From Halostagnicola larsenii XH-48 (GTDB lineage Archaea; Halobacteriota; Halobacteria; Halobacteriales; Natrialbaceae), in contig NZ_CP007057.1 of assembly GCF_000517625.1 (NCBI RefSeq), positions 186,001 through 250,000 on the forward strand: 64,000 nucleotides of DNA, in the 5' to 3' direction. Position numbers and translations under genes: made by a program. The first letter of the stretch is position 1; every line of letters begins with the position of its first letter. Positions 1-64,000 of this stretch are shown in pieces. The notes under the pieces are model-generated. The model searched no databases, was not told the origin of the DNA, and saw only the letters and a program-made list of their open reading frames with translations.

Positions 1-2
1 TC

Positions 3-89
3 ACGCAATCGGCTGTCGCGGAGGCTGCAAACGTGTCAGCAACTACAGTGCGGACCCATCGTGATGCGCTAGACGAGTTGGGTGTGTAA
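3..89 (+). CDS. 3' end of a transcription factor B (TFB)-like gene, cut by the window edge
   Basis: The reading frame is open from the first full codon and ends at TAA 87-89, encoding 28 residues that start TQSAVAEAANVS and end DELGV. This looks like the C-terminal helix-turn-helix of an archaeal TFB, which contacts the BRE; the complete TFB at 21417-22379 ends with the comparable [20 protein letters not shown]. The rest of the gene lies outside the window, so whether it is intact cannot be told. A diverged partial copy is at 7970-8062. The assignment rests on motif similarity only. Confidence 0.55.
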   Translation, partial: TQSAVAEAANVSATTVRTHRDALDELGV

Positions 90-283
90 CGGCCACACTG
101 TGGAATTTCCGGCTCTGTTGTAATCCGTAGAAGATGATCGGTTTAGCATACTCTGCGGTAAGTACAGGCCGCGTATGCAGCACGGAAGGTGGTTCTGATG
201 AAACGGCATCAGACCGGTAGGTAACGAGGCTCCAGTATACGAAAAGATATGGCTATTCACGCCAAACATATTTTATACAGTAC

Positions 284-856
284 ATGAACCGGGACGTATT
301 GTGGTCATCGATCGATGGGGCTGGAATAGAATCTCTACATCTCATCGAGGACTCAGCAGGTGTCACTGCTGGGAGTGTCGTCATCGGTTCGATTGACGGG
401 GCATCGTTTCGTATCCGCTACGAAGTCGAATGCGACCCCCAATATCACGTCCAGCGAGTGGACGTTGCCGCTCTCGGCCGGGAATCAGAATCGATAACAC
501 TTCGAGCCAACGGGGAAGGTAAATGGACTGATGGGCAAGGAACGGAGGTATCGACACTGAACGGGTGCATCGACGTGGACATTTCAGCAACGCCGTTCAG
601 CAATACACTACCGATTCGACGTTTGGAACTAGACCAGAACGAGTCAGCCGAGGTGCAGGTCGCCTATGTTGCAGTGCCCGAATTTCGTGTTGAGGTAGCC
701 TCTCAGAGGTACACATGCCTCGATCCAATCGACACAGATGGTGGACGGTATCGCTATGAAAGCATATCAAGCGGTTTTGCGGCCGAGTTACCGGTAGACC
801 CGGATGGACTCGTTATTGATTATCCAGAATTGTTTGACCGAGTCTCTCCCCTGTAA
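284..856 (+). CDS. Putative glycolipid-binding domain protein (PF06475 type)
   Basis: 190 aa, the usual length for this family. Visible family features are an N-terminal W-x5-GxE-like start, the FRIRYEVECD strand, the block CIDVDISATPFSNTLPIRRL around residues 94-113, and the C-terminal run GLVIDYPELFDR. The family is a cytosolic beta-sheet fold named for proposed glycolipid binding in bacteria; its biochemical role is not established. The gene stands alone on the plus strand. Its stop is 14 nt upstream of a copy of a dispersed motif (871-895). The ATG at 284 follows an AT-rich stretch, consistent with a leaderless or short-leader message. No damage is visible. Confidence 0.85.
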   Translation: MNRDVLWSSIDGAGIESLHLIEDSAGVTAGSVVIGSIDGASFRIRYEVECDPQYHVQRVDVAALGRESESITLRANGEGKWTDGQGTEVSTLNGCIDVDISATPFSNTLPIRRLELDQNESAEVQVAYVAVPEFRVEVASQRYTCLDPIDTDGGRYRYESISSGFAAELPVDPDGLVIDYPELFDRVSPL

Positions 857-870
857 CCGCTGATAAATCC

Positions 871-895
871 GCACGTATAGTTACCGCTCAGTACA
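871..895 (+). repeat. Dispersed 25-bp motif, copy 1
   Basis: Reads GCACGTATAG followed by TTACCGCTCAGTACA. Near-identical copies on the same strand occur at 1612, 2970 and 14633, with weaker ones at 14301 and 30283. It lies 14 nt after the stop of the glycolipid-binding-domain gene. It is not a perfect palindrome and has no T-run of a terminator. Confidence 0.7.
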
Positions 896-1070
896 AATAA
901 CAATTCCTACAGTAGTTGTTACAAATGTCGCGCAAGATACAGAGGTTGAATCTCTCACGGGGGCATGGTTTATTCTACTATCTGGATATTGAATTAACCA
1001 TCATTCAAGTATGGAAAGTATCTGCTTCACGGAGGGTAACAATTAACACACCAAGAGGATAGAGAGTATT

Positions 1071-1409
1071 ATGGAGGCATTAGACCAGATTTTCAATCTT
1101 CTGAGTGAAGAGCGCCGACGGTACACACTCTATTTTCTTGAGCAACAGGACGACCCCGCTCCCGTGGATGAGGTTGCGGAACAAGTTGCTGAATGGAAAA
1201 CCGACGGCCCACCAGCATCTATTCCGGAGGAGAAGTTCGAACAAATTGAAGTTAAACTCCTCCACAATGATTTGCCGAAAGCATCTGAAGCAAAGTACAT
1301 CAACTACGATTCCGAGGAGAGGATGGTAGAACTCACCGAGGCACCCCCCACGTTCAAAGCCATTATCTCAGTTGCAGAGATCATCGAACGGCCAGATCGG
1401 AACCCATAA
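1071..1409 (+). CDS. DUF7344-type winged-helix protein
   Basis: 112 aa. The start LDQIFNLLSEERRRYTLYFL (residues 4-23) is the typical opening of haloarchaeal DUF7344 proteins, a small winged-helix fold thought to bind DNA or act as an output domain. The second half keeps the LLHNDLPKASEAKYINYD segment, corresponding to the LHHVHLPKL-x-EAG-x-I-x-YD block of paralogs at 4111, 8197 and 29875. No other domain is present. The gene is monocistronic, flanked on both sides by copies of the dispersed 25-bp motif. Function is inferred from fold only. Confidence 0.8.
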   Translation: MEALDQIFNLLSEERRRYTLYFLEQQDDPAPVDEVAEQVAEWKTDGPPASIPEEKFEQIEVKLLHNDLPKASEAKYINYDSEERMVELTEAPPTFKAIISVAEIIERPDRNP

Positions 1410-1490
1410 CGGCCGACTGGAGATCATCTCATGTAGTAATGGATTTACAGTTGTAAGTTCTCTCGGCAGCGCTCGTGTGAAATCTATTCT

Positions 1491-1638
1491 CTGTACTGAG
1501 CGATTTGATCCTGTCACACTGAATGCCGGCCCGGTGACCGAGACGCGCCCTGTATCTCGCGTGAGTATCGGAATATCCCTCTCAACTGGTAGAATCTGCG
1601 CTGAGCAATTCGCACGTATAATTACCGCTCAGTACAGG
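1491..1638. other. MITE-like segment with 12-bp inverted ends
   Basis: CTGTACTGAGCG at 1491-1502 is the exact reverse complement of CGCTCAGTACAG at 1627-1638, bracketing 148 bp that contains no gene. The right end is part of the dispersed 25-bp motif. Other motif copies lack an obvious inverted partner, so this could be chance or the only copy that kept both ends. Confidence 0.3.
1612..1636 (+). repeat. Dispersed 25-bp motif, copy 2
   Basis: GCACGTATAA then TTACCGCTCAGTACA: one mismatch to copy 1 over 25 bases. It lies in the 374-bp gap between the DUF7344 gene and the TrmB gene, about 150 nt before the TrmB start. Confidence 0.7.
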
Positions 1639-1747
1639 AAAAGCGTGTATCACCCGCGTCCAAAGATGATCCGGTATACCCCGAACGAGCGCGTCGAGAG
1701 GGTGCTCCGATTTGTCACCAAGACTTGGAATAGAAATGCAAAACGGC

Positions 1748-1765
1748 GGGGGCCTTTTTGCCCCC
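1748..1765. other. GC-rich hairpin just upstream of a TrmB gene
   Basis: GGGGGC, a six-base CTTTTT loop, and GCCCCC form a perfect 6-bp stem ending 18 nt before the ATG at 1784. It could be a leader hairpin, an operator or a terminator of upstream transcription; it is not followed by a T-run. Confidence 0.45.
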
Positions 1766-1783
1766 TCCAGGTCAATTGTTAGC

Positions 1784-2575
1784 ATGGTGGGTTTCGAGGA
1801 GGAGCAGGCGGAAGCCGAAGCACTCGAGCGATTGCAAGACCTCGGGCTCTCCAAGTACGAATCTCAAACGTTGATTAATCTCATACAGCTCGGGACGGGA
1901 ACCGCGAAAGACATCAGTCGAATCAATGGTGTCCCCCGGACTCGTGTGTACGAATCGGCGGAGCGACTCCACGAGTTGGGGTTCGTCGATATCCAGCACA
2001 CGACACCGCGAAAATTCACCGTGACATCCGAGGAGACGATTATTCGAATGCTCAACGTCAAACGCGAGAACACGGTTACTGAACTTGCGGAGTGCCTGAA
2101 GGAGATCGGGCCCGCTCAGCCACAACGCGAACAGTTCGGCGTCTGGACGGTCACTGGGCGGGAGGCGGTGTCGTCCCGCGTTGAGGAGTTCATCGCCGAC
2201 GCCGACGAGCAGATCGTCTACATGACTGTCGACGAATTGCTCACCGACCAACAGCTCAACAGGCTTCAGGCGGCCGCAGAGCGTGGTATCGATATCTACG
2301 TGGCGGGGATTTCTGAAGAAGTCCAAGAACGTATCCAGGAATCGGCGCCGGAAGCCGAACTATTCGAAACCCTCTGGGAGTGGGAGGAGACGTCCGCTGG
2401 AAGCCTGCTGATCACGGACGAAGAGACGGCACTCGTGAGCGCGCTCGTGGACGATACCTCCACTGCCGAAGAGATCGAGGAGACGGCGATCTGGGGTGCT
2501 GGCGACCGAAACAGTCTCGTCGTCGTCCTGCGAGCGATTTTCACGTGGCGACTCAACAGGGACCAGCCGTCGTAA
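1784..2575 (+). CDS. TrmB-family transcriptional regulator
   Basis: 263 aa from ATG 1784. An in-frame upstream start exists, but the extra 24 residues are low-complexity and would be read through the GC hairpin. Residues ~15-85 form the TrmB winged helix (LGLSKYESQTLI, then GTAKDISRINGVPRTRVYES); the rest (~100-255) resembles the TrmB sensor region that in characterised members binds sugars or other effectors. About 45-50% of its N-terminal HTH residues match the convergent gene at 3048-3866, so the two are paralogs. A HalOD1 gene follows 65 bp downstream on the same strand and may be co-transcribed. The effector is unknown. Confidence 0.85.
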   Translation: MVGFEEEQAEAEALERLQDLGLSKYESQTLINLIQLGTGTAKDISRINGVPRTRVYESAERLHELGFVDIQHTTPRKFTVTSEETIIRMLNVKRENTVTELAECLKEIGPAQPQREQFGVWTVTGREAVSSRVEEFIADADEQIVYMTVDELLTDQQLNRLQAAAERGIDIYVAGISEEVQERIQESAPEAELFETLWEWEETSAGSLLITDEETALVSALVDDTSTAEEIEETAIWGAGDRNSLVVVLRAIFTWRLNRDQPS

Positions 2576-2640
2576 GACTACCCAATCATTCACTCAGAAA
2601 ATCACACCACACTCTTGTTTGTCGGTTCCGTACGAAAAGT

Positions 2641-2940
2641 ATGGTCGCAGAACGCGAAGGGGTTGATCAATCTACCGATGCACGCGAGCCATTATTTCGC
2701 CGAACGTACGATTGGTCAGTTACAGCAGCAAGTATGGCCACGCTCACTGCCCTCGGAACACTCGAAGAGGTCGATCCGGTGGAGCTACCCGATGTTCTCG
2801 GTACCACACTATACGACCACATCGATCCCGAAGCGCTAGACACGCTTGTCACTGCCGAAGAACGCGTCACCTTGTCGTTCCTAATCTATGACTATCGGGT
2901 GCGGATCGACGGTGAAGAGTTGGCGATTACTCGCCAGTGA
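2641..2940 (+). CDS. HalOD1 output-domain protein
   Basis: 99 aa, essentially one HalOD1 domain (halobacterial output domain 1). Diagnostic pieces are the segment EEVDPVELPDVLGTTLYDHI, then DPEALDTLV and the strand VTLSFLIYDYRVRIDGEELAI. HalOD1 occurs at the C-terminus of haloarchaeal response regulators or alone, and is considered a signalling output module of undetermined activity. ATG 2641 was chosen because the longer frame overlaps the TrmB gene. It may form an operon with that TrmB gene. Paralogs in the window are at 10065, 13079 and 27882. Confidence 0.8.
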   Translation: MVAEREGVDQSTDAREPLFRRTYDWSVTAASMATLTALGTLEEVDPVELPDVLGTTLYDHIDPEALDTLVTAEERVTLSFLIYDYRVRIDGEELAITRQ

Positions 2941-2969
2941 GGTCGGTAACGATCTCCTCGCGTCAGTTC

Positions 2970-2994
2970 GCATACAGAGTTACCGTTCAGTATA
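2970..2994 (+). repeat. Dispersed 25-bp motif, copy 3 (diverged)
   Basis: GCATACAGAG then TTACCGTTCAGTATA. It begins 29 nt after the HalOD1 stop codon and lies between convergent genes, so it cannot be a promoter element of either neighbour. Confidence 0.6.
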
Positions 2995-3047
2995 GTGCCT
3001 TAGTCAGCACTCTGTTCTTGCAATCTGGCCCGGAAACCACTGACTGA

Positions 3048-3866
3048 CTACCGCACCGGGTCCGCCACGGGGAGCAGACCCGAGGAGATTATCCGGCGAA
3101 GGAGGACGACGACACCGTTCTCCAGGCCGTTCGCGAAGACCGCCTGCTCGTGTGATTCGTCGGGGCCGGCGTCCGGATAGAAGGAACTGACCAGCAACGT
3201 CGTGCGGTCAACCAACAGCAGGCGGCTGATGGCAACCTCGTCGTCGCTCGCGGGCCCCAGGAGCCAGTCTAGTTCGGTTTCGAACACCTTCACGGATGGC
3301 ATCTCGAGATCGAGTTTGGCGATGATCGCCTCCGTTTCGCCACCGATGATCACGTCGACGCCGCGGTCAACCGCGTCGTGGAGTCGCTCGTACAACGCCT
3401 CCGTCAGGAGTTCTTCCTCGACGACCAGCAGGACAATCTCCGATTCGGCGTCTGCCAGTAGACTGTGTGTCCGGGACTCGATGCCATCGTGGCCGGACAG
3501 CGCCCATACCTCCTGCATTCGGTTGCTGTCGTCGACTTCCGGTTGGAACTCGAGCGCTTCGAGGTGTGACTGAAGGGTGTCGATCCGCGTGTCGTACTGC
3601 TGACGCAAGATCGCGGTTGCCTCCTTGATGCTGACCGCGCGAAACTGCTGGGGGTTCGAGTGCTGTACTTCGACCAGCCCCTTTGACTCGAGCACTCGGA
3701 CGGCGTCGTACACCCGGGTCCGAGGAACCTCCGAGATCTCGCTGATTTCCTTGGCGGTCCCCGTCGAGAGTTGGGTTAATATCAGGAAACTCCGCGCCTC
3801 GTACTCCTTCAGCCCGAGGTCCTGCAACAGACTCACCGTCTCGGCTTTACGTTGCTCAGATGTCAT
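3048..3866 (-). CDS. TrmB-family transcriptional regulator
   Basis: 272 aa. Residues ~8-85 are a TrmB HTH (LLQDLGLKEYEARSFLILTQ; GTAKEISEISEVPRTRVYDA), followed by a coiled linker (YDTRIDTLQSHLEALE) and the sensor region. It converges on its paralog at 1784-2575. The stop codon of the small zinc-type gene 3879-4106 lies 12 nt upstream of its start, so 4467-3048 could be one transcript: DUF7344, zinc protein, TrmB. Regulatory target and effector are not deducible; family members control sugar uptake and central metabolism in archaea. Confidence 0.85.
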   Translation of the reverse strand: MTSEQRKAETVSLLQDLGLKEYEARSFLILTQLSTGTAKEISEISEVPRTRVYDAVRVLESKGLVEVQHSNPQQFRAVSIKEATAILRQQYDTRIDTLQSHLEALEFQPEVDDSNRMQEVWALSGHDGIESRTHSLLADAESEIVLLVVEEELLTEALYERLHDAVDRGVDVIIGGETEAIIAKLDLEMPSVKVFETELDWLLGPASDDEVAISRLLLVDRTTLLVSSFYPDAGPDESHEQAVFANGLENGVVVLLRRIISSGLLPVADPVR

Positions 3867-3878
3867 TAGGTGGTCCTG

Positions 3879-4106
3879 TCATGTTCGACTGGTTGAGAGG
3901 GCTAATTCACGCCCGGTTGGGATTTGGGTGACTGACTCTCCCTTCGAGTAGGCATCCATCACCTCGCTGATGTACGTCGCCTCACAGGCAAGGCATGAAT
4001 ACAGAGCCGTGGTGGCTGTATTCTCGGAATCGTGATGAGAGGCCGGTGGCTCGACCTGTGTGCGCCCACCGAGTCGGGAGAGCCACGTGTAGAGACGCCG
4101 GCTCAT
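3879..4106 (-). CDS. Small haloarchaeal protein with a CxxC knuckle
   Basis: 75 aa, starting MSRRLYTWLSRL. A single CLAC knuckle sits at about residues 38-41 and is followed by EATYISEVMDAYSKGE, then QIPTGRELAL. Haloarchaeal relatives carry a second CxxC where this protein reads DAYSKGE, so the zinc site may be incomplete here. It starts 4 nt after the stop of the DUF7344 gene, so the two are almost certainly co-transcribed. No enzymatic function is suggested. Confidence 0.6.
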   Translation of the reverse strand: MSRRLYTWLSRLGGRTQVEPPASHHDSENTATTALYSCLACEATYISEVMDAYSKGESVTQIPTGRELALSTSRT

Positions 4107-4110
4107 TGGG

Positions 4111-4467
4111 TTACAGACACCCCGCGGCCAGTTCGTCTTCGTGGTCGGCCATCAACCGGAGTAACGGCGCGTTCTCGTCGAAGTTGGGTCCCCGCCGAAT
4201 CGTGTGAGTGTCCGCATTCCACGTGATATAGCCTGCCTCGGTGAGTTTTGGCAGGTGCACATGATGTAGGGCCGTGCGAATCTCGGCGAGGGTGGCATCG
4301 TCGACGGCGTCCGGGGTGCTGTCGGTGTGCCAGGCGGCAACCCGAGTGGCGAGGCGGTCTAAGGAGACTGGAGTCTCCTGCTCGTCGAGGTAGTACAGGA
4401 CGTACCGACGAACGGAGTCTGCCAATATGCTGAAAGTATTGGTTACCGCCTCGGTTGATTTGGCCAT
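4111..4467 (-). CDS. DUF7344-type winged-helix protein
   Basis: 118 aa. The N-terminus TFSILADSVRRYVLYYLDEQ and the block IRTALHHVHLPKLTEAGYI (residues ~64-82) match the DUF7344 winged helix. It heads a probable operon with the small CxxC protein. The Lrp/AsnC gene 4631-5152 lies 163 bp upstream in the same direction. The same Lrp-then-DUF7344 order recurs at 9241-8197. Confidence 0.8.
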   Translation of the reverse strand: MAKSTEAVTNTFSILADSVRRYVLYYLDEQETPVSLDRLATRVAAWHTDSTPDAVDDATLAEIRTALHHVHLPKLTEAGYITWNADTHTIRRGPNFDENAPLLRLMADHEDELAAGCL

Positions 4468-4630
4468 ACCGTGACAAGAACGTGCTAACGAATAAGCCCT
4501 TTCTTACATGTGGTCGTCATCTTTGAAAAATCAAACCTGAGTCAGTTATCGGTGGATATATTGAAGTCCGAATGTGGCTCGAAAGCCCATAGACGCGAAT
4601 ATATTTGAAATTTTCAAGCTATTCCCCCAG

Positions 4631-5152
4631 CTACCTTTGATCGGTGACCGACCCGTCGTCGGTGTCGTCGTCCTGATCCGCGTCGGGGCCCGTCCGTGGA
4701 TAGAAGTGGTCCCATGACTGGACCTGTGTCTCGGAGATAATCTCGGAGCTGTTGATCGTCATGCTCAAGTTCGCCAGTTCGTTGCGGATCTCTTCGACCT
4801 CGCTGACCGTGCCGGCGACGACCTCGATGTGGACATTCCGTTCGCCTCCAAGCAAATCGCGGGTGGTCACCACACCGCGAACGTCGAGGGTCTGTTCGGT
4901 CACCGATTCCAGCTCATTCGGATTGACCGTGCAGACGAACATGACGTGGAGGGGGTAGCCCGCTTGCTCGTAGTTGATCTCGGGGTGGTAGCCCCGGATC
5001 ACGCCCGCATCTTCGAGTTTGTCGAGGCGATTCCGGACCGTCGTGGAGGTCACATCCACCTTCTCGGCGATCTCCGTATCGGTCTGGCGGGCGTTGAGCT
5101 GGAGTTGGTGCAAGATGCTCCGGTCCACCTCGTCGAGTGGGATGTCGTCCAT
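4631..5152 (-). CDS. Lrp/AsnC-family transcriptional regulator
   Basis: 173 aa from ATG 5152. The 29 residues that could precede it lack family similarity, while MDDIPLDEVDRSILHQLQLN is the classical Lrp/AsnC start. Residues ~5-65 are the HTH (ARQTDTEIAEKVDVTSTTVRNRL); the rest is a RAM-like ligand and oligomerisation domain (VVTTRDLLGGERNVHIEVV). The acidic tail DQDDDTDD is typical of halophiles. A close paralog is at 8759-9241. Ligand not predictable; family members sense amino acids. Confidence 0.88.
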   Translation of the reverse strand: MDDIPLDEVDRSILHQLQLNARQTDTEIAEKVDVTSTTVRNRLDKLEDAGVIRGYHPEINYEQAGYPLHVMFVCTVNPNELESVTEQTLDVRGVVTTRDLLGGERNVHIEVVAGTVSEVEEIRNELANLSMTINSSEIISETQVQSWDHFYPRTGPDADQDDDTDDGSVTDQR

Positions 5153-5332
5153 ACGGTGTCCTTGGATGGGGTGACTGAAAAGTCCGTATGGGCCCTTTAC
5201 TATCATTGATTGAAGCAATCCGTCCGATAATCCGCACACCTATCTAACGGCTGTTTCAGCGGGAGATGTGTCGTGACAATAGGACTTCAACAGCACCGGA
5301 TTTCCATATCTCCGAAGAATTGCTATCGGGGC

Positions 5333-6020
5333 TGTAGTTTAAATTCGAAGGCGAAGCATGAGTTTCTCAAACAACGCAATGACTGACCATTACACAGATT
5401 ATGAAGCGCTTCGGCCGCTCGGTGAGGCAACGCACGTCCCTGACGAGAGACTCTTCAGTCGTCGCAACGAGGGGGCACGCCGTCACCGCACAGATGGCGT
5501 TGATGCAGGCGAGTATCCTGATACCACGGTAGCGACTACGGCCGAGTGCTACTGTGGCATATCGATTCCTCCCGGCCAGTCGAAGTGCCGATTCTGTCTT
5601 ACGAACCATCTTGAAGAAACTCCTGACGACAGGACATTGCCGATGTGGAGTACGATTTCCTTCACGTTATTTTCGCTCTCGTCGAGGCGTCAACGTTCTA
5701 TGGCGCTGTAGCGAAGGGCTCTGCAGCGGCTACTCTCCTTGCGAGTTCGAATTTTGATTCTGCAATCAATGACTGCTAGATGATCTATGATCTCGAGACA
5801 GAGCCTACTACGCAACTTGCTGACCAGTGGCCTTCTCCTCTCTCAGCGACTCGAGTCACGTCTGAGAGTGGTACACAACTGCTCACGATGGCTCGTGAGC
5901 GGACAGTATGGGGAGAGTCACATCACGGCGCCGAGCACGCGACGTACTTCTATGATGAGATTGGGAGTCAAATCTGGACTGAAGATCGTCTTGTGACTAT
6001 TCTCGATGCTCTCGCGTGTG
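5333..6020 (+). pseudogene. Broken haloarchaeal zinc-ribbon protein gene, copy 1
   Basis: The frame starting at 5358/5382 encodes MTDHYTDYEALRPLGEATH and a zinc ribbon (CYCG...CRFC, near 5560-5605). The homologous frame changes near 5630, continues as DIADVEYDFLHVIFALVEAS, hits TAG at 5777-5779, then resumes with MIYDLETEPTTQLADQWPS to about 6020. I read it as one ancestral gene with one frameshift, one nonsense codon and a lost 3' end. A shorter relic of the same gene is at 47184-47515; similarity begins in both at the non-coding string TGTAGTTTAAATTCGAAG. I recognise the family as haloarchaeal but do not know its function. Confidence 0.7.
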
Positions 6021-6078
6021 ACTCCTGTCTCTTCGTGGGTCTCTTCGGCGATCACTACCGCATCGGCCTGCTGGGTCA

Positions 6079-6621
6079 TTACTCTTCGTTGCGGGCGTCT
6101 CGTTCTCGAGATTCCTCGACGATCGCGAGTAACTCGTCGTCCGGGATGTTCGTAAAGAAATCGATCATCCGTTCACACTGCTCGTTGAGTTGCTGAAGTT
6201 GTGCTATTCGTTCGGCCGCTCGGTTCGTTCGTTCGGTTTCAGGAGCATCGTCGAGAGCATGCTCTGCGTTCCGGAGCGCTCGCTGCATGATCCGAATTTC
6301 CCGTCGGCCTTGCTGTTCGAGAACCTCCCGTATGATTGTCCAGTAATCCGTTTCGGCCTCGAAGTACACCTTCCGTCCGTCTCCCGGTATTGATCGCCTG
6401 TGAACGAGATGATACCGCTCGAGCGCCGTCATCGCGTTACTGACGGTCGATTTCGCGTAGCCCGATTCCGCAGCTAACTCGTCGAGGGATTTGGGTTCGT
6501 CGGAAAAGTACAAGAGTCCATACACTCGACCGTAACTCCTGTTTAATCCGTATATCTCGGCTGTATGAGCCATGGCGTCGGCTACTTCGATCTTTGCCTC
6601 TTCGTACGCATCTTCCGTCAT
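6079..6621 (-). CDS. GbsR/MarR-type transcriptional regulator
   Basis: 180 aa from ATG 6621. A longer start at 6672 would leave only 3 bp to the divergent gene, so the shorter form starting MTEDAYEEAKIEVADAMAHT is preferred. Residues ~20-95 form a winged helix (LNRSYGRVYGLLYFSDEPKS; SGYAKSTVSNAMTALERYHL; wing RRSIPGDGRKVYFEAE). A long charged helix follows, typical of GbsR-like dimerisation regions. It is divergent from the FAD monooxygenase at 6676 with a 54-bp shared promoter region, which makes that gene its most likely target. Confidence 0.82.
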   Translation of the reverse strand: MTEDAYEEAKIEVADAMAHTAEIYGLNRSYGRVYGLLYFSDEPKSLDELAAESGYAKSTVSNAMTALERYHLVHRRSIPGDGRKVYFEAETDYWTIIREVLEQQGRREIRIMQRALRNAEHALDDAPETERTNRAAERIAQLQQLNEQCERMIDFFTNIPDDELLAIVEESRERDARNEE

Positions 6622-6675
6622 CGAGTGACCGTATACACCGCAACAGTAATTCACTATCGACACGTTGTTCACTAT

Positions 6676-7884
6676 ATGCCGAATATAAAAAATGGACCGG
6701 CCAAGTCGCCCCAGAAGCGAGTAATAATCTGTGGGGCTGGAATCGCCGGTCTCACTCTCGCCTGGTGGTTGGACCGCACTGGGTGGGACGTGCTGGTCCT
6801 CGAGATTGCCTCAGGGCTCCGCGAGGAAGGGTATGCGATCGACCTCATGAGCTCCGGGTACGACGTTGCAAAACGGATGGGTATCATCCCACAACTCGAG
6901 GCCGTACAGTACCCTATATCCAAAATCGAGAACGTGAACGAGCGAGGGGAGCGAGAGTCCGAAATGAATTATGATCTGTTCAGGCGGTTCCAGAAGGGGC
7001 GTCTCTTGGCACTGATGCGGGGCGATCTCGAACGAGAACTGCACACCGCCCTCTCCGATGACGTAGAGATCCGCTATGAGTTGACTATCGACGATATCCA
7101 ACAGTGTGATTCGTCGGTGACTGTTCTCCTTTCTGACGGCACCAGAGAGCATGGCGCGCTCCTCGTCGGAGCCGACGGAATCCACTCGCGAGTGCGAGAA
7201 CTCGCATTCGGGGATGAACGCGAGTTCCTACGCTATCTGGGGTATCACACGGGCGCGTTTATCTTCGAAGACGAAGCCGTGTACCGGCGACTCGACGGGA
7301 CTTTCAAGAATCTTACCGTACCTAATCGAACGATCGGGTGTTATCCGCTTCGGGATGGCAAACTTGCGACGTTCTTCGTCCACCGAACGCCCGTTCGAGA
7401 ACGCCCGGACGATATCCGTACCGCGTTGAGACGAACGTACGGGGGCCTCGATTGGGTCATTCCCGATATACTCGACCACTGTGATGACGTCGATAACATC
7501 TACTACGATCAGGTCGCCCAGATCGAAATGCCTCGGTGGACGTGGGGTCGCGTAACGTTAGTGGGAGATGCGTGCCAAGCAGTTTCCCTGTTAGCAGGCC
7601 AAGGGGCCTCTCTCGCAATGGGTGGCGCCTACGTACTCGCTCACGAACTTCGCCAAGACGGTCCGATCGAAGAGACCCTCGCCAAATACGAAGCACACAT
7701 GCAGCCCGAAATCGAGAAGAAGCAAGCCGCCGGCCGGAGAGCAGCAAAATGGCTGTTTCCGCCGAGTCAGCACCACATAACGGTCCGGAACATCGCGCTC
7801 AAAGCGACGCAGTTCCCCGGCGGAGCGCACCTCCTCAAACCGATACTCGAGTCGGGTACCGAAAGTGTTGTCGAAGGATTGTGA
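6676..7884 (+). CDS. FAD-dependent monooxygenase (PHBH-like)
   Basis: 402 aa. Signature elements of the single-component flavoprotein hydroxylase family are the dinucleotide fold GAGIAG at residues 20-25, GADGIHSRVR near 165 and the GD motif GDACQAVSLLAGQGASLAMG near 296-315. Such enzymes use NAD(P)H and O2 to hydroxylate aromatic or polyketide substrates; TetX-like members inactivate tetracyclines, but substrate cannot be read from sequence. ATG 6676 follows an AT-rich TATGCCGAATATAAA region; the long upstream extension overlaps the divergent regulator gene. No damage seen. Confidence 0.88.
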   Translation: MPNIKNGPAKSPQKRVIICGAGIAGLTLAWWLDRTGWDVLVLEIASGLREEGYAIDLMSSGYDVAKRMGIIPQLEAVQYPISKIENVNERGERESEMNYDLFRRFQKGRLLALMRGDLERELHTALSDDVEIRYELTIDDIQQCDSSVTVLLSDGTREHGALLVGADGIHSRVRELAFGDEREFLRYLGYHTGAFIFEDEAVYRRLDGTFKNLTVPNRTIGCYPLRDGKLATFFVHRTPVRERPDDIRTALRRTYGGLDWVIPDILDHCDDVDNIYYDQVAQIEMPRWTWGRVTLVGDACQAVSLLAGQGASLAMGGAYVLAHELRQDGPIEETLAKYEAHMQPEIEKKQAAGRRAAKWLFPPSQHHITVRNIALKATQFPGGAHLLKPILESGTESVVEGL

Positions 7885-7969
7885 AATGTAGAGGAACCGG
7901 CTCTTAGACTAACGATCTGGCAGTCAGATATCCCCTGCGACCACGAATCAGGAACTCCCGTCCTGATCT

Positions 7970-8062
7970 ACCTTCACACAGTCGACCGTCACAGAGGCTG
8001 TGAACGTCTCAGCGACAACAGTGCGGACCCATCGTGATGCGTTAGACAAGCTGGTTGTATGA
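7970..8062 (+). pseudogene. Second TFB-like 3' fragment
   Basis: Reads TFTQSTVTEAVNVSATTVRT and then HRDALDKLVV to TGA 8060-8062. It matches the fragment at 3-89 at 23 of 28 residues and about 80% of bases, with differences at many third positions. There is a stop at 7964, so only the terminal HTH remains. It is the sole content of the 312-bp gap 7885-8196. Confidence 0.6.
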
Positions 8063-8196
8063 CGGTTACTCAGTATCAAACACCTCCCGGCAAATAATCC
8101 GTCTGTACTTAACTGATATCTTCTTTGTGAGAGGTGCGGCGTCACTCTTCGAACTATGAGATAACGGATATCCCCTTCTGAATGATGTCTATCAGT

Positions 8197-8520
8197 TTAT
8201 TTGTTCGACGAATACGAAAGGAGGGGTTCTAGCAGACCAATTTTCTCCGTTGGTTCCACGATCATCCGATCTTGATCATAGATAACTAGTCCTGCTTCAG
8301 CTAACACTGGGATATGGATGTGATGGAGGGATACCAGAGTTTGTTTGACCTGGTCGTTGTTAACCGCAACAATCTCCGCGCCATGTTCCTTTTCAACGAT
8401 CCCATTACGGAGATCCCGGAGGGTTAGAGCTCGATCGTGAGTGAGGAGTAACTCGAGAACTACTCGACGACGGCGGTGAGAGAGAAGCGAAAAGACCGTG
8501 TCGAAGGACAAATGTTCCAT
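8197..8520 (-). CDS. DUF7344-type winged-helix protein
   Basis: 107 aa from ATG 8520 (MEHLSFDTVFSLLSHRRRRV). An alternative ATG at 8559 adds 13 residues, but a TATA-like GTATATAC at 8566-8573 would put transcription start near 8545, favouring 8520. The DUF7344 block LVSHHIHIPVL-like segment reads TLVSLHHIHIPVLAEAGLVI. It lies 239 bp downstream of an Lrp/AsnC gene in the same direction, repeating the arrangement at 4111-5152. Confidence 0.75.
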   Translation of the reverse strand: MEHLSFDTVFSLLSHRRRRVVLELLLTHDRALTLRDLRNGIVEKEHGAEIVAVNNDQVKQTLVSLHHIHIPVLAEAGLVIYDQDRMIVEPTEKIGLLEPLLSYSSNK

Positions 8521-8717
8521 CTGAGTATTTCTGATTTCCGGCCCATTTGGGGAATCCATAGTCACGTATATACTAATGGTTCGTATGAAAAAGCGCATTG
8601 TGGGTGCCCCACCACTGGAGATTGCGCTTTCCACAGGCTATTTGGGGGGATTGTAGTGTTTTCAACAATCTGGCCAACTGGGGATTGGAGTAGCATCTAA
8701 AGAGAACAGCGAGAGTT

Positions 8718-8739
8718 CCACGGGTCAGGTGACCCGTGG
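8718..8739. other. Perfect 9-bp hairpin downstream of an Lrp gene
   Basis: CCACGGGTC, loop AGGT, GACCCGTGG. It begins 20 nt beyond the stop of the minus-strand Lrp gene (stop at 8759-8761). It could be a processing or termination structure, or the subterminal hairpin of a lost IS200/IS605 element. Confidence 0.5.
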
Positions 8740-8758
8740 TACTTTACTCGAGATGGAC

Positions 8759-9241
8759 TTACTCCTCATCGGTGCTGGGTGCAGGGCCGAAATGGTTGAA
8801 GGGCTGTACGTGTTCCTCTTTTACAATCTCTGTGCTGACGATTTCGAGATCGAGTTTATCTATTTTCTCCGTAACAGTATCGACCGCATCGGAACTCTCA
8901 GCGATAGCCTCGATATGAATATTTTCTGCCCCACTTAGCATCTCACGAACCGTGACTGTACCGATGATTTTCAATGCTTCTTCGGCAACTTTCGCACGTT
9001 CGGCAGGTGATGCCCGGCAAATGACGAATAGGTGGAGTTGAAAGTTCGCTGCTTCGTAGTCGATGTGTGGATGGTATCCCTCAATAACGCCTGCATCTTC
9101 CAATTTCCCAATCCGATTCCGGATGGTGCTCGCGGAGACACCAGCGGTCTCGCCCATTTCTTCGGCAGTAACCCTGCGCGCATTTTTTTGGAGTTCGTGG
9201 AGGATTGAGCGATCAACCTCATCAAGTTCGATGCCAGCCAT
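8759..9241 (-). CDS. Lrp/AsnC-family transcriptional regulator
   Basis: 160 aa from ATG 9241 (MAGIELDEVDRSILHELQKN). The HTH is at ~5-65 (VTAEEMGETAGVSASTIRNR) and a RAM-like C-terminal domain includes GTVTVREMLSGAENIHIEAI. It is a clear paralog of 4631-5152: same length class, near-identical opening and a similar C-terminal pattern. It is divergent from the BAT-type gene at 9336, sharing a 94-bp intergenic region, so cross-regulation is plausible. Confidence 0.88.
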   Translation of the reverse strand: MAGIELDEVDRSILHELQKNARRVTAEEMGETAGVSASTIRNRIGKLEDAGVIEGYHPHIDYEAANFQLHLFVICRASPAERAKVAEEALKIIGTVTVREMLSGAENIHIEAIAESSDAVDTVTEKIDKLDLEIVSTEIVKEEHVQPFNHFGPAPSTDEE

Positions 9242-9335
9242 AGTCGGTCGTATCGTCGTTTGACCAAAGAGCGTTTGCCCGTACAATGCAGTAGCAACGA
9301 GAAACTCAAAAGGAGGCTCGTAGTTAATCAAACCT

Positions 9336-9986
9336 ATGGCTATAGAGGCCTCGTTCACCGTTGATCAACCCGAATTCCCGTTGAATATTCTCTTCGAAGA
9401 GTTACCAGACGCCAGCATCGAACTGGACCGCGTCGTTCCGACGAACGATGCTGTCATACCGTACTTCTGGGTTCACTCGGAGAACATCGGTGAACTCACG
9501 GCTGATCCGAGCGATGATGAAGCTGTTGATGAGTTTAGGGTAATAGATGAGTTAGAAGAGCAAATGTTCGTCCGGATCGAGTGGAACCTCAACCACGAAA
9601 GTGTTCTAACCGCCATCGTCAACACCGACGTCACGCTCCTTTTTGGACTGGGAGATGCGGAGAATTGGACGTTCGAAGTCAGGAGTAGCGATCAGAAGAA
9701 GGTCTCCGAATTCCAATCGTACTGTCGGGCAAACGAGATACCCATCGAACTCACTCAACTCCACGCGCTCTCACCGCTCAAGTCAGACCGGGAATTCGAT
9801 TTGACCGAGGGCCAACGGACAACGCTGGTGCTCGCCTACTCCCGCGGGTATTTCAACTCGCCCCGAGATGCCACCCAAGACGATATCGCCGATGAACTCG
9901 AGATCACTCGACAGGCGGTTTCATCGCGTTTACAGCGCGGTCTTCGACGGCTCGTCGCGAGCACGCTTGTAACGACCCAGGAGTGA
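9336..9986 (+). CDS. BAT-type HTH-10 regulator
   Basis: 216 aa. The N-terminal ~145 residues follow the bacterio-opsin-activator-associated domain (FPLNILFEELPDASIELDRV; PYFWV; FRVIDELEEQMFVRIEW), and residues ~155-212 are HTH-10 (LTEGQRTTLVLAYSRGYFNS; DDIADELEITRQAVSSRL). Members are archaeal DNA-binding activators, named from Bat of the bop regulon. A HalOD1 gene (10065) and a DUF7344-like gene (10415) follow closely on the same strand, forming a three-gene module that recurs at 27435-30282. Confidence 0.87.
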   Translation: MAIEASFTVDQPEFPLNILFEELPDASIELDRVVPTNDAVIPYFWVHSENIGELTADPSDDEAVDEFRVIDELEEQMFVRIEWNLNHESVLTAIVNTDVTLLFGLGDAENWTFEVRSSDQKKVSEFQSYCRANEIPIELTQLHALSPLKSDREFDLTEGQRTTLVLAYSRGYFNSPRDATQDDIADELEITRQAVSSRLQRGLRRLVASTLVTTQE

Positions 9987-10064
9987 CCGGCATCGATACC
10001 ACTTAAAAGTGTATTGCGTAAGCAAAACCTACTGTCATCCAAATGGAGACCCTCTGTTCTGGTG

Positions 10065-10406
10065 ATGGAATCCACCCAAGAATCAGTCGGTGCCATCGAG
10101 ATTGTGGACTCGATGAACGATATCGAGTTCGATGCAGACGAGGACGCGTTCCGAGCGGAGTACGACAGCAGGCGCGATCAACCAAGTCTCGCAGTCGTTG
10201 CGATGGTGGCCGCAATCGACGACAGAGATCCTATTGAGCTCTCCCCACTCCATTTTGTGATTGATATGGAGGCACTTGACGACCTGTTCTCAGAGACAGC
10301 CACCGACGGGATGAGGAGTGGCTGTCTCTCTTTTTCGTATGAGGGGTTTGACGTGACCGTGTTTAGCGAGGGAACAATCGAGGTCAGCCCGATAACGAAC
10401 GCGTAA
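10065..10406 (+). CDS. HalOD1 output-domain protein
   Basis: 113 aa. ATG 10065 was chosen over a TTG at 10014. The core HalOD1 pattern is visible: AAIDDRDPIELSPLHFVIDM, EALDDLF, then the strands GCLSFSYEGFDVTVFSEGTI. The first ~30 residues are variable. The next gene starts 8 nt after its stop, so the two are co-transcribed. It probably works with the upstream BAT regulator, an inference from conserved neighbourhood only. Confidence 0.82.
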   Translation: MESTQESVGAIEIVDSMNDIEFDADEDAFRAEYDSRRDQPSLAVVAMVAAIDDRDPIELSPLHFVIDMEALDDLFSETATDGMRSGCLSFSYEGFDVTVFSEGTIEVSPITNA

Positions 10407-10414
10407 TCGGGAGT

Positions 10415-10720
10415 ATGGCAATGGCTGAACGAATATCTGAGCCCAGTACACAGTTTACGAATGTGCTTCGAGAGCAAAAGGAGCGAGTGATAGCTGCCTT
10501 GTTGGACGATAAAACAATCCCTGCAACCCCGATTCTTCGGGACGAAGAAATCCTTCGCCCTATGGAGTACGTTACCCTCGTCTACGAACTCCATCACGTT
10601 CATCTTCTCGAGTTAGAAGCTGACGGGTTTGTTACGTTCGATCGGAATGCGGATGTGGTCCGAAGAGGAAGTGATTTTGATACGCTAGATACAAAATCCA
10701 TCTGTGAAATAATGCAATAA
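10415..10720 (+). CDS. DUF7344-like small protein
   Basis: 101 aa. The N-terminal half is divergent (LREQKERVIAALLDDKTIPA), but LVYELHHVHLLELEADGFVT and the ending VRRGSDFD match the DUF7344 winged-helix half. A relative with the same unusual N-terminal half (LRALLDGSAISADPIL) is at 27435-27662. It is the third gene of the BAT/HalOD1/DUF7344 module. An alternative ATG two codons in, at 10421, is possible. Confidence 0.65.
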   Translation: MAMAERISEPSTQFTNVLREQKERVIAALLDDKTIPATPILRDEEILRPMEYVTLVYELHHVHLLELEADGFVTFDRNADVVRRGSDFDTLDTKSICEIMQ

Positions 10721-10890
10721 GCTTCGTCTCAATTGTTCAGCGCGTGATTTCACGTCCATACGATCATCAAGCAAAAATCTTCGTGATATTCCCCTAACAT
10801 TCTCTCTCATTCCTTCCACCGAGAAATAGTTTGATCTACTAACAGAATTCAAGCCGAAAATTCAAGTCTCCCGGTGGCGGACACCTGCTA

Positions 10891-12990
10891 TTGACTTCTA
10901 ATTCCCCATCCCCCGAATGGGACTTTGAGACCCTCGTTCAGGCCGCAAATGCTGGAATTATCGCCATCTCTTCTGACGCAACGATCCAGTTCGCAAACCC
11001 ACACGTAGAAGACATATTTGGGTATTCCCCAGACGAGATTCTTGGGGAGCCATTCAGCATGTTGCTGTCTGATACTGACGACGAAACTGATCATCGCGGG
11101 ATTGACACGCATCTGTCTGATTCAACTGTAGAACAGACCACAGCCAGCGTGCGACTCCACGGTCGCCACCGTGATGGTCACGAACTCTCATTAGACGTTA
11201 TTTTCACCGAGTTCGAAAAAGACGGGAGCCAGTACATGTCTGCGATAATCCGTGATAGGACTGACCAGCAATCTCCAGAAAGGCAGCTTGAAGCCTTGAA
11301 TCGTCTCTCACAAGAGCATGCAGCCGCTGACTCTTCTCACAGTATTTGTGACTCAACCGTTGAGACAGCCGATGTACTATTCGAGTACCCGATTGCAGCA
11401 GTCGAATTATACGATGACGAGGCAGGTCGCCTCGAACCGTGCTCCTGGACACCGACAGTAGAAAACCTCACTACTGACGGGCGATTGTTCAGCGGTGACC
11501 AATCACCGACCTGGGCTGCGTTTGCCCAGCAAGAAATGGAGGTGATCCCGGACGTATCCGCACGTGATGATATTGATATGGCGAACACACCGCTTCGAGC
11601 CGCACTCATCCTTCCTATCGATTCATACGGCGTCTTCATAGTCGGCGCGACCGACGCTCACGCGTTCAGCGAGTCAGACGTTTCACTGTTGAATCTCCTC
11701 GTCTCAAACACCTACGCGGCACTCGAACGTATTACCCGCGAATCCGATCTCGAAGACCAGAAGGAACAACTTGAAGAACAGACGCAATCATTGGACCGTG
11801 TTCAACGGCTCAACACCGACATTCGGGATTTGACGAAAGTACTTACGAATTCACACACCCGGGCTGAAATCGCTGAAGAAGTCTGCGCGAGACTTGCAGC
11901 CTCAGAGCCGTATGAATTTGCGTGGCTCGGCGCACTTGAACCTAGCAGTGAGGAGGTTCTTCCAGAAGCATCTGCTGGTACCGGCGATACGTACCTAGAT
12001 GAGCTCACAATTATCGTTGCTGAGGAGCCAACCGAGCATGAGCCGATCGGACACGCCATTCACGAACGAACACCGCAAGTCCGTAACAACATCCAGCAAG
12101 ACCCACCGTTCGAACCGTGGCGGCAATCAGCAATCCAACACGGGTATCGATCAATGATCACTGTCCCCGTTGTGTATCAGGACACGTTATACGGCGTGTT
12201 ATCTCTGTATGCCGCAGAGCCTAACGTATTCGATCAACTAGAGGTTGCTGTTCTCCAGGAACTCGGCGAGATGATTGGGTACGCATTCAATGCAGAAGAA
12301 CGGAGACAAGCCTTCACGAGCGAGCAATCCATTGAACTTGCATTTGACGTTCACGAACGGACGGATTCACTGTTCGCTATGACGACTGAAGTGAAAGGGG
12401 AGTTCCATCTCGAAAATCTTGTTGAGCGGCGAGATGGGAGGACAACAATGTTCTTTGCTAACAAAGGTTGCGACCCTGAAGAGATGGTTGTGTGGGCTGA
12501 GAAACAGCCCTACATATCGGATCTCCGCTTGCTAACTGATCGTGACGAAGAGTGTTTGTTCGAATGCATTCTTGATGAGTCAACAGTCTGGTCGCAACTC
12601 CTTCAACGCGGGGCAATGGTTCTTGATGCGATTGCCACTCCTGATTCAACACAGATTGTGATCCGTATTCCACAGAGTGCCGACCCACGCACGTTCGACG
12701 CACTCTTAGAAGAACGTCTCGGGGATGTTGATCTCGTTGCACGCCGGGAATATGACGAACCGATCATGACTGCCCAAGAGTTCGAAGCCGAGTACAGGGA
12801 GCGCCTCACCGAGCGTCAAGACGAGGTGTTACAAACGGCGTACTACGCAGGGTATTTCGAGTGGCCCCGCGCGACGAAATCAGCGGAACTGGCCGATATT
12901 CTCGGTATCGCGCAACCGACTGTGAGCCGCCACATCCGCTCGAGCGAAGAGGAGTTTCTCTCGATGGTCTACGAGGACGAGGACGAGTAG
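10891..12990 (+). CDS. PAS-GAF-GAF-BAT-HTH sensor/regulator (bacterio-opsin-activator type)
   Basis: 699 aa, with a probable TTG start at 10891: the frame is closed by TAA at 10840 and no ATG or GTG lies between it and the PAS domain. Order: PAS (~residues 8-125; ETLVQAANAGIIAISSDATI), first GAF (~140-265), coiled coil (~270-300; EDQKEQLEEQTQSLD), second GAF (~305-470), BAT-associated region (~480-620), HTH-10 (~635-690; TERQDEVLQTAYYAGYFEWP). It should be a one-component sensor coupling ligand, redox or light input to DNA binding. A HalOD1 gene follows 88 bp downstream. Confidence 0.88.
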   Translation: MTSNSPSPEWDFETLVQAANAGIIAISSDATIQFANPHVEDIFGYSPDEILGEPFSMLLSDTDDETDHRGIDTHLSDSTVEQTTASVRLHGRHRDGHELSLDVIFTEFEKDGSQYMSAIIRDRTDQQSPERQLEALNRLSQEHAAADSSHSICDSTVETADVLFEYPIAAVELYDDEAGRLEPCSWTPTVENLTTDGRLFSGDQSPTWAAFAQQEMEVIPDVSARDDIDMANTPLRAALILPIDSYGVFIVGATDAHAFSESDVSLLNLLVSNTYAALERITRESDLEDQKEQLEEQTQSLDRVQRLNTDIRDLTKVLTNSHTRAEIAEEVCARLAASEPYEFAWLGALEPSSEEVLPEASAGTGDTYLDELTIIVAEEPTEHEPIGHAIHERTPQVRNNIQQDPPFEPWRQSAIQHGYRSMITVPVVYQDTLYGVLSLYAAEPNVFDQLEVAVLQELGEMIGYAFNAEERRQAFTSEQSIELAFDVHERTDSLFAMTTEVKGEFHLENLVERRDGRTTMFFANKGCDPEEMVVWAEKQPYISDLRLLTDRDEECLFECILDESTVWSQLLQRGAMVLDAIATPDSTQIVIRIPQSADPRTFDALLEERLGDVDLVARREYDEPIMTAQEFEAEYRERLTERQDEVLQTAYYAGYFEWPRATKSAELADILGIAQPTVSRHIRSSEEEFLSMVYEDEDE

Positions 12991-13078
12991 GTGCTATGAT
13001 CATAGCCCCTCCAGGTCTCCAGGGGTAGCGTGATACTGGCAACCCCTACCCGTGGAGGTCTGTAAGTAGGGAGTGTAG

Positions 13079-13378
13079 ATGTCCCAGTCAAACTTCCAAC
13101 TGCCCGAATCTGCACCAGTGAGTCAGCGAGTAACGCACGCGGTCGCAGAAACAACCAATACTGACCCGCTAGAGCTTGATCCGCTCTTCAACACCATTGA
13201 CCCGGAGAGCATTAACGCACTCTTCGAGCCGACGAATACTGGATCTCAACGCGCAACGGGATCAGTGGCGTTTGAGTACGCGGGCTGCGATGTAACCGTC
13301 TTTGCTGACGGGACCGTTGAGGCGACTTCCTGTGAATCTCAGATTGAGGTACAGGCCAATCTGACCAGTCTAGATTGA
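13079..13378 (+). CDS. HalOD1 output-domain protein
   Basis: 99 aa. The HalOD1 core is complete: DPLELDPLFNTIDPESINAL (residues ~29-48), then VAFEYAGCDVTVFADGTVEA. It follows the large BAT sensor gene on the same strand and precedes two zinc proteins and a receiver, with gaps of 6 to 88 bp. Imperfect repeats of CCCCT/AGGGG in the preceding 70 bp may form a hairpin between sensor and HalOD1 genes. Confidence 0.83.
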   Translation: MSQSNFQLPESAPVSQRVTHAVAETTNTDPLELDPLFNTIDPESINALFEPTNTGSQRATGSVAFEYAGCDVTVFADGTVEATSCESQIEVQANLTSLD

Positions 13379-13384
13379 TTCGTT

Positions 13385-13546
13385 ATGGAGACCTGTAAAA
13401 CAGGAGAATCAGTTACGAGATGTGACTACTGTGGAGATGTAATTGAGACAGACGACTGGCATCCCGCACTCATCGTAGAAAACGACGAACCGCACATGCT
13501 CACGTTCTGTGAGCCGATATGCCGAGACAACTGGCAACAAGAATAA
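13385..13546 (+). CDS. 53-aa zinc-finger microprotein
   Basis: ATG 13385, 6 nt after the HalOD1 stop, to TAA 13544-13546. Sequence pattern: CDYCGDVIETDDWHPAL (residues ~13-29), then TFCEPICRDNW near the end, giving CxxC...CxxxC. This arrangement is that of the small haloarchaeal treble-clef-like zinc proteins (DUF7576 type), which often neighbour signalling genes. It is shorter than common ORF cut-offs and easily missed. Function unknown; protein or nucleic-acid binding is the usual suggestion for such folds. Confidence 0.75.
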   Translation: METCKTGESVTRCDYCGDVIETDDWHPALIVENDEPHMLTFCEPICRDNWQQE

Positions 13547-13571
13547 CCCGAAAACGACACGATTCCCACAA

Positions 13572-13760
13572 ATGAAATACTGCCTCCACTGCGACTGGTA
13601 CACGAGCAAGACCGACGGTAGAGATCGAGACAACCAATCCCGCAAAGCACTTGACCACTTTCTCGACACAGGCCACTCAATCGAAACCGTGGACAGTTCT
13701 CCTGCCCCTAAGGAAATCCTCGGCAGCAACTTGTTACTGAGAAAATCGAAGAATGAGTGA
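13572..13760 (+). CDS. 62-aa C2H2-like small zinc protein
   Basis: ATG 13572. Residues 1-10 MKYCLHCDWY supply CxxC, and HFLDTGH near residues 29-35 supplies two histidines, the haloarchaeal pattern of a short zinc finger. A longer frame from 13509 overlaps the preceding zinc gene and is less likely. Its stop overlaps the receiver-gene start at 13753 by 8 bp, indicating translational coupling. It lies between a zinc microprotein and a CheY-like receiver. Confidence 0.65.
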   Translation: MKYCLHCDWYTSKTDGRDRDNQSRKALDHFLDTGHSIETVDSSPAPKEILGSNLLLRKSKNE

Positions 13761-14211
13761 GAGAGCCACTGGCGCTGCTACTGATTCAATGGCTCACATT
13801 CTCCTCATAGAAGACAACCATGGCGACGTTCGGCTCTTGCAGGAAGCAATGAAGAGGGCAGATATCGATCAAGAGCTTCATGTCGTTACTGATGGGGTAG
13901 AGGCGTTAAATTTTGTTCATCAGCGAGGCGAGTACACAGACGTCCCGTCTCCCGATTTCATCTTTCTTGATTTGAACCTTCCTCAGGTCAATGGGATTGA
14001 TGTTTTGTGTGAACTTGATGAAGATAATCTCACATATGTTCCGACAATCATCTTAACAAGTTCTCAGGCAGACAAAGATATTCGTCAAGCGTACGAGTGC
14101 GGTGCAAATGCGTATCTGACGAAGCCAGCTGATCCAGATGAGTTCGTTGAGATGGTCCAGGCATTCTGGGATTTCTGGTTCCAATCAGTTGAACTCCCTG
14201 AAGCCGAATGA
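13753..14211 (+). CDS. CheY/Rcp-like single-domain response regulator
   Basis: 152 aa, one receiver domain with a short acidic tail. The acidic pocket is E20-D21, the phospho-acceptor is D73 in IFLDLNLPQVNG, with T102 (IILTSSQ) and K124 (AYLTKPADP). The block DGVEALNFVHQRGEY is typical of Rcp1-like receivers found with phytochrome- or PAS-type histidine kinases. No kinase is adjacent, so the partner is elsewhere. A second ATG at 13789 (MAHILLIEDN) could be the true start; the upstream one overlaps the previous gene. Confidence 0.88.
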   Translation: MSERATGAATDSMAHILLIEDNHGDVRLLQEAMKRADIDQELHVVTDGVEALNFVHQRGEYTDVPSPDFIFLDLNLPQVNGIDVLCELDEDNLTYVPTIILTSSQADKDIRQAYECGANAYLTKPADPDEFVEMVQAFWDFWFQSVELPEAE

Positions 14212-14300
14212 GATGTTAATCGAGTAACGGCCGACACCAGATCTCGGGACAAGGGGTAGGCAGTAACAACTCTCATTCATCATGGTGAGTTATGAATCCT

Positions 14301-14323
14301 CACACGTAGTTACCATCAGTACA
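14301..14323 (+). repeat. Dispersed motif, weak copy 4
   Basis: CACACGTAGTTACCATCAGTACA keeps the GTAGTTACC and CAGTACA halves with a 2-base deletion between them. A partial ATAGTTACC follows at 14329. The copy lies between the receiver gene and the convergent small zinc gene. Confidence 0.4.
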
Positions 14324-14361
14324 GAGAATATAGTTACCAATGCGTTCATCTATTCTTTCTT

Positions 14362-14556
14362 TCACCTATCTACGTCTTCAAGAACAGACTCATCGTTGCT
14401 GAGAATGCGGAGATCGTCATCGCCACACGTGCAAGTGTCATCCCGTCCACTCCCAATTGGCCGTATTTCACCGTCAGGCCCGAGACGCACTGCATGAGCA
14501 GTCCCACAGTTTTCGCACACTGCTGCTGCCCGCTGTTGCTCATCTTCCGGCGCCAT
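14362..14556 (-). CDS. 64-aa zinc-ribbon protein
   Basis: Two cysteine pairs are visible: CENCG at residues ~14-18 and CTCG at ~42-45, separated by a loop with GPDGEIRPIGSG. This looks like a compact haloarchaeal zinc ribbon. It is convergent with the receiver gene cluster and not in an operon. No catalytic motif; function unknown. Confidence 0.65.
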   Translation of the reverse strand: MAPEDEQQRAAAVCENCGTAHAVRLGPDGEIRPIGSGRDDTCTCGDDDLRILSNDESVLEDVDR

Positions 14557-14632
14557 CTCTACAGTACTTTTTGTGATTATCCAGGTTAACTGTTTCCTGT
14601 CAATGGATACATGGTATGGTGACGGATAGTTC

Positions 14633-14657
14633 GCACATATAGTTACCGCTCAGTACA
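14633..14657 (+). repeat. Dispersed 25-bp motif, copy 5
   Basis: GCACATATAG then TTACCGCTCAGTACA: one mismatch to copy 1. It lies in the 246-bp gap between divergent genes (14362-14556 minus, 14803 plus), about 145 nt before the DUF1428 start. Confidence 0.7.
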
Positions 14658-14802
14658 GGAGACACACATACCAGTTCGGGTCGAAATCTACCCGATTCCT
14701 GTCAAGAACCGTCTGTAAGATATAGAGGGCATATACAACTGACCGAGAGATATCTGTCGGTGAGAGAAAAGTTCAATTCCCGTCGCGTCCTATACGAAGG
14801 GT

Positions 14803-15222
14803 ATGGAACGCTACGTTGATGGCTTCGTCATCCCAATTCCGAATGATAAACTCGATGCGTACCGCGAAATGGCCGACGAGGCAGGAAAACTCTGGATTGA
14901 ACACGGTGCTCTCGAGTACTTCGAAGGGGTCGGAGACGACATGGAACCCGACATGGATGGGATGCCGATGATGACCTTCCCACAACTCGCAGAAACAGGA
15001 GACAACGAAACGGTCGTGTTCTCATTTATCGTGTTTGAGTCGCGGGACCACCGCGACGAGGTGAACGCGAAGGTGATGGAAGACCCCGCGATGGATCCGG
15101 ACAGCTTCGATGAGGAGATGCCCTTCGACACGGAGCGCATGTCGTACGGCGGTTTTCGTTCCATCGTCAACTACGAAGCACCAACCGGTGGCATTGAATC
15201 AGCAACACCGGGCGAGAAGTGA
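14803..15222 (+). CDS. DUF1428 (YbaA-like) protein
   Basis: 139 aa. Family hallmarks are the opening YVDGFVIPIPNDKLDAYREM, the block FSFIVFESRDHRDEVNAKVM and the ending MSYGGFRSIV. The family is a ferredoxin-like alpha/beta dimer with no assigned reaction. The acidic insertion GDDMEPDMDGMPMMTFPQLA around residues 43-62 replaces the usual short loop. It is monocistronic, with an intact start 18 nt downstream of an AT-poor leader. Confidence 0.85.
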   Translation: MERYVDGFVIPIPNDKLDAYREMADEAGKLWIEHGALEYFEGVGDDMEPDMDGMPMMTFPQLAETGDNETVVFSFIVFESRDHRDEVNAKVMEDPAMDPDSFDEEMPFDTERMSYGGFRSIVNYEAPTGGIESATPGEK

Positions 15223-15386
15223 ACTACCCCACCTTACTCGCTCACGGTTTACGCCGTTCGCTCCTTGAGGAAGGGGACTTAGCGCCGAATTCCAATTAAT
15301 CCCAACTGAACAGATTGTGTTGCACCGGCTCATGTGAAATAGTCTACCACTCGGACATTTCGCCAATACTGTTCAGACGTGGGAGT

Positions 15387-16157
15387 TCAATTTCCGTAAT
15401 ACTGGCTTCTAACCTCGATCTCGTTTTTAGCGTACTCTAGTGAGTCGAGTAGATCAATCAGGTACGACGATGTGAAGCGATTCCGCGGTCCCGTGATGCC
15501 GATAGCAGACACGAGGTTTCGGTCGTCGTCAAGGATCGGGACCGCGATACCCCGTACGCCTCGCAGGTGCTCCTCGTCGTCTACCGCGTATCCCTGCTGA
15601 CGAATCCGCTCGAGTTCGCGTTCGAGTTTATCAGGGTCCGTGAACGTCCGTTCAGTTCCCCGGGGAAGGCCGTGGCGTTCGATGATTGTGGAACGCCGTG
15701 ATGCCGGGATGTGTGCAAGAAGGGCCTTTCCTAGGGACGTCCAGTGCAGATGCGTATGGTTTCCGATAGGCAGTTCGTCACCGGCGGCCATGTCACCTGC
15801 ACTTCGGGCCAAGATAACCCGCTTCCCCCGTTCCTCGACTGCAGCACCGGCGATTTCACCTGTCGAATTCGCTAACTTGACAACCTTACTTTCGAGCAGT
15901 TGCGCCGCCTCACAGCGCTGTTTGATGACGCCACCGTCAGCTAAAAACTGAAGCGAGCGGCGATACGTCGTGCCGTCTTTCACGAGATACCCCTCTTCAC
16001 GGAGCGTGTTTAAATGGGTGAACACAGTGCTCGTAGACGTATCGAGCTGTTCTGCGATCTCCGAGACGCCTGCAGGTTCCAGCTCGTCAAGCACCCTCAG
16101 GATGTCGAACGAGGTTTCGACCGCGCTAATCGTCTTTTGTGTGTGATTGCTACTCAT
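15387..16157 (-). CDS. IclR-family transcriptional regulator
   Basis: 256 aa. The N-terminal HTH at ~10-70 (SFDILRVLDELEPAGVSEIA; STSTVFTHLNTLREEGYLVK) is followed by an IclR effector-binding domain (~85-250; SLGKALLAHIPASRRSTIIE; GVRGIAVPILDDDRNLVSAI). It is divergent from the GntP-led operon at 16618, so that operon is the expected target. IclR proteins typically bind pathway acids. A second IclR gene with similar layout is at 53296-54069. Confidence 0.9.
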   Translation of the reverse strand: MSSNHTQKTISAVETSFDILRVLDELEPAGVSEIAEQLDTSTSTVFTHLNTLREEGYLVKDGTTYRRSLQFLADGGVIKQRCEAAQLLESKVVKLANSTGEIAGAAVEERGKRVILARSAGDMAAGDELPIGNHTHLHWTSLGKALLAHIPASRRSTIIERHGLPRGTERTFTDPDKLERELERIRQQGYAVDDEEHLRGVRGIAVPILDDDRNLVSAIGITGPRNRFTSSYLIDLLDSLEYAKNEIEVRSQYYGN

Positions 16158-16422
16158 GCCACTGTGTCATTTTGGAATAGACAAAAAGGTTCTTCTGCTG
16201 TATCGATTCTCTTTTCGATCATGCCGAAAACCGTGTGATAGCCAAGATACGGAGGCTGCTCTACGCTGGTCTCACTATTAGGGTGCAACGGATCGAGAAA
16301 CTTCGAAGTTTGAGCGTTCAACGCGACCACTACGAACGTTCTGTCGTCACCTGGCGCTCTAATTCGCTCTGATCGGAAATTATCAATTACCGATGATAAA
16401 TTCGGAAGTCGAGCGTATAGTA

Positions 16423-16542
16423 TTTCACGATATCGGAACAGGAAATGATAAAGATTAGCATGGAATAAGCACGGAATTCAGAGCCCTCGGTGGATTAGCT
16501 GTCCAGGAGATTTGTTTGAGGCTTTTCACACTATCGGAACAG
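16423..16542. promoter_or_regulatory. Direct-repeat operator candidate in the IclR/GntP divergent region
   Basis: Two 19-bp copies, TTTCACGATATCGGAACAG (16423-16441) and TTTCACACTATCGGAACAG (16524-16542), differ at two positions and start 101 bp apart. They lie in the 460-bp intergenic region 16158-16617, which otherwise contains no gene. Repeats upstream of an operon next to an IclR gene are reasonable operator candidates; there is no direct proof of binding. Confidence 0.4.
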
Positions 16543-16585
16543 ATTCGTGGAAAAACTCTTGAAAATAACTCATAGAAGCCATATA

Positions 16586-16595
16586 CCTTTATAAT
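16586..16595 (+). promoter_or_regulatory. TATA box of the GntP operon
   Basis: CCTTTATAAT ends 23 nt before the ATG at 16618, so transcription would begin at or next to the start codon (leaderless mRNA). The same ten bases at the same distance precede the enolase-superfamily gene at 54676. Confidence 0.6.
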
Positions 16596-16617
16596 CTTCC
16601 AATAACAGGGGTTGGAC

Positions 16618-17985
16618 ATGGCATTTGAACATGCCCCGTTGGTGGCGTTCGGTGTTGGATTAGTTACGACAATACTACTACTCGTCCGACTTAAGTTACC
16701 AGCGTTCATCGGGTTGATAATTTCGACGTTCGTCGTCGGGATCGTTGCGCCGGAAGTCCCGCTGGCCGACGTGGCAACTGAAACGGCGACGTCCTTCGGT
16801 GACACCTTCGCCGGTGTGGGGATACCAATCCTGATGGCCGCTGTAATCGGAAAGACAATGCTCGAAAGCGGAGCAGCAGAGCGTATCATCCGCTCGTTCA
16901 CGTCGATCACAGGCGAGGACAAGGGGGAATACGCACTATTCGGGAGTGGATTCGTGCTCGCGATCCCCGTCTTCTTCGGGAACGTGTTTTACCTACTCGC
17001 GCCGCTGGCCCGCTCAATGCGGGCTCGAGTCGGACATAGCTACTCGCTGTTTATCGTCGCGATCTGCGCTGCTGCGGCGACGACGCACGTCTTCGTCCCG
17101 CCGACCCCCGGACCGCTCGCTGTCGCGGCCGAGATCGAGGCGAACCTCGGAACGACGATCCTCGTCGGGCTCATGGTTGGGTTTCCGACGGCGATCCTCT
17201 CGGGGCTGGTCTACGGCAAGTTCATCTCGAGGCGGATCAACATCCCGCTTCGCGACACGATGGGGACGACTACCGAGGAGCTCAAGGAGATTTCCCAGCA
17301 ATCCTCCGAAAACCTTCCCGGCGTCTTCGAGGCCTCGCTGCCGATCCTCCTGGCCATCATACTGGTCGGGGCACAGACCGTCACGGACACGTTCGTTTCG
17401 TCAAGCACACAAGTCGTCTCGATATTCGCCTTTCTCGGGAATCCGAACTTTGCGTTGACCGTTGCCGCGCTCGTCTCCGCCATCACGTTCTATCGGGTGA
17501 AGACCCACGACTTAGAGACGTGGGCGGACGAACTCACTGAGGCGCTGAAGGAGGGCGGTAACATCGCCGCCATCGTCGGTGCCGGTGGGGCATTCGGCGG
17601 GATGCTCGCCGCGGCCGGTGTCGGCGGGTACATCTCCAGTGCGCTGCAGGAGCTGGGGTTCGGCCTTATCGTTACCGCATGGATCATCGCTGCTGCGGTT
17701 CGCATCGCACAGGGGTCCGCGACCGTCGCTATGCTGACGACCGCCGGGATCGTCGCCCCGCTCGTTGGTCAACTGTCGGTCCACCCGGCGTACCTCGTGA
17801 TGGCCATCGGGGCCGGTGGGAACATCCTATCCTGGTACAACGACGGTGGGTTCTGGATTATTACCGAGATCGGCGGGCTAACACAGACAGAGGCGTTGAA
17901 GACTTGGACGGTCGTGACGACACTGATCGCTGTCTTTGGGCTCGTCTTCACTCTCGGCTTCTCGACGGTGATGCCGCTCGCATGA
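16618..17985 (+). CDS. GntP-family sugar-acid:H+ symporter
   Basis: 455 aa with about 12-14 hydrophobic segments, matching the ~450 aa of gluconate/citrate GntP permeases. Recognisable family stretches include VFVPPTPGPLAVAAEIEANL (~residues 160-179), AGGAFGGMLAAAGVGGYISS, RIAQGSATVAMLTTAGIVAP and the C-terminal HPAYLVMAIGAGGNILSWYN. It imports hydroxy- or sugar-acid anions. ATG 16618 is preferred to TTG 16612 and sits 23 nt from a TATA box. First gene of a probable operon with 18092, 19252 and 20160; the specificity is probably that of the downstream dehydratase. Confidence 0.88.
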   Translation: MAFEHAPLVAFGVGLVTTILLLVRLKLPAFIGLIISTFVVGIVAPEVPLADVATETATSFGDTFAGVGIPILMAAVIGKTMLESGAAERIIRSFTSITGEDKGEYALFGSGFVLAIPVFFGNVFYLLAPLARSMRARVGHSYSLFIVAICAAAATTHVFVPPTPGPLAVAAEIEANLGTTILVGLMVGFPTAILSGLVYGKFISRRINIPLRDTMGTTTEELKEISQQSSENLPGVFEASLPILLAIILVGAQTVTDTFVSSSTQVVSIFAFLGNPNFALTVAALVSAITFYRVKTHDLETWADELTEALKEGGNIAAIVGAGGAFGGMLAAAGVGGYISSALQELGFGLIVTAWIIAAAVRIAQGSATVAMLTTAGIVAPLVGQLSVHPAYLVMAIGAGGNILSWYNDGGFWIITEIGGLTQTEALKTWTVVTTLIAVFGLVFTLGFSTVMPLA

Positions 17986-18091
17986 TGGAGCACACTACCG
18001 GCCTGAAACTGGAGTTGGTGGTTGGTGCCGAATCCTCTATCCGCGGTCGTATCGGACGATTCAGTATTGAAGAGACCTATTACAGCTACCT

Positions 18092-19255
18092 ATGAAGATC
18101 ACAGATATCGAAGCGTTTGCGGTCAACGTTCCGCTCGTTCCGTTCGAAGACGGAGGTATCGCGCCGTACGTAACGAATCATAACTCGCTGACGGACATGG
18201 ACCGGGTTCTCGTCCGGGTCGACACCGACGAGGGTATCTCCGGATGGGGAGAGGTTCGCGTCTTCCTCACGCCCGAGGCCTCCGTCTCGATCATCGAAGA
18301 GGGCATTCGTCCACTCGTCGTTGGACAGTCTCCGTTCGAACTGGAGAAGCTCAGGCGACAGGTATTCATCGAGTACGCGAACGCCGACATGTTCTTCGCT
18401 CCAGTGGAGGTCGCGTGTTGGGACATCGTCGGCAAATCGCTCGGCAAACCGGTGTACGAGCTACTCGGCGGCTGGACCGCGCCGAGTCAAACGGACATGA
18501 AACACCGAGATCATCAGACTGACTATGGGGACGTCCGCGATGTCGAGGTCGCCTACTGCCTCGGTATCCTCGCTCCCGAGCAATCCAGACGGCGCGCCGC
18601 AGAAGTGCTCGATGCGGGCTACTCCGTGCTGAAGACGAAAGCCGGGCGTGACTGGAAGGATGACGTAGCCCGCATTAAAGCGATGCACGACGAGGTAGAC
18701 GGCGAACTCGAGTTCCGCCTCGATCCCAATCAGGGCTGGACGATCGACCAAGCGATTCGTGTCGGGTCGGAGCTTACCGACGCGGGAATCTATCTCCAGT
18801 ACATGGAACAGCCCATCCGCGTTGACGCACACAAGTCACTGGCTAGCCTGAAAAACCAAACGCGACAGCCGATGGGCCCGAACGAGGACACCTATATTCC
18901 ACACAACCTCCGCCGACTTATCGACGCAGGAGCCATCGATGTCGCCGTGCTCGATCTGACCCCGGCAGGGGGAATTACTGGGCTTCGTCAGCAGGCTGCC
19001 ATCGCGGAGGACGCAGGGATACCTATCGCGCATCACTGCGCGTTCGACCTCGGCGTGAGAACGGCGGCGATCCTCCATTCCGTCCAAGGGATTCCCGGCT
19101 TCGCGTTACCTCCAGATTCGGTCTACTACGGCTGGGAAGACGACGTAATCGCCGACCCGTTCGAAATTTCCGACGGAACGCTGTCCGTCCCTGACGATCC
19201 CGGACTGGGTGTCGAAGTCGATCGAGACCGTATCGAGGAGTACCGTATCGCATGA
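18092..19255 (+). CDS. Enolase-superfamily (mandelate racemase/muconate lactonising type) enzyme
   Basis: 387 aa. The active-site pattern is KTK at 181-183, metal ligands D211 (FRLDPNQGW), E239 (YMEQP) and E265 (GPNEDT), and a HH pair at 314-315, consistent with a mandelate-racemase-subgroup acid-sugar dehydratase or racemase. A 25-residue insert (~136-160) with CLGILAPEQ precedes the KxK motif. The GntP permease is 106 bp upstream, and the creatininase-family gene overlaps its last 4 bp. A dehydratase acting on an acid imported by the permease is the simplest reading; the substrate is undetermined. Confidence 0.85.
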   Translation: MKITDIEAFAVNVPLVPFEDGGIAPYVTNHNSLTDMDRVLVRVDTDEGISGWGEVRVFLTPEASVSIIEEGIRPLVVGQSPFELEKLRRQVFIEYANADMFFAPVEVACWDIVGKSLGKPVYELLGGWTAPSQTDMKHRDHQTDYGDVRDVEVAYCLGILAPEQSRRRAAEVLDAGYSVLKTKAGRDWKDDVARIKAMHDEVDGELEFRLDPNQGWTIDQAIRVGSELTDAGIYLQYMEQPIRVDAHKSLASLKNQTRQPMGPNEDTYIPHNLRRLIDAGAIDVAVLDLTPAGGITGLRQQAAIAEDAGIPIAHHCAFDLGVRTAAILHSVQGIPGFALPPDSVYYGWEDDVIADPFEISDGTLSVPDDPGLGVEVDRDRIEEYRIA

Positions 19256-20061
19256 CCCATCCGACCGCACAATTAGACGAGATGGTCTCGTTCGGGGCGC
19301 AGTCTGCGGCCGATATCGGGGCTGTGGGAGCAGCGGCAGGATCCGTTCTCGTCGTTCCAGTCGGCAGCGTCGAACAGCACGGAAAGCACCTCCCCGTCAT
19401 GACCGATACGCTGCTAGCCGATAGCGTAGCGACAACGGCTGCAAAGCGCGTCGCGGACGACGCTCCTATCCTTGTCGCACCTCCGCTCAGGCCGGGCTAC
19501 TCCCCCCACCACTGCTCGTTCGGCGGGACGCTCACCGCCGGATTCGACACGCTGCTCGACCTGGTCCGTGACACTGCAGACTCGGGGCTCACGAATGGGT
19601 TCGACGCACTGGTACTAGTGAACGGCCACGGAGGGAACGGCCCGCTCATCGACGCCGCCGTGTCGGAGATCGGACGCGAACACCCGGCGGTGGAGGTCCT
19701 CGGGCTCACATACTTCGAGCTGGTGGCTGATCTTGTTGAGGAAATCCGTGACAGCGAGATGGGCGGGATGGCCCATGGTGGGGAGTTCGAGACGTCGTTA
19801 ATGCTGCACCTCCATCCAGAGCTCGTCGATACGGAGTCAATGCCCGCGACGTACTGGGAGGAGCAGTACGATCTGGCCGGGGACGATCTTGTCAGTGGGG
19901 GGCCGCTGTCCGTGTACCGGCCGTTCGAAGATTACTCTGACAGCGGAGCTATCGGCGACCCAGACGTCGCGGACGAAGCTACCGGCAAACGACTCTTCAA
20001 GGGATCGACAGAGGCCCTTGCGGATCTCCTGCTGGAGGTGCACGAACGGAACACCGACTAA
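19252..20061 (+). CDS. Creatininase-family amidohydrolase
   Basis: 269 aa, normal family length. The metal motif E41-Q-H43-G-x-H46-L-P, then D52, is intact (VEQHGKHLPVMTD), followed by VNGHGGNGPL (~122-131) and HGGEFETS (~180). The family hydrolyses cyclic or linear amides: creatinine amidohydrolase, or the ArfB deformylase of archaeal flavin biosynthesis. The ATGA overlap with the enolase-superfamily gene and the RidA gene 98 bp downstream suggest a shared pathway with an amide- or amine-bearing intermediate. Confidence 0.87.
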   Translation: MTHPTAQLDEMVSFGAQSAADIGAVGAAAGSVLVVPVGSVEQHGKHLPVMTDTLLADSVATTAAKRVADDAPILVAPPLRPGYSPHHCSFGGTLTAGFDTLLDLVRDTADSGLTNGFDALVLVNGHGGNGPLIDAAVSEIGREHPAVEVLGLTYFELVADLVEEIRDSEMGGMAHGGEFETSLMLHLHPELVDTESMPATYWEEQYDLAGDDLVSGGPLSVYRPFEDYSDSGAIGDPDVADEATGKRLFKGSTEALADLLLEVHERNTD

Positions 20062-20159
20062 CCTCTCGTTGGGCAACCCGCTGCCCGCTAAGACCTGTCC
20101 GAAGAGGAGTCGTGTACAGCCCACAGAATAGCCGAGACCACACCGATTCACATCCAATC

Positions 20160-20534
20160 ATGAAAGAAATTTCGACGACAGCAGCACCAGAAAGCATCGG
20201 GCCGTTTTCCCAGGGACTCGTGACTGACTCAACAGTCTACGTCTCGGGCCAAGGCCCGATCGATCCCGAATCAGGCGACATAATCAACGGCGACGTTCGC
20301 GAACAGACGAAACAAACGCTCGAAAATGTCAGGGCCGTACTCGACGCCGCTGGCTGCTCGCTCGACGACATCGTCAAGGCTACCGTGTTTGTGACGGACA
20401 TGGACACCTACGAGGCGGTCAACGAGGTGTACGGCGAGTACATGAACCCGCCATTCCCAGCCCGAAGTGCGGTCGAGGTTTCCTCGCTCCCAGTCCCCAT
20501 CGACGTCGAGATCGAGGTCATCGCGGAGCAGTAA
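20160..20534 (+). CDS. RidA/YjgF-family protein
   Basis: 124 aa. Motifs are IGPFSQGLV (substrate-pocket loop), YVSGQGPIDPESG, DIVKATVFVTDMD and PARSAVEVSSLPVPIDVEIE, with the conserved Arg in PARSAVEV. RidA proteins deaminate reactive enamine/imine intermediates; other Rid members are pathway hydrolases. ATG 20160 gives a full-length domain; an upstream start would add 16 unrelated residues. As last gene of the GntP operon it hints that the pathway makes an imine or enamine. Confidence 0.88.
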   Translation: MKEISTTAAPESIGPFSQGLVTDSTVYVSGQGPIDPESGDIINGDVREQTKQTLENVRAVLDAAGCSLDDIVKATVFVTDMDTYEAVNEVYGEYMNPPFPARSAVEVSSLPVPIDVEIEVIAEQ

Positions 20535-20626
20535 AGACATAATCGCACTCGCCTGAGCAGCCACTAGGTGCTCCCGACGCGTGAAGCGTTCTGCGAGGCG
20601 ATTGCCGAGGAAGTCGACGGAACTGG

Positions 20627-20989
20627 TTGACATTCTCCCTGTCGTCAACTGCCTCGGGGCTTGACCCCGAGGCTTGTCAGTGGACTCCCGCTCTAACCGA
20701 GTAACTCGGTAGGTCGGAAACGACCATTCGCGTTCAACGTCCCTGACTTGAGAGCCAGTTGACTGGTGGCTCGTTCAGCACCAGACTTGAGCCAGTGCTG
20801 AACAAGTCGCCACCCGATGTTCCGAGCGGCGTTGTAATCGCTGTGAAGTTGCTTCCCGCATTTCAGACACTCGAACTCGTCACCATTGCGGTTTTCCTCG
20901 TGAATGAACAGTAGGTGCTGATTCAACTCGGCGGCCGAGCGGAGACTCCAAGTTGGAAGACTGCCAACCCAGTTCTGGCGATAACTCAC
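20627..20989 (-). mobile_element. IS200/IS605-type TnpB relic with right end
   Basis: The frame 20989-20693 encodes only a TnpB C-terminus: zinc-finger remnant FECLKCGKQLHSDYNAARNI and the tail SQLALKSGTLN. The upstream RuvC part is missing. Beyond the stop lies a perfect 9-bp hairpin (20651-20673, GCCTCGGGG/CCCCGAGGC) and the end TTGACATTC at 20627-20635. The intact element at 45020 ends with TTGACATCC, so 20627 is the likely right boundary. Not functional. Confidence 0.75.
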
Positions 20990-21038
20990 AGTCGTATCTG
21001 AACACTACCGGTGTAAGGGGCCCAAGAATCAAAGACTA

Positions 21039-21266
21039 GTGCAGGTTGCACTCCAAGTGTTTGTGAGATACATTTGGACAAAGCCGACTGCCGAGTATTC
21101 TAGTGATTCACTAGAGCCCAACGTTTACATATTGTTTTCATCCCCTTTCTGGGATTTTTCGAACGCTGCTAGTGCAGATACTTGGCGTGAGTTGAACGGG
21201 CGAGAGGAGCTCGGGGAAACATTTGATGATGTGATTCAGCGATTGCTTGCCGAAGATTTTCAATAA
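21039..21266 (+). pseudogene. VapB-like antitoxin remnant
   Basis: The last ~30 residues (DTWRELNGREELGETFDDVI, then QRLLAEDFQ) resemble haloarchaeal VapB-type antitoxins, which have DTW-x-ELN and GESFDDVI-x-RLL. The preceding residues of the open frame (TKPTAEYSSDSLEPNVYILF) do not look like the usual N-terminal DNA-binding strand, and no PIN-domain toxin follows. I interpret it as a truncated antitoxin next to a TnpB relic. Confidence 0.4.
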
Positions 21267-21416
21267 CATCCACCCTGCCTAAAGGCATGGTATTGCGCCT
21301 GTTCAGCGTATGACAGAGAACTAGGATGGGTCTCTCAGAAGAGAAATTCGAATTAAAAGATCCCGGATCAAGGCGGATGCCACGAGGCTTGAGACGATAG
21401 CATCAAATCAGTTCAT

Positions 21417-22379
21417 TCAATGGATTCCCATTGCCTCAATTTGCTCTTGATAACGGTTCCGAATCGTAACCTCCGTTACCTGGGCAACATCAGAGACCTC
21501 CCGTTGTGTCCGTTTTTCATTACAAAGAAGACTCGCCGCGTAAATTGCAGCTGCAGCATATCCGGTTGGTGACTTTCCTGAAAGTAGTCCTTTCTCAGCA
21601 GACGTGTCGATGATTTCGTTGGCTTTTACCTGTACTTCCTCCGGTAACTCGAGTTCAGAGCAGAATCGGGGCACATATTTTTTCGGATCAACGGGTTTCA
21701 TCTCGAGGCTGAGTTCTTGGGAGATATATCGGTATGTTCGTCCAATCTCTTTCTGATCAACGCGTGATACAGCTGATACCTCTTCGAGTGATCGTGGAAC
21801 ACCTTCCATACGACAGGCTGCATATAGTGCACTCGTGGCGACCCCCTCAATAGAGCGCCCCCGAATGAGGTCTTCCTCCAAAGCACGCCGATAGAGGACA
21901 CTAGCAACTTCGCGAATGGACCGAGGAACCCCTAATCCAGAAGCCATTCGATCAATCTCGGAGAGGGCGAACTGAAGATTTCGTTCGCCAGCATCCTTTG
22001 TTCGAATCCGTTCTTGCCATTTCCGCAGCCGGTTCATTTGACTTCGCTTGTTCGAAGAGAGCGACCGTCCGTAGGCATCTTTGTTTTGCCAGTCGATCGT
22101 TGTGGTCAACCCCTTATCGTGCATCGTCTGGGTCGTTGGAGCCCCAACACGAGATTTGTTATTGCGCTCCGAGTGATTGAACGCCCGCCATTCTGGCCCT
22201 CGATCAATTGTCTCTTCCTCGAGGATCAATCCACAGTCCTCGCAACTTACTTCGCTCTCGTCCGAACTTCGAACAAGCGAACTTGATTCACACTCAGGGC
22301 AAGTGCGAACGCCCTCTTGATCATCTGTTTTCTCTGTTGTCTGCACATCACGTTCCTTTTGGCGAGCGGGGCGTTTCAT
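21417..22379 (-). CDS. tfb: Transcription initiation factor TFB (TFIIB homolog)
   Basis: 320 aa, full length. N-terminal zinc ribbon CPEC...CEDCG (~27-50), B-reader/linker region ([20 protein letters not shown]), and two cyclin repeats (~125-215 and ~220-310). The C-terminal [23 protein letters not shown], recognises the BRE. TFB bridges TBP and RNA polymerase at promoters; haloarchaea carry many paralogs used for alternative programmes. It stands alone, downstream of a 250-bp AT-rich gap. Located among mobile remnants, so it may be an accessory rather than the core TFB. Confidence 0.93.
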
Positions 22380-22630
22380 TTGTTAGTTGTACATTCTCTC
22401 TCAGGGAGTTAAAGACTGTGAGAATTTTAACTGATGAAATTGAGTTGTGTTATCTTTCTATGGTACTTTAACTTCGAAAATCAAAACCAAATATGGTTGT
22501 GAGGAGTTCTACTAGGAGAACAAGGGTTTGAATTGCTTAGTTTTCATCAATCTGTATCATAATGGACTATGAAAAGTCAATTTAACCCTGGAAAGATAAC
22601 AAATACACGTTCGGTGAATACTCTGGTGAA

Positions 22631-22906
22631 ATGGACGACCTCACTGGATTCCAACGTGACCTCCTGTATGTAATCAACGGTGCCGACCGGCCATCTGGTC
22701 AGGACATCAAGGAGGAAGCCGAACAGTATTACAATGCAGATATCAACCACGGCCGTCTATATCCAAACCTCGATACGATCGTGAACAAACAACTCGTCGA
22801 GAAAGGCCAACTGGATAGACGAACGAATTATTACGCCATCACAGATGCAGGAAAAGACATAATCCAAGAACGTCGGGATTGGGAGAACCAGTACCTTGAA
22901 TCGTGA
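22631..22906 (+). CDS. PadR-like winged-helix regulator
   Basis: 91 aa. LTGFQRDLLYVINGADRPSG, QDIKEEAEQYYNADINHGRL, YPNLDTIVNKQLVEKGQLD and the wing NYYAITDAGKDIIQERRDW are the PadR/haloarchaeal PhiH1-repressor-like winged helix. It consists of one domain and should bind DNA as a dimer. Its target is unknown. The next gene, another winged-helix regulator, starts 77 bp downstream on the same strand. Confidence 0.82.
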   Translation: MDDLTGFQRDLLYVINGADRPSGQDIKEEAEQYYNADINHGRLYPNLDTIVNKQLVEKGQLDRRTNYYAITDAGKDIIQERRDWENQYLES

Positions 22907-22983
22907 CACATAGTGCGAGCGCATACCCGCGTCTTCAGCGATTCAAACCGTATAGTTTTGTGATGTGAATCTCTGGTACGAGT

Positions 22984-23787
22984 ATGAAAGGTCAACGGGG
23001 GATTGAACTCACAAAAACTGTGGTCGTCCATATCGAGATGTTAACAGCACTCCAGAAGGAAGAGGAGATCACGAGCCACCAACTCGAACGGTCCCTCGAT
23101 TACTCACGAGCGACGATTAATCGCCATCTGACAACCCTCCGTAACGCGGAACTCATCACAACTGTAGACGGCAACCATGCGCTTACGGATTTTGGAGCGA
23201 TAATTCTCCAAGAAGTGAGAAACCTCTGCCAAGAACTGAACGTCTCGGCGCAACGTCCGGATCTCGTCGAACAACTACACGTATGCCCGGTTGATTTCGA
23301 AATCGGCCTGCTAGCGGGAGCGACAGTAACGATGGCGACGCCTGAAGACCCCTACCAGATGCACGATCGTTACCTTGGATTTTGGCGCGATACAGAGCGC
23401 GTGAAAGGCGCTCGAAGTATTAGCGTGATTCCTCCGGATATCGTCGAGGAACTCAAACCAAAGCTCCGCGGGACGGTCGAAGTGGACAGTATCTGGACTC
23501 CCCAAGCCGCGACACAATATTTCGAACGATATCCGGAAATGAAGTCGGCGTGGATGGAGGGGCCGCGGGCACAGATCCGTATCACGAGCGAACCGATTCC
23601 GGCCCAGTTCGGCGTTTTTGATAACCGACTCGCATTCACCGTCCATGACGACGAGACTGGCTATCCACGCGCACTGGTGGATACGGACGACCCCGAGGCG
23701 ATTGAGTGGGCTCACCGCCTCCATCGTTATTACTGCGATCGATCTCAGACACTGGAGAGTTGGCTCGAGACAACCGAGAAAACGTAA
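22984..23787 (+). CDS. Winged-helix regulator with FilR1-like sensor domain
   Basis: 267 aa. Residues ~15-75 are a winged helix (ITSHQLERSLDYSRATINRH; NAELITTVDGNHALTDFG); residues ~95-260 resemble the middle/C-terminal domain of the methanogen FilR1-type regulators (DFEIGLLAGATVTMATPEDP; FGVFDNRLAF). It is convergent with the halogenase-like gene, their ends 24 bp apart. An effector-responsive repressor is likely; ligand unknown. Confidence 0.78.
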   Translation: MKGQRGIELTKTVVVHIEMLTALQKEEEITSHQLERSLDYSRATINRHLTTLRNAELITTVDGNHALTDFGAIILQEVRNLCQELNVSAQRPDLVEQLHVCPVDFEIGLLAGATVTMATPEDPYQMHDRYLGFWRDTERVKGARSISVIPPDIVEELKPKLRGTVEVDSIWTPQAATQYFERYPEMKSAWMEGPRAQIRITSEPIPAQFGVFDNRLAFTVHDDETGYPRALVDTDDPEAIEWAHRLHRYYCDRSQTLESWLETTEKT

Positions 23788-23811
23788 ATTGGATGACTGC
23801 TCGATCGCTAC

Positions 23812-25440
23812 TCACTCCGGTGGATTCGGCATCTCGAAGTCGAAAAGACCCTCACGGATGTGCGCTGGCGCTTCCGTCTTGCCCCACGTGAGCAACTCAC
23901 CTGTTATCTCGGGATCCGAGAAGTCGATGTGACGCTCTTCCTCGTTGCCCCAATCGTAGACGTGTTTCGGTAACCACTCGGTGTGTTTCATCTCGTTGAA
24001 TATCCGCTCTGCCGTCGTCTCTGGAGGGATTTTACCAGCATTGTAGGCATCTAGCGTCTCCGACATCGTCTGCAGCATCTCCTCTTTCTCTGATTCGAAC
24101 GGTGCTTGGTCTCCAGGACGGGATTCCTGAAGTAGCGACTCGAATTCCTCGAGGTCACCCGACGCGAAGTATTTCAAGCAATGGCGTTGGATATACAAGT
24201 CCGGAAAGATAGATTCTGCGAGTATCATCTGTGTCCATGCGTTCCACACCTCGAAATCAGCCATCGAATTGTATCCATTGCTAACGAGTAGATCAGCAGT
24301 AGTAAGCTGTCTCCTGTGTAGAGCATCTATCGGGCTAAAATGATCTGCAGAGAAGTCTTCTGTCTCGAAGGCCTCTATAAGGAGGGTCGTCGAGAGAAAC
24401 ACGGATTCAAACGTGTGAACCAGCCCCTGTGAGTAGAGCGGATCGACGAATCCGTACGTGTGATTGGTCAGATAATGACGGTGACCCGAGGACTGGTTCG
24501 AACTCCGTTGTAATCGACCTGTCCGTATCCACGGTCTCACCGGATCAGCTGTTCCGAGATGACGCTCGATATCGGGGAATTCCCCGATGATCTCGTTGAA
24601 CTCCTCTTCAGCGCTTAGCGACTCGTCACACGGATATTTCCTCCGATCGAGGAGTAACCCGACGCTCGCTTTGGTTTCGGTCGATCGTTCAAAGTTATCG
24701 AACGGAATAACCCATATCCACCCACCGTCGAATACATGATGCAGGGTTCCGTCGTGAAGGGAGTTAGACTGTTGGGGATGGTCCGACTCCTCTATGAGGT
24801 CGTCGAACGGTTCTAGGCCCTCGACGTGGGTGAAAATCGCTCGAGAGTTCGTCTCGAGAGCCGGCTGTTCATCTGGATAGCCCATTTTTTCAGCCAGGAT
24901 CGAGTTGCCGCCCGTGGCATCGATGTAGAACGCCCCATTAATCGTTCCGTCGTTGGTAGTCACCGATACATTCTCGTTGTTGATTTCTACATCAGTTATC
25001 GGAGTTTCGTCGACATATTCTACGCCGTATTCCTCGGCGGATTGGACGAGATAGTGATCAACGTGTTCGCGTAGCAGATGGCTCTCTTTATAAAAGGGCA
25101 TCTCCGGAGGTACCAGCTGGTGTGCATGCCTCCCACTGAACGACTTTCCAGGTTCATGGTAGGCGAACCCCACGGAATGTTTGACGCCACAGGATTGGGT
25201 AATGTTGTCTACTACCTTGTTTGCATCACTCAAATATTTGATTTCAGGGATATCGAAGTATTCGCCGACGATCCACATCCACACAGCGCTTAACGGCAGC
25301 ATCGCCTCACCGATCGCAAACCGTGGATGTGTCTTGGACTCAATCATCAGTACATCGAGATCGTTCGCGGCAAGAATCATCGAAGAAGCCGACCCAGCTA
25401 TTCCTGATCCGCCGATAATAACGTCGTAATCGTCCTTCAT
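23812..25440 (-). CDS. Putative FAD-dependent halogenase-like oxidoreductase
   Basis: 542 aa, the size of flavin-dependent tryptophan halogenases. The FAD-binding GGSGIAGS is at 10-17, the GEAMLPLS loop at 44-51, and the halogenase signature WxWxIP appears as WIWVIP at 241-246. A lysine in CGVKHSVGF (K87) lies where tryptophan halogenases have their catalytic Lys. These enzymes need reduced FAD and halide to form HOX; geranylgeranyl-reductase-like non-halogenases share the fold, so activity is inferred. No biosynthetic partners are adjacent. The start ATG 25440 is followed downstream of an IS graveyard, suggesting an accessory island. Confidence 0.72.
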   Translation of the reverse strand: MKDDYDVIIGGSGIAGSASSMILAANDLDVLMIESKTHPRFAIGEAMLPLSAVWMWIVGEYFDIPEIKYLSDANKVVDNITQSCGVKHSVGFAYHEPGKSFSGRHAHQLVPPEMPFYKESHLLREHVDHYLVQSAEEYGVEYVDETPITDVEINNENVSVTTNDGTINGAFYIDATGGNSILAEKMGYPDEQPALETNSRAIFTHVEGLEPFDDLIEESDHPQQSNSLHDGTLHHVFDGGWIWVIPFDNFERSTETKASVGLLLDRRKYPCDESLSAEEEFNEIIGEFPDIERHLGTADPVRPWIRTGRLQRSSNQSSGHRHYLTNHTYGFVDPLYSQGLVHTFESVFLSTTLLIEAFETEDFSADHFSPIDALHRRQLTTADLLVSNGYNSMADFEVWNAWTQMILAESIFPDLYIQRHCLKYFASGDLEEFESLLQESRPGDQAPFESEKEEMLQTMSETLDAYNAGKIPPETTAERIFNEMKHTEWLPKHVYDWGNEEERHIDFSDPEITGELLTWGKTEAPAHIREGLFDFEMPNPPE

Positions 25441-26175
25441 TGAGTACTGGAGTGTGACTCGGAGGCGTTAGTAATATTTTTGATAAGTAGTACTTGGATC
25501 GTGAGTCGATTGCAGCGTATGCGTAGATCTCATTTCGTGATTCTGTTCGTAGAAAACCTTCGTCAAGTAAAACTGATCGATCGCGGTAGCTACCTCCTTT
25601 CTCAAATTGCTTGGCGTGTCCGTCCATGCGTGCGGCTAGGTTGAACTTGAGGCCACGGTCACCTGACTTGATCTCGTCCACGATCTTGTCATCCTGCAAT
25701 TCACTCGAGACAGCGACTGACCTGGTAAGTGCGAGATTTGTTCCGTCGAGAGCGACGACTGCTCGATCGAGCCACTCGAAGCGCTTTCGTTGAACACTGC
25801 GTTGATGATACAGTTGGGGTAACGGAGCAGCTCGAAGAAGACACGAACGACCGCGCGGTAGTCTCGATTGTTCGTGTGCCGGGAGAAGGTCGAGGCAGCC
25901 ATCTCCTCCACCTCTGCGTGCGTTGCGGTCTTTTCAGCGAGTTCAGCGAGCGTGTCGAACGGGTCGATGGCCTCGAAAATCCCGACTCTGAGATGGTTTG
26001 CGAAATCGTGCGTGTTGGTGTAGGTGCCAACTCCGAACTGATCGGCGACGAACTCGCTGTCGACTGCGTCGATCAGCGAGTAAAAATCGCCCGCAATCGT
26101 GGGTGACTGTCTCCAGTCTCGGCTGAGATTTTGTTCCGGAAATGACTGTGTCTGCTGATGTATTGTTTTCGCCAT
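25441..26175 (-). pseudogene. Frameshifted IS4-like DDE transposase relic
   Basis: The N-terminal part (26175 to ~25790) reads FYSLIDAVDSEFVADQFGVG and FDTLAELAEKTATHAEVEEM. After a frameshift near 25790 the homologous frame continues with VALDGTNLALTRSV, containing the first catalytic Asp, and then DDKIVDEIKSGDRGLKFNLA to about 25600. Past ~25600 the frame runs into a different transposase-like string (EIYAYAAIDSRSKYYLSK). The 3' end is missing. I see no intact terminal repeats. Family placement is by motif only. Confidence 0.6.
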
Positions 26176-26205
26176 CTCGATGGGTTTGTCGAGACGAGGC
26201 TGGAT

Positions 26206-26547
26206 TTAAGTACCTGAAATGGGACAGTTTTCGATGAGGTTTCGGTCGGCGTAGTTGACCCGACCGCTCATCCCTACTCGAGCAAGGGCAGTCCGGTATC
26301 CAAATTGATCGACGAGAAACAGCGTCCCGGAGAGATCGTGTTTTTCGCGGAGTCTATGTAAAAACTCAGCTATCGGATCGGTGCCGTGGCGGCCAAACAA
26401 CTTCGTCTCGAGGCCTATTGCAGCGTATAACCAAGACTACTTGCCGTTGATTTTGACAGCGGTCTCGTCGACCGCGACCCGCGACGGCGGGTTGGGAACG
26501 CTGTCAGCCAGCCGATCATCCAGATTCCACAAGCGGAGTTTCACGCT
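26206..26547 (-). pseudogene. IS6-like (ISH) transposase relic
   Basis: In the minus direction the frame reads SRVAVDETAVKING, hits a stop near 26440, and resumes with SWLYAAIGLETKLF, FLVDQFGYRTALAR and NYADRNLIE. These are the DDE motifs of haloarchaeal IS6/IS240-type transposases. The sequence then runs abruptly into IENCPISGT and ends. The 5' side abuts the plus-strand nucleotidyltransferase gene, whose start has been removed. Not functional. Confidence 0.6.
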
Positions 26548-26901
26548 CCAGTTCGAGAACTCGTCACGAGACTGACTGACAGCGTCGACGACATCCACGG
26601 AATCGTCCTCTTTGGCAGTGTCGCTCGAGGGGATGCTGATCGACGAAGCGATATCGATTGTTTTGTACTCGTCGACGGTGGACAGGCGACAGCCCAGCAA
26701 ACCGCAGACGAACTAACGTCAGAGTTGAATGAGCAACCGTTCGATGGTGATCGGTACAAGTTCCACGTCCTCGTCGAATCCGGTGAGAGTGCACGTCGAT
26801 ACGGGGATCGACTGCGGGAAATCTTCGCCACCGGATTAACGCTCGAACGATCCGACGCTCTCACCCAACTCAAAGAGGAGGTGCTGACGAATGGACGATA
26901 G
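26548..26901 (+). pseudogene. 5'-truncated MNT nucleotidyltransferase antitoxin
   Basis: The plus-strand frame reads PVRELVTRLTDSVDDIHGIV, then LFGSVARGDADRRSDIDCFV: the GS-x9-D-x-D motif of minimal nucleotidyltransferases is complete. It ends at TAG 26899-26901. There is no start codon, because the upstream DNA is the IS6-like relic; haloarchaeal homologs have an N-terminal winged helix that is missing here. It overlaps the HEPN gene start (26891) by 11 bp. In MNT-HEPN pairs the MNT protein AMPylates and silences the HEPN toxin. Confidence 0.65.
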
Positions 26902-27441
26902 CTACGTCGACGAAGTTCTCACCAACGCTGAGGTGGCCTTTCAGCAGACCCGTGGACAAACTGGTGAGTCTGATCTGGATGTCTCGAACACTGCTTTCGT
27001 CCAGTTACGGAAGGCCTGTCGACTCCTCGAAGCAGCACGAACGCTCCACGAACAGAACGGATACTTACGGTAATAATCGAGGTGCTCAAAAACGCAAAGC
27101 GTTTTTGGGATCGCAGAAATCTCTGATTTCCGTAGACCTCGTTTGTGGCCGCTGAGCGCAGTATTCAGTTTTATCTACTGCATCGTGGACACGCATCCGG
27201 GGAGGACCTACGCTACGAACACACGGAGGTGTACCAGCAAGGCGTAACGGTGAATCTGTTCAGCCAAGAGTTTGCCGACCGCCTTACCCAACTCTGGAAG
27301 CAGAACCGAGCCGAAGTGTACTATCGCGAGACGGTTGCCAGTGCCGAGCAGGCCGATGCAATGCTGGCACTTGCCGAAGCAGCTCACCAATATATCCTGA
27401 ATGCCGCGACACTTCGGCACGAATGCGTCTGCTCTCAGTGA
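26891..27441 (+). pseudogene. HEPN toxin gene, interrupted
   Basis: The first part (26891-27073) encodes DDSYVDEVLTNAEVAFQQTR and FVQLRKACRLLEAARTLHEQ. The homologous frame should continue TVIIE (27067-27083) after a one-base loss, and it resumes at 27137 as SFVAAERSIQFYLLHRGHAS, then LFSQEFADRLTQLWKQNRAE to TGA 27439-27441. About 53 bp of hairpin-rich DNA (27084-27136) separates the halves. So the toxin is dead by frameshift and insertion. The C-terminal half alone remains open (from 27145). Confidence 0.6.
27084..27136. mobile_element. Tiny palindromic insertion inside the HEPN gene
   Basis: The inserted segment contains a perfect 9-bp hairpin with 3-nt loop (27087-27107, CAAAAACGC/GCGTTTTTG) and a second short inverted repeat CAGA/TCTG (27114-27125). 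Subterminal hairpins of this kind are typical of IS200/IS605 ends and of the palindrome-associated (PATE) elements described in haloarchaea. Boundaries are inferred from where the HEPN frame is lost and regained. Confidence 0.45.
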
Positions 27442-27662
27442 GCGATGTGAACCCCGTCCTTCATATCCGCCAATTCGGGGAGTAGAACGTGATGGGGTTC
27501 GTACCAGATCGTGAGGGACTCGCCGGGGTCAAGCGTCTCTGCCTTCCAAAGAATCGGATCTGCAGAGATCGCACTCCCGTCCAGTAGTGCACGTAATACT
27601 CGCCACTGTTGCGCTGAGGACACACGTTCGATGCGACCATTCTTACAGCGCTTCTCTCTCAC
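27435..27662 (-). CDS. Short DUF7344-like protein, possibly truncated
   Basis: 75 aa. SSAQQWRVLRALLDGSAISA and TIWYEPHHVLLPELADM align by eye with the unusual DUF7344-like protein at 10415-10720 (VIAALLDDKTIPA; LVYELHHVHLLELEADGF). It ends about 25 residues earlier than that relative, at the edge of the decayed HEPN gene, which it overlaps by 7 bp at the 3' end. It may therefore have lost its C-terminus. It is the last gene of a minus-strand group with 27700 and 27882. Confidence 0.5.
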   Translation of the reverse strand: MREKRCKNGRIERVSSAQQWRVLRALLDGSAISADPILWKAETLDPGESLTIWYEPHHVLLPELADMKDGVHIAH

Positions 27663-27699
27663 GGACCTGTTATCTGGGACGATTACCCTTCGTCGTCGG

Positions 27700-27885
27700 T
27701 CACTCCGAATGCTCGTTCTTTTCGACTTCCGTGACGATCACGTCCCAGTCAGGATGTTCGACGCCGTTCCGACATTCGAATCCGCCTTCTACATCGATCC
27801 CACTCTCGTAGGCCTTGCGAAGGAGCGCTTTCAGCTCCGCGTTCAATTCCTCCTTCGACGTAAGCGCGATCTCCTCAGAAGTCAT
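27700..27885 (-). CDS. 61-aa conserved haloarchaeal small protein
   Basis: LTSKEELNAELKALLRKAYE (residues ~8-27), then GIDVEGGFECRNGVEHPDWD and VIVTEVEK. I recognise this as a recurrent haloarchaeal small protein, but no function is known to me. Its start overlaps the HalOD1 stop by 4 bp (ATGA), so translation is coupled. One cysteine only; no membrane segment. Confidence 0.65.
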   Translation of the reverse strand: MTSEEIALTSKEELNAELKALLRKAYESGIDVEGGFECRNGVEHPDWDVIVTEVEKNEHSE

Positions 27886-28232
27886 CTTTCCGCGCCCCTT
27901 TCGTATTTCTCCGCTGTGAGTTCGTGTTCTGGTGTTATGGTGATCACACCGTAGCTGTGTACGGTTATCGCGTGCCCTTCGTGCGTGAATGTAACGTGGG
28001 AATCTCCGTCCGTTCCGTTTCGAACGTGGACGAGCGCATCTACTTCGTCGGGGTCAACAGTAGAATGGAGCGGGTCGAGTTCAACCGGATCAGTGTCCAT
28101 TATGTCCGCCAGCGTTGCGATAACAGCCATGCTCGCAGGTGTCACCTCCTGATCAAACTGGGTGCGAACAGTCCCAGATTCAGGAGCGTACTTGACCGCT
28201 TCGACTCCAACCCCAGATACCTTCGTGGCCAT
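27882..28232 (-). CDS. HalOD1 output-domain protein
   Basis: 116 aa from ATG 28232; a start at 28265 would add 11 residues. HalOD1 core: LADIMDTDPVELDPLHSTVD, PDEVDALV, then VTFTHEGHAITVHSYGVITI. It leads a probable minus-strand operon with the 61-aa protein and the DUF7344-like gene. The BAT regulator at 28317-28961 is 84 bp upstream in the same direction, making the same gene set as at 9336-10720. Confidence 0.82.
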   Translation of the reverse strand: MATKVSGVGVEAVKYAPESGTVRTQFDQEVTPASMAVIATLADIMDTDPVELDPLHSTVDPDEVDALVHVRNGTDGDSHVTFTHEGHAITVHSYGVITITPEHELTAEKYERGAER

Positions 28233-28316
28233 CTCTACTGATTCTAGCCGTCTGAATCGATTCAATAGGGTTACTGATTATACAGAGGGTTTAATACGGG
28301 GAAACTATCCAAACGA

Positions 28317-28961
28317 TCACAACGAACTGCTGAGCGTCGCTCCAATGAGGCGTCGATGCCCGCGTCGGAGGCGTGATGAAAGCGACTGCTGGGTGATACC
28401 GAGCTCGTCAGCGATCTCTTCGAGCGACGTCTCGCGTGGAGTGTCGAAGTAGCCCCGCTCGTAGGCCAATATCAGCGCTTCACGTTGGGTCTCGGTCAAC
28501 TCGTAGCCTTCGCCCTGAATCGGAAGCATTGCGTGGACGGCGGTGATCGCTATCGGAATGTCGTCTTCCTGGCAGTACTCTCGAAATTCGGCGATTGCCT
28601 CCTGACTCTCGGCGCGCACCTCGAATCGCCACTCGTCTTTCGTACCGATTCCGGAGAGCACGACGACGTTGGCCTCGGCAAGCGCACTCAAGATACCGAA
28701 GTAGTCTTGCTCCCACTCGGCACACATGAGATACTCGTCTTCGACGCGATCGACCAGTCGGATGTTGCTCACGCCGGCGTGTTGTTCGAACGCAGCTCCG
28801 ATGTCCTCCGTTTTCGCACCGCGTACCCAGAAATACGGGATAATCAGCGTCTCGTGTGGAATCAGTCGCTCCAGTTCGACGGTCACACTCGGCAAATTCT
28901 CGAACACACTCCCCAGTGGAAACTCCGCTACCGGACTCGTAAACTCCATTACAGTCGCCAT
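28317..28961 (-). CDS. BAT-type HTH-10 regulator
   Basis: 214 aa from ATG 28961; upstream codons are unrelated and overlap the divergent promoter. BAT-associated domain ~1-145 (FPLGSVFENLPSVTVELERL; IIPYFWVRG; IRLVDRVEDEYLMCAEWEQD), HTH-10 ~155-212 (LTETQREALILAYERGYFDT; LEEIADELGITQQSLSSRL). It is similar along its whole length to 9336-9986, so the two modules probably arose by duplication or repeated acquisition. It is divergent from another BAT regulator (29151), with 189 bp between. Confidence 0.87.
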   Translation of the reverse strand: MATVMEFTSPVAEFPLGSVFENLPSVTVELERLIPHETLIIPYFWVRGAKTEDIGAAFEQHAGVSNIRLVDRVEDEYLMCAEWEQDYFGILSALAEANVVVLSGIGTKDEWRFEVRAESQEAIAEFREYCQEDDIPIAITAVHAMLPIQGEGYELTETQREALILAYERGYFDTPRETSLEEIADELGITQQSLSSRLRRGHRRLIGATLSSSL

Positions 28962-29150
28962 GTTGAAGCGTTCGTCCGGCAGGCGGATAACCAGCATGGG
29001 TGATGTACCATGGCTTCGAGACGAGCCAACGCACCGTTGATGACTGGGATAGTGTGCTGCGACCGGGGAATCCGCTTGATACCTGGACGGCCATGGCACA
29101 CCATGTCATCTCCTTTTGTACGACCGGGCAATCTAGTCGCACAAGCGAGC

Positions 29151-29816
29151 ATGAGTGTGATAACGGAGATTCGTGTCCCGTCCGATGACTTTGAACTCGG
29201 ACAAATCCTCAGTCTAGAGCAAGCGTCGGCTATCGAACTTGAAACGCTCGTCCCGAGTGGGGACGCTACCGTACCGCTCTTCTGGGTCTACGAACCGGTC
29301 GAAAACGGCTTTCTCGATACCGTCGAACGCTATCCAACTGTCAACAGCGTCACGGAGATGGACGTGTTCGAAGACCGGACGTTATTCAAGCTCGACTGGG
29401 ATGCGAGCCAGGACCACCTTTTCCAGTGTATCTTGGAACACGACGGACAAATACTGGGTGCGGCTGGAGCACCGGAAGGGTGGAATTTCGAGATACGATT
29501 CTCAGACCGCAAGGGATTGAGTCAGTGCCAGGACTGCTGTGAGGATGCGCATATCTCCCTGAAAATAACCCGTATATACAATCCAACGGACCCCGAGGCT
29601 GGTCCATGGTACGGCTTGAGTGAGCCCCAACGAGAAGCGCTCACGCTTGCCGTCCGATTGGGATACTACGACATACCACGGGGCTGTACGACCGCGGAGT
29701 TAGCCGACGAGCTCGGGATTTCCGATCAGGCAGTAACGGAGCGACTGCGTCGTGCCATTAGTACGTTCGGGAGGTACGCACTTCTCACTCCCGAGTCAGC
29801 GGCGCATGTGGACTGA
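29151..29816 (+). CDS. BAT-type HTH-10 regulator
   Basis: 221 aa from ATG 29151 (MSVITEIRVPSDDFELGQIL). BAT-associated region ~1-150 (LETLVPSGDATVPLFWVYEP; VTEMDVFEDRTLFKLDWDAS), HTH-10 ~160-215 (LSEPQREALTLAVRLGYYDI; TAELADELGISDQAVTERL). A cysteine pair in SQCQDCCEDAHIS is unusual for the family and could sense redox state or metal. A DUF7344 gene follows 58 bp downstream. Confidence 0.87.
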   Translation: MSVITEIRVPSDDFELGQILSLEQASAIELETLVPSGDATVPLFWVYEPVENGFLDTVERYPTVNSVTEMDVFEDRTLFKLDWDASQDHLFQCILEHDGQILGAAGAPEGWNFEIRFSDRKGLSQCQDCCEDAHISLKITRIYNPTDPEAGPWYGLSEPQREALTLAVRLGYYDIPRGCTTAELADELGISDQAVTERLRRAISTFGRYALLTPESAAHVD

Positions 29817-29874
29817 CTGTTTCCATTATACACCATGGGGCAGAACCAGGCAGTTGGACCTACGCTATGTGAGT

Positions 29875-30282
29875 ATGGATAAGAGTCGAAAGCTGGGGAC
29901 ACGCGATATCCAGTCAATTGATGCGGTTTCCGGTTCTGCGGGGCGTGAGAGACAGATTTCTCCCGATACGGTTCTGTCGGCAGTAGCGAACGAACATCGA
30001 CGTGCTATCCTCGACGCGTTGGACAACGCTTCCGAGAAGACACTGGCATACGATGTGCTCGTAGATCGCGTTGCAGACCGGGTTCAAGACAAAGACGCCA
30101 AACGGGAGTCAGACGAACACCGACAACGCGTCCGGATCGCACTTCACCATACCCATCTTCCAAAACTGGAGGAGGCTCGGATAATCGACTATGAGACTGA
30201 AATGGGTCACATCCAGTTTATTGGCGGTGAACTGGAACAGAAGATCCTGAGGTTGGTCGTGCCGTACGACATCCACGAGTGA
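29875..30282 (+). CDS. DUF7344-type winged-helix protein
   Basis: 135 aa from ATG 29875. Residues ~30-130 carry the DUF7344 pattern: SPDTVLSAVANEHRRAILDA, VRIALHHTHLPKLEEARIID, YETEMGHIQFIG. It is probably co-transcribed with the BAT regulator upstream. The frame could be extended upstream but would overlap the BAT gene. A weak copy of the dispersed motif starts right after its stop codon. Confidence 0.8.
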   Translation: MDKSRKLGTRDIQSIDAVSGSAGRERQISPDTVLSAVANEHRRAILDALDNASEKTLAYDVLVDRVADRVQDKDAKRESDEHRQRVRIALHHTHLPKLEEARIIDYETEMGHIQFIGGELEQKILRLVVPYDIHE

Positions 30283-30300
30283 AGGTATCGTTCAGTACAA
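30283..30300 (+). repeat. Dispersed motif, partial copy 6
   Basis: AAGGTATCGTTCAGTACA-like bases immediately after the DUF7344 stop; only the right half (T-A-C/T-CG-C/T-TCAGTACA) is kept. Same strand and same position relative to a gene end as copies 1 and 3. Confidence 0.3.
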
Positions 30301-30341
30301 TGGAATGAGTCTACCATTCGACACCGAATTGTACTATCGTC

Positions 30342-30572
30342 TCAAGGGTCACCGGGCCACGGAATTTCGTCCGACCATACCACAATGGCACCGATAATGA
30401 TACTGGATGCAATTATTATCAGTTGAAGTATCGGATTTATCGTTCCCTCATTGAGAGCCCCTGCACTGGTGGCGAGAATAAGTAAGAAAACGAAAACGGA
30501 GAAAAACAACAACGAACTCACCACCCAGCGCCAAAGATTACCCCACGGAACTTTCCCGAGATACTTTCCCAT
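30342..30572 (-). CDS. Small two-helix membrane protein
   Basis: 76 aa from ATG 30572 (or 84 from 30596). Two hydrophobic helices: LWRWVVSSLLFFSVFVFLLI (~12-31) and PILQLIIIASSIIIGAIVVW (~47-66), with a short loop ALNEGTIN. No family recognised. It is isolated, between the second regulatory module and the secreted nuclease gene. Confidence 0.55.
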   Translation of the reverse strand: MGKYLGKVPWGNLWRWVVSSLLFFSVFVFLLILATSAGALNEGTINPILQLIIIASSIIIGAIVVWSDEIPWPGDP

Positions 30573-30743
30573 AGTTGGACGAACAGGTAGAATCACATAA
30601 ATTTTCTCGGCAGCAAATACGCAGATGTAGTGAACAGTAGTTTACGAGAATAACCATCTAAATAGTGTTCAAAAAATAATAAATAGTACATATTGTGTCG
30701 GCGAATACAACTCAACATCGCGACTTTGTTTCAGCTTACCGAC

Positions 30744-33335
30744 CTAGTCGACGGTCATGGTGATAGTCTCGGTGGTTTCAGCCCCCGTATTATCGGTGGC
30801 GGTCAACGTCACAGTATACTCACCGGGCTCGTCATAGCGGTGGGCGTTCCACCAGCCTTCGGCTGTCGTTCCGTCGCCAAACGTCCACTCCAGCGAGTCG
30901 ATCCATCGCTCGTTGCCTGACGAGTTTTCAACCCGGAACGTAACCCGTTCGTTGACGGATGGGTTAGTTGTGCTTGCGGTGAGACGTGCGATCGGCTGCG
31001 TTAGATCCTCGACGGGAATCGTGATGGTATCTGTAGTCTCAGTTCCTTTGTTGTCGGTCGCGGTCAGCGTGACAGTGTACTCGCCGGGTTCGTCGTACTG
31101 GTGATCCGTCCACCATCCCGTCGCGGCGGTACCGTCACCCAGGTCCCACGCTAAGGAGTCAATCCACCGTTCGTTGCCCGACGTGTCCTCAACTCCAAAG
31201 CTAAGTCGTTCACCGATGGTGGCCTCCGTCGAGTCGGGACTGATACGCGCGATCGGGTGCTGGTCGGAAGGTGCCTCCGTTTCGTTGAGGTTAGACGTCA
31301 CCGGAATCGTTGCTTCATCGTTAAGGTTCGACTCGGCGTCGGTGACCGATCCGGTCCCGAGGCGCAGATCGGAGTCTACTCCTGCAGCGATGTTGTTGAG
31401 GTACCCACGTTGGACGCCGGGCGCGCTGGCACTCCCCATGAGAACGACCGTTCCGCCTTCCTCTGCGAACGACGCGACGGCGGCGAGTTCGTTCTCGGTG
31501 AACGCAGACGCCGGGGTCGTGATGATGAGCGCACGGGCCTCGGCGAGTCGCTCGCTGGCGGCCGCCGTTGTAACATCGTTCACCTGCTCGAAGAGGACGT
31601 CTTGCCCTTCGAGATACCGCTGGTAGTACGCCGCATCCTCGTTCGATAGCGAATATTCGAGGTTGAACTGGCCGTGGCCACCCTCGATCAGCACCGGACC
31701 GTCCTCGCGGTCGCTCAGCTCGTTGATCAGTTCGGTCACGAAGGCGAAATTTTCGTACGTCGATGTGTCGACGGGGTAGTCTTCGGCCTCTTCGTATGTT
31801 TCACTGATGATCGGAGCGCCGAGATACGCCAGTCGAGCGTCGTAGTCGACGGCCGCCAGCGGAACGTCCCCCTCGTACGTCGTTTCGGCACCGCTTCGCG
31901 TTGCGCTCGAGGCTGCGAACACCGGGACGCGGTGGGGGGAGACGGGCCCTGCTGTCGTGACGATGCTTTCCGGGTTCGGGAAGAACAGGTCCTCGACGGG
32001 TCGGTCCCGAATGGGTGAGGAGTCGGAGGGATCGCTCTCGGACCAGACCCCGAGGCCGGCATCGCGGGCCGCGAACTCCGCGGCGAGGAACTCGTCGTGG
32101 CGAGCGAATCCGGAGCCATAGACGCGGGCGTGGCCTTCTTCGACGACTCGGCGGTTGTATAACGTGTCGCGTGTGCCGTCACCGGAGGCGTCGTAGGTGA
32201 GATAGCCGAGTACGCGGCCGTATTCGTCGCGAACGGGTTCGGTCGAATCGAACGAGAGTTCGACCGTATCACCGGAAGAGAGTTGTTCTCGGGCGAACGC
32301 CGTCGCCGCCTCGCCGGCCGATTCGAGGTAGTCATAGGACTCGATGCCCTCCCACTCCTCGGCGCGCTCGGTATTCGTCGCACTTCCCGTTTCGGGGGTA
32401 TCGAATCCAAGCGTACGGATCGCTTCCTCCTGACCGTCTTCGAACGCCACATCGATCGTATCACCGTCTGTGACCTCTACAACCTCGACAGTGTAGGTTT
32501 TGTCGCGATCGAGTTCGAAGCCCAGTCCCTCCCGCTCCTCAAAGTATTCGAATTCGGTATTGAAGTTCGAGGTCGTTGGAACAAACTCCGCGTAGACGTT
32601 GTTCTCGGGGTCATAGACCTGGTCGTCGTTGAATCGGAACGGAGCATCGATCGCCGCTGCGATCTCGTTGAGATTGTCCGTCGCGTCGTAATTGCTGAAA
32701 TCGGACTGATCGAATAGCAGAAGCGTTCCGCCGCCATTGACGTACGACGTAACGGCAGCGAGCTCGTTCTGGGTGAACGCAGATCCTTCAGGAGACGTAA
32801 CGATGGCGGCGTCGGCGCCCCCAAGATCACTGGCCAGATCGGTGGTCCCCTCGACAGTGTAGCCGTTGGTTTCCGCATAGTCAATGAACGTACTAAACTC
32901 GTCGGTATCGTAGAACTGGCCGTGTCCCTCGTCGAAAACGACCGACTCGCCGTCGATTTCCTCATCGAAGACGTTTAGCAGGAACTCCTCGTTGCCGTAA
33001 TTGAAGTCCGTGTCGTTCTGTACGATCGGTGCGCCGAACGCGACCGCGTTATCCGAACTCACGACGAGCGGAATCGACGTATCCTCGGGGTAGGAGACAG
33101 CGTCGTCGTTCCCGTCTTCGTCGCCGTTATACGCGGTTGGATCGGCCCACACGGCGATCAGTGAGTCGTCAGTCAGCGGCTCGCTCTCACTGTTTAAAAT
33201 GCTCGCCGTTGAGTCGAACATCAGCGGCTGAATCGTCTCTCCCTCATCGGGCGTTTGAGCCCCGGTTACAGTTGTTCCGGAGATTGCTGTGGCACCTGTA
33301 ACTCCTAATCCAGTCAGGAACATTCGTCGACGCAT
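30744..33335 (-). CDS. Tat-exported nuclease (SNase-like) with two PKD domains
   Basis: 863 aa from ATG 33335, chosen because MRRRMFLTGLGVTGA is a Tat signal peptide. Order: signal (1-27), a DUF4350/GATase-like repeat (~90-260; FDEGHGQFYDTDEFS), a thermonuclease domain (~280-435) with the Arg of IRTLGFDTPE, its following Glu and the Arg of YGRVLGYL, equivalent to the staphylococcal catalytic R35/E43/R87, a second DUF4350-like repeat (~480-680; IEGGHGQFNLEYSL), and two C-terminal PKD domains (~688-863) with GDGT-x-GWW and YDEPGEYTVTLTATDN. Predicted to be extracellular DNA or RNA degradation, or surface binding. Monocistronic. Confidence 0.82.
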   Translation of the reverse strand: MRRRMFLTGLGVTGATAISGTTVTGAQTPDEGETIQPLMFDSTASILNSESEPLTDDSLIAVWADPTAYNGDEDGNDDAVSYPEDTSIPLVVSSDNAVAFGAPIVQNDTDFNYGNEEFLLNVFDEEIDGESVVFDEGHGQFYDTDEFSTFIDYAETNGYTVEGTTDLASDLGGADAAIVTSPEGSAFTQNELAAVTSYVNGGGTLLLFDQSDFSNYDATDNLNEIAAAIDAPFRFNDDQVYDPENNVYAEFVPTTSNFNTEFEYFEEREGLGFELDRDKTYTVEVVEVTDGDTIDVAFEDGQEEAIRTLGFDTPETGSATNTERAEEWEGIESYDYLESAGEAATAFAREQLSSGDTVELSFDSTEPVRDEYGRVLGYLTYDASGDGTRDTLYNRRVVEEGHARVYGSGFARHDEFLAAEFAARDAGLGVWSESDPSDSSPIRDRPVEDLFFPNPESIVTTAGPVSPHRVPVFAASSATRSGAETTYEGDVPLAAVDYDARLAYLGAPIISETYEEAEDYPVDTSTYENFAFVTELINELSDREDGPVLIEGGHGQFNLEYSLSNEDAAYYQRYLEGQDVLFEQVNDVTTAAASERLAEARALIITTPASAFTENELAAVASFAEEGGTVVLMGSASAPGVQRGYLNNIAAGVDSDLRLGTGSVTDAESNLNDEATIPVTSNLNETEAPSDQHPIARISPDSTEATIGERLSFGVEDTSGNERWIDSLAWDLGDGTAATGWWTDHQYDEPGEYTVTLTATDNKGTETTDTITIPVEDLTQPIARLTASTTNPSVNERVTFRVENSSGNERWIDSLEWTFGDGTTAEGWWNAHRYDEPGEYTVTLTATDNTGAETTETITMTVD

Positions 33336-33605
33336 TGTGTCCCCCGATCTGGAGGGGGAGTACAAAATACTTGTTACGAAATACTTTCCATGATAAAATA
33401 GGACAACGGTCATCTCGATAGATCGGTACCGAACCAGCAAGTGATCTCTCCAACAGTGATTCAAACCCAACTCATCGCCCTGAAAGTCTGTTCTATAGGC
33501 GGTGCAGGACGAGAACCCCACCACAAAAGCCAAGGTTGTTCACGCGAACGTTCGAAGCTCCTGACGAGCAAGATACTCCCGAAACGGAGTACGACCTTTT
33601 ACACC

Positions 33606-35636
33606 TTATCTTTGCTCTCCGTTAGGGAAGTAACACGCTGCTCGGTGCGTCTTGTCCCCCGCTTGGTCAATGCTCGGCTCGGCTTCCAAACACGTTTCCT
33701 GAGCCTTCGGACAGCGCGGGGCGAACGCACACCCAGATGGGAGATCGACCGGATCCGGCGGCTCTCCGTCGAGCAGGACGCGAGTTCGGTCAGTAGTCGG
33801 ATCCTTCTCGGGTGCAGCCGAAAGCAGCGACGTGGTGTAGGGGTGTTTCGGGTTGGATGCGATTCGGTCGACATCTCCCTGCTCGATGATTCGCCCAAGA
33901 TACATAATGGCCAGCCGGTCCGAGACCTGCATCAGGCTCGCGAGGTCGTGAGAGATGTAGACGATACCCAGATCTTCGATGTCGGCCAATCCCCGCAACA
34001 GGTTCAATAGATTGACCTTCAGCGACACGTCCAGCATCGACGCCGGTTCGTCGCAGATAAGGAAATCGGGATCCAGTACCAGCGCCTTGGCGACCGCCAC
34101 TCGCTGGCGCTGGCCGCCGGAGAGTTCGTGCGGATAACTGTCGAGGAATTTCTGGGCGGGGGTCAGTCCAACCTTCTCGAGCGTTTCGACGATGGCGTGC
34201 TCTTGTTCGTCCGTTCGATAGTCGTGGATCGTCAGCGGCTCGCCGACAAGCTGACGGACGGTCTGGCGCGGGTTGAGCGAGTCGAAGGGATCCTGAAAGA
34301 TGATCTGGACGTTCCGTCTGAACGACTGCAGGTTGCCGTCCTGATAGTGCTCGTAGGGATCACCATCGAACACCATCTCGCCGCCGGTCGGATCCTCGAG
34401 CAGAGCCATCGTTTCGCCCAGTGTTGACTTGCCGCAACCGCTCTCGCCGGCGATGCCAAGAACTTCCGATCGGCGGACGGAAAGCGAGACTCCGTCGACT
34501 GCCTTCACGTAGTCGGGTTCCTCGCCGCGGACCTTACTCAACAACGGCTGACTCTGCTCGTAGTGTTTTTCCAGATTATCGGTCTCGAGGATGACTTCGC
34601 CTCGCTCGGAGTCGACACTGCTCGTGTCGGGGATGTCCCATGTCTCCGGTTCATCAGCATCCCGTCGGAGTTGGGCCGCTTCCTTGACGCGGTGACATGC
34701 CGACCGGTGGTTTCGGTTTGGAAGATCGATCAACTCCGGGTGAGACTCTCGGCAGTCGTCCGTGGCGAACGGACACCGCCTCTCGAAGACGCAGGCCGTC
34801 GGTTCCCGATTCAGGTTCGGCGGCGAGCCGGGAATCGCGACGGGATCTTCGTCTTCCGCGTCGATCTCGGGAAAGGAGTTCTTCAGACCCATCGTGTACG
34901 GATTCGTCGGATTGACAAGCACGTTGTCGACGCTCCCCTGTTCCATTACTTTCCCGCCGTAGAGGATCGACAGTGCGTCGCACGTCTCCGCGATGACGCC
35001 GATCTCGTGGGTGATAAGCAACAGCGAGCTGTCCATCCGCTCTTGAATCTCGAGGATCTTGTCGATGATTTTGTCTTGGACGATGACATCGAGCCCGGTC
35101 GTCGGTTCGTCGGCGATGATGAGGTCTGGCTCGAGGGCGAGCGCCATCGCGATGGTAACTCGTTGGCGCATCCCGCCGGAGAACTCGTGCGGATACTCGT
35201 CGATTCGATCGGGATCGAGACCGACGATATCGAACAGTTCGCGGACGCGATCACGCGCCTTCGAGTCCGTGACGTTACGATGGGTGTGAATCGCCTGTGC
35301 GATCTGAGCGCCGGTCGTCATAACGGGGTCCAGCGAGTCCATCGCGCTCTGGGGGATGTAGGCGATGTCCTCCCAGAGGATATCTCGACGCTCGGCATCG
35401 GTCAACGAGGTGAGATCGGTTCCGTTGAACTCGAGGGTGCCGCTCTCGACGGTTCCATTCCGTGGAAGCAAGCCGAGCAGCGCCTCCGCGACGGTGGACT
35501 TCCCGGAGCCGGACTCCCCGGCGAGGCCGTAGTTAACGCCTTCTTCGATACTAAACGAGACGTCATTGACGGCGTGGATTGTTTCGTCGTCGGTCGCGTA
35601 CGTGACTTTCAGGTCTTCGACGTTGAGTAGTGTCAT
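33606..35636 (-). CDS. Fused DppD-DppF ABC transporter ATPase
   Basis: 676 aa carrying two ATP-binding domains normally encoded by two genes. Walker A motifs are GESGSGKST and GESGCGKST, signatures FSGGMRQRV and LSGGQRQRV, each followed by an oligopeptide-ABC C-terminal domain with a cysteine cluster (CVFERRCPFATDDC; CAFAPRCPKAQETC) that in bacterial relatives can bind Fe-S. It powers dipeptide/oligopeptide or nickel import with permeases 35633 and 36550. The start overlaps the permease stop by 4 bp (ATGA). Confidence 0.92.
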   Translation of the reverse strand: MTLLNVEDLKVTYATDDETIHAVNDVSFSIEEGVNYGLAGESGSGKSTVAEALLGLLPRNGTVESGTLEFNGTDLTSLTDAERRDILWEDIAYIPQSAMDSLDPVMTTGAQIAQAIHTHRNVTDSKARDRVRELFDIVGLDPDRIDEYPHEFSGGMRQRVTIAMALALEPDLIIADEPTTGLDVIVQDKIIDKILEIQERMDSSLLLITHEIGVIAETCDALSILYGGKVMEQGSVDNVLVNPTNPYTMGLKNSFPEIDAEDEDPVAIPGSPPNLNREPTACVFERRCPFATDDCRESHPELIDLPNRNHRSACHRVKEAAQLRRDADEPETWDIPDTSSVDSERGEVILETDNLEKHYEQSQPLLSKVRGEEPDYVKAVDGVSLSVRRSEVLGIAGESGCGKSTLGETMALLEDPTGGEMVFDGDPYEHYQDGNLQSFRRNVQIIFQDPFDSLNPRQTVRQLVGEPLTIHDYRTDEQEHAIVETLEKVGLTPAQKFLDSYPHELSGGQRQRVAVAKALVLDPDFLICDEPASMLDVSLKVNLLNLLRGLADIEDLGIVYISHDLASLMQVSDRLAIMYLGRIIEQGDVDRIASNPKHPYTTSLLSAAPEKDPTTDRTRVLLDGEPPDPVDLPSGCAFAPRCPKAQETCLEAEPSIDQAGDKTHRAACYFPNGEQR

Positions 35637-36553
35637 TGGTCGGTCTGAATTTCTGGGTTGATGACTTCCTCGTAGGCTCGTCCGATGAGGAACACCGAGG
35701 TGGTTATCGCAGCGATACCGATGGCAGGCGGAAGCACCCACCACCACGCGACTCGTATGTTGCCCGACTCGAACACCTGTCTGAGCATCCGACCCCAGCT
35801 AGTCATCGTCGGATCTCCGAAGCCGAGGAACGCGAGACTCGCCTGTGCAGCAACCGCCCAGGCGACGCCGTAGGCTGTGTAGAGAAAGCCGATCGGCAAG
35901 ACGTTCGGTGCGACGTGATACACCATCGTCCGCAGGTCGCTCGCACCGCTGGCTCGTGCGGATTTGACGAACGTTCGTTCGCGGACTGACAGCACCTCAG
36001 AACGGACGACTCGTGCTGGCATTTTCCAGAGGAACGCGACGATTATCGCCGTGATGAGCCAGATGTTCGGCGTCATGAACGTCAACAACAGCAGCGCCAT
36101 CGGCATAAACGGCAGCGAGAAGGTCAGATCCGTCAGGCGCATGAGTAATTCGTCAACCCACCCGCCGTAATAACCGCTCACGACGCCGACGGTGAAGCCG
36201 AGCGCACCTGTCCCTAGACCACCGAAGAGACCGACGATAAGCGTCGGTCGGGCCCCCGCGAGGAACTGACTGAAAACGTCCTTTCCGAACGCTGTCGTTC
36301 CGAAGAACGCGTCCATACTTGGGCTCGCGAGCTGGAGAACGGAGCCGGTATCGCTTCGGATGGTATACTCAATCGGGTCGTGCGGAGCCAGAAACGGCCC
36401 AAAAACGCCGAGGAACACGAACGCTCCGGCGATGACCATGCTGGCAAAAGCTAGCGGGTCCCGTCGCAGGAACGCAACCTGTTCGCGGACAACTGCCCAC
36501 AGCGCGTCGACACGTTTGTACAGTTCCGCTTTGGGTTTCGTTTCGGCACTCAT
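35633..36553 (-). CDS. Dipeptide-type ABC permease (DppC-like)
   Basis: 306 aa from ATG 36553. About six transmembrane helices; the N-terminal DUF-type DppC segment (REQVAFLRRDPLAFASMVIA) precedes the first helix. The cytoplasmic EAA loop, which docks to the ATPase, lies at VKSARASGASDLRTMVYHVA. It overlaps both neighbouring genes by 4 bp, indicating a tightly coupled operon. Long upstream extension in frame is spurious because it would overlap the DppB gene. Confidence 0.92.
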   Translation of the reverse strand: MSAETKPKAELYKRVDALWAVVREQVAFLRRDPLAFASMVIAGAFVFLGVFGPFLAPHDPIEYTIRSDTGSVLQLASPSMDAFFGTTAFGKDVFSQFLAGARPTLIVGLFGGLGTGALGFTVGVVSGYYGGWVDELLMRLTDLTFSLPFMPMALLLLTFMTPNIWLITAIIVAFLWKMPARVVRSEVLSVRERTFVKSARASGASDLRTMVYHVAPNVLPIGFLYTAYGVAWAVAAQASLAFLGFGDPTMTSWGRMLRQVFESGNIRVAWWWVLPPAIGIAAITTSVFLIGRAYEEVINPEIQTDQ

Positions 36554-37545
36554 GCAGAGCCACCTCCGTTCGTCGACACAGTCGGATCGAAGTAGGCGTA
36601 GAGAACGTCGGCAGCGAGGTTCGCGATGATGACCGCGAGCGCCATGATGAAAACCGCTGCTTGCACCAGCGGGTAGTCCTGTTGTTGAATGGCCAATACG
36701 AGTTCGCGGCCGATACCGGGCCAACTGAAGACCACCTCGAGCAAGATTAGCCCCTGGAAAATCATCCCGAGACGGAGCGTGAAGTAGGTCAGAATCGGCA
36801 GCATCGAGTTTCGACCGGCCCGGGCTAGCTGCTGGAACTCCGAGAGCCCCTTCGCCCGATGGAGTTTGAGGAACTCCGACCCTCGTTTCTCGACGACCCC
36901 GTTACGAGCTAACAGGAGGAAGTCACCGCTGTAGAAGAGAACGGCGACGGCGAACGGTAAGAGGTAGTGGTGGAGGAAATCCAGCGAGACGAACGTCTCG
37001 AGATAGCCATCCGGTGTCGCCCTGATGGATCGCATCCCGAGTGCAGGAACGAGTTCCAGGTTGTAGGCGAAGAGGATGATGAAGAAAATCGCCGTGATGA
37101 ACACGGGCGTCGAGCGGAGTAACGTCGTCAAGACGATACTGAGCTTTTCGAGTCGGCTTCCGCGGTTCCATCCCGCGTACATACCCAGCAAGGAACTCAG
37201 GATCGCCGTCGTGACTAGCGCCGGAACGAGGAGGATTAGCGAGTTGATCAGTCGTGGCTCGAGCACCTCCCAGACCGGCTGGCTCCGCAGGATGGAGTAC
37301 CCGAACTGGAACGTGAGGAGGCTCTCGATGTAGCTAAGATACTGGTTCCAGATCGACTGATCGAGTCCGTACATCGCCCGAATTTCGTCGATCTGCTCTT
37401 GATTGAGGTTCCCCGAGGTGACGAGGGTTTCGAACGGACTCCCAGGAAGGAGCCGCAAGACGACGAAGATCACCGAAACCGCGACCAGCGTCAGCACGAC
37501 GGAGATCGCGAGCCGCTTTAAGAGGAACCGCTGGAACTTCGTCAT
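36550..37545 (-). CDS. Dipeptide-type ABC permease (DppB-like)
   Basis: 331 aa, full length. First helix LLKRLAISVVLTLVAVSVIF (~7-27), periplasm-facing loop with LPGSPFETLVTSGNLNQEQI and YGLDQSIWNQYL, EAA loop LKLHRAKGLSEFQQLARAGR (~224-243). It pairs with the DppC-like permease. The substrate-binding gene ends 145 bp upstream, a gap with no gene that may hold a processing site allowing different expression levels. Confidence 0.92.
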   Translation of the reverse strand: MTKFQRFLLKRLAISVVLTLVAVSVIFVVLRLLPGSPFETLVTSGNLNQEQIDEIRAMYGLDQSIWNQYLSYIESLLTFQFGYSILRSQPVWEVLEPRLINSLILLVPALVTTAILSSLLGMYAGWNRGSRLEKLSIVLTTLLRSTPVFITAIFFIILFAYNLELVPALGMRSIRATPDGYLETFVSLDFLHHYLLPFAVAVLFYSGDFLLLARNGVVEKRGSEFLKLHRAKGLSEFQQLARAGRNSMLPILTYFTLRLGMIFQGLILLEVVFSWPGIGRELVLAIQQQDYPLVQAAVFIMALAVIIANLAADVLYAYFDPTVSTNGGGSA

Positions 37546-37690
37546 CGGTTCACCTCCAGATCGATACTCCGGGTGTGGTACACTGACTGCGACGTGAAAC
37601 GGTCAGGGTGCCTGCTCGCCTCCGGTCGGACCCGTCCTCGAGGAACTCGAGGGAACCGGGAGATGGGCTGGTACATTGGTCGGTTCTGAT

Positions 37691-39601
37691 TCATGAGAAA
37701 TCACCTTGTTGGAGTTCTGTGCGCCGCTGGTTGGTGTTTTCCGGCTGAATACGTTCGACGAACGCACCCCAGGCGTCACCGTTCGGGAATCGCAGGTTGC
37801 CCTGACCGTCCCAGGTATAGCCTGCCTGTTCGAGAATGGTTTCTGCCTCGTCAACGTCGTAGCTGTAGTCGGTCGTGTCGGGATTGTGCCACTGGGTAAG
37901 CGACGAGATCAGGTTCTCACCAGTCGGAACGGTTGCCTGACCGTGAAGGAAGTCCTCGACGAACCCCTTCGAGTCGAGCGATTTCGCCAGCGCGACACGG
38001 AATTCCTTGTCTCGGATCAGCGGACACGAGAACATGAGCTTCATGATCAACGGCGCATAGCTTCCGGCAGACATTTTCTCGATTCCCTCGGAATTGGCTG
38101 CGCGGTTGGCCTGAAGATCCGAGAGGTTCGTCCCGACTGCGTCGATCGAGCCGCTCTGTAGCGACCCGATCAACGCGTCAACGTTGCTCACGTTAAGCCA
38201 GACGACAGTGTCTACGCCGGGGCCGCTCTCGGCCTGGTCACCCAACGCATCGTTTCGCCAGTCGTCATCGAACATCCAGTGCCCGTCGTTGCGAGACGCC
38301 TCGAACCGGGTTCCTTGTTCCCAGTTTTCGAACTCGAACGGGCCGGTTCCGACCGGAGAATCCGGGTTGTGCTGTGATGGGTTCCCAACGTCTTCCCACC
38401 GGTGTTTCGGGAGGATAACGCTACGAACGACCCGCTGTGTCATGAACGCTGCATCGGGATTAGCTAGGTTGAAACGCACCTCGTGATCGCCGAGAATTTC
38501 GACGGAGTCGATCGGTTCGTAAAAGGGCACCTGGCTCGTAGATGCGTACTCATCGTACAGTTCGACGGTGAACTTCACGTCCTCCGCGGTGAACGGCTCG
38601 CCATCGTGCCACTCGACACCCTCCCGAAGGGTGAGTTCGACGGTTGTGTCATCGACGAATCCGCCGCCGGTCGCCAGCGCGGGGACAACGTCCAGATCCG
38701 GCGTCGCGTCGAAGAGGCCATCGTAGATGAACGTTAAACGCTTGGCCTCCGCCCCGCCGGCAGCCCACGCCAGATTCAGCGAGTTCATCGACGTCGAAAC
38801 GCCCTTGACGTAGGTTCGGTTATCCGTCTCCGGTTGCAAATTGACCTCGGTCCAGACGAACGAGTCCATCGTCTGTCCGTTACCGGGCGTCTCAACGTAG
38901 CCGCTCCACCGATCCGTGTTCACCGCCGTGATGATGTTCGGAAACAGCGTGATGATCGCCCCGATATCTTCAGCGAATATTTCCTGGGCCTGATCGACGA
39001 GTTCCTCGCGCTCGGCCCGATCGGTCGTCTGTGCCTGTTCGGTCAGAATATCCTGAAGTTCAGGGTGGTAGTAATTATCGTAGTTCGAAAGGGACTCTTC
39101 GGTTGCGCGCATCAAAAGCGGGTTCGGATCGAGGCCCCGCTGTGGATCTGGTCCCTGCGAACTCATCGAAATGACCGCCTCGAGCCCGTTGGCCGTCCAG
39201 CTTTGGGCGTAGAGTTGGTTCAACGGGCGATCGTCGAGCGTAACGTCGACCCCGAGATCGTTGAGTCCGCGCTTTACCATTAACGCGTGCTCTCGCATCC
39301 ATGGATCGTCCTCACTCGAGTACTCGACCGGAACCCGATCGAGTACTGAACCAGCTGTTGCACTGTATTCAAGCGGCGGCGATTCAGCGTCGACGGTCTC
39401 CCACTCTCGCCAGTACTTCGTCTCGACGGTCTCTGGAACGCCGTCCGGAACGTTCGGTTCGAGACTTTCGCCGCGACTGCTGTTACAACCCGCGAGTACA
39501 CTCGCCCCGAGCGCCCCAGCGGTCGTGGCGATGTACCCGCGCCGTGTTAGTCGATCACCAGCCCGTGTGACCGAACCATCATGATTATCTTTCGGAGACA
39601 T
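37691..39601 (-). CDS. Tat lipoprotein ABC substrate-binding protein (family 5, DppA/OppA-like)
   Basis: 636 aa. Twin-arginine signal around LTRRGYIATTAGALGASVLA and lipobox LAGC, so the mature protein is anchored at the cell surface. The SBP_bac_5 fold is visible around WHDGEPFTAEDVKFTVELYD and NLANPDAAFM. It delivers peptides, nickel or sugars to the permeases downstream. It is first gene of the importer operon. Substrate cannot be assigned; the neighbouring class III aminotransferase suggests an amino compound. Confidence 0.9.
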   Translation of the reverse strand: MSPKDNHDGSVTRAGDRLTRRGYIATTAGALGASVLAGCNSSRGESLEPNVPDGVPETVETKYWREWETVDAESPPLEYSATAGSVLDRVPVEYSSEDDPWMREHALMVKRGLNDLGVDVTLDDRPLNQLYAQSWTANGLEAVISMSSQGPDPQRGLDPNPLLMRATEESLSNYDNYYHPELQDILTEQAQTTDRAEREELVDQAQEIFAEDIGAIITLFPNIITAVNTDRWSGYVETPGNGQTMDSFVWTEVNLQPETDNRTYVKGVSTSMNSLNLAWAAGGAEAKRLTFIYDGLFDATPDLDVVPALATGGGFVDDTTVELTLREGVEWHDGEPFTAEDVKFTVELYDEYASTSQVPFYEPIDSVEILGDHEVRFNLANPDAAFMTQRVVRSVILPKHRWEDVGNPSQHNPDSPVGTGPFEFENWEQGTRFEASRNDGHWMFDDDWRNDALGDQAESGPGVDTVVWLNVSNVDALIGSLQSGSIDAVGTNLSDLQANRAANSEGIEKMSAGSYAPLIMKLMFSCPLIRDKEFRVALAKSLDSKGFVEDFLHGQATVPTGENLISSLTQWHNPDTTDYSYDVDEAETILEQAGYTWDGQGNLRFPNGDAWGAFVERIQPENTNQRRTELQQGDFS

Positions 39602-39723
39602 CCACTCTCACGTTACGAACTAACTAGGATTGGTGTTCTCCCGATTGCCCTCGATAGCTATCGGTCTTTAAATCGGGGAAGGAATTAGACTAGGAGTCCC
39701 TGCCGGCCGAACTGTGAGCGTCC

Positions 39724-40374
39724 TCACTCTCGAGATCCGTAGATGATTTCGAGTAACGTTCGTTCGGCGGTCCGAAGTCGTTCGCTTACTGTCGATTGTG
39801 CAACATCAAGTTCGTCCGCGAGTTCGGTCGCCGACATCTCTCGTGGAACGTGAAAGTAGCCGCGGTTGTACGCTATCTCGAGGACCGCCAACTGTTCGTC
39901 GGTGAGCTTCGAGACGAGAACCTCCTTTAGACGCCCGCTGTCGAGTGGCTCTCCGGGTTCTTTGTCCTGCGTAACTGACAGTAGTTCGAACTCACCAAGC
40001 GTTTCCTGGATCTCGTCGGCCATCGAGCGAAACTGGTTCCAATCGCGTGTGGTAGTCACAATTTCGAACACTCCGTTTTGGAGTACGATACGGTTCGGAA
40101 TTGCCTCCTGGCGTAAAACCAGACTCAAGATAAACGGATAGGACTCGGTCGCCAGAAGGGTCAGCCGGTGAATCCCGATTTCGTCCGACGCGGTCGGGAT
40201 TTCGCTACTGTAATACAGCGATGCACCAGAAATTCCCTCGAGAACTGTTTCGGGGTCGAAGGCCGTATTCGAGGCGACGGTCAGCGATTCGATCCATGTC
40301 CCGTCTTCGACGTAGAACGCATTGTCGAGTTCGATGCTTCGGATATCGTCCATTTCACGGTGAATTTTCCCCAT
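39724..40374 (-). CDS. BAT-type HTH-10 regulator of the importer locus
   Basis: 216 aa from ATG 40374 (alternatives at 40389 and 40353). The N-terminal ~150 residues are a divergent BAT-like sensor (DDIRSIELDNAFYVEDGTWI; TRDWNQFRSMADEIQETLGE), and HTH-10 covers ~160-212 (LTDEQLAVLEIAYNRGYFHV; ATELADELDVAQSTVSERL). A TATA-like CTTATATATG lies at 40449-40458 in the minus direction. Between the importer operon and the divergent aminotransferase, it is the obvious candidate regulator of both. Confidence 0.83.
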   Translation of the reverse strand: MGKIHREMDDIRSIELDNAFYVEDGTWIESLTVASNTAFDPETVLEGISGASLYYSSEIPTASDEIGIHRLTLLATESYPFILSLVLRQEAIPNRIVLQNGVFEIVTTTRDWNQFRSMADEIQETLGEFELLSVTQDKEPGEPLDSGRLKEVLVSKLTDEQLAVLEIAYNRGYFHVPREMSATELADELDVAQSTVSERLRTAERTLLEIIYGSRE

Positions 40375-40618
40375 CACGCCCGTCGGCACCGTCGTGAACT
40401 CGACACGTAGAATTGTGAACCCCTCGTACAGGAAAAATCTGCCCCGTTCATATATAAGTCACCATCTTCGAGGCGAGAGTGCACGTAGAAAGTCCGAAAC
40501 ATGATTCTCCTCGCCTTCACGGCAAGGTTTCCTCGCGCTGGGGTATCGACTACTGACCCACGGAGACAAGTCCGGCGTATGGGCTGACGCGTCTGTCGAG
40601 TTGGCCGAAAAACCGTTA

Positions 40619-40627
40619 GTATAACTA
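40619..40627 (+). promoter_or_regulatory. TATA-like box of the aminotransferase gene
   Basis: AGTATAACT ends 24 nt before the ATG at 40652, consistent with leaderless transcription. The shared intergenic region 40375-40651 also holds the minus-strand TATA-like box at 40449-40458. Confidence 0.45.
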
Positions 40628-40651
40628 ATGTCGATTGGCATCTGAACGACA

Positions 40652-41965
40652 ATGGCGAACACCCCTCCGACACAAGATCAAAACCAATCGGTCGTCGACC
40701 GCGCACGTGAGGTCATCCCAGGTGGCGCACAGACGGGGTTACGAGCTCAGGCGTACAACACGGGCGATATCGCCTTCGAATCTGCGTCTGACGCCACGTT
40801 AACGACCGTCACCGACGAGCAGTACACCGACTACCACCTTGGGTTCGGCCCAGTCATCCTCGGCCATGCCCACGACGATGTCGACGCGGCGGCCCAAGCA
40901 GCCATCGACGACGGCGTATTGTATGGAGCGGGTACGACACCCCTCGAGGTCGAGGTCGCCGAACGGCTGGTCGACCTCTTGCCCAGCGTTGAGATGGTGA
41001 ATTTCTGTAACAGCGGCAGCGAAGCCACCTATCACGCGATCAGGCTCGCACGAGCTGCCACCGGCAACAAGAAGGTACTAAAGTTCGAAGGATGTTACCA
41101 CGGCTGGCACGACTACGTCGACGTGAGCGTCTATCCGCCTACCGACCGCGTCGGTGAACGGTACCCCGAGTCCGACGGTATGCTTTCGGCCGCCGTCGAG
41201 AATACGCTTATCGCCCCCTTCAACGACCCCGAGGCGGTCAACGAAATCCTACACGAACACGGTGACGAACTCGCGGCGGTCATCCTCGAGCCGATTCCCC
41301 ACTCTGTCGGTTGTCTACTGCCACGGATAGAGTTCCTCGAGACCCTGCGCGAGGCGACAGCAGTACACGACGTCCCGCTGATCTTCGACGAGGTCATCAG
41401 CGGCTTCCGCCACTCGCCACATGGCGTCCAGGGCGAGGTCGGCGTCACACCAGATCTCACCTGCGTCGCAAAGGCCCTAGGTAACGGGTATCCAGTGGCA
41501 GCAGTCGGTGGACGGGCGGATCTGCTCGCCCAAGCAGGCGGCGACAACGAGTCCGGCGTTGTCATCAGCGGAACTTACTCGGGGAGTCTCCCGGGACTGG
41601 CTGCCGCGCGCGAGACTATCGACACCATTGTCGCGAATGATGTCCAGGCGTATCTGACCGACCTTGGCGACCGCTATCGCGACGGCCTGAATGATCTCCT
41701 CGAGGACCATGACATCAACGGACGGATCGTTGGCCACCGGAGTATCTTCAGCGTCCAGTTCGGGGTACGCGGCGAACCCCACAACTACGAGGACATTCTC
41801 GGTCTTGACGAGAAGCGATTCCATACATTCGCGGCGGGTATGCGCGAACGTGGCCACTTTTTCACGCCGAACCCGTACAAGCGACACCACCTTTCGGCCG
41901 CCCATGACGAGACTCACTTGGAGTCCTATCTTGACGCCGCCGACGCGGTGTTCGCCGACCTCTGA
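40652..41965 (+). CDS. Class III aminotransferase (glutamate-1-semialdehyde aminotransferase-like)
   Basis: 437 aa. PLP-fold landmarks: VNFCNSGSEATYHAIRLARA (~112-131), the FEGCYHGWHDYV phosphate-loop region (~145-156), IFDEVISGF with the PLP Asp (~247-255), and the Schiff-base Lys in CVAKALGNGYPVAAVGG (~273). It resembles HemL-type aminotransferases and related aminomutases, but a dedicated catabolic role fits its place beside a peptide/amine importer better than tetrapyrrole synthesis. A TnpB relic abuts its 3' end. Confidence 0.87.
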   Translation: MANTPPTQDQNQSVVDRAREVIPGGAQTGLRAQAYNTGDIAFESASDATLTTVTDEQYTDYHLGFGPVILGHAHDDVDAAAQAAIDDGVLYGAGTTPLEVEVAERLVDLLPSVEMVNFCNSGSEATYHAIRLARAATGNKKVLKFEGCYHGWHDYVDVSVYPPTDRVGERYPESDGMLSAAVENTLIAPFNDPEAVNEILHEHGDELAAVILEPIPHSVGCLLPRIEFLETLREATAVHDVPLIFDEVISGFRHSPHGVQGEVGVTPDLTCVAKALGNGYPVAAVGGRADLLAQAGGDNESGVVISGTYSGSLPGLAAARETIDTIVANDVQAYLTDLGDRYRDGLNDLLEDHDINGRIVGHRSIFSVQFGVRGEPHNYEDILGLDEKRFHTFAAGMRERGHFFTPNPYKRHHLSAAHDETHLESYLDAADAVFADL

Positions 41966-41984
41966 GCCGAGCGTTTCGTCATTA

Positions 41985-42228
41985 TACGTCTGCGAGGAGT
42001 GCGATACCGTTGCGAACGCAGACATCAACGGCGCTGAGAACCTTCGACGAAAAGAAACTCCGAGTTCGTCACCGGACAGGAGTAACGGCTGGTTGGCACA
42101 GCCAGCAGTTCACCTGTTCAATCGTAGCGAGGGTCGTTTCTCCCCGCGTGAACAGGTCATAGACTGCAAACCCTAATATCCCACCGGGGGTCGGGATTCC
42201 ACGTCGGTTACGGCGTGAAGGATGTCAA
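41985..42228 (+). mobile_element. TnpB 3' relic with right end
   Basis: From 41985 the frame reads YVCEECDTVANADINGAENL to TAA 42174-42176: the second zinc knuckle and the last RuvC Asp block of TnpB. Everything upstream is missing, lost at the end of the aminotransferase gene. The right end GGATGTCAA is at 42220-42228, identical to that of the intact element at 45020. Confidence 0.75.
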
Positions 42229-42427
42229 TCACCCTCCTGTACTCTTCATTCAGGGCGAAATTAAACTGGTGTACTAGGAACATGTCCTAGACAATTCCCT
42301 GCCATCAATGTGGACTCGAGAGAGCGGGCTAAACAACGGCTAACGAATCTGTCTCTCCTTCTTGTCAATGAACCGCTGGGGGCTTGACTCCGAGGCACTC
42401 GGCCTGCTTTTTCTGAAGATAGCTTCC

Positions 42428-43808
42428 TTAAACGTGTCGCGTAACGTCGCCTGAGTCGAACAATTGCAAGTCATCGCGTTCGGATACAGCTTTCTGAACG
42501 AGCCGTGTTGCTCCGCTTCGTGTGAATAACGCGTATTTTGTATCTGTCTCACCAGTCTCTGGCGTCCAGCGGATTTCAGCGGCATGGTCGTCGAGTGAGG
42601 CGAGCGCACCATAGTCGAGGGGCGCATTGGTAAACTTGCACTCACCCACAACCATCGTCCCATCTTTGGTGAATCCGACGGCGTCAACCTCATACTCCTT
42701 GTACCACCAGCGGCCGATATTGAGGAACGTCTTCTCTGGGTAAAGGTTCGGCAGGGCGTCTGGCAACGTTTCTCGAATTCTTGACTAACGAAGTTGGCGA
42801 GTTCTGGTTCGATGACTGCGTCATACGCATCCTTACCCAGACGTTCATATCGATCTTCCTTGCCGTAGGCGAATCGGAACCAGAAACGGAACAAGGGATC
42901 CAAGAGACGATAGCGTCCGCAGCGTGACTTTGCTTTCTCTTCGGTGATCGGAACCTCTCGCTCGATAAGTCGCAGACGCACTAATTTCTGGGTATACGTT
43001 GAAATCTGTTTTCCATCGATATCCATTGCTTGGGCGATTTCGTTCGATGTCGTCTTTCCCGCGGCAATTGCGGTGAGGATCGCAAAGTATCGGTTCGGGT
43101 CCGTGAGTTCGGTCCGGAGCACGTACTCTGGTTTGTTGTGGAGATATCCTTCTGGGAGAGCACTTCTTCAGTGAGGACTGTTCCGAGGACCTGGTTGAGT
43201 TCGACACCATCGAGGTAGGACGGGACGCCGCCGAAGATACCCAACGTGATGATTCTCTCTTGAGGTGAATAGTCGTCCGAAACGAACTCTTGGGCAGCAG
43301 CAAAGTCAAGCGGACGGAGGTCGAGTCGTTCTGTGAATCGCTCATACAAGGGACTGTTCCCTAGAAGCGTTGCTTCTTCCATCATACTAATCGACGACCC
43401 AACTAGGATAAGTGTTCCCGAGGTGTTCTGAAACCGTTGGTCCCACAACCGCTGAATGACTGAGGGGAGGCTCCTATCGGCATTAATGAGGTAGGGGAAT
43501 TCGTCGAGGACTACGATCCCGTTCTGGTCACCGAGATATCCGAGCAGCGCTTCCCAGTTCTGTTTGATCTGCGTGATACGGGGAAAGGTCTCGGACGCGA
43601 CATCGACGAATTCATTGAGTTGTATCTGGGAGGTGGTTTCCGTGGCCTGATAGACGACTGCGTCCTCACGGTCGGAGAGCGAGTGTTGGACGAGCTGTGT
43701 CTTCCTGAGGCGTCGCCGACCGAAAATGACGATCATCTTGGCGCCGTCGGATTCGTAGCAACTGCGTAGCCGAGACAGTTCATCTTCCCGGTCTACGAAA
43801 TGCTCCAT
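42428..43808 (-). pseudogene. Archaeal ATPase (AAA, DUF234-type) pseudogene
   Basis: Three consecutive frames make up one ancestral gene: 43808 to ~43150 (FVDREDELSRLRSCYESDGA; IVVLDEFPYLINADRSLPSV), then ~43130 to ~42780 (RTELTDPNRYFAILTAIAAG; PLFRFWFRFAYGKEDRYERL), then 42766-42428 (EVDAVGFTKDGTMVVGECKF, the nuclease-like DUF234 part). Two frameshifts separate them. The Walker A loop reads FGRRRLRKTQ rather than GRRRVGKT, so the P-loop glycine is lost as well. Homologs are defence- or mobile-associated archaeal ATPases of unclear role. Confidence 0.75.
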
Positions 43809-44006
43809 ACGCCTACTCTATCTCGACGGAGAATAATACTTCCAAATAGCCTATTTCAAAATTGGCTATCTCTGGATTGCTATGAATTATGCTTAATCAG
43901 AGAACAGATTGAAATCTACAATGGCAACCGATGATCGAGTTTAAGTTCGATATCAGTTCACACGAACCCCGAGACGGTTTCTGAACAAGAAGCGGATACG
44001 TACGAG

Positions 44007-44360
44007 GATACCCTCGAAAGCCACGATCGGATCGCTCGTGTCCACTATCCGGGTCTCGAGAGTCACCCGCACCACGATCTTGCGAGTGAGCAGATGTCGG
44101 GATACAGCGGGATGCTGTCCTTCGAGTTCGATGGCACACTCATCGAACTCGAGGCGTTCGTTGAGAGACTCGAGGTATTCACGCCGGGAGCCAGTCTCGG
44201 TGGGGTCGAGAGCCTTGTTGAGGTACCGTCATTAATGATCCCCGACGAGTTCAGCCGCAGTGAGGATTCAGCGGAGATTCCCGAGACGTTGGTCCGGGTA
44301 TCCGTTGGCCTCGAAGACGCCGATGACCTCTGCGAGGACCTCCGGAAGGCGCTACCGTAG
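44007..44360 (+). pseudogene. Cystathionine gamma-synthase-like 3' fragment
   Basis: The frame reads DTLESHDRIARVHYPGLESH, PHHDLASEQMSGYSGMLSFE, VFTPGASLGGVESLVEVPSL and ends VRVSVGLEDADDLCEDLRKA. This is the C-terminal ~115 residues of a Cys/Met-metabolism PLP enzyme. The PLP-lysine domain is absent: upstream of 44007 similarity stops. Residue choice is otherwise well preserved, so the truncation may be recent. Confidence 0.75.
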
Positions 44361-44470
44361 GCGTGCGTTCCCCTTTCCCGACCGTCCCGATCCGCAAGCA
44401 GGTCGATTGTCCACCTGATGTGACAGTCACAAGCGGGAATACGAACTGTTTCCAAACGAGAGAGTGCGGA

Positions 44471-44962
44471 TTATTCGAGCGGTTCGATGACGTCTCCGGG
44501 GCGAATCGTCCCATCTTCGAGAACGTCCGCTCGGAGCCCACCGCGGTGAGTGAGTGCCTGCAATACGCCGTCCTGAGTGATGCGCTGGAGATGGTTACAG
44601 GGTTCACACAGTCGATCCCCTCGACAGATGGCGTCTCCGACTCGGAATCGTTGTCCAACGAGATGATTGAGTGCGACATCACGGGTTTCGATGTTTCGTC
44701 GGTGTTCTCCCGGTGCGAGTTCGATTCCCGCTTCACGCTCGATTGCTGTTACGGCCTCTTGCTCGATCAACGTGAGGTCGTACCCATCGGGGCGTTCCTC
44801 ATCTGGCTCCCACTCGACGAAGGTTCCCGTCTCAATCTCGCTAAAGTAACGATCACCTCGAAGCCCCTTTCTGGCAACTGCTTCAACGTCGGTCTGTTCT
44901 TCCATCTCCGCTTCGGCTTTAGGTGCGATAAAAATCCGTTCGACGCTGCCACTCCCGGTCAT
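44471..44962 (-). CDS. MOSC-domain protein
   Basis: 163 aa, a single MOSC domain (beta-barrel of molybdenum-cofactor sulfurases). Motifs: GLRGDRYFSEIETG (~33-46), LTLIEQEAVTAIEREAGIEL, then RRNIETRDVALNHLVGQRFR and the conserved Cys in RLCEPCNHLQ. MOSC proteins transfer sulfur or reduce N-hydroxylated compounds. It is isolated between a gene fragment and a TnpB element. Start ATG 44962 chosen because an acidic N-terminus and the domain follow at once. Confidence 0.87.
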   Translation of the reverse strand: MTGSGSVERIFIAPKAEAEMEEQTDVEAVARKGLRGDRYFSEIETGTFVEWEPDEERPDGYDLTLIEQEAVTAIEREAGIELAPGEHRRNIETRDVALNHLVGQRFRVGDAICRGDRLCEPCNHLQRITQDGVLQALTHRGGLRADVLEDGTIRPGDVIEPLE

Positions 44963-44999
44963 ATGCGCTATGCGCGTTTGGCACAGTATAAATACTCGG

Positions 45000-45180
45000 G
45001 TGTAGATATTGTTGACAAGTTGACATCCTCCCCGCCCTGAAGGGCGAGGATTCCCGCGGTGGGATATTGTGGTTTACGGCGTTATGTGTTCTTGAGGTGC
45101 GAACGCACCAGTTTCCGTGTCAAACAAGAACGTCGATGGCTGTGCCAACCAGCCGTTACTCCTATCTCCCCCGTCACAGG
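45000..45180 (-). ncRNA. Predicted omegaRNA (reRNA) of the TnpB element
   Basis: In TnpB systems the guide RNA covers the 3' end of tnpB and the right end of the element, with the guide just outside. Here the right end has a hairpin CGCCCT/AGGGCG (45033-45046) and terminates with GGATGTCAA in the minus direction (45020-45028). The guide would therefore be read from the bases just below 45020. This is a positional prediction, not a sequence match. Confidence 0.35.
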
Positions 45181-46490
45181 AGAGACTCGGAGATACTTTC
45201 TGTCGAATGTTCTCAGCACCGTTTACATCCGCGTTCGCCACCGTCTCACACTCATCACAGACGTACAACCCGCGTTCAACACGGTTCGCCTTGCGCTCCC
45301 GGCCACAGCACGAACACGACTTCGACGTATCCCGCTCGGACACCTGCTCGACCGTGATGCCGTTCATCTCGGCTTTGTAGGTGAGCAGATCTGTGAAGCG
45401 GTCGAACGCCCACGAATGCAGGTTGAGGTTGCCGTGCTTACCCCAGTTTGTCGACTCGCCGTTCACCTCGTCCTCACGGATACCAGAGAGGTCGCCAACC
45501 ACAATCGTTCCAACACCTTCATCCACACACCGCTGAACGATGTGTTTGGAGAGGGTATGGAAGTAGTGGGTGCGACGAGCAGACTTCTTCTGGTGCAGCC
45601 GCGTGGCTTGCTCGGAGTCTGAGTCGTCACAGCGAGCGATCTGCTTGCTGAAGTAGTAGTCGTCCTGCTTCAGACAGTTCAGCGGGTACAGTTCGGCGTG
45701 ACCGTCTTCGTAGGCGAGTGCGGCGAAGTTGTTGATGCCGAGGTCAACACCCACTGTCTTCTCACCCGGGGCTTCGGATACTTCGACCTCGACTTTGCAC
45801 ACGAAGTGCAGTTCCCACTCGCCACCCGTCCAGACCGCCCGAACTTGTTGGACGCTCTCCACGGTAGAGAGGTCAACGTCGGGACGAGTTTGGTATTCGC
45901 AGAGGATGAAGTCCGACCAGTACTCCTTGAGGTTCGACCCCTTGGAGAGGCGGACGCGGTTGTACTGGGTGTCGAGTTTGAAGCCTTTCTGCTTGAACGT
46001 GACCGTCGAACGTGGGTGTTTGTCGGCGTGTTTGCGGTAGCCGGGCGGGTTCGTGTTCGTGTCGCCGTTGCGTCGTTTGCCGTACCAGCCGGTGAACGCC
46101 TCAGCGAGTTCTTGCAAAACGCGCTGACTTGACTGAGAATGGAGGTCATCATAGCGTTCGTGGCTCTTGAGGTAGGCGGTGAGTTCGTCGCCCTCGGGGA
46201 TGTAGTCGATTTCATCCCAGACACGACTGATTGTCCACCGTCCGACGTTCCAGAGTTTCGAGGCGGCGAACCCGAGTGAATCAAGGTCGTCAGACACCTG
46301 TTGCTGGTTCTGAATGGAAGCAGTGTAGGTGCGGGTGACGACCTGTTTCGCCATACGTAACCAATGTAGACAAACCTACTTGAAGGTGTGGATTACGCAG
46401 CGTGGAATATCCAGCCGTGCCATCGAACGGGGGACTGTGAAGGGGGAGTGTCGGATTCATCCCCGCGCTAAAGCACGGGGCTTTCTCCTT
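45020..46490 (-). mobile_element. IS200/IS605-group element encoding only TnpB
   Basis: The element has one gene (tnpB) and no tnpA. The right boundary is TTGACATCC at 45020-45028 next to a hairpin. The left part has the hairpin CCCCG...CGGGG at 46461-46480, a string common in front of haloarchaeal tnpB genes; the exact left boundary is uncertain by some tens of bases. Without a TnpA it would depend on a transposase encoded elsewhere. Confidence 0.7.
45074..46354 (-). CDS. tnpB: RNA-guided endonuclease TnpB (OrfB of IS200/IS605)
   Basis: 426 aa, full length and uninterrupted. RuvC-I is VGVDLGINNF with D204; the RuvC-II position reads VVGDLSGI (residues 285-292), where many TnpBs have EDL, so the catalytic Glu is absent from its usual place; acidic ERxDE-like residues follow at 294-296. 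The zinc finger is C347-x2-C350 and C366-x2-C369, and the last RuvC Asp is D376 in NADVNGAEN. TnpB cuts DNA under omegaRNA guidance. N-terminal residues 1-90 form the helical recognition part. Confidence 0.9.
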   Translation of the reverse strand: MAKQVVTRTYTASIQNQQQVSDDLDSLGFAASKLWNVGRWTISRVWDEIDYIPEGDELTAYLKSHERYDDLHSQSSQRVLQELAEAFTGWYGKRRNGDTNTNPPGYRKHADKHPRSTVTFKQKGFKLDTQYNRVRLSKGSNLKEYWSDFILCEYQTRPDVDLSTVESVQQVRAVWTGGEWELHFVCKVEVEVSEAPGEKTVGVDLGINNFAALAYEDGHAELYPLNCLKQDDYYFSKQIARCDDSDSEQATRLHQKKSARRTHYFHTLSKHIVQRCVDEGVGTIVVGDLSGIREDEVNGESTNWGKHGNLNLHSWAFDRFTDLLTYKAEMNGITVEQVSERDTSKSCSCCGRERKANRVERGLYVCDECETVANADVNGAENIRQKVSPSLSCDGGDRSNGWLAQPSTFLFDTETGAFAPQEHITP

Positions 46491-46567
46491 TACTCTCCGT
46501 AATGGTGACGAGATGGAATACGAGAAAAGAGATTTCTTGAGAGACGGTTGCCTCTGAAAAGGCCTCA

Positions 46568-47152
46568 TCACAGCCGCCGCTTGTTGTTCTCGTCGTATGC
46601 TCGGAGGTTCTGCGCCGCGAGTTCGACCGTTCGTTCGATGCGTTTTTGCTTGGTCTCGTCCGTCTTAGCCTCCTCGACGGCCGCGATGAAAGCGTGCTGG
46701 TCAGTGTTCGAGAAGTTCTGGAAGTTCTCCCAAGCGGTCTCGTTCTCACGCAGCGCCGCCTCAAGTTCGGCCGGGATTTCGTGGTCGTCGGCGAGCCGAT
46801 AGGCATCCGCCCACTCGCCCGACTCCTTCGCCGCTTCAACGAGTTCCATTCCGGCCGGGGTCATCTTCCCCGCCTCGATCATCGCTTCGACCCGCTCCTT
46901 GTTCGCCTTCGACCACTTGCTGTCGGGGCTCCTGGGCGTGAACCGACGGGTGTACGTCTCGTCGTCGATGCCCTTGATCAGGCCGTCGATCCACCCGAAG
47001 CAGAGCGCTTCCTCGACCGACTCGCCGTAGCCGATACCGGATCGCTCGGCGTCGGCCTTGTAGTAGCCGACCCACAGCTCCTCGGCCGTGTCGTGGTTCT
47101 CTTCCAGCCAGGTGCGGAAATCGTTGCGAGATTCGAAGAATATTGGGGTCAT
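46568..47152 (-). CDS. YdeI/OmpD-associated family protein
   Basis: 194 aa. FFESRNDFRTWLEENHDTAE, the block SVEEALCFGWIDGLIKGIDD, TRRFTPRSPDSKWSKANKER and MTPAGMELVEAAKESGEW are the YdeI-family signatures, and the C-terminus has the R-rich helix typical of these proteins. In bacteria YdeI relatives are linked to peptide-antibiotic tolerance; no biochemical activity is established. It is isolated, beside the TnpB element. Confidence 0.87.
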   Translation of the reverse strand: MTPIFFESRNDFRTWLEENHDTAEELWVGYYKADAERSGIGYGESVEEALCFGWIDGLIKGIDDETYTRRFTPRSPDSKWSKANKERVEAMIEAGKMTPAGMELVEAAKESGEWADAYRLADDHEIPAELEAALRENETAWENFQNFSNTDQHAFIAAVEEAKTDETKQKRIERTVELAAQNLRAYDENNKRRL

Positions 47153-47183
47153 GGTTCAAGAAAGACATTGCATGTCTATAATT

Positions 47184-47515
47184 GTAGTTTAAATTCGAAG
47201 ACGAAGCATGAGTCTCCCCTACGTCTCTATGACTGACCACGACGGGGATTATGCTCCGCTCCGGCCGCTCGGCGAGGCAACACACGTCCCAGATGAGATG
47301 CTCTCCAGTCGTCGCGATGAAAGGTCACGCTGTCAACGCACAGACAGCGTCAATGCAGGTGGGTATTCTGCTACCACAGCAGCGACTGTAGCCGAGTGTA
47401 ACTCCTGTGGCGCATCGACCAGTCGAAGTGTCGGTTCTGTCCCACGAATCATCTCGAGACAACTTCAAACGGGTAGGATACTGCCGACGTGGAGTACGAT
47501 CTCCTCCACATAAGT
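47184..47515 (+). pseudogene. Broken haloarchaeal zinc-ribbon protein gene, copy 2
   Basis: Homologous to 5333-6020 from the non-coding string TGTAGTTTAAATTCGAAG through GTGGAGTACGAT. The frame from 47229 reads MTDHDGDYAPLRPLGEATHV and reaches CNSCGAST, where a ~10-base deletion relative to copy 1 shifts the frame across the zinc ribbon. Similarity ends near 47510; the part encoding LETEPTTQLADQ in copy 1 is missing. Two independently decayed relics of the same gene lie 42 kb apart. Confidence 0.7.
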
Positions 47516-47608
47516 CTGAGTCTGTGTGTGGATCCGCTCAGTGACGCCCGAGAGTATCTGCAGCGCCCCTTCATCGATAAGCCGCCGAAGGCGATAGGAA
47601 GTGATAGG

Positions 47609-48847
47609 TCAGCCGCTTTCTGACTCCCGGCCGTCGATATAGACGAGTTCGTCTGCGCGCTCGAGCAGATCCACTCCCCAGGTGACGGTAATCGGAACCA
47701 GCGCGGTCGTGAATATTGCGATGAAGACCAGGATCGAGAACAGCTGTGTATCGATGACGCCGGCCGAGAGTGCGACTGACGCGATGATAATCTCGACGGT
47801 ACCCCGGCCGTTCATCCCGAACCCGACGACGAGTCCTTCCCGTGAGGTCAACGACGTCGGAAGGGAAAACAGCCACGAACCGATGATCTTCCCGAGGAAC
47901 GCGACGGCGACGAGGACGACGAGGATCAGGAACGATTCGAAGAAGACGTCGAAGGTGATGTCGAACCCGACCGTCACGAAAAACACCGGGGCGAAAAAGC
48001 CCATCGCGAGATCGTAGATGACCGTGTGCATGTGTTCGTACAGAGACGGCTCGACGTCTGCTTGACGGAGGAACATCCCGGCGACGAATCCGCCGATGAT
48101 CATGTGCAGATCGGCGAGCGTCGCGAGTTGCGCGAACAGGAGCGAGACCAGCAGGGCGAACATGAACGCGGTCGTCTTGTCGACGAATCCGTACTGCTGG
48201 CGGAGACGTTCGATGTGTCTCCAGGCCATCGGGAGGAATCGATACCCGAGGAAGATCGTGATCGCAAAGAATCCCAGAGCCTTCCCGACGATTACGCCAA
48301 TCTCCAGTGGATCTAGCGCACCAGACGAGACGTAGCTATCCACGCCGGCGAATACCACGAGGACGCCGACGTCGGAGGCGAGTGCGCCCCCGAGTAACAC
48401 GTTCGCGATACGCGTATCGAGCAGTTCGAGATCGGCGAGGATGCGAGATTTCGTGGCTAACGACGTCGCAGCCATCGCTAACCCGAGGAAGAGCGCTGCG
48501 CCGGTCGACACGCCGAGCCAGACGCCTGCAACGTATCCGAGACCGAACGGAATGACGAACGCCCCGAACGCGATCAACAGCGACTGTGGACCGAGTCTGA
48601 ACAGCTCTCTGAGATCGACCTCCATTCCGACGTAGACCATCAGCAGAAACACGCCGAGTTCTGCCAGGACGGACAGGAGATTCGACGGTTGTAAGAGCCC
48701 GAGTAGTGGCGGGCCGAACGCGATGCCGGCGAACAGTTCTCCCATCATCGTCGGATAGCCGAACCGTTCGGCGATTCCGCCGAAGACCCAGGCGACTGTC
48801 AGAACGAGTAACAGACTGAGGATATCGATACTGACGGCTTCGACCAC
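47609..48847 (-). CDS. CPA2-type cation:proton antiporter
   Basis: 412 aa with ~12 transmembrane helices and no cytosolic KTN or TrkA domain, so a compact Kef/NapA-like protein. ERFGYPTMMGELFAGIAFGP (~27-46) is the typical broken-helix start, ALASDVGVLVVF (~151-162) holds the ion-binding Asp region, and GFGMNGRGTVEIII (~339-352) is a family signature. It exchanges Na+ or K+ for H+ at the membrane, a housekeeping need for halophiles. Monocistronic. Confidence 0.88.
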   Translation of the reverse strand: MVEAVSIDILSLLLVLTVAWVFGGIAERFGYPTMMGELFAGIAFGPPLLGLLQPSNLLSVLAELGVFLLMVYVGMEVDLRELFRLGPQSLLIAFGAFVIPFGLGYVAGVWLGVSTGAALFLGLAMAATSLATKSRILADLELLDTRIANVLLGGALASDVGVLVVFAGVDSYVSSGALDPLEIGVIVGKALGFFAITIFLGYRFLPMAWRHIERLRQQYGFVDKTTAFMFALLVSLLFAQLATLADLHMIIGGFVAGMFLRQADVEPSLYEHMHTVIYDLAMGFFAPVFFVTVGFDITFDVFFESFLILVVLVAVAFLGKIIGSWLFSLPTSLTSREGLVVGFGMNGRGTVEIIIASVALSAGVIDTQLFSILVFIAIFTTALVPITVTWGVDLLERADELVYIDGRESESG

Positions 48848-50083
48848 TATCGTCCACCCCTCTCACGTTCCGTCTCAAACGCGATTTTTCGCTGCACAAC
48901 TCTTCGACTCGTAGAATACGTCTCTCCGTCGAATTTTCTCGTTCCGCGCATGGCTGCCCCGAGATAACTGCAGCGCTGTGGCAGTGTATTCATCACTTAC
49001 TAATCGTCCAGTCAGCGTCCATAAGTAGATTGGTACGGCACCGATATAGTTCATACTGCGATGATGCGGAATGAAATTTCGGCCACTATCCTCCCGGAAA
49101 TGGACAGGGCTAACTACTTAATTACCGCTTGGTGTCTCGCCCTCAAAACCGCGGAAACGGACGACTGCCGGAGGACGATACTCGTTAACCAGACGCGCAG
49201 CCGGGGCTTCTCGGTCGGATGGCCCTGACGGGTGGACTTCTCTTCGTCATCCATTGCTGTTCGCCGTCGTTATCGTGACGTTCTGGGCGGTGGACCGGTG
49301 TTCACGCTGGTGCTGCTCGACGGCTTTTCACTGGTCCAGTACTTCTACAGATGAGCAAGGCGAGTGGCTCGGGGTCGTTCGGAAGATCTTCGATCTTCCG
49401 TGATGACGAGAGAGCAAAGTTCTCTCGAACCACTTGACCCTGAGCGGTTCACCAATCTAAAACGTCAGATATCAGGAACCGGATGATCTCAATTCAGACC
49501 CATGAGGCCTACTCTCTGACAGCCTTCCTATTCAGTATATTTATTGATTGGCAATTTTCTCTTTCTTCCACTCCCCACGAGTAAAATCAGGAAATTCAAC
49601 GGGCCGACTTCCGTGATTGATAGAGATGCGTGATAACGGCCGAATCGCGCACCAATGGACTGCATCATATACGTTTTGATCAACTGTTCGGCCCTTATTC
49701 AGCGCATCAATGAGTCTATATGCCATAAGTAACCGACGTGGAATCCCGACCGCCGTTGCGATATTACGTTCTGCAGTCCACGATCTGTTCTCTAAGGGCG
49801 AAACGCGACTGATCCCACCCGAAATTCTCTTCCCCCAGGGCTGGTGGAAATCCGTACTGATAGTCGGATAGACAGTGCTACCGCAGCGTGTCTATCGGCG
49901 AATGTAACCGTTTCCTGCGAGATCACGACTTTACCCCTCCAGCGACAGGGAATATACAGGCGACCGAATCCATTCGTTGTGAGGCAGCTCGTCCCCATTT
50001 CTACGGACAAACAGATGTCATAGACTGCTTCAAATACGAGCGACAAGGATAGCTGTTTAAATAGAGAGGGCCAGATATCGGAT
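48848..50083. other. 1.2-kb gap without a recognisable gene
   Basis: A frame at 49541-49726 (minus, 61 codons, MAYRLIDALNKGRTVDQNVY) is possible but I recognise no family. The stretch contains two neighbouring hairpins at 49380-49427 and several TATA-like strings before 50084. It may be eroded mobile DNA plus the promoter region of the symporter gene. Confidence 0.5.
49380..49427. repeat. Pair of perfect hairpins
   Basis: CGGAAGATC-TTC-GATCTTCCG (49380-49400; 9-bp stem, 3-nt loop) is followed 6 nt later by CGAGAGA-7 nt-TCTCTCG (49407-49427). The layout resembles the insertion at 27084-27136 (9-bp stem, 3-nt loop, then a second short stem). Candidate end of an IS200-like or PATE element. Confidence 0.45.
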
Positions 50084-51388
50084 ATGAACTCAACGGTCGG
50101 TCCAGTGTGGCAGCGGTATCGGTCGGTGCCATTGATCTATCGCATCTCACTCGCGTTTCTTCTCGGATCCGCAGCGGGGATCGCATTCGGCGAGCAGATG
50201 ACGGTCGTCGAACCACTCGGAGATCTATTCTTGCGACTGCTCAATATGCTGGTGATCCCGATCATCGTCTTCACGCTGCTGACTGGAATCCGCCAGCTAT
50301 CGCCAGCTCGACTCGGCAAGATTGGAGGGGCAACTGTCGGCCTCTACGCAGTAACGACCACCATCGCAGGTATCATCGGACTCGCCGTCGCGAACGTCCT
50401 TCAACCCGGCCGTGGCGTCGAGTTTACCGGTGGTGAAGCTGAGTCCCAAGCACCCCCCTCGCTCACCGAGGTCGTGCTTGGCATCGTCCCGAGCAATCCT
50501 GTCGCTGCAATGGCAGAGGGGAACCTGCTCGCGACCGTTTTCTTCGTGATCGTTTTCGGTATCGCGCTCACCTACGTGCGTGCCCAACAAGACGAACTCG
50601 CGGATCGTGTCGACTCAGTGTTCGAGGCATTCGAAATCGGAGCCGAAGCGATGTTTGTCGTTGTTCGCGGCGTCCTCGAGTACGGCGTGATCGGCGTATT
50701 CGCCCTCATGGCTGCTGGGATCGGCACCGAGGGAATCGGCGTGTTCTCGTCGCTCGGTGAACTCGTGCTCGCTGTCGCAATCGCAGTTGTCATCCACATC
50801 GCGTTCACGTACCTACTGCTTCTCATGGGCGTGGTCGCTGACGTCTCGCCGCTCGCTTTCCTCATTGGCTCGAAGGACGCGATGGTGACCGCCTTCGCCA
50901 CCCGCTCCTCGAGTGGCACACTTCCGGTGACGATGAACAACGCCGAAGAAGACCTCCGCATCAAGGAGCGTATCTACTCGTTCGCGCTCCCAATTGGCGC
51001 CACAGCAAATATGGACGGCGCCGCCATCCGCCAAGCGATTACCGTCGTCTTCGCCGCGAACGTGGTCGGACAACCACTCGCCCTCTCCGAGCAAGTACTC
51101 GTGTTGGTCGTCGCCGTGCTTATCAGCATTGGCACCGCCGGCGTCCCTGGAGCGGGGATCGTCATGCTCACTGTCGTACTCAATCAGGTCGGTCTTCCGC
51201 TTGCGGTGGTCGGATTCGTCGCTGGTGTCGACCCGATCCTCGGTCGTATCGCGACGATGAACAACGTGACCGGTGACCTCGCGGTTTCGACTGTCGTAGG
51301 CAAATGGAACGACGCGATCGACTTTGATAACGGCGTCTGGACACAGACATCGACCGACGGTGGAAATCTCGTCTCTGGTGAAGACTAG
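50084..51388 (+). CDS. Dicarboxylate/amino-acid:cation symporter (DAACS family)
   Basis: 434 aa, with 8 transmembrane helices and two re-entrant loops of the GltPh fold. Signature stretches: TRSSSGTLPVTMNNAE (HP1 region, ~271-286), the conserved ANMDGAAI of helix 7 (~306-313), GVPGAGIVML (HP2, ~355-364) and RIATMNNVTGDLAVSTVVGK of helix 8 (~386-405). It imports glutamate, aspartate or C4-dicarboxylates with Na+ or H+. Monocistronic; a TATA-like TTTAAATA at 50053-50060 lies 24 nt before the ATG. Confidence 0.9.
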   Translation: MNSTVGPVWQRYRSVPLIYRISLAFLLGSAAGIAFGEQMTVVEPLGDLFLRLLNMLVIPIIVFTLLTGIRQLSPARLGKIGGATVGLYAVTTTIAGIIGLAVANVLQPGRGVEFTGGEAESQAPPSLTEVVLGIVPSNPVAAMAEGNLLATVFFVIVFGIALTYVRAQQDELADRVDSVFEAFEIGAEAMFVVVRGVLEYGVIGVFALMAAGIGTEGIGVFSSLGELVLAVAIAVVIHIAFTYLLLLMGVVADVSPLAFLIGSKDAMVTAFATRSSSGTLPVTMNNAEEDLRIKERIYSFALPIGATANMDGAAIRQAITVVFAANVVGQPLALSEQVLVLVVAVLISIGTAGVPGAGIVMLTVVLNQVGLPLAVVGFVAGVDPILGRIATMNNVTGDLAVSTVVGKWNDAIDFDNGVWTQTSTDGGNLVSGED

Positions 51389-51464
51389 ATGCGGGACAAG
51401 GCGTTACTGCGGCGATGACTCAGCATTGATGCTCGTCGTTGATGTCCACTGGCTGGCTCCGAGA

Positions 51465-51719
51465 ACATTGCGTTATTCGACAAAATATCCGGGGTCTCGC
51501 CTGCGATGGCGTTGACGAGACACAAAGCTCGTCCGCACCCCAGAACGCTTTGTGTTCTGGGGACGGCGATAGGGATAACAGCTGGTTGGAACAGCTTGCG
51601 ATTCAGCGGTTCGACCGTATGAAGGTGTTTTCGCTCCACGAGAACGGGTTGATAACCGCGAACCGTAATATCCCAACGCGGTCGGGATTCCCGCGTCTTC
51701 AGGCGCGGGAGGATGTCAA
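51465..51719 (+). mobile_element. TnpB 3' relic with right end
   Basis: The frame reads NIRGLACDGVDETQSSSAPQ, then RDNSWLEQLAIQRFDRMKVF, the C-terminal tail following the last RuvC Asp in haloarchaeal TnpBs. It ends in a hairpin CCCGCG/CGCGGG (51690-51709) and the terminal GGATGTCAA (51711-51719). The remainder of the element is gone; it directly follows the symporter gene. Confidence 0.65.
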
Positions 51720-53295
51720 TTAACGTTCTACCAAGTGGCGAAAGCTTGCAGCCCAGTTTTGGTGGTCCTTTGGTCGGCAGTTCTAAAGTAGTTTCTAAAC
51801 TGGGGGATATATTGTTTTACCACTAAAAAGATATGTTGGGGCGTTCCGATTTCTGTGTCAATCAGATCTAGAATCGAGGCCGTGCCGACGACATACATAT
51901 TGTAACAAGTGTTATTTATCAACGAAAAATATGTCATCGTCGACACCGTATTCCTCTTAGAACTTTGGAAAAATTAACTCGTTATAATCGTGTTTATGGT
52001 AGTTTTGGCGTTGTATAGTGTAGATAGTTCGATTCAAAATTAATGGCCGCGTACAGTCATAATTGTTCGTTCTCCAGATAAACCACAGTCCTCATCAATT
52101 CAACATAATCCGGACTGCGTCCAGACTCCGACTGTAGATTGGCTTTGTGAACAATCTATCGCGCCCGATAAAAACCGGATATATCGAGATCTCAAACAAT
52201 ATTTTTAAGAGAGGGTTCGGGGACTGAATGCTGACTTCATCAACAATCGCGGTATTGCCTCTCGATCCCCAAAATTCGAATCAATTCCTACGAAAGGCCC
52301 GTTCTCGTGAGGGATCGTTCCGTCGTTCGTAACCCCGTTCTCTCATTCTATGAGATTTGATATCAATGTAGTTGAACTGCTACCGCATAATATTTTCCCA
52401 GAACCAAACTTGTATACCGTAATGGGTTCGACGCAGTCGAAATTGCGATATATTACGCCCATACAAACGTAATTTTCTCGAGTTGACTCCCCCTCTCAGT
52501 ATTCAAAAACCTTGATTTCCAATTGAGACCCGGACTCTATGGCATTTCCCGATTTCTATTGTGATGAATGAACTACACTGTCAATTAACATCGAGGACTC
52601 GGGACGCTCGAGGACGATGCCGCGGTCATCTGAGGCCGCATTAGAGACATACCGCCGTCGGTAGTAGTGGTAGATATGCGCGAAGTGGTTTTCTCAGTGC
52701 GGTCCAGTGCATATGGGTGAATTGGTCTGTTGGCGTGTTATCGTGGATGGCCTCGCTGAATTCAGCCTTGTAGACGCCTGTTTAATGCCGTTCTGCTCGA
52801 TACTAAGACTTACAGCCTCCTCAACTTCTGATGCGAATTGATCTACTTTATTTGTGGGGATTGGACGTATACGAACTGCGGAGGATTTACAACAGTATGA
52901 TCGTAACATGATGGCAAGATAGCGAATATTGAGAGAGCGAAAATATCAATGATAGATTGAGAAATCACCAGAGAAAGCCGCTTTCGGTGGAGCGAAGATG
53001 GCTTGAACGGTACATTCGGAGCATTTTGACTGTCCCATGAAAAATTCCCGGTGACAAATGAGTCAAGACGAGCACGCCCTCGAGTACCGCCCGAACCACC
53101 GGTTGATGCCGGCTTATCAGATTGAACGTGTACACTTCTGAAGATGGTGCGCAACCGTCTTGAGGAGGAATGTGTATTCAACGAACGGCGTTTTCACGGG
53201 TGCTAGCTGCATCAAACTGTAGACGATCTCATAAGTTGAATTATCAGCTCGGGTGTAGTGAACGAGTGGGTGCCTGTGGGCCGGGCGTGTCCTGG
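51720..53295. other. 1.6-kb AT-rich gap without a recognisable gene
   Basis: AT-rich compared with neighbours, with frames at 51728-51946, 52694-52909 and 52843-53181 (all minus), none of which resembles a known family. Strings such as YHYYRRRY on the minus strand near 52640 could be decayed coding DNA. I see no inverted terminal repeats or RNA gene. It separates the symporter/TnpB relic from the IclR-controlled cluster. Confidence 0.5.
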
Positions 53296-54069
53296 TTAAT
53301 CCGAATATTCGATGTTGAGTTCGATGACGTTAGCAGTGCTGCGGACGAGATCTGGCAGTGTTTGTTTGAAGGTCTCCCCCTGGAGTCTGGTCATCGGGCC
53401 AGACACACTGATCGCCCCAGCGACTTTGCCGTTGTTTTTCTTAATCGGCGCGGCTACGCACCGTAATCCGGGGAGTCGTTCTTCTCGGTCAAATGCGACT
53501 CCTCGGTCACGAACCTCCCCCAGCTCCGAAAACAACTCGTCGATATCCCCAATCGATTGTTTGGTAGATTGTCGCATGCCGCGAGCATCGATAATTTCTT
53601 TCGTTCGTTCTTCGGGAAGATGCGCAAGAATCGCCTTTCCTAACGCAGTCGTATGAAGCGGTGGACGACAACCAGCGTGAATGTCGACTTCAACGGCCTG
53701 TTCCCCTCTAGAGAGGTGCAAGTAGACACATCGTCCGTGCTCCTCTGTAGCGAGATTAACTAGTTCTCCCGTCTCAGCCGCGAGTTCTTCGACGTGTTCT
53801 CTCCCGATCGTATACAGCCGGCTCTGATTCCGTTGGTACTCACCAAGTTCGAGAAAACGCAACGACAATCGGTACTCGTCGTCTTCTTTGACGATGTATT
53901 CAGAGGCCTCGAGTGTGTTCAGATGATTGTGAACGACTCCCTTGCTCATATCGAGTGCAGTCGCCGCTTCGGTCACCCCTGCCCCATGGTTTTCTCGGAG
54001 GAACTCTAGAATTTCGAACGATCGAGCGGTCGTCCGCACCGGATAGTTGGGTTCTGTCTTCATATCCAT
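53296..54069 (-). CDS. IclR-family transcriptional regulator
   Basis: 257 aa from ATG 54069 (or 255 from 54063). HTH at ~8-70 (TTARSFEILEFLRENHGAGV; MSKGVVHNHLNTLEASEYIV); IclR effector domain ~85-250 (GREHVEELAAETGELVNLAT; ALGKAILAHLPEERTKEIID; LPGLRCVAAPIKKNNGKVAG). It is divergent from the enolase-superfamily gene at 54676 across 606 bp, and probably controls that cluster. It resembles the IclR gene at 15387-16157, which sits in the same position relative to another enolase-superfamily operon. Confidence 0.9.
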   Translation of the reverse strand: MDMKTEPNYPVRTTARSFEILEFLRENHGAGVTEAATALDMSKGVVHNHLNTLEASEYIVKEDDEYRLSLRFLELGEYQRNQSRLYTIGREHVEELAAETGELVNLATEEHGRCVYLHLSRGEQAVEVDIHAGCRPPLHTTALGKAILAHLPEERTKEIIDARGMRQSTKQSIGDIDELFSELGEVRDRGVAFDREERLPGLRCVAAPIKKNNGKVAGAISVSGPMTRLQGETFKQTLPDLVRSTANVIELNIEYSD

Positions 54070-54098
54070 GGGGTATGTACTCAATGTACAAAACTGTT

Positions 54099-54115
54099 GT
54101 TCTATCATGTAGAAC
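54099..54115. promoter_or_regulatory. Palindromic operator candidate upstream of the IclR gene
   Basis: GTTCTA-TCATG-TAGAAC is a perfect 6-bp inverted repeat 30 nt before the IclR start. Nearby AATGTACA (54083-54090) recurs within AATGTACATT at 54365-54374. Autoregulation by IclR proteins is common, so these are the first places to look. The rest of the 606-bp region 54070-54675 is AT-rich and gene-free. Confidence 0.4.
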
Positions 54116-54643
54116 TCGTTCCACGTGTTGCACGAAAGGTGTAGTAGTAATCGTCGTGTTTGGGTCCAGCCCTGTCATTGGCCTTTCCAGACCGAACGCT
54201 TGTTCCAGACGGCCATCTATGCGCTAACATGGCGACTCGTTAAAACGATGCTGACCAACTGATGTGGGGAGTTTAATCAAATGCCCTAACCATTATAGCC
54301 ACTACCAACCCCCATTGAGGAGATAATTAACGGACAGGATGGAACTCTACGTTCAGACATATAGAATGTACATTTTACGACCCCCATTTCCGTATTCGCA
54401 TACATTGGTATCGATGATAGATATTTGCACTGGTTGAATTCTAATTTACACACAATAACAGGCGATATCTTTATCGTGTGGCTGCATATTGTAATACAAT
54501 TGTCCTGTCTTGGGGTAGGGTGTTTGTGTGCGAGTCACATTGGCTGTTCACATATATAGAACGCATCGTCTGCTTTTCGTATAGAGCCTCAGACGATACA
54601 ATTCTGCCCCAGAAACTAATGCAATTCAACATGTATTTAGGGA

Positions 54644-54653
54644 CCTTTATAAT
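54644..54653 (+). promoter_or_regulatory. TATA box of the second sugar-acid cluster
   Basis: CCTTTATAAT ends 23 nt before the ATG at 54676, the same ten bases and spacing as at 16586-16595 before the GntP gene. A leaderless transcript is expected. Confidence 0.6.
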
Positions 54654-54675
54654 GCTGGTCTGTAAACCCATTCCT

Positions 54676-55851
54676 ATGGTACCGACGATAACGCGAATAG
54701 AGAGTCGAGAGTTTCAGTATCCGCTTGAGGACCTCGGAACGGATCAAAATGGCTTCAATCTCGTCTACGAACCAGGAGAGACGACGTGGCGGAAACTATT
54801 CGGAATCAAAATTCATACTGATACGGGAATTACTGGAGAGTACGTTGGCGGTAACTCACCGGCCGCTGCTCAGATTAATATGTTTGCGGACTTTCTCATC
54901 GGAAAGAACCCACTCAAGCGTGAAAAACACTGGAGCGAGATCAAGCGAGCCCTTCGGAAGTACGACCGAATGGGTATTGGACCGATTGATATCGCTCTCT
55001 GGGATTTTGCTGGTAAGTACTACGACGCACCGATCCACGAACTACTCGGAACGTATCGTGAATCGATTCCAGCTTACGCATCAACCTACCACGGCGACGA
55101 AAACGGCGGACTCGATTCGCCGGAAGCTTTTGCGGATTTTGCTGAAGAGTGCCTCGAGATGGGGTATCCGGGATACAAAATTCATGGCTGGGGTGGCAGC
55201 GATGCGAGTCGAAATATCGACCGCGAGATTGATTCGATCGCTGCTGTCGGCGAACGCGTCGGTGATGAGATGGACCTCATGTTCGATCCGGCCTGCGAAT
55301 ACGAAACGTTCGGGGATGCACTGAAAGTCGGGCGTGCACTCGACGAACAGGGGTTCTTCTGGTACGAAGACCCCTACCGCGACGGCGGGATATCAGAGCA
55401 GGGACACCGAAGGCTCCGCGAAAAATTGGATACACCGATCCTCCAGACCGAGCACGTTCGCGGCCTTGAGTCCCACGCAGATTTCGTCGTTGGCGACGGA
55501 ACCGATTTCGTACGTGCTGATCCAGAGTACGACGCGGGAATCACCGGCGCGATGAAGATCGTTCACATGGCAGAATCGTTCGGTCTCGATGTCGAGTTCC
55601 ACGCACCGGGTCCGGCACAGCGCCAGTGTATCGCAGCAACGCGGAACACGAACTACTACGAACTGGCGCTCGTTCACCCAAAGTGCCAGAATACGCAACC
55701 GCCGGTGTACAAGGGGGGATACTCCGACATGATTGAAACGGTCGACGAGAACGGCTACATCAGTATTCCAGACGGACCCGGTCTCGGCGTCGACTACGAC
55801 TGGGAGTATATCGAAGAAAACCAGACCGGTTCCCTTCACATCTACGAGTGA
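54676..55851 (+). CDS. Enolase-superfamily acid-sugar dehydratase-like enzyme
   Basis: 391 aa from ATG 54676; a long upstream extension would cross the TATA box. Active-site pattern: KIH at 168-170 (a KxH instead of KxK), D204 (LMFDPACEY), E231 (FWYEDP), E259 (LQTEH) and H309 (EFHAPGP). This fits a mandelate-racemase-subgroup dehydratase for an aldonic or uronic acid. The dehydrogenase gene starts 6 nt after its stop, so the two are co-transcribed. The substrate is not known; the GH88 enzyme nearby points to uronic-acid material. Confidence 0.85.
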   Translation: MVPTITRIESREFQYPLEDLGTDQNGFNLVYEPGETTWRKLFGIKIHTDTGITGEYVGGNSPAAAQINMFADFLIGKNPLKREKHWSEIKRALRKYDRMGIGPIDIALWDFAGKYYDAPIHELLGTYRESIPAYASTYHGDENGGLDSPEAFADFAEECLEMGYPGYKIHGWGGSDASRNIDREIDSIAAVGERVGDEMDLMFDPACEYETFGDALKVGRALDEQGFFWYEDPYRDGGISEQGHRRLREKLDTPILQTEHVRGLESHADFVVGDGTDFVRADPEYDAGITGAMKIVHMAESFGLDVEFHAPGPAQRQCIAATRNTNYYELALVHPKCQNTQPPVYKGGYSDMIETVDENGYISIPDGPGLGVDYDWEYIEENQTGSLHIYE

Positions 55852-55857
55852 TCAGCC

Positions 55858-56955
55858 ATGACATACAACGCTGGCATTATCGGAACCGGTGGTATCGCTG
55901 GGATGGGCATTCTCGGGATGCACGACGAATCGAAGATCGGCCACGAGAAAATTAGGGCCAGTCACGCCGGCGGCTTCGATGCCCAGGAAGCAATCGAACT
56001 CGTCGCAGTTGCGGATATCGACGAAGATAAACTCGAGCGTTTCGGCGAGGCGTGGGACATCGACGCTGATCGTCGGTACGTTGGACACGAGTTAATGCTT
56101 GAGAACGAATCACTTGACATCGTTTCGATCTGTACGCCGTCGTACTTGCACGACCGGCACGTCCTCGACGCGGCTCGATCCACAGCAGATCCCGATCTGA
56201 TCTGGTGTGAGAAACCGATCGCATCGGAAGTCACTGCCGCTCGCGAGATGATCGACGTTTGTGCAGAGTCCGATACCGAACTGCTTGTCAATCACTCGTT
56301 CCGGTTTACCGACAAACTCCGGCAGTTACGAATCCTCATTCACGACGAGGAGATACTGGGGGAGATCCATTCAGTGACGAGTCAGTTCCGGATGGAACTC
56401 CTTCGCAACTCGACGCACTTGCTCGATACGCTCGTCTATCTGCTTGACGCCCGCCCGGAGACCGTCTCTGGATACATTACGGGCGAAAACGAGGCCGTTG
56501 ATAGCCTCGGGGCGGATCAGCAAGTCGATGATTCTGGGGGCGGCGGGTTCGTCGTGATGGACGACGGCACGTTCGTGACTATCGACTGTACGATCCCTCG
56601 AGAGAGTTCCTCGATGACGTTGCAGTTCATCGGGAGCGAGGGCAAGTTGTACATGAACAACGACGACGGTGAATGGCGATACTGGCGGTTAGAGGACGGC
56701 GAACACGTCGAAGAACCGCTCCCGGGGATCGACGGCGCGTGGACGTGGGAAGACGATTATCAGCGTTCGTTCGAAAATGCGGCATCGCACATCGTCGACA
56801 TCCTCGATGGCCACGCCGAGAACGGGTCGCCCGGTGAAGAAGCGATGCGGTCTATCGAGATCATCATCGGGTTCTATCTCTCTCATCACACTGGTGCACA
56901 GATCGATCTCCCGGTGGCGAGACCGCTCCAGGACGTGTGTGTAACCTCGTGGTGA
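55858..56955 (+). CDS. Gfo/Idh/MocA-family oxidoreductase
   Basis: 365 aa. NAD(P)-binding fold GIIGTGGIAGMGIL (~6-19), SICTPSYLHDRHVLDAARST (~91-110), the EKPIASEVTAAREMI segment with the catalytic Lys (~119-133), and a C-terminal substrate domain with HLLDTLVYLLDA. Such enzymes oxidise sugars, inositols or their acids. Its start is 6 nt behind the enolase-superfamily gene. It is convergent with the CoA-transferase gene, 211 bp apart. A second family member is at 63029. Confidence 0.88.
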   Translation: MTYNAGIIGTGGIAGMGILGMHDESKIGHEKIRASHAGGFDAQEAIELVAVADIDEDKLERFGEAWDIDADRRYVGHELMLENESLDIVSICTPSYLHDRHVLDAARSTADPDLIWCEKPIASEVTAAREMIDVCAESDTELLVNHSFRFTDKLRQLRILIHDEEILGEIHSVTSQFRMELLRNSTHLLDTLVYLLDARPETVSGYITGENEAVDSLGADQQVDDSGGGGFVVMDDGTFVTIDCTIPRESSSMTLQFIGSEGKLYMNNDDGEWRYWRLEDGEHVEEPLPGIDGAWTWEDDYQRSFENAASHIVDILDGHAENGSPGEEAMRSIEIIIGFYLSHHTGAQIDLPVARPLQDVCVTSW

Positions 56956-57166
56956 TGCTGCTCAGAAGCGGGTAAACACCACGACTAATCGAAATACCTT
57001 CGTGCGAACGACGGACTGATTGGCTTGCCAGTGCTTTCTATCACTCAGTACACCATTTCTGCGTCGTCAGGAATCGCTCCGTTCACAAGTGAGTAGACAG
57101 GGCGGAGCTGGGTAGAGGAAACAATCTGGACGAGTGAGCAAATGTGATGGCCGGGGGGGGATCGCC

Positions 57167-58357
57167 TTACCGTCGATCAATCACGTCGTCTTCCTCGAGC
57201 GATCGGCGTTCTGATTCGTCGTAACCGAGTTCCGCGAGAACCTCGTCCGTGTTCTCACCGGCAGTCGGCGGATCGTACCGGACGGTCGCCGGCGTCTTCG
57301 AGTGTTCGACGGGAAACCCGGTCGTGGTGAACGTGCCGCCCTCGGGGTGTTCGAGCTCGATGAGCATGTCATTGTGCTCGACTTGCGGGTCTTTTGCGAC
57401 ATCCTGGAAATCGTTGACCGGGGCGGCCCAGATATCGGCCTCGAGCAACGTCTCGAGGAGTCCGTCTGTTGGCTGCTCTCGCGTGTAGGCCTCGAGCGTC
57501 CGCTTGATCTCGTCGCGGTGTTCGTATACCGCTTCCGGTGAGGTGTACTCGCTGAGTTCCTCGAGTCCGATCGTGTCGGCCAGGGTCTCCATCGGGGCCA
57601 TCGCGATCGCCAGAAAGCCGTCGATGGTTTCGTAGATGCCGTAAGGGCCGCCGAGCCACGCCTGGCCGATTCCCTCTTCACTGCGTTCGAACGATTCGTT
57701 CATATTGAGCGAGGCGGTGATCTCCTGACACTGCAGATCGAGCGCGGCGTTGAGGAGGTTGGCTTCGACGCGTTGTCCCTCTCCCGTCCGTTCTCGGTGA
57801 AAGAGCGCGATCATGGTGTGAAGCGCGATTAGCGTTGCGGAGTGTTCGTCGACGACCGCGGTGCCGACCGGCGTCGGCGGATCGTCGCGGCGGCCGGTGT
57901 AACGGGCGAGACCGGTCATCGACTGTAAGAGTAGATCTTGACCGGGCCGATCGGCATATGGGCCGTCGCGTCCGAACCCGTAGCCCGAGACGTAGACGAC
58001 CTCGGAATTAACCTCGCGGACGTCGTCGTACCCGAGTCCGAACCGATCCATGACGCTGGGACGGAAGTTTTCGACGACTACGTCTGCGTCAGCGGCGATC
58101 TCGAGGGCGATCTCTCGGCCGCGGTCGGATTTGAGATCGAGTGCGACGCTTCGCTTGTTGCGATTCATCGCGAGGAAGAATGGGCTGATCCCGTCGTAAA
58201 GTTCACCACCTGCCTCGAGCGACCGTTCCCACTCACCTCCGAGACGCTCGATTTTAATCACGTCGGCACCCATATCGGCGAGTTTCTGCGTCGCCCACGG
58301 CCCTTGCATCATTTGTGTGAAATCGGCGATTCGAACGTCTTCGAGTGCGCGCTCCAT
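57167..58357 (-). CDS. CaiB/BaiF family (class III) CoA transferase
   Basis: 396 aa. RIADFTQMMQGPWATQKLAD opens the protein; NRNKRSVALDLKSDRGREIA (~70-89) and GQDLLLQSMTGLARYTGR (~139-156), with the acyl-carrier Asp, are signatures of formyl-CoA- and succinyl-CoA-type transferases. It moves CoA between carboxylic acids without ATP. It is divergent from the GH88 gene with 60 bp between starts, so both probably share regulation. The presence in a sugar-acid cluster suggests that an acid intermediate is handled as a CoA ester. Confidence 0.88.
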   Translation of the reverse strand: MERALEDVRIADFTQMMQGPWATQKLADMGADVIKIERLGGEWERSLEAGGELYDGISPFFLAMNRNKRSVALDLKSDRGREIALEIAADADVVVENFRPSVMDRFGLGYDDVREVNSEVVYVSGYGFGRDGPYADRPGQDLLLQSMTGLARYTGRRDDPPTPVGTAVVDEHSATLIALHTMIALFHRERTGEGQRVEANLLNAALDLQCQEITASLNMNESFERSEEGIGQAWLGGPYGIYETIDGFLAIAMAPMETLADTIGLEELSEYTSPEAVYEHRDEIKRTLEAYTREQPTDGLLETLLEADIWAAPVNDFQDVAKDPQVEHNDMLIELEHPEGGTFTTTGFPVEHSKTPATVRYDPPTAGENTDEVLAELGYDESERRSLEEDDVIDRR

Positions 58358-58417
58358 AGCTCGTTCTCGTCGAGGCGGGTGATAAACATTATCGTGGTTG
58401 CGATACTCGAAGAGGGT

Positions 58418-59572
58418 ATGAGCGTTTCAACGAAGACATTGCGGGATGCGGCGGACGCGCTCGTCGCTCGAGTCGACCGAACCCTCGACGAAACGGGGAC
58501 GGCGTTTCCGTACTTCGTGGACGACGACGGTTCGTGGGTAACGACGCCGAACGGGAACTGGTGTGGCGGCCACTGGATCGGATTGTTGTGGTTTGCCCGT
58601 GATCACGTCGCGGACGACCGATCCGAGCGGTTCGAGCGCGCCGCGCGTGAACACACGGAAACGATGCGTTCGTATATGCCCCGCGAATCGATGTTTTGCG
58701 GGATGAACTTCTGTTACGCGGGATTTGGTGGGTACGATCGAACAGGTGACCGCGACCTGTTCGCGCTCGGCCTGATGGGTGCCGACGCCATGATCGAGCT
58801 CTACCACGAGCGGGCTCGACAGGTCGCGCTCGGCGGGCTCGACATCGCCGGACCGGAACAGTTTCGCGGTCCCGAGAGCGACCACGGCCCCTCCGGTCAT
58901 CGAATCGGTGCCGTGGACAACGTCTACACCGCGCTTCCGGTTCTCTGGCGGGTGTACGAGGAAACCGACGACCCCACCTTTCGCGATGTCGCCGTTTCAC
59001 ACGCCGACCGACACCTCGACTGGTACGTCCGCGAGGACGGCCGCACGTGGCACCACGTCGTCTTCGACCGCGAGACGGGGGCGCTCGAGCGTCAGTACAA
59101 CGAACTCGCCCACAGCGACGAGACGTGCTGGGCACGGGGTCAAGGGTGGAACGTCGCCGGATTGGCCCGAGCATATGACGAAACCCGCGCCGACCGGTAT
59201 CTCGACGCGCTCGAGCGGACGGTGGCGTACTATCGAGCAAACTCCCCCAACGACAAGGTCCCCTACTGGGACTTCGAAGCGCCGATCGACGACGAGTCGC
59301 CGCGAGACACGAGCGCGGCGGCCCTCGTCGCGTACGGATTGGGTCAGCTCCCCGATGTCGACGAGACTTATGAGCTCCGTTCCGACGGCGGCGATGTCCT
59401 CGAGACGCTCCTCGAAACGTACCTGGTAACGGATCGGGACGCGCCGAATTACGGCGCGATCGAACACAGTTGCTTCAACAAGCCCGGCGAGTACGCGACC
59501 GACACGGAGCACGTCTGGACCGACTATTACGTCGCTCGAGCCGTCGAACGCGAACTCGACCAGCGAACATGA
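58418..59572 (+). CDS. GH88-family unsaturated uronyl hydrolase-like glycosidase
   Basis: 384 aa from ATG 58418; the frame is open further upstream but only as antisense of the CoA-transferase gene. (alpha/alpha)6-barrel motifs: TPNGNWCGGHWIGLLWFARD (~42-61), HRIGAVDNVYTALPVLW with the putative catalytic Asp (~163-179), ETCWARGQGWNVAGLARAYD (~238-257). GH88/GH105 enzymes hydrate the C4-C5 double bond of unsaturated uronides left by polysaccharide lyases. No signal peptide, so the disaccharide would be cleaved inside the cell. The next gene overlaps by 4 bp. Confidence 0.83.
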   Translation: MSVSTKTLRDAADALVARVDRTLDETGTAFPYFVDDDGSWVTTPNGNWCGGHWIGLLWFARDHVADDRSERFERAAREHTETMRSYMPRESMFCGMNFCYAGFGGYDRTGDRDLFALGLMGADAMIELYHERARQVALGGLDIAGPEQFRGPESDHGPSGHRIGAVDNVYTALPVLWRVYEETDDPTFRDVAVSHADRHLDWYVREDGRTWHHVVFDRETGALERQYNELAHSDETCWARGQGWNVAGLARAYDETRADRYLDALERTVAYYRANSPNDKVPYWDFEAPIDDESPRDTSAAALVAYGLGQLPDVDETYELRSDGGDVLETLLETYLVTDRDAPNYGAIEHSCFNKPGEYATDTEHVWTDYYVARAVERELDQRT

Positions 59573-61197
59573 TTGGCTACGATCTCTCGAACCCGGCGAC
59601 TGACGACGAGTGGCCGACGTTCCAGTGGGACATCCCGGCGACGTTCAACATCGCGAGCGCCTGTCTCGACTCGCCGGCAACACGGACAGCGCTCCGATAC
59701 GTCGACGCCGATGGAGCCGGTACGACGATAACCTACGGCGACCTCGAGCGAGCGGTCTCGGCGACGGTCGCGGCGCTTTCGAACCACGATATCGGCGAGG
59801 GCGACCGCGTAGGCGTCTGTCTCCCGCAATGTCCGGAATTGCTCGTCGTCCACTTGGCGACACTGGCGCGCGGCGGAGTCGTCGTTCCACTCTCGATGCT
59901 CCTTGGCGACAGTCACCTCGAGCACGCACTCGAGCACAGCGACGTGTCTGCGCTGGTCGTCGACCATAGGAAGGCAAAACACCTCTCGGTCCGAACGCCG
60001 TCGAAAACGTTCGTCGTCGAACCGGCATCGGCGCGACGTCGCGACGCGCTGGGCGGACTCGCCGACTCTCTCGTAACCGACCCGGCTAACGGGCCAGATG
60101 AGGCGCTCCGCGTAGCCGAAACGACGCCGGACGACCCGGCGTTCGTGCTCTACACCTCCGGAACGACCGGGACGCCGAAGGGAGTCGTGCAGGGTCACCG
60201 GTACCTCATCGGGTCGTTGCCGGGCTACCAGTGTTGGTTCGAGTTATTCGGCCGGGAGACCGCACAGGAGAGCCGCGTGTGGACCCCGGCCGAGTGGGCC
60301 TGGGCGGGCGCCCTCTTCGATGTCGTCTATCCGACGCTCGCGCTGGGCGGAACCGTCGTGGCACAGGAGCGCCGGAGCGGGTTCGATCCCGAACGGGCGA
60401 CGCGGCTCGTGGATCGGACTGGCGTCACACACACCTTTATGCCGCCGACGGCGCTCGGCAAACTTCGAACCGAGGGCGTCGACGATGCCCTCGAGTCGCT
60501 CGAGGTCGTCAACTGTGGCGGCGAATCACTGTCGGCAGATCTGCGACGCTGGGCCACTCAGACGCTCGAGGTGACCGTCAACGAGGCGTACGGACAGACC
60601 GAGGCGAACGCGCTCGTCGGCGACTGTCGGAAAGCATATCCTGCCCGCGAGGAGGCCATGGGAAAACCCTATCCCGGCCACGACGTCCGCCTCGTCGACG
60701 AAGACAGTGAGTCGGTCGCCGACGGCGAGATCGGTCGGATCGCCCTCGACCCGTCCGACCCGGCGCTCTTCCTCGACTATCTCGGAGATTCCGACGCGAC
60801 GGCGGAGGCGTACTTCGAGAACGGCCTGTTTGATACCGGCGATCTGGCGGTTCGGGACGACGAGGGCTATCTCACACACCGCGGCCGAGCGGATGACCTG
60901 ATCATCACCTCCGGCTACCGCGTGAGTCCGCTCGAGATCGAGAACGCCTTAGCGGAGCATCCGAACGTCGCGGAAGCGGTCGTCGCTGGCGTTCCGGACG
61001 AGACTCGCGGTGAACGAGTGGCTGGAGCGGTCGTACCGGCCGATCGGGAGGCAGACAAGACGTTTCGCGAAGAACTTGAGCGCTCCGTTCGGGAACGGGT
61101 CGGACCGCACAAAGCGCCGCGGGAAATTCAGTTCGTGTCGTCGATTCCGGAGACAAGAACGGGCAAAGCCGATCGTGACGCGATTTTCGACCGGTAG
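59569..61197 (+). CDS. AMP-forming acyl-CoA synthetase
   Basis: 542 aa from ATG 59569, which overlaps the GH88 stop (ATGA). Adenylation motifs: YTSGTTGTPKGVVQGH (~193-208), the YGQTEAN acyl pocket motif (~340-346), FDTGDLAVRDDEGYLTHRGR (~420-439) and the C-terminal Lys in TRTGKADRD (~530-538). It is most like medium-chain/aromatic acyl-CoA and acetyl-CoA-type ligases. Translationally coupled to a glycoside hydrolase, an unusual pairing that again suggests CoA activation of an acid from uronide breakdown. Confidence 0.88.
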   Translation: MIGYDLSNPATDDEWPTFQWDIPATFNIASACLDSPATRTALRYVDADGAGTTITYGDLERAVSATVAALSNHDIGEGDRVGVCLPQCPELLVVHLATLARGGVVVPLSMLLGDSHLEHALEHSDVSALVVDHRKAKHLSVRTPSKTFVVEPASARRRDALGGLADSLVTDPANGPDEALRVAETTPDDPAFVLYTSGTTGTPKGVVQGHRYLIGSLPGYQCWFELFGRETAQESRVWTPAEWAWAGALFDVVYPTLALGGTVVAQERRSGFDPERATRLVDRTGVTHTFMPPTALGKLRTEGVDDALESLEVVNCGGESLSADLRRWATQTLEVTVNEAYGQTEANALVGDCRKAYPAREEAMGKPYPGHDVRLVDEDSESVADGEIGRIALDPSDPALFLDYLGDSDATAEAYFENGLFDTGDLAVRDDEGYLTHRGRADDLIITSGYRVSPLEIENALAEHPNVAEAVVAGVPDETRGERVAGAVVPADREADKTFREELERSVRERVGPHKAPREIQFVSSIPETRTGKADRDAIFDR

Positions 61198-61237
61198 CTC
61201 CGCAACGATTATTATCGACTCTCCCAACAAATGTGGT

Positions 61238-62473
61238 ATGCCAACGCTTCGATTCGTCGGACGTCCCTTCGAGGGATTCGAGCGAGCGCTTGAGCGACAG
61301 ATGGATTCGTTCGTGAACCAGTGCGACGAGGACGTCGAGTTCGTTCGCGATCACCGGCCGCTTCCGGAGATTCACGAGGAACTCATCGAGACAGGCGATA
61401 TCGCAGACGGCACGTACGATCTGTTTCTCTGTCTTAGCGACTGGTTGCCCGCGTCGGCCGACGCCGGCGACCTCCATCCGCTCGACGATTTGATCCGGTC
61501 CAATCCGCCCTCGGGCTGGCCCGACGGGTGGGCCGATAGCATGCGAACGCTCGTTACCTACGACGGAGCTACGTACGGTGTTCCCTACCACGACGGCCCC
61601 GAGCTGTTCCACTACCGGGAGGATCTCTTCGAAAACGTGGCAGAACAGCGTGCGTTTCGCGGGGAGTACGGCAGGCCGCTGTCAGTGCCTCGAACGTGGG
61701 CCGAGTTTCTCGAGGTCGCCGAGTTCTTCACGCGCCCGGAGGAAGACCTCTGGGGGACCGTCGTCGCCGCGTTGCCGGATGGGCACAACAACGTCTACGA
61801 TTTCCTGATCCACCTCTGGAGTCGCGGCGGAGAAGTTCTCGATGACACGGGACAACCAGCGTTCGATAGCGACGCGGCCCGGGATGCGCTGACGTACTAC
61901 CATGACCTGATTCACGAACACGAGGTCGCGCCACCGGAGTCCGTCGACCTCGAAAGCGTCGAGGTCGGACAATTCTACGCCGACGGGAAGGCGGCGATGA
62001 TGTGGAACTGGGCGGGATTCGGCGCCATGGCCGAAGCCGCGGATTCCGACGTGTTCGGTCACACGAACTACGGACTGATTCCGCGAGCGAAGACGGAGAA
62101 CGGAGAACATACGTCGCTGACTGTTCTCTATGGGTTGACGGTACCCGCTGGAAGCGATCACCCCGAACTCGCCTACGACTTCATCAGACACGCGACGACG
62201 CCCGAAAGCGACAAGATCACCACGCTCGAGGGCGCGTCCGGAACTCGATTCTCGACCTGGCGCGACCCCGAAATTCTGCGGACGAACTCGTTTTACTCCG
62301 TCACGGAGGAGATGAACACGAACGCCGTCAACACGTTACCACAGATTCCCGAGTACGTCGAGCTAAACGAGATCCTGAACGAGATGGTTGAGTCAGTCGT
62401 CGTCGACCAGCAACAGTCCCCGTCGGAAGCACTCTCGGATGCGAACCGTCGCGCCGAAGCGTTGCTCGAGTAG
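61238..62473 (+). CDS. Family-1 solute-binding-like protein lacking an export signal
   Basis: 411 aa from ATG 61238 (MPTLRFVGRPFEGFERALER). The SBP_bac_1 fold is recognisable: DLFLCLSDWLPASADAGDLH, YGVPYHDGPELFHYREDLFE, VPRTWAEFLEVAEFFTRPEE, and MMWNWAGFGAMAEAA. No Tat or Sec signal and no lipobox precede it, and no upstream start would add one. Either it acts in the cytoplasm or lost export. No permease or ATPase genes are near. It follows the ligase by 40 bp; its stop abuts the convergent MaoC stop. Confidence 0.82.
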   Translation: MPTLRFVGRPFEGFERALERQMDSFVNQCDEDVEFVRDHRPLPEIHEELIETGDIADGTYDLFLCLSDWLPASADAGDLHPLDDLIRSNPPSGWPDGWADSMRTLVTYDGATYGVPYHDGPELFHYREDLFENVAEQRAFRGEYGRPLSVPRTWAEFLEVAEFFTRPEEDLWGTVVAALPDGHNNVYDFLIHLWSRGGEVLDDTGQPAFDSDAARDALTYYHDLIHEHEVAPPESVDLESVEVGQFYADGKAAMMWNWAGFGAMAEAADSDVFGHTNYGLIPRAKTENGEHTSLTVLYGLTVPAGSDHPELAYDFIRHATTPESDKITTLEGASGTRFSTWRDPEILRTNSFYSVTEEMNTNAVNTLPQIPEYVELNEILNEMVESVVVDQQQSPSEALSDANRRAEALLE

Positions 62474-62926
62474 CTACGACTCGCGCTCGACGAGCGTGAT
62501 GTGTTTACAGACCAGTAGCGTCTCGCCGGCTTCGTCTTGGACCTCGTACTCGTAGACGACTCGACCGAGGTCGTCGTTGTACGGTTCTGTCTCGATGACT
62601 TTCCGGGAGGCAGAAATCGTCGTATCGACGAGAACGGGATCGACAAATCGGAGGTCATCGTACCCATACGAAAACGATCGTGGATTCATGTCCGCGACCA
62701 TCGCCTCGGCAATCGAGAAGACGAGGTTTCCGTGGGCGATTCGCCCATCGAAGTCGGATTCGGTAGCTGCCGTCTTGCTCATGTGAAGCGGGTGGAAGTC
62801 CGAGGAGATCCCTGCGAAGTTCACGATATCGGCTTCCGTTATCGTCCGTTGGTGGTCCACGCTGTATCGCTCTCCTTCCTCGATTGCTTCGAAGTACCGT
62901 TCGGTGTCTTTGGCTGGTGCGTCCAT
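62474..62926 (-). CDS. MaoC-family dehydratase
   Basis: 150 aa from ATG 62926. Hot-dog fold with the hydratase dyad in VNFAGISSDFHPLHMSKTAA (D and H, ~39-58) and AHGNLVFSIAEAM (~68-80). MaoC enzymes hydrate or dehydrate enoyl-CoA esters (R-specific) or act on mesaconyl- and related CoA esters. It is convergent, stop to stop, with the solute-binding-like gene. Together with the CoA transferase and ligase it provides the third CoA-ester enzyme in this cluster. Confidence 0.87.
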   Translation of the reverse strand: MDAPAKDTERYFEAIEEGERYSVDHQRTITEADIVNFAGISSDFHPLHMSKTAATESDFDGRIAHGNLVFSIAEAMVADMNPRSFSYGYDDLRFVDPVLVDTTISASRKVIETEPYNDDLGRVVYEYEVQDEAGETLLVCKHITLVERES

Positions 62927-62996
62927 GCGAGTGGTAGACACTCTACTGGAAGAGACCTTAATAGTACGGTTGGGTGCACACACAGGAAGTGCACAA

Positions 62997-63006
62997 ACAT
63001 ATATGG
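62997..63006 (+). promoter_or_regulatory. TATA box of the second Gfo/Idh/MocA gene
   Basis: ACATATATGG ends 22 nt before the ATG at 63029, again implying leaderless transcription. A minus-strand TATA-like TACTATTAAG (62958-62966 region) serves the divergent MaoC gene within the same 102-bp gap. Confidence 0.5.
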
Positions 63007-63028
63007 GGGCCGGTAGCAATCGGTCGGT

Positions 63029-64000
63029 ATGGTCGATCCGAATTACGATTACGTCGAGGAGTACGGCAGGTACGATCACTACGACATCGGTATCGTCGGC
63101 TGCGGTGAGATCGTCCAGAGCGCCCATCTCCCGGCGTACGACGACGCCGGGTTTTCTGTCGTCGGGGTCACGGATGTAGACGAACAACGAGCACTCGAAG
63201 TCGCGGAAACGTTCGATCTCGAAGCCTATCCAAGCGTCGAGGTGATGGCCGAGCAGGTGGATGTCGTCGATATCGCGATTCCTCCCCAGTACCAACGTGA
63301 AATCGTCGAGACGGTCATTGGCGCCGGTTGTCACGTCCTGTGTCAGAAGCCGCTCGCGATGGCGTTCGACGACGCGAACGCGATCCGTGACACCATCGCC
63401 GAGGCGGACGTGATTGCGGCTGTCAACCAGCAAATGCGCTGGGAGAAGTCCATCCGAGCGGTATCGGAACTCCTCGAGAAGGGCGCGCTCGGAACGCCGC
63501 TCCGGGGGACAATCGATGTCAACATCGAAACCGACTGGGCGAACTGGGGATGGATGCTTGCCGCACCGCGACTCGAAGTGTTGTTCCACAGTGTCCACTA
63601 TCTGGACGCCTTGCGATACCTTTTCGGCGATCCAGACGGCGTCTACTCGCTGATGGCACGGGATCCGGCACAGGAGGCAAACGGCGAGACGCGGACGACA
63701 CACACGTTGACCTATCCCGACCAGCTCCGCGCGGTCGTCGACGTCAATCACAACAATTGGGCCGATCCATACGCTCGCTTCCGCTTCGAGGGGACCAAGG
63801 GGGTCGCTCGTGGAACGATCGGACTCTTCGATTACTATCCGGACAGTGGCCCGGACACGTTCGAGTTCCGGTCCCGATCGGCCGAAGCATGGGAAACCCA
63901 CGAGGTCCCCGACGCATGGTTCCCGGATGCGTTCATCGGGACGATGGGATCGTTGCTACGCGCGATCGACGAGGGAACAACGCCGCCGACCAACCCCGAC
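63029..64000 (+). CDS. Gfo/Idh/MocA-family oxidoreductase, 3' end beyond the window
   Basis: At least 324 codons from ATG 63029, open to the window end. NAD(P)-binding fold DIGIVGCGEIVQSAHLPAYD (~20-39), VVDIAIPPQYQREIVE, and the CQKPLAMAFDDANAI segment with the conserved Lys (~111-125); substrate domain with LFHSVHYLDALRYLFGDPDG. The N-terminal extension of about 19 tyrosine- and acid-rich residues is unusual. It is divergent from MaoC. Like the dehydrogenase at 55858 it is expected to oxidise a sugar or sugar acid. Confidence 0.85.
   Translation, partial: MVDPNYDYVEEYGRYDHYDIGIVGCGEIVQSAHLPAYDDAGFSVVGVTDVDEQRALEVAETFDLEAYPSVEVMAEQVDVVDIAIPPQYQREIVETVIGAGCHVLCQKPLAMAFDDANAIRDTIAEADVIAAVNQQMRWEKSIRAVSELLEKGALGTPLRGTIDVNIETDWANWGWMLAAPRLEVLFHSVHYLDALRYLFGDPDGVYSLMARDPAQEANGETRTTHTLTYPDQLRAVVDVNHNNWADPYARFRFEGTKGVARGTIGLFDYYPDSGPDTFEFRSRSAEAWETHEVPDAWFPDAFIGTMGSLLRAIDEGTTPPTNPD

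Follow-up and report, generated by a model that had tools for sequence, protein, structure and literature searches.

A putative sugar-catabolism island of Halostagnicola larsenii with a conserved module for CoA-thioester chemistry

The locus of Halostagnicola larsenii XH-48 described here raises the question of whether neighbouring genes for sugar-acid breakdown and for CoA-ester chemistry serve one pathway and, if so, with what substrate. The original prediction, made from the sequence alone, was that an acid released from unsaturated uronides is activated with CoA and hydrated by a route not recognised from any described pathway. We analysed a window of 64,000 nt (NZ_CP007057.1, positions 186,001–250,000), to which all coordinates are relative. 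The reading that we favour, with a probability of roughly one-half, is that the locus forms the front half of an island for sugars of plant or algal polysaccharides, most likely L-fucose or a relative of it among the 6-deoxy or pectin sugars, together with a conserved CoA-thioester module.

Organization of the locus

Every gene named in the original prediction was found at the locus, which has the following features.

53296–54108, minus strand: IclR-family regulator (IclR_C, 136 bits)
54099–54115: perfect inverted repeat GTTCTA-N5-TAGAAC, candidate IclR operator
54676–55851, plus strand: MR/MLE enolase-superfamily sugar-acid dehydratase (MR_MLE_C, 141 bits)
55858–56955, plus strand: Gfo/Idh/MocA dehydrogenase 1, mocA1 (GFO_IDH_MocA, 58.8 bits)
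57167–58357, minus strand: class III (CaiB/BaiF) CoA-transferase, module core (CoA_transf_3, PF02515, 350 bits)
58418–59572, plus strand: GH88-fold protein (homology to unsaturated glucuronyl hydrolase, UGL, and AlphaFold fold match)
59569–61197, plus strand: AMP-forming acyl-CoA ligase (AMP-binding, 230 bits; C-terminal domain present)
61238–62473, plus strand: leaderless solute-binding protein (SBP)-like protein, module core (SBP_bac_1, 119 bits)
62474–62926, minus strand: single-domain MaoC hydratase/dehydratase, module core (MaoC_dehydratas, PF01575, 79 bits)
63029–64000, continuing to about 64108, plus strand: Gfo/Idh/MocA dehydrogenase 2, mocA2, module core (truncated by the window end)

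The regulator gene had been placed within 54070–64000; it is present, but most of it lies upstream of that start. The proposed 4 bp overlap of the GH88-like and ligase genes is real and consists of the ATGA at 59569–59572. The sbp gene, which begins 40 bp past the ligase gene, did not appear in the earlier inventory. Beyond mocA2 the island continues with rhaM (RhaM-family mutarotase, PF05336, 60 bits) and genes for an amidohydrolase, a GH29 fucosidase (PF01120, 303 bits), a CUT2 importer, an SDR and a GH2 protein. The amidohydrolase scores 49 bits against the L-fuconolactonase equivalog, for which the cut-off is 400.

The mocA1 gene starts 6 bp after the enolase-superfamily gene, and in G104 it likewise follows the enolase gene. 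The closest solved structures to the enolase-superfamily protein are 1rvk and 4hcd (182 bits); it reaches the cut-off of none of the NCBIfam equivalogs and is not a recognised fuconate dehydratase. A 76 % paralogue is present at C1:667328. Orthology with the Labrenzia MLE protein was considered and rejected, the identity being only 23 %.

The regulator falls below the equivalog cut-offs for BhcR, PcaR and KdgR. Its true start is probably downstream of the annotated ATG, in which case the palindrome lies in the iclR leader, and we infer that it may be an IclR operator. With up to two mismatches the palindrome is matched five times in the window (1.4 expected), and only two of these matches are within the cluster, the perfect one and a second, imperfect copy at 54546–54562. 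The operator-like element covers only iclR and the enolase-superfamily gene, not the CoA genes.

Properties of the module proteins and their partners

The residues needed for catalysis are intact in the CoA-transferase and the hydratase. The catalytic aspartate of CaiB (Asp170, corresponding to Asp169 of Frc) is kept in at least 93 % of 105 module homologues, and the Asp43/His48 dyad of the MaoC hotdog domain in at least 93 % of 68. CaiB reaches no equivalog cut-off that would assign it an acceptor. In the haloarchaeal methylaspartate cycle a class III CoA-transferase (succinyl-CoA:mesaconate) is similarly paired with a MaoC-family hydratase (mesaconyl-CoA), but the MaoC of the window is single-domain and sits in a sugar context, and both scores are far under the cut-offs (241.9 vs 700 bits for the mesaconate CoA-transferase model NF041294; 26 vs 560 bits for MaoC); assignment to that cycle was rejected on these scores. 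In a phylogenetic tree the haloarchaeal CaiB proteins form a clade of their own, apart from both bacterial types, so that their function may have shifted; MaoC-type and crotonase-type haloarchaeal loci fall within one clade (85/87), a grouping that is not strongly supported and does not indicate the substrate.

The SBP-like protein appears to be cytosolic. No hydrophobic N-terminus that could form a signal peptide or lipobox is present in any of 57 SBPA and 79 SBPB sequences, and in the AlphaFold model of the window protein (pLDDT 94.3) the first strand already occupies residues 3–8. The fold is that of an ordinary sugar SBP (TM 0.82–0.90), and the motifs HDGPE, PDGHN and STW are invariant in the leaderless proteins across many phyla. 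The bacterial partner SBPA has no counterpart in the H. larsenii genome.

The GH88-like protein matches the Pfam GH88 model over only part of its length (43 bits), while phmmer aligns it nearly full-length with the solved UGLs 2ahf and 1vd5 (E-value about 1e-31), and its AlphaFold model has the (α/α)6 UGL fold (TM 0.79–0.81 to 2fv0 and 1vd5). Asp167, in an invariant GAVD motif, aligns with the UGL catalytic Asp149. The protein differs from UGL in a long extra loop (residues 131–166) and in the replacement of catalytic Asp88 throughout its clade, where SMFCGMNF stands in place of the expected THDLGF; distant canonical haloarchaeal GH88 proteins retain Asp88. The ligase carries the motifs YTSGTTG and TGD and a C-terminal GK, and its best models are short-chain acyl-CoA synthetases.

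Distribution in haloarchaea and bacteria

Among 391 genomes of the class, the GH88-like clade is found in only 15. All 12 genomes with the ligase clade have it (hypergeometric, 2e-20), as do all nine with the SBP clade (9e-15), and the genes concerned are almost always within 10 kb of one another; the grouping is not due to chance, and the linkage withstands the test proposed with the original prediction. Gene order and strand vary among these loci, and a second haloarchaeon has a syntenic cluster without the GH88–ligase pair between caiB and sbp. That linkage occurs in several haloarchaeal families and persists through rearrangement, with the active sites of the CoA-transferase and hydratase intact, upholds the view that the sugar-acid and CoA genes belong together.

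The conserved core of the module is CaiB, the leaderless SBP, MaoC and the second Gfo/MocA dehydrogenase. An operon of this type occurs in at least ten phyla, and 80 loci include 80 with SBP, 70 with Gfo, 66 with CaiB and 65 with MaoC genes. The arrangement SBPA-CaiA-CaiB-SBPB-Gfo-MaoC is seen in Bacteroidota, Bacillota, Chloroflexota, Actinomycetota, Acidobacteriota and others. GH88 and ligase genes are mostly absent from the bacterial loci; the GH88-fold protein and AMP-forming ligase have joined the module in haloarchaea.

The bacterial module frequently adjoins genes for an L-fucose permease and for oxidative L-fucose breakdown; elsewhere its neighbours are apionate genes and GH106/GH127. 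The Flavobacterium johnsoniae locus encodes FucP and an L-fucose dehydrogenase that score above curated cut-offs, together with a fuconolactonase-like protein and a diketo-acid hydrolase. The Flavobacterium operon lacks a fuconate dehydratase; the notion that the CoA genes substitute for it was discarded, since plasmids of Labrenzia and Martelella carry the module with L-fuconate dehydratase, RhaM, FAH and IclR genes. The oxidative (non-phosphorylating) L-fucose pathway, which adjoins the module in these three genera, resembles the window in its mutarotase, lactonase-type amidohydrolase, enolase-superfamily dehydratase and dehydrogenases, but the known route ends in a diketo-acid hydrolase without CoA enzymes, and the window enzymes fall short of the fucose-specific cut-offs. 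The recurrence of the CoA-gene set near L-fucose and apiose genes points to an as yet undescribed step of sugar breakdown.

Proposed pathway and alternatives

If the favoured reading is correct, extracellular GH29 and GH2 enzymes would release a sugar that the CUT2 transporter brings into the cell, where the MocA and SDR dehydrogenases would oxidize it, the amidohydrolase would open the lactone and the enolase-superfamily enzyme would dehydrate the sugar acid. Two enzymes could load a resulting acid with CoA, the ligase at the expense of ATP or CaiB with another acyl-CoA as donor; MaoC would then hydrate or dehydrate the thioester, which would finally be cleaved to central metabolites. The leaderless SBP may be an intracellular holder of the sugar or sugar acid, or may have turned into an enzyme; any role of the GH88-like protein is likewise conjectural. 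That an acid is CoA-activated and hydrated, as first proposed, is plausible.

For CoA-bound catabolism of a sugar acid there is one precedent, the deoxyribonyl-CoA route by which Klebsiella michiganensis was proposed to break down deoxyribonate (PMC6365646). There too a sugar acid passes through the pathway as its CoA thioester and one catabolic cluster holds both a CoA-synthetase and a CoA-transferase, but that cluster uses a β-hydroxyacyl-CoA dehydrogenase, a thiolase and a glycerate kinase, and its published description mentions neither a MaoC nor a leaderless SBP nor a GH88-like protein (PMC6365646). The earlier remark that the arrangement was not recognised from a described pathway needs qualification: a literature search on CaiB with fucose, fuconate, MaoC, aceric acid or apionate gave no account of the leaderless-SBP module, but CoA-bound sugar-acid catabolism had already been proposed (PMC6365646).

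The uronide origin of the acid does not stand. Hydrolysis of unsaturated uronides by the GH88-like protein, with the ligase and CoA-transferase activating the acid and MaoC hydrating it, would account for the translational coupling of gh88 to the ligase gene, their 12/12 co-occurrence and the UxuA-type and RraA genes of some Haloarcula loci. We nevertheless reject this as the least probable of the explanations considered because of the clade-wide loss of Asp88 and the fucose, rhamnose (rhamnosidase) and apiose (apionate) genes nearby; moreover, the core exists in many phyla without GH88 or ligase. It is also unlikely that the ligase, CoA-transferase and MaoC are mere neighbours that process acetate, propionate or lactate from the sugar pathway. 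Pyruvate and lactate are the end products of oxidative fucose routes, a D-lactate dehydrogenase gene lies near the Croceibacterium module, and the best ligase models are MbcS and acetate-CoA ligase (275 bits each); these scores, however, are far under the equivalog cut-offs, the ligase clade is confined to genomes with the GH88-like clade, and the leaderless SBPs and conserved Gfo partner would be left unexplained.

On a rather improbable alternative, the leaderless SBP-fold proteins would themselves have enzymatic activity, and the module would break down by a new route some unusual pectin sugar that is acidic or branched, for example L-aceric acid. The invariant motifs of these proteins and their lack of a signal peptide would fit, as would the apionate kinase and RuBisCO-like genes in 9–10 module loci, one haloarchaeon included, and the GH106 and GH127 genes next to the module of Bacteroidota. 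Against this, the conserved residues of an ordinary sugar-SBP fold may only shape a ligand pocket, aceric acid has no direct link to the module, and it is not obvious what chemistry MaoC would perform on a carboxyl that has a tertiary α-hydroxyl. A broader formulation, somewhat less doubtful yet still tentative, is that across at least ten phyla cytosolic leaderless SBP-fold proteins, perhaps as enzymes or as partners that the paired class III CoA-transferases require, take part in degrading a deoxy or branched pectin sugar via CoA thioesters.

The sugar-island reading is supported by the haloarchaeal linkage, the multi-phylum operon with its fucose-gene neighbours, the continuation of the island past mocA2, the conserved catalytic residues and the Klebsiella precedent. 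Against it weigh the low amidohydrolase score, the lack of a fuconate-dehydratase match for the enolase-superfamily protein, the module loci that have apionate genes alongside and no fucose genes, the separate haloarchaeal CaiB clade and the restricted palindrome.

Implications

If the proposal for the module is correct, loci for pectin and fucose in many bacterial phyla and in haloarchaea would share an unassigned step leading from sugar oxidation into CoA-thioester chemistry, and this could supply a missing piece in the degradation of complex pectin sugars. Hundreds of proteins annotated as extracellular solute-binding, yet devoid of an export signal, would gain a function. Should the cross-domain formulation hold, it would mean that sugar is degraded by a pathway not described before and that the SBP fold has taken on a new role.

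Organization of the island

The genes named in the original prediction, a sugar-acid set lying among genes for CoA-ester chemistry, were all confirmed in the window, which spans 186001–250000 of contig C3 (464,581 bp) in this 4.13 Mb haloarchaeal genome, as was the 4 bp overlap of gh88 and the AMP-forming acyl-CoA ligase gene (ATGA at 59569–59572). Its list lacked one gene:

61238–62473, + strand, sbp, encoding a solute-binding-protein (SBP) homologue

The genes gh88, ligase and sbp form a single + strand run, the last two separated by 40 bp; caiB (class III CoA transferase) is divergent from gh88 with 60 bp between them, and maoC is convergent with sbp. Past the window end the island continues with rhaM and with genes for a lactonase-type amidohydrolase, a GH29 alpha-L-fucosidase exported by the Tat route, an ABC importer of the CUT2 type, an SDR and a large protein of family GH2. 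The inverted repeat GTTCTA-N5-TAGAAC (54099–54115) and an imperfect copy (54546–54562), candidate IclR operators, flank the spacer between iclR and the enolase-superfamily gene eno. A 76 % identical eno paralogue lies on the main chromosome (C1, 667328–668479), where mocA1 and the CoA genes are absent. Elsewhere in the window are a TnpB-like ORF (IS200/IS605 family, 45074–46354), so labelled from sequence reading, and two overlapping frames (42340–43808) that read like one frameshift-broken archaeal ATPase gene. Contig C2 (138001–156000) carries a further sugar-acid/pectin cluster, in which canonical GH88/GH105 genes accompany others for an amidohydrolase, a diketo-acid hydrolase and a GH28-like protein; most of these labels, too, come from sequence reading.

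Linkage and the core module

The predicted association of sugar-acid and CoA genes is real by co-occurrence: 15 of 391 genomes of the class contain the close GH88-like clade, and all 12 with the ligase clade (hypergeometric 2e-20) and all nine with the SBP clade (9e-15) are among them. Gene order and strand differ between haloarchaeal loci, which argues for selection on linkage. Two loci with GH88 genes of the distant clade lack all of the CoA partners. Genome G104 retains iclR-eno-mocA1-caiB-sbp-maoC-mocA2-rhaM-amidohydrolase-CUT2-SDR without gh88 and ligase, which lie 5–10 kb upstream in a second cluster where a crotonase replaces MaoC; the core module is thus caiB-sbp-maoC-mocA2, and gh88-ligase is a separable pair. 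Two near-identical caiB-GH88-like copies ~156 kb apart on one contig of genome G040, one beside an ABC importer and the other beside a TRAP-type transporter, form a recent duplication whose copies sit in different transport settings.

Searched against plasmids, the SBP led to operons of Rufibacter, Persicobacter and Croceibacterium with SBP and CoA-transferase pairs, MaoC and Gfo, and 398 related stretches turned up when 84,980 species genomes were scanned. The best 80 of these are from haloarchaea, Chloroflexota, Bacillota, Actinomycetota, Latescibacterota, Dormibacterota, Planctomycetota, Armatimonadota, Gemmatimonadota, Acidobacteriota and Bacteroidota. Within 10 kb of the SBP, the reach of a locus, are homologues of MocA2 (70/80), CaiB (66/80, two copies in 38) and MaoC (65/80), and a second leaderless SBP (59/80). 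Counts over the 80 loci, here and below, are uncorrected for kinship, many loci being from Flavobacterium and Hymenobacter, and rest on mechanical ORF calls at high-GC loci. Among these 80, genes for the ligase and the GH88-like protein are all but confined to haloarchaea. CaiB Asp170 and MaoC Asp43/His48 are conserved among module homologues; in the CaiB tree two of the own-genome paralogues, on very long branches, are not to be trusted.

The GH88-like and solute-binding proteins

The GH88-like protein aligns over nearly its full length with solved unsaturated glucuronyl hydrolases, and its predicted model superposes on them with a TM-score of ~0.8 (mean pLDDT 75.8, residues 131–166 unsure). 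Distant haloarchaeal GH88 proteins have both the THDLGF (Asp88) and Asp149 motifs. In the cluster clade SMFCGMNF replaces THDLGF and only the Asp149 equivalent, D167, remains; since the Asp88 motif is lost, we set aside the proposed role of unsaturated uronyl hydrolase and do not give the protein that name.

No SBP of either type (SBPA or SBPB) has a hydrophobic N-terminus, and in the SBP model (pLDDT 94.3) the first strand starts at residue 3; the leaderless SBPs are therefore predicted to stay in the cytosol despite having the fold of sugar-binding proteins.

Sugar context and possible pathway

Among the best 80 loci a FucP-type permease adjoins the module in 36, every one from Bacteroidota, and 15 Flavobacterium-type loci have L-fucose dehydrogenase, lactonase and FAH diketo-acid hydrolase; FucP and L-fucose dehydrogenase score above curated cut-offs. 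Apionate-type kinase and RuBisCO-like genes occur in 9–10 of these loci, including one of the haloarchaeon Natronoglomus, GH106 in 11 and GH127 in six. Such neighbours suggest polymers of the pectin type that contain fucose, rhamnose and apiose. On Labrenzia and Martelella plasmids the MaoC-CaiB-SBPA set adjoins L-fuconate dehydratase, RhaM, amidohydrolase and IclR genes, and a second bacterial type (Variovorax, Sinorhizobium, Martelella), with crotonase, a DUF4432-type epimerase and SDR, matches the second haloarchaeal type. Fucose as the sugar of the island described here is supported by GH29 and RhaM; neither the island amidohydrolase nor the enolase-superfamily gene reaches fucose-specific cut-offs. 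In Natronoglomus mannanivorans, Asp/Glu racemase-like, RuBisCO-like and 3-oxo-isoapionate-kinase-like genes lie beside the module (L063, 18774–21230); on the opposite side are genes for a GlcD-type oxidase and an aminotransferase. The apionate-type genes are a possible haloarchaeal apiose pathway.

In the simplest reading, CaiB, and in haloarchaea also the ligase, would make the CoA thioester of one pathway acid, which MaoC would then hydrate or dehydrate. CoA-bound sugar-acid catabolism has a precedent in Klebsiella michiganensis, for which deoxyribonate breakdown via a CoA-synthetase and CoA-bound intermediates has been proposed (PMC6365646). We found no description of a leaderless-SBP/CaiB/MaoC/Gfo module in the literature searched, most subscription journals lying outside that search. 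Sinorhizobium meliloti pSymB strains carry two coupled genes of the module, for a CoA-transferase and a leaderless SBP (L148, 12841–15134), and offer a tractable bacterial model.
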